Positions 1 through 5,312 of a stretch of 5,312 nt of DNA are shown in pieces. The stretch lies in assembly GCA_005880175.1 (NCBI GenBank), contig VBJR01000081.1, forward strand, positions 1-5,312, in the 5' to 3' direction. The number at the start of each line of letters is the position of its first letter. Position 1 is the first letter of the stretch. Origin of the DNA: Chloroflexota bacterium (lineage in GTDB: Bacteria; Chloroflexota; Dormibacteria; Dormibacterales; Dormibacteraceae). The position numbers and the translations under genes were made by a program. Below the pieces are notes generated by a model, which did not search any database, had not been told where the DNA came from, and worked only from the letters and a program-made list of their open reading frames with translations.

Positions 1-1122
1 CACGTTCTTGGGCGTGAAGTTGTTCGACCGGCCCACGAACGTCTTCTGGAAGCCGTTGCTCGTGTTCACGCCGATCGACGCCGCCTGCACGTCGCCGGGG
101 TTGGTCGCGTTCAGCGGCCGGGCCACGGTGAAGGACAGGTCGTCGGGGTACTGGTCGTTGTCCTCGGTCGCGAGGCCGAAGAACTGGGCGTCGGCCGGCG
201 CGTGCCGCGAGAGGTGGATCTCGAACCACTTGCCCGGGATCGACTGCACGGCGGCCATGTCGACCTCGAACTGGAACGTCCCGACCCGGTTGGCGAAGTC
301 GAACGTGCCGCGCGGCCGGATCGTGACCGCCGCGTCGCCCTCGCCGCTGATGATCTCGGTGTGGAAGTGGTGCTCCGAGACGAAGACCCGCGCCCGGTCG
401 TCGACGCCGTCAGGCGTGGTGGAGCCGTCGCGGAGCCGGACGTCGAAGTAGTTGGGGTCGAGCGCCCCGGACTGGGCCTCGTTGAAGTTCTCGAAGAAGA
501 CCGCGTTGGGCATCGCGCTCTGGGGGTCCGTCGGGCCCCACGCCGTCACCGGCGCCGAGAGGTGGCCGTTGGCGCCCATCGACTGGACCGCCACGGTGTA
601 CGTGTGGCCCGACTGGAGCCCGTTGCCGTCGGCGGCGGTCGCGGTGGCGGCCAGCACCTTCTCGCCCATCAGCGTGGCGCCGTCCCAGATCGACAAGAGC
701 TGCCAGGCCACGGAGCCGCCGGTGGCCGGCGTCCAGTTGGCCCGCACGGTGGAGTTGAGGCCGGTCGTCTTGAGGCCGGTCGGCGCCGGCAGCGCGCCGT
801 CGAAGCTGGTCGGCATGCCCGCCGGCACGGCCGGGGGCGGCGTCGCGGTCGGGGCCGCCTGGCTCGCCGTCACGTTCGGCGCCTGCTGGCCGGTCGCCGC
901 CTGGCCGGTCGCCGGGGCCTGGCCCACGCTGCCCGAGGGGCGGAGGCTGAGGTGATCGGTGGTCGTGAGCAGGGCGACCAGTACGCCGGCGCCCAGCGCG
1001 GCCACGAGCTGGAAGATCTGGAGCCCACGCCGGCGGTTCCGGCGCGTCCGAAGTGTGGGCCGAGGAGCGGGCCCCGGGTCGGGCAAGGAACCCGGGCGGC
1101 CGGGCTGCCATCGGTTTCTCAT
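1..1122 (-). CDS. Membrane-anchored Fn3 and jelly-roll-like surface protein, 3' end cut by window
   Basis: I read 374 codons from ATG at 1122 to the window edge with no stop, so the C-terminus is missing. The ATG is favoured by AGGGGG at 1137-1132, nine bases upstream. Residues 1-33 are Arg/Pro-rich and cytoplasmic. Residues 34-54 (LQIFQLVAALGAGVLVALL) form one membrane span or uncleaved signal anchor. A Gln/Ala/Pro/Thr-rich linker follows at about 65-108. Residues 111-200 look like an Fn3 domain (PAPTGLKTTGLNSTVRANW, then GHTYTVAVQSMGANG). From about 203 there is a beta-rich region (NAVFFENFNE; GTFQFEVDMAAVQS; KWFEIHLSR) resembling a concanavalin/LamG-type jelly roll. The family call is by eye. 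The protein probably faces outward and binds a polymer or glycan; no catalytic motif is seen. Its ectodomain resembles that of the membrane protein encoded at 3121-1577, and a terminator upstream suggests separate transcription. Confidence 0.82.
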   Translation of the reverse strand, partial: MRNRWQPGRPGSLPDPGPAPRPTLRTRRNRRRGLQIFQLVAALGAGVLVALLTTTDHLSLRPSGSVGQAPATGQAATGQQAPNVTASQAAPTATPPPAVPAGMPTSFDGALPAPTGLKTTGLNSTVRANWTPATGGSVAWQLLSIWDGATLMGEKVLAATATAADGNGLQSGHTYTVAVQSMGANGHLSAPVTAWGPTDPQSAMPNAVFFENFNEAQSGALDPNYFDVRLRDGSTTPDGVDDRARVFVSEHHFHTEIISGEGDAAVTIRPRGTFDFANRVGTFQFEVDMAAVQSIPGKWFEIHLSRHAPADAQFFGLATEDNDQYPDDLSFTVARPLNATNPGDVQAASIGVNTSNGFQKTFVGRSNNFTPKNV

Positions 1123-1130
1123 CAGCGACT

Positions 1131-1137
1131 ACCCCCT
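1131..1137 (-). promoter_or_regulatory. Ribosome binding site of the 1122 gene
   Basis: Minus-strand AGGGGGT lies nine bases before ATG 1122. It is a good Shine-Dalgarno match and decides the start codon. Confidence 0.6.
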
Positions 1138-1144
1138 GAAGGTT

Positions 1145-1159
1145 GGTTGGTTACCAACC
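1145..1159. promoter_or_regulatory. 7-bp inverted repeat, possible operator or leader hairpin
   Basis: GGTTGGT and ACCAACC flank a single base, an exact inverted repeat 23 to 37 bases upstream of ATG 1122 and just outside the ribosome binding site. The size and symmetry would suit a dimeric repressor site or a small leader hairpin. No known operator is recognised, and no convincing -35/-10 pair was found around it. Confidence 0.35.
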
Positions 1160-1210
1160 CTCCGAACCCCGCTGATGCCGAAAACGCTGACCCGCCGCCC
1201 GAAAAGTCCG

Positions 1211-1241
1211 AAAAAGGCCGCCGAGCGCTAGCTCGGCGGCC
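1211..1241 (-). terminator. Strong intrinsic terminator, minus strand
   Basis: A perfect 11-bp GC-rich stem (GGCCGCCGAGC at 1216-1226 with GCTCGGCGGCC at 1231-1241) encloses a 4-base loop. On the minus strand it is followed immediately by TTTTT (1215-1211) and a second T4 run at 1205-1202. This is a textbook rho-independent terminator. It lies about 336 bases beyond the stop codon at 1577 and about 90 bases before ATG 1122. It would therefore end either a long 3' untranslated region or a small RNA from the gap, and it insulates the 1122 gene. Its core is shared with an element at 1569-1589. Confidence 0.85.
1220..1240. repeat. 21-bp palindromic element, copy 1
   Basis: The palindromic core GCCGAGCGCTAGCTCGGC plus a following GGC is identical, base for base, to 1569-1589. 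In this copy it forms the core of the minus-strand terminator stem. Confidence 0.8.
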
Positions 1242-1352
1242 GGTGAGTTGAGGCCCGACGGGCTGTTGCTTCGGGCCAAGGCCGGCGGAAGAGCTGCAGG
1301 GCCACCGGCGTGGCGCGCGGGGGGTGGCGCCGCCTCGTCAGGGTGTGGGCGT

Positions 1353-1382
1353 TCGACGAGGGGGCCTCCGGCGGGCTAGCAT
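1353..1382 (+). promoter_or_regulatory. Possible sigma-70-type promoter, plus strand
   Basis: TCGACG (1353-1358) and TAGCAT (1377-1382) are separated by 18 bases and resemble actinobacterial -35 and -10 boxes. Predicted initiation falls near 1389, right at the left shoulder of the palindrome centred on 1449. No plus-strand protein gene lies downstream, so if it is active it would make a structured RNA antisense to the 3' end of the 3121-1577 gene. Such matches occur by chance in GC-rich DNA. Confidence 0.25.
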
Positions 1383-1513
1383 CGGACCACTTCTGGGCGA
1401 CAACTATGCCACGAACGGGCCTTGCCGTACCGGCGCCACCTCTCGACCCGGCTGAGGGGTGGCAGACGTACGGCAGGGCACTGTCGTGAACCACTTGCCA
1501 CCCAAACGATGCT
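1378..1513. repeat. Long imperfect palindrome centred on base 1449
   Basis: Bases 1391-1444 pair with 1507-1454 in one register without gaps. I count 36 Watson-Crick pairs plus 2 G-U pairs out of 54. The strongest blocks are 1435-1444/1454-1463 (10 bp), 1419-1430/1468-1479 (12 bp) and 1410-1414/1484-1488 (5 bp). After a 7-base bulge the symmetry resumes with AGCATCG (1378-1384) and CGATGCT (1507-1513). Both wobble positions pair as G-U only in plus-strand RNA and become A-C mismatches in minus-strand RNA. The function is unknown. Confidence 0.75.
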
Positions 1514-1568
1514 CGGCAACGACCGTGGCCCGGACCCGAGGCAAAGACCGCGCTCACTCAGCGGCATT

Positions 1569-1589
1569 GCCGAGCGCTAGCTCGGCGGC
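1569..1589. repeat. 21-bp palindromic element, copy 2, spanning a stop codon
   Basis: This copy is identical to 1220-1240. It forms a 7-bp perfect stem (GCCGAGC 1569-1575, GCTCGGC 1580-1586) with a 4-base loop, and the minus-strand TAG stop at 1579-1577 sits in the loop region. Unlike copy 1 it has no T tract on either strand, so it is probably not an intrinsic terminator by itself. It may stabilise the 3' end or assist factor-dependent termination. Confidence 0.75.
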
Positions 1590-3121
1590 GCCCAGACGGC
1601 CACGTCCTGGACCCACCAGGGGAGGCCGCTGGCCCCCGAGCCGCTCAGCGAGATCGTGGTCGTTCCCGCCGGGACGGGCATCCAGTAGCTCGCCTCGCCC
1701 GTCCCGGCGTCCTGGCCCTGCTGGGCCACCGCCGGCTGGGCGCCGTGGCCGTCGAAGCCGACCCTCGTCGACCCGAACGCGTAGAAGCGCAGGTGGCTGC
1801 CCGCCGGCGCCGGCTGGGGCAGCCGCAGCGTCGCCCCCTGGCCGTGGACCGACGCCACCCCGTTGGGCCGCAGCATCGTGAACGGCACCGACGGGTTGAT
1901 CGAGACGCTCCCCCACCGGTACGTGTTCGGCCCGCACGTCCCGTCGCCCCCGCACGCCTGCGCCGGCTGGAAGCTGTGGTGGGCGAACTGCACCACCGCC
2001 TGCGTGAACGGCAGCGAGACCCGGGCGTCGGCCAGGACCAGCGAGCCGCCGCCCGCCCGGGCCACCGAGAACTTCAGGTGGCCCTGCGAGACGTCGATCC
2101 GGAAGCTGCCCATCGTGTCCGCCGTCACCCGGCCGAGCGCGCTTTCCAGGCAGGGCTGGAAGCCCGGCCCATCGACCCGCGTCGCCTTGTGGTTGGCGAT
2201 CACCTCGACGTTGAACACCGTGCCGATCGCCACCCCGTTGGTCGAGCCCAGCGTGGCCGGCTGCCCCCCGCCGGCGCACGTGCCGTTGTTCATCCGGATG
2301 TGCACCGCGTCGGCCGGGTCGCCGTTGAACGCCGGCGCCTCGCCCGACGTCACCGGCGCGACCAGGTTCTGGTCGAACGGCGTCAGCCAGACGTCCCACC
2401 AGTCGTTCGCCGAGGCCCGCAGCGCCGAGACCTGCCAGCTGATCGCCGTGCCCTGGCCCACGTCCGCCAGCTGGGCCGGCGCGAGGAAGACGCCGCCGTA
2501 CGTCTTGGGCGCGTCGCCTCCGCCGTTGATCGCGGTCATCAGCTGGCCGCGGCACAGGTACGCCGAGTCGGCCAGCGCCTTGAGCGCGTGGGTGGCCGGC
2601 GGCGGCGCGCAGTCGCCCCCGAACCGGGCCTGCATCGAGCCGCCCTGGTCGCTCGGGAAGTCGCTGCTGGCCAGCAGGTCCCAGTCGTTGACCGCGCCCG
2701 GGGTCCACGGCTGCGGAGCCGCGGGCGCGGTGTTCCACGTGTAGGAGAAGTTCCCCACCGGCGCCGTCACGATCGGGGCCAGGGAGGGGGCGATCGTGGG
2801 CGCCGCCACCGGCGGGCGCGCCTCGTTCGTCTGCGGCGTCTGCTTGACCTGGGCCGTCCGCGGCAGCGCGCCCGTCGAGTGGAACGGGAGGCGGCCGGTC
2901 GTGCCCAGCACGGCGGTGACGGCGACGATCGCGGCGAGCAGGCCGGCGGCGACGGCCGGCCGGGCGACCCAGAAGCCCGACGGCGCGCGCGAGCGCCGCT
3001 GGCGGGTGAGCCGGTACCGCCCCCACGCCGGCCGCGGCGGCATCGGGATCCGCTCCAGCTCGCGGCTGAGGGCGTGCGGCCACTCGAGATCGAAGCGATC
3101 GTCCGGCTCGAGGTGGCTCAC
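1577..3121 (-). CDS. Single-pass membrane protein with large ectodomain, putative anti-sigma partner of the ECF factor
   Basis: The product is 514 residues, starting at GTG 3121 within the sigma gene stop (GTGA overlap). GAGAGGG lies five bases upstream. Residues 1-50 are charged and cytoplasmic; residues 53-73 (ARPAVAAGLLAAIVAVTAVL) form one membrane span; 80-125 is a Pro/Thr/Ala linker; about 125-514 is extracytoplasmic. The ectodomain has six Cys (171, 190, 282, 324, 390, 396), suited to disulfides, and Trp/aromatic-rich beta segments (DWWDVWLTPF at 240-249, YWMPVPAGTTTISLSG at 479-494), suggesting a jelly-roll or lectin-like fold. Translational coupling and topology make it the likely anti-sigma or sensor protein. 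However, the cytoplasmic part lacks the HxxxCxxC motif of zinc anti-sigma domains and I do not recognise its family. It could instead be an exported target cotranscribed with the sigma gene. Confidence 0.88.
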   Translation of the reverse strand: MSHLEPDDRFDLEWPHALSRELERIPMPPRPAWGRYRLTRQRRSRAPSGFWVARPAVAAGLLAAIVAVTAVLGTTGRLPFHSTGALPRTAQVKQTPQTNEARPPVAAPTIAPSLAPIVTAPVGNFSYTWNTAPAAPQPWTPGAVNDWDLLASSDFPSDQGGSMQARFGGDCAPPPATHALKALADSAYLCRGQLMTAINGGGDAPKTYGGVFLAPAQLADVGQGTAISWQVSALRASANDWWDVWLTPFDQNLVAPVTSGEAPAFNGDPADAVHIRMNNGTCAGGGQPATLGSTNGVAIGTVFNVEVIANHKATRVDGPGFQPCLESALGRVTADTMGSFRIDVSQGHLKFSVARAGGGSLVLADARVSLPFTQAVVQFAHHSFQPAQACGGDGTCGPNTYRWGSVSINPSVPFTMLRPNGVASVHGQGATLRLPQPAPAGSHLRFYAFGSTRVGFDGHGAQPAVAQQGQDAGTGEASYWMPVPAGTTTISLSGSGASGLPWWVQDVAVWAPPS

Positions 3122-3711
3122 TTCAACCCTCTCAACCCCGCTGAGTCCGATTTCGACGACTCCGGTCCGAAATCGCTCAGCAGCTCCTTCAACCGCGTAC
3201 GCGCTCGGACGATCCTGCCGCGTACGGTGCTCGCCGGGACGCCGAGCCCGGCGGCGATCTCCTCACCCGAATACCCATGGTAGTAGCGCAGGAGGAGCGC
3301 CGCCGCGTCGTCGGCGGACATCTCGCCCAGCGCCCGCATCACGACGAACGTCTCGTCGAGGGGCTGGGGCCGGGACGCGCGGTCGGTCAGGAGGGGGAGG
3401 TTGCGCCACATGCGGCGCCGCTTGTAGCTGCGGGAGACGTTGACGGCGATCCGGTGCAGCCACACCTCGACCGGGGCCTGGGGCCGCCAGCGGGGCCAGG
3501 CCCGGTACGCCCGGACGTACGTGTCCTGGGCGCAGTCCTCCGCCGCCGACGGGTCGCCGCCCAGCACCACCAGGCAGGTGCCGCGGATGCGATCGAACGT
3601 GAGGCGGTAGAGGACGTCGAAGTCCTCTGAGGATCCCGGTCTGAGGCGACTCAGCCGCTCCCGGCTCGAATCGCTGGACAGCTCTCCCCCGGCGCCGTCC
3701 ACGGCACGCAC
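3118..3711 (-). CDS. ECF-type RNA polymerase sigma-70 factor
   Basis: The product is a 197-residue cytoplasmic sigma factor that would direct RNA polymerase to a small set of promoters. Residues 29-100 match sigma-70 region 2: DFDVLYRLTFDRIRG, then AAEDCAQDTYVRAYRAWPRW (region 2.1-2.2 core) and VEVWLHRIAVNVSRSYKRRR (2.3-2.4, -10 recognition). Residues 124-178 match region 4 with its helix-turn-helix: MSADDAAALLLRYYHGYSGE, then IAAGLGVPASTVRGRIVRAR. There is no region 1 or 3 and the length is normal for the ECF group. The start is GTG 3711; no Shine-Dalgarno sequence is visible before it, and GTG 3702 is an alternative. The stop overlaps the start of the next gene by 4 bp, implying cotranscription and coupled translation with the membrane protein at 3121-1577. 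The ECF subgroup could not be assigned by eye. Confidence 0.95.
   Translation of the reverse strand: MRAVDGAGGELSSDSSRERLSRLRPGSSEDFDVLYRLTFDRIRGTCLVVLGGDPSAAEDCAQDTYVRAYRAWPRWRPQAPVEVWLHRIAVNVSRSYKRRRMWRNLPLLTDRASRPQPLDETFVVMRALGEMSADDAAALLLRYYHGYSGEEIAAGLGVPASTVRGRIVRARTRLKELLSDFGPESSKSDSAGLRGLK
3127..3133 (-). promoter_or_regulatory. Ribosome binding site of the 3121 gene, inside the sigma gene
   Basis: Minus-strand GAGAGGG lies five bases before GTG 3121, within the last codons of the sigma gene. It supports the GTG start and coupled translation. Confidence 0.6.
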
Positions 3712-3718
3712 GGCGAGA

Positions 3719-3724
3719 AACGTA
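3719..3724 (-). promoter_or_regulatory. Possible -10 element for a leaderless sigma gene transcript
   Basis: Minus-strand TACGTT fits the TAnnnT pattern. It ends seven bases before GTG 3711, so transcription would start at or next to the start codon. That would explain the missing ribosome binding site, and leaderless genes are common in actinobacteria. No good -35 box is seen at 17-18 bases (TGCCCG or GTGCCC), so the element is weakly supported. Confidence 0.3.
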
Positions 3725-3747
3725 GCCGATCGGTCCCCCGGCGGGCA

Positions 3748-3834
3748 CGCGCCCTCCCCGGGGTCCCCACGAAGTCGCGGTGGCGGGGTGCGGACTTCGT
3801 GGGGTGGGTCCCCGGCCGGACCGGGGAGGGCGCG
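3748..3834 (-). terminator. Long inverted repeat after the Fn3 protein gene, probable terminator-like hairpin
   Basis: There are two perfect arms: outer 14 bp (CGCGCCCTCCCCGG 3748-3761 with CCGGGGAGGGCGCG 3821-3834) and inner 12 bp (CCCCACGAAGTC 3765-3776 with GACTTCGTGGGG 3793-3804). They are joined by a 3-base/16-base asymmetric internal loop and a 16-base apical loop. The structure begins 17 bases after the stop of the upstream gene (TGA 3854-3852), where a terminator or RNA-stabilising hairpin is expected. There is no U tract after it on either strand. It ends 36 bases before the sigma start, so it could also attenuate readthrough into that gene. Confidence 0.65.
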
Positions 3835-3851
3835 GTCGTCGGGCGGAGGTC

Positions 3852-5312
3852 TCAGCTGCCCCGGAGGGCCACGATCTCGGCCGTCATGGGTCCGCTGGAG
3901 GAGTTGGTCGCGGTCTTGGTCCCGGTCGATCCGGGCGTGGCCTGGAGGGCGTCCTGGGCCTCGTTGCTGTCGAAGTTGTAGCGGCGCGTCATCCCCGACC
4001 CCGCCGTCCAGCTCCCCGACTCGAAGTTCACGAACAGCGCCACCACCATGTCGTTGGCGGCGGTCGTCGTGACGGCCGGGGTGGTCGGGGTGGTCGTCGT
4101 CCCGGCGTCACGGCCGGCGCTGACGTCGATGGGGTTGGCCTGGTTGACGTTGGTGTAGGCGAGCAGTCCGATGTCCACCCACGGGGCTCCGCTCACCGTC
4201 CACGTGTAGCTCGCCGGCTCGCTCGCGCCCGCCAGCTTCCACCACACCTGCGTGTGGTACGCGCTCCCCGTGCCCCCGGCTCCCAACGTGTCCTGGATCC
4301 TCGTCCAGCCCGCCGGCCCGGTCACCGTCGCCGGGTCCTCGTCCACCTCCAGCGTCGCCAGCAGCAGGTCTCCCGCCGCCGTTCCGCTCGGCTTGCTCAC
4401 CGTCGTCCCGTTCGTCACCGTCGACGCGCTCCGGAACGCCGGCACCACCGGCGGCGCGTTCGTCGTCGTGAACGTGAGGTCCCCCGACACGCTCACCTGC
4501 CCGAACCCGTCCTTGCTCTGCACCCGGTAGTGGTACTGCGTGCTCGCCGACAGACCGCTCAGCGCCTGCGAGTGGCTCGTCACCAGCCCGCTCGATCCCG
4601 CGCTCGAGCCGTACGACGCCGTCAGACCGTACTGCACCGTCGTGTCCGACGCCGTGTCCGTCGTCCACGTCACCACGGCTCCTGACGCGCTGATACCGCT
4701 CGTCTGCACATTGCTGATCACCGGCGCCGCCGGCAGCGCCGTCGTGAACGTGAAGTCCCCCGACACCGCCACCGCTCCGCCCGGCGCTCCGCTCCTCACC
4801 CGGTAGTGGTACTGCGTCCCCGCGCTCAGCCCGCTCAAACCCACCGCGTGCGCCGTCACCGACGTCGAATCAACCGCCGTCGACGTCCCGTACGACACCG
4901 TCGGCCCGTACTCCACCTGGCTCGACGATCCCACGTCCGTCGTCCAGCCCACCGTCGCTCCCGTCTGCGTGATCCCGCTCGCTCCCACCCCGCTGATCAC
5001 CGGCGGCGGCGCGTTCGACACCGTCACGCTCACCCCGCTCGACGTCGTCGTGTTCCCCGCTCCGTCCGACGCCTGCGCACTCACCACGTGGCTCCCGTTC
5101 GACACCTGCGTCGAGTCCCACGTCGTCTGGTACGGCGGGCTCGTCAGCCGCGGACCCACGCTCGAACCGTCCACCTGGAACTGCACCGACGCCACTCCCA
5201 CGTTGTCGCTCGCGCTCGCGCTCAACACCACCGTCGTACCCGACACCGTCGCCCCCGCTCCCGGCGCCGTCACCGACACCGCCGGCGGCGTCGTGTCCGT
5301 CTGCAGCGGCTT
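3852..5312 (-). CDS. Modular exported protein with Ig-like and two Fn3 domains, 5' end cut by window
   Basis: The frame is open to the window edge: 486 residues plus the TGA stop at 3854-3852. The true start and any signal peptide lie outside; the GTG at 5279 is internal, since the 11 codons before it continue a typical Ig-like entry (DTTPPAVSVTAPGAG). Fragment residues 6-100 form a bacterial Ig-like domain (SASDNVGVASVQFQVDGSSV; SAQASDGAGN). Residues 103-192 and 196-284 are tandem Fn3 domains sharing TQYHYRV and SGD(F/L)TFTT. About 292-486 is a beta-rich C-terminal domain (GPAGWTRIQD; YHTQVWWKLAG; ALFVNFESGSW) ending in EIVALRGS, seen in many exported multidomain proteins but with no function I can name. 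There is no LPxTG motif or C-terminal membrane span. A role in adhesion or polysaccharide binding is inferred; any catalytic domain would lie upstream, outside the window. Confidence 0.9.
   Translation of the reverse strand, partial: KPLQTDTTPPAVSVTAPGAGATVSGTTVVLSASASDNVGVASVQFQVDGSSVGPRLTSPPYQTTWDSTQVSNGSHVVSAQASDGAGNTTTSSGVSVTVSNAPPPVISGVGASGITQTGATVGWTTDVGSSSQVEYGPTVSYGTSTAVDSTSVTAHAVGLSGLSAGTQYHYRVRSGAPGGAVAVSGDFTFTTALPAAPVISNVQTSGISASGAVVTWTTDTASDTTVQYGLTASYGSSAGSSGLVTSHSQALSGLSASTQYHYRVQSKDGFGQVSVSGDLTFTTTNAPPVVPAFRSASTVTNGTTVSKPSGTAAGDLLLATLEVDEDPATVTGPAGWTRIQDTLGAGGTGSAYHTQVWWKLAGASEPASYTWTVSGAPWVDIGLLAYTNVNQANPIDVSAGRDAGTTTTPTTPAVTTTAANDMVVALFVNFESGSWTAGSGMTRRYNFDSNEAQDALQATPGSTGTKTATNSSSGPMTAEIVALRGS
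4465..5016 (-). repeat. Two tandem 276-bp Fn3-coding units
   Basis: Units 5016-4741 and 4740-4465 each encode one Fn3 domain of 92 residues. Identical DNA words recur exactly 276 bp apart, for example CACCCGGTAGTGGTACTGCG at 4521 and 4797, and GTCGTGAACGTGA at 4465 and 4741. This indicates an in-frame duplication, with divergence in the middle of each unit. Confidence 0.8.

Follow-up and report, generated by a model that had tools for sequence, protein, structure and literature searches.

A Sigma Gene Overlapping a Membrane Protein Gene

On the minus strand of the window (the whole 5,312-nucleotide stretch of DNA that was analyzed), the genes for a 197-aa sigma factor and a 514-aa membrane protein overlap by four bases, GTGA, in which the sequence reads as the sigma stop codon TGA and the membrane-gene start codon GTG (Table 1). 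This overlap, on which the initial annotation had drawn, is thus present. The 197-aa protein matched the Pfam models Sigma70_r2 (1.1e-12) and Sigma70_r4_2 (7.2e-14), both above cut-off and with no match to region 3, and the NCBIfam model TIGR02937 sigma70-ECF with 55.4 bits (cut-off 42.9). Short, with regions 2 and 4 and without region 3, it is an ECF sigma factor.

The 514-aa protein has one hydrophobic span (residues 56–74, Kyte-Doolittle 2.27), and its only Cys residues are 171, 190, 282, 324, 390, and 396, so that a residue count bears out the earlier statement that residues 1–52 contain no Cys. Helices were predicted in this tail at residues 9–24 (moderate confidence) and 34–44 (low confidence). 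Beyond the span lies an ectodomain of approximately 390 residues that is mostly beta in the predicted structure, and all parts of the layout described initially (a short tail, one span, and a six-Cys ectodomain of about this size) were seen. The protein is presumably oriented with its ectodomain outside the cell. In scans of the 514-aa protein against Pfam and NCBIfam, no family reached its cut-off, and a sequence search of residues 1–55 against PDB chains to E 10 gave no match. SusF, the single match of the full-length protein among sequences of solved structure (E 0.036), was taken as chance.

Table 1. Features of the Window and of Related Loci
Feature	Position	Strand	Basis
Big_7/FN3 protein gene, open at window end	3852-5312	minus	Pfam
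ECF sigma factor, 197 aa, regions 2 and 4	3118-3711	minus	ORF call, Pfam, NCBIfam
GTGA stop/start overlap, possible translational coupling	3118-3121	minus	sequence
514-aa bitopic membrane protein, GTG start; proposed anti-sigma factor with lectin-like sensor	1577-3121	minus	
Residues 1-52, cytoplasmic tail without Cys, predicted to form two helices; proposed sigma-binding part	2966-3121	minus	predicted structure and sequence
Residues 56-74, single transmembrane span	2900-2956	minus	hydropathy, predicted structure
Residues 75-120, Pro/Thr-rich linker, predicted disordered	2762-2899	minus	pLDDT below 50 for 71-119
Residues 121-415, concanavalin/GH16-type beta jelly roll; Cys 171/190, 282/324, 390/396	1877-2761	minus	model
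Residues 424-511, small C-terminal beta domain	1589-1852	minus	model; barely covered by fold matches
Next gene, cut by window end: single-span protein, FN3-like stretch; possible co-regulated surface protein	1-1122	minus	
CAGCGGGGTTnnGAGGGTTG copy 1, sigma 3' end, just 5' of 514-aa gene	3124-3143	minus	
CAGCGGGGTTnnGAGGGTTG copy 2, 5' of the 1-1122 surface-protein gene	1155-1174	minus	
Mini-ORF examples (within L003-L024)	L004:3088-3216; L010:7684-7812	minus	
GG(GTA/TTG)-N15-GCGTT element	5' of tail genes in L001, L006-L026, L057-L084		

The FN3-like stretch in the product of the gene that follows the 514-aa gene scored 20.2 bits, under the Pfam cut-off of 25. A comparison of the C-terminal region of this product with the ectodomain profile gave no more than a hint of similarity (hhalign E 0.069, probability 0.8 percent), and its predicted structure (pLDDT 40) was left out of the analysis. 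There are two similar GC-rich inverted repeats, one where the 514-aa gene ends (1569–1589) and one approximately 340 bases further on (1216–1241); the latter, with the T run after it, is terminator-like. The direct repeat CAGCGGGGTTnnGAGGGTTG, which may mark both membrane-protein genes upstream, is a lead only: the best 27-base identity of the two upstream regions is 23, a value reached when 80-base stretches were paired at random in 3 of 1,383 cases. This repeat is one of 48 direct-repeat families in the window, and it had caught our attention before any test was made.

The Ectodomain Model Has a Lectin/Glucanase Fold

In its predicted structure, the ectodomain is a concanavalin A-like lectin/glucanase beta jelly-roll sandwich, and this fold match supports the lectin-like character that had been proposed for it. 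Foldseek TM-scores by target length were modest, at 0.31–0.61 among the matches listed (50 rows), and the best matches include GH16 glucanases, with lectins scoring equally. L-type and legume lectins, ERGIC-53/Emp46-47, and GH16 laminarinases share 6–13 percent identity with the ectodomain in the matched rows, but the ectodomain differs from all of them in its extra C-terminal beta domain and in having no GH16 catalytic motif.

Near Homologs Are Probably Paired with Sigma Genes and Distant Ones Lack the Tail

A protein search for the 514-aa protein found 44 proteins, the window's own included, of which 43 rows (again with the window's own) were aligned after omission of a fragment, P0023, from alignment A1. 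Within these rows the conserved N-terminal tail occurs only in a sigma-linked lineage of 23. For 10 of the 24 near homologs (P0002–P0025), the longest contig is exactly as long as that of a near sigma homolog (4020, 7877, 3593, 11300, 4249, 63009, 7693, 25745, 2754, and 6270), an agreement that we read as placing the sigma gene and the membrane gene on the same contig; the matching used the longest contig of each cluster only, so that 14 of the 24 could not be judged in this way, and 120 of the 192 proteins found by the sigma search were listed. The termini fit an NTGA overlap in 10 of 11 contig-matched pairs, window included, where the fit concerns the C-terminal residue of sigma and residues 1 and 2 of the partner, with codons read for the window and inferred elsewhere. 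Organism labels on the near membrane homologs and sigma relatives, where given, are Candidatus Dormibacteraeota, and the better sigma loci are labeled Candidatus Dormiibacterota/Dormibacteraeota or Chloroflexi; no sigma relatives were present in the viral contigs searched. Where sources name the proposed Dormibacterota anti-sigma partners at all, they mostly call them "hypothetical protein."

In the phylum to which G005 belongs, the ectodomain matched at 22 places, spread over 17 of the 400 genomes; the match at one of these places, L051, is weak and partial and is absent from the list of the ectodomain HMM. Within flanks of approximately 1.5 kb, a sigma gene lay near the ectodomain at one place, L050 (G400), and no sigma gene was found in five longer ectodomain stretches of 6–19 kb (L088–L092). 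The order at L050 is sigma factor, a separate 164-aa bitopic protein, and the ectodomain protein, and its sigma factor, a distant relative on a long branch, scores 120 bits versus about 237–296 for intact Dormibacteria relatives. Among 110 genomes of the class of G001, three contain the ectodomain and none of these three contains the tail. The ectodomain thus occurs without tail and sigma factor in other proteins. The existence of many homologs away from a sigma gene had been named in advance as evidence against an anti-sigma role; the distant homologs are of this kind, but they also lack the tail, which argues for domain shuffling rather than for a refutation of the anti-sigma reading.

Two ectodomain loci, L087 (G400:C119) and L088 (G005:C81), have neighbor genes in common, which from their translations we take to be ComB-like and glycosyltransferase-like; the ectodomain is adjoined by a sigma gene and an anti-sigma-like gene in G400 but not in the other genome.

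Many Related Sigma Genes Have Bitopic Partners, Mostly with Cys-Free Tails

In the phylum to which G001 belongs, 38 of the 400 genomes have matches to the sigma factor at E 1e-25 or better. We analyzed 37 sigma loci, comprising the 30 best places (L057–L086), six chosen of 34 (L001, L010, L019, L021, L025, and L026), and L050. At 33 of them, the sigma gene is followed by a gene for a bitopic protein with a cytoplasmic tail of at least 28 residues and a span, an arrangement that the same criterion detected at 120 of 1,643 random positions in those loci. HxxxCxxC is found in none of the 33 tails, and Cys occurs in two, both times within doubtful N-terminal extensions. Ten of these partners were scanned against Pfam and NCBIfam and reached no cut-off, and a sequence comparison of one short partner with solved structures remained at chance level.

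Most of the 27 loci examined first (L001–L027) are without an adjacent downstream partner. Eighteen of these 27 Dormibacteria sigma loci contain instead an opposite-strand ORF of 60–81 residues, in most cases some 5 kb away from sigma, of the type MNDFDxxLExxLRxMLDPVVA.PPP.R. The tail HMM matches these mini-ORFs at E 6.6e-11 to 0.011, and in 10 of them a hydrophobic stretch exceeds the threshold used for spans; their product is a possible separate anti-sigma mini-protein.

In a sigma tree built by a quick method with a midpoint root, and with several open forks, the window clade (10 rows) adjoins a 62-row clade, with P0074 unresolved between them. This sister clade mixes sigma factors that have short-tail partners with others that have no adjacent partner. 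An interrupted sigma frame led us to omit L026 from the tree: its sigma gene (L026:7947-8926) is 60 percent identical to the window sigma over residues 25–180, yet it is split over two frames, and the tail gene 3' of it remains open.

Comparison of the window tail with the tails of the short partners is no more than suggestive of a common kind or origin. A tail-only hhalign profile comparison gave a score of 17.3 (E 0.0039, probability 8.5 percent), which none of 200 column shuffles reached (mean 7.8, maximum 14.2), although such shuffles also destroy helix periodicity. Addition of the span raised the probability to 95.5 percent, owing partly to span composition. Among 6,291 sequences, the tail HMM found one window-family row, at E 4.9, and a search with residues 1–80, made among proteins of 283–900 aa to see whether this tail also carries other ectodomains, found only the same family. 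A loose tail pattern (F/L/I-x3-hydrophobic, then L) is present in 29 of 33 partner tails, 22 of 23 window-family tails, and 297 of 6,600 shuffled tails, and a stricter one is present in 27 of 33 short partners and 28 of 6,600 shuffled tails but in 0 of 23 window-family tails; both patterns were composed after both tail sets had been seen.

The ectodomain, the window tail, and the ten short partners scanned lie outside Pfam and NCBIfam families at cut-off, and their individual parts are of known kinds. The suggestion in the initial annotation of an unrecognized anti-sigma class is made plausible for the window tail and the short partners by the 33 of 37 bitopic partners and the ten scans; the link between the two kinds of tail is not firm.

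A Promoter-like Element Precedes Tail Genes of the Sister Clade

The element GG(GTA/TTG)-N-GCGTT was found 5' of 27 of 52 tail genes and in 27 of 10,400 shuffled regions, in a count made after the element had been noticed in the data. With a spacing of 15, it occurs in 38 copies over 739 kb (92 loci), and each of the other spacings from 9 to 21 gave 0–6 copies. Twenty-eight of the 38 copies sit 5–32 bases before a tail gene (26 located by script; the copies in L015 and L077 were added on visual inspection), a further copy precedes a sigma gene, and the N15 element is present in 1 of 37 sigma 5' regions. These counts are not independent, because the loci were selected for sigma genes and several are near-identical. 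The placement fits anti-sigma genes that have their own ECF-type promoter in a feedback design. Neither the strict nor a looser form of the sister-clade pattern has a copy in the window.

A bolder reading, to which we give somewhat below even odds, is that Dormibacteria use an unnamed class of mini anti-sigma tail, free of Cys, some 40 residues long, and roughly of the form FxxxLxxELxR...P.P..R, as an exchangeable module. It would occur in short bitopic sigma-neighbors, in a separate mini-protein of 60–81 residues whose hydrophobic stretch, if any, is weak, and in the lectin-headed sensor of the window lineage, and the tail genes of the sister clade would be driven by a promoter of their own, GG(GTA/TTG)-N15-GCGTT, as negative feedback.

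Discussion

We think it likely, with real room for doubt, that the gene pair encodes a sigma/anti-sigma switch with a Cys-free tail and an outward lectin-fold sensor. Residues 1–52, as a short, zinc-free, two-helix tail, would hold the ECF sigma factor at the membrane, and the span and a flexible linker would connect this tail to the extracellular lectin-fold domain. When a carbohydrate or another surface ligand bound there, it would change the ectodomain and cause the tail to free the sigma factor, probably via proteolysis within the membrane, and the freed sigma factor would transcribe surface-protein genes, perhaps including the neighbors. Such a protein may have originated when an anti-sigma tail and span were joined to an ectodomain otherwise found in secreted or surface proteins. 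Sigma binding, ligand, release, and regulon are all proposed here. Points against this reading are the low tail-only hhalign probability, the single window-family row found by the tail HMM, the stricter tail pattern that no window-family tail fits, the search with residues 1–80 that led back to one family, the low confidence of helix 34–44, the absence of the sister-clade element from the window, and the lack of an adjacent downstream partner at most of the Dormibacteria sigma loci.

The 514-aa protein might instead be a target of the sigma factor: a lectin or adhesin of the cell surface that is co-expressed with this regulator and does not inhibit it, with the true anti-sigma factor encoded elsewhere. 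FN3/Big_7-type surface proteins are also encoded by its neighbors, distant relatives of the ectodomain occur without a nearby sigma gene, the ectodomain gene at L050 adjoins a sigma gene as well as an anti-sigma-like gene that is distinct from it, and the window tail is weakly linked to the tails of the short partners. We nevertheless regard this explanation as unlikely, since the conserved tail is confined to the sigma-linked lineage, most sister sigma genes are followed by genes for bitopic proteins with Cys-free tails, and the sigma and membrane genes overlap.

Two further explanations appear very improbable. One is a degenerate classical class I anti-sigma factor, possibly of the zinc type: gene order and layout are as in many class I pairs (PMC7406223), but the 52-residue tail has no Cys and two predicted helices, the second of low confidence, compared with four helices in class I domains (PMC7406223), HxxxCxxC is absent from all 33 related tails, and there is no Pfam match. 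The zinc anti-sigma (ZAS) class I assignment was set aside because the required HxxxCxxC is missing and the tail has no Cys. The other is a catalytically active GH16-like surface enzyme that is co-expressed with the sigma factor, a reading to which the high rank of GH16 glucanases among the fold matches lends some weight; we set it aside, at equally long odds, because the catalytic motif ExDxxE is missing from all 43 aligned rows, and lectins match the fold just as well.

If the proposed switch is real, carbohydrate sensing by RsgI-like anti-sigma proteins would have a further origin in the uncultured soil phylum Dormibacterota, there built on an ECF sigma factor and a different tail, and the short protein pattern and the promoter-like element could be used for annotating and testing Dormibacterota anti-sigma partners and regulons. 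Among open-licence articles, we found no paper describing this gene pair.

The initial annotation had likened the arrangement to RsgI with a different type of sigma factor, and both halves of that comparison hold. According to PMC12203970, the SigI/RsgI system of Clostridium thermocellum likewise combines a sigma partner with a cytoplasmic, sigma-binding N terminus of approximately 50 residues, one span, and an extracellular carbohydrate-type sensor; for the window protein, binding and ligand are proposed. Membership in RsgI entails a SigI-type partner and an RsgI N-terminal domain, but the partner here matches ECF models, the 514-aa protein has no RsgI-type Pfam or NCBIfam match, no periplasmic autocleavage domain was recognized in it, and its ectodomain is a family of its own.

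The window tail resembles CnrY in size and in its two predicted helices. The class II pair CnrH/CnrY also joins a short, two-helix, zinc-free cytoplasmic tail to an ECF sigma factor, with the two helices of CnrY wrapping the sigma factor around its regions 2 and 4 (PMC7406223 and PMC4598750). The window protein differs in its much larger ectodomain and in that residues 1–55 have no PDB sequence match at E up to 10. In ECF52 (SCO4117 of Streptomyces coelicolor), as described in PMC8999054, a span and a region rich in Pro connect an ECF sigma factor with a carbohydrate-binding domain; there the components form one polypeptide with a zinc-finger domain, whereas in the window they are divided between two genes and the tail is free of Cys.
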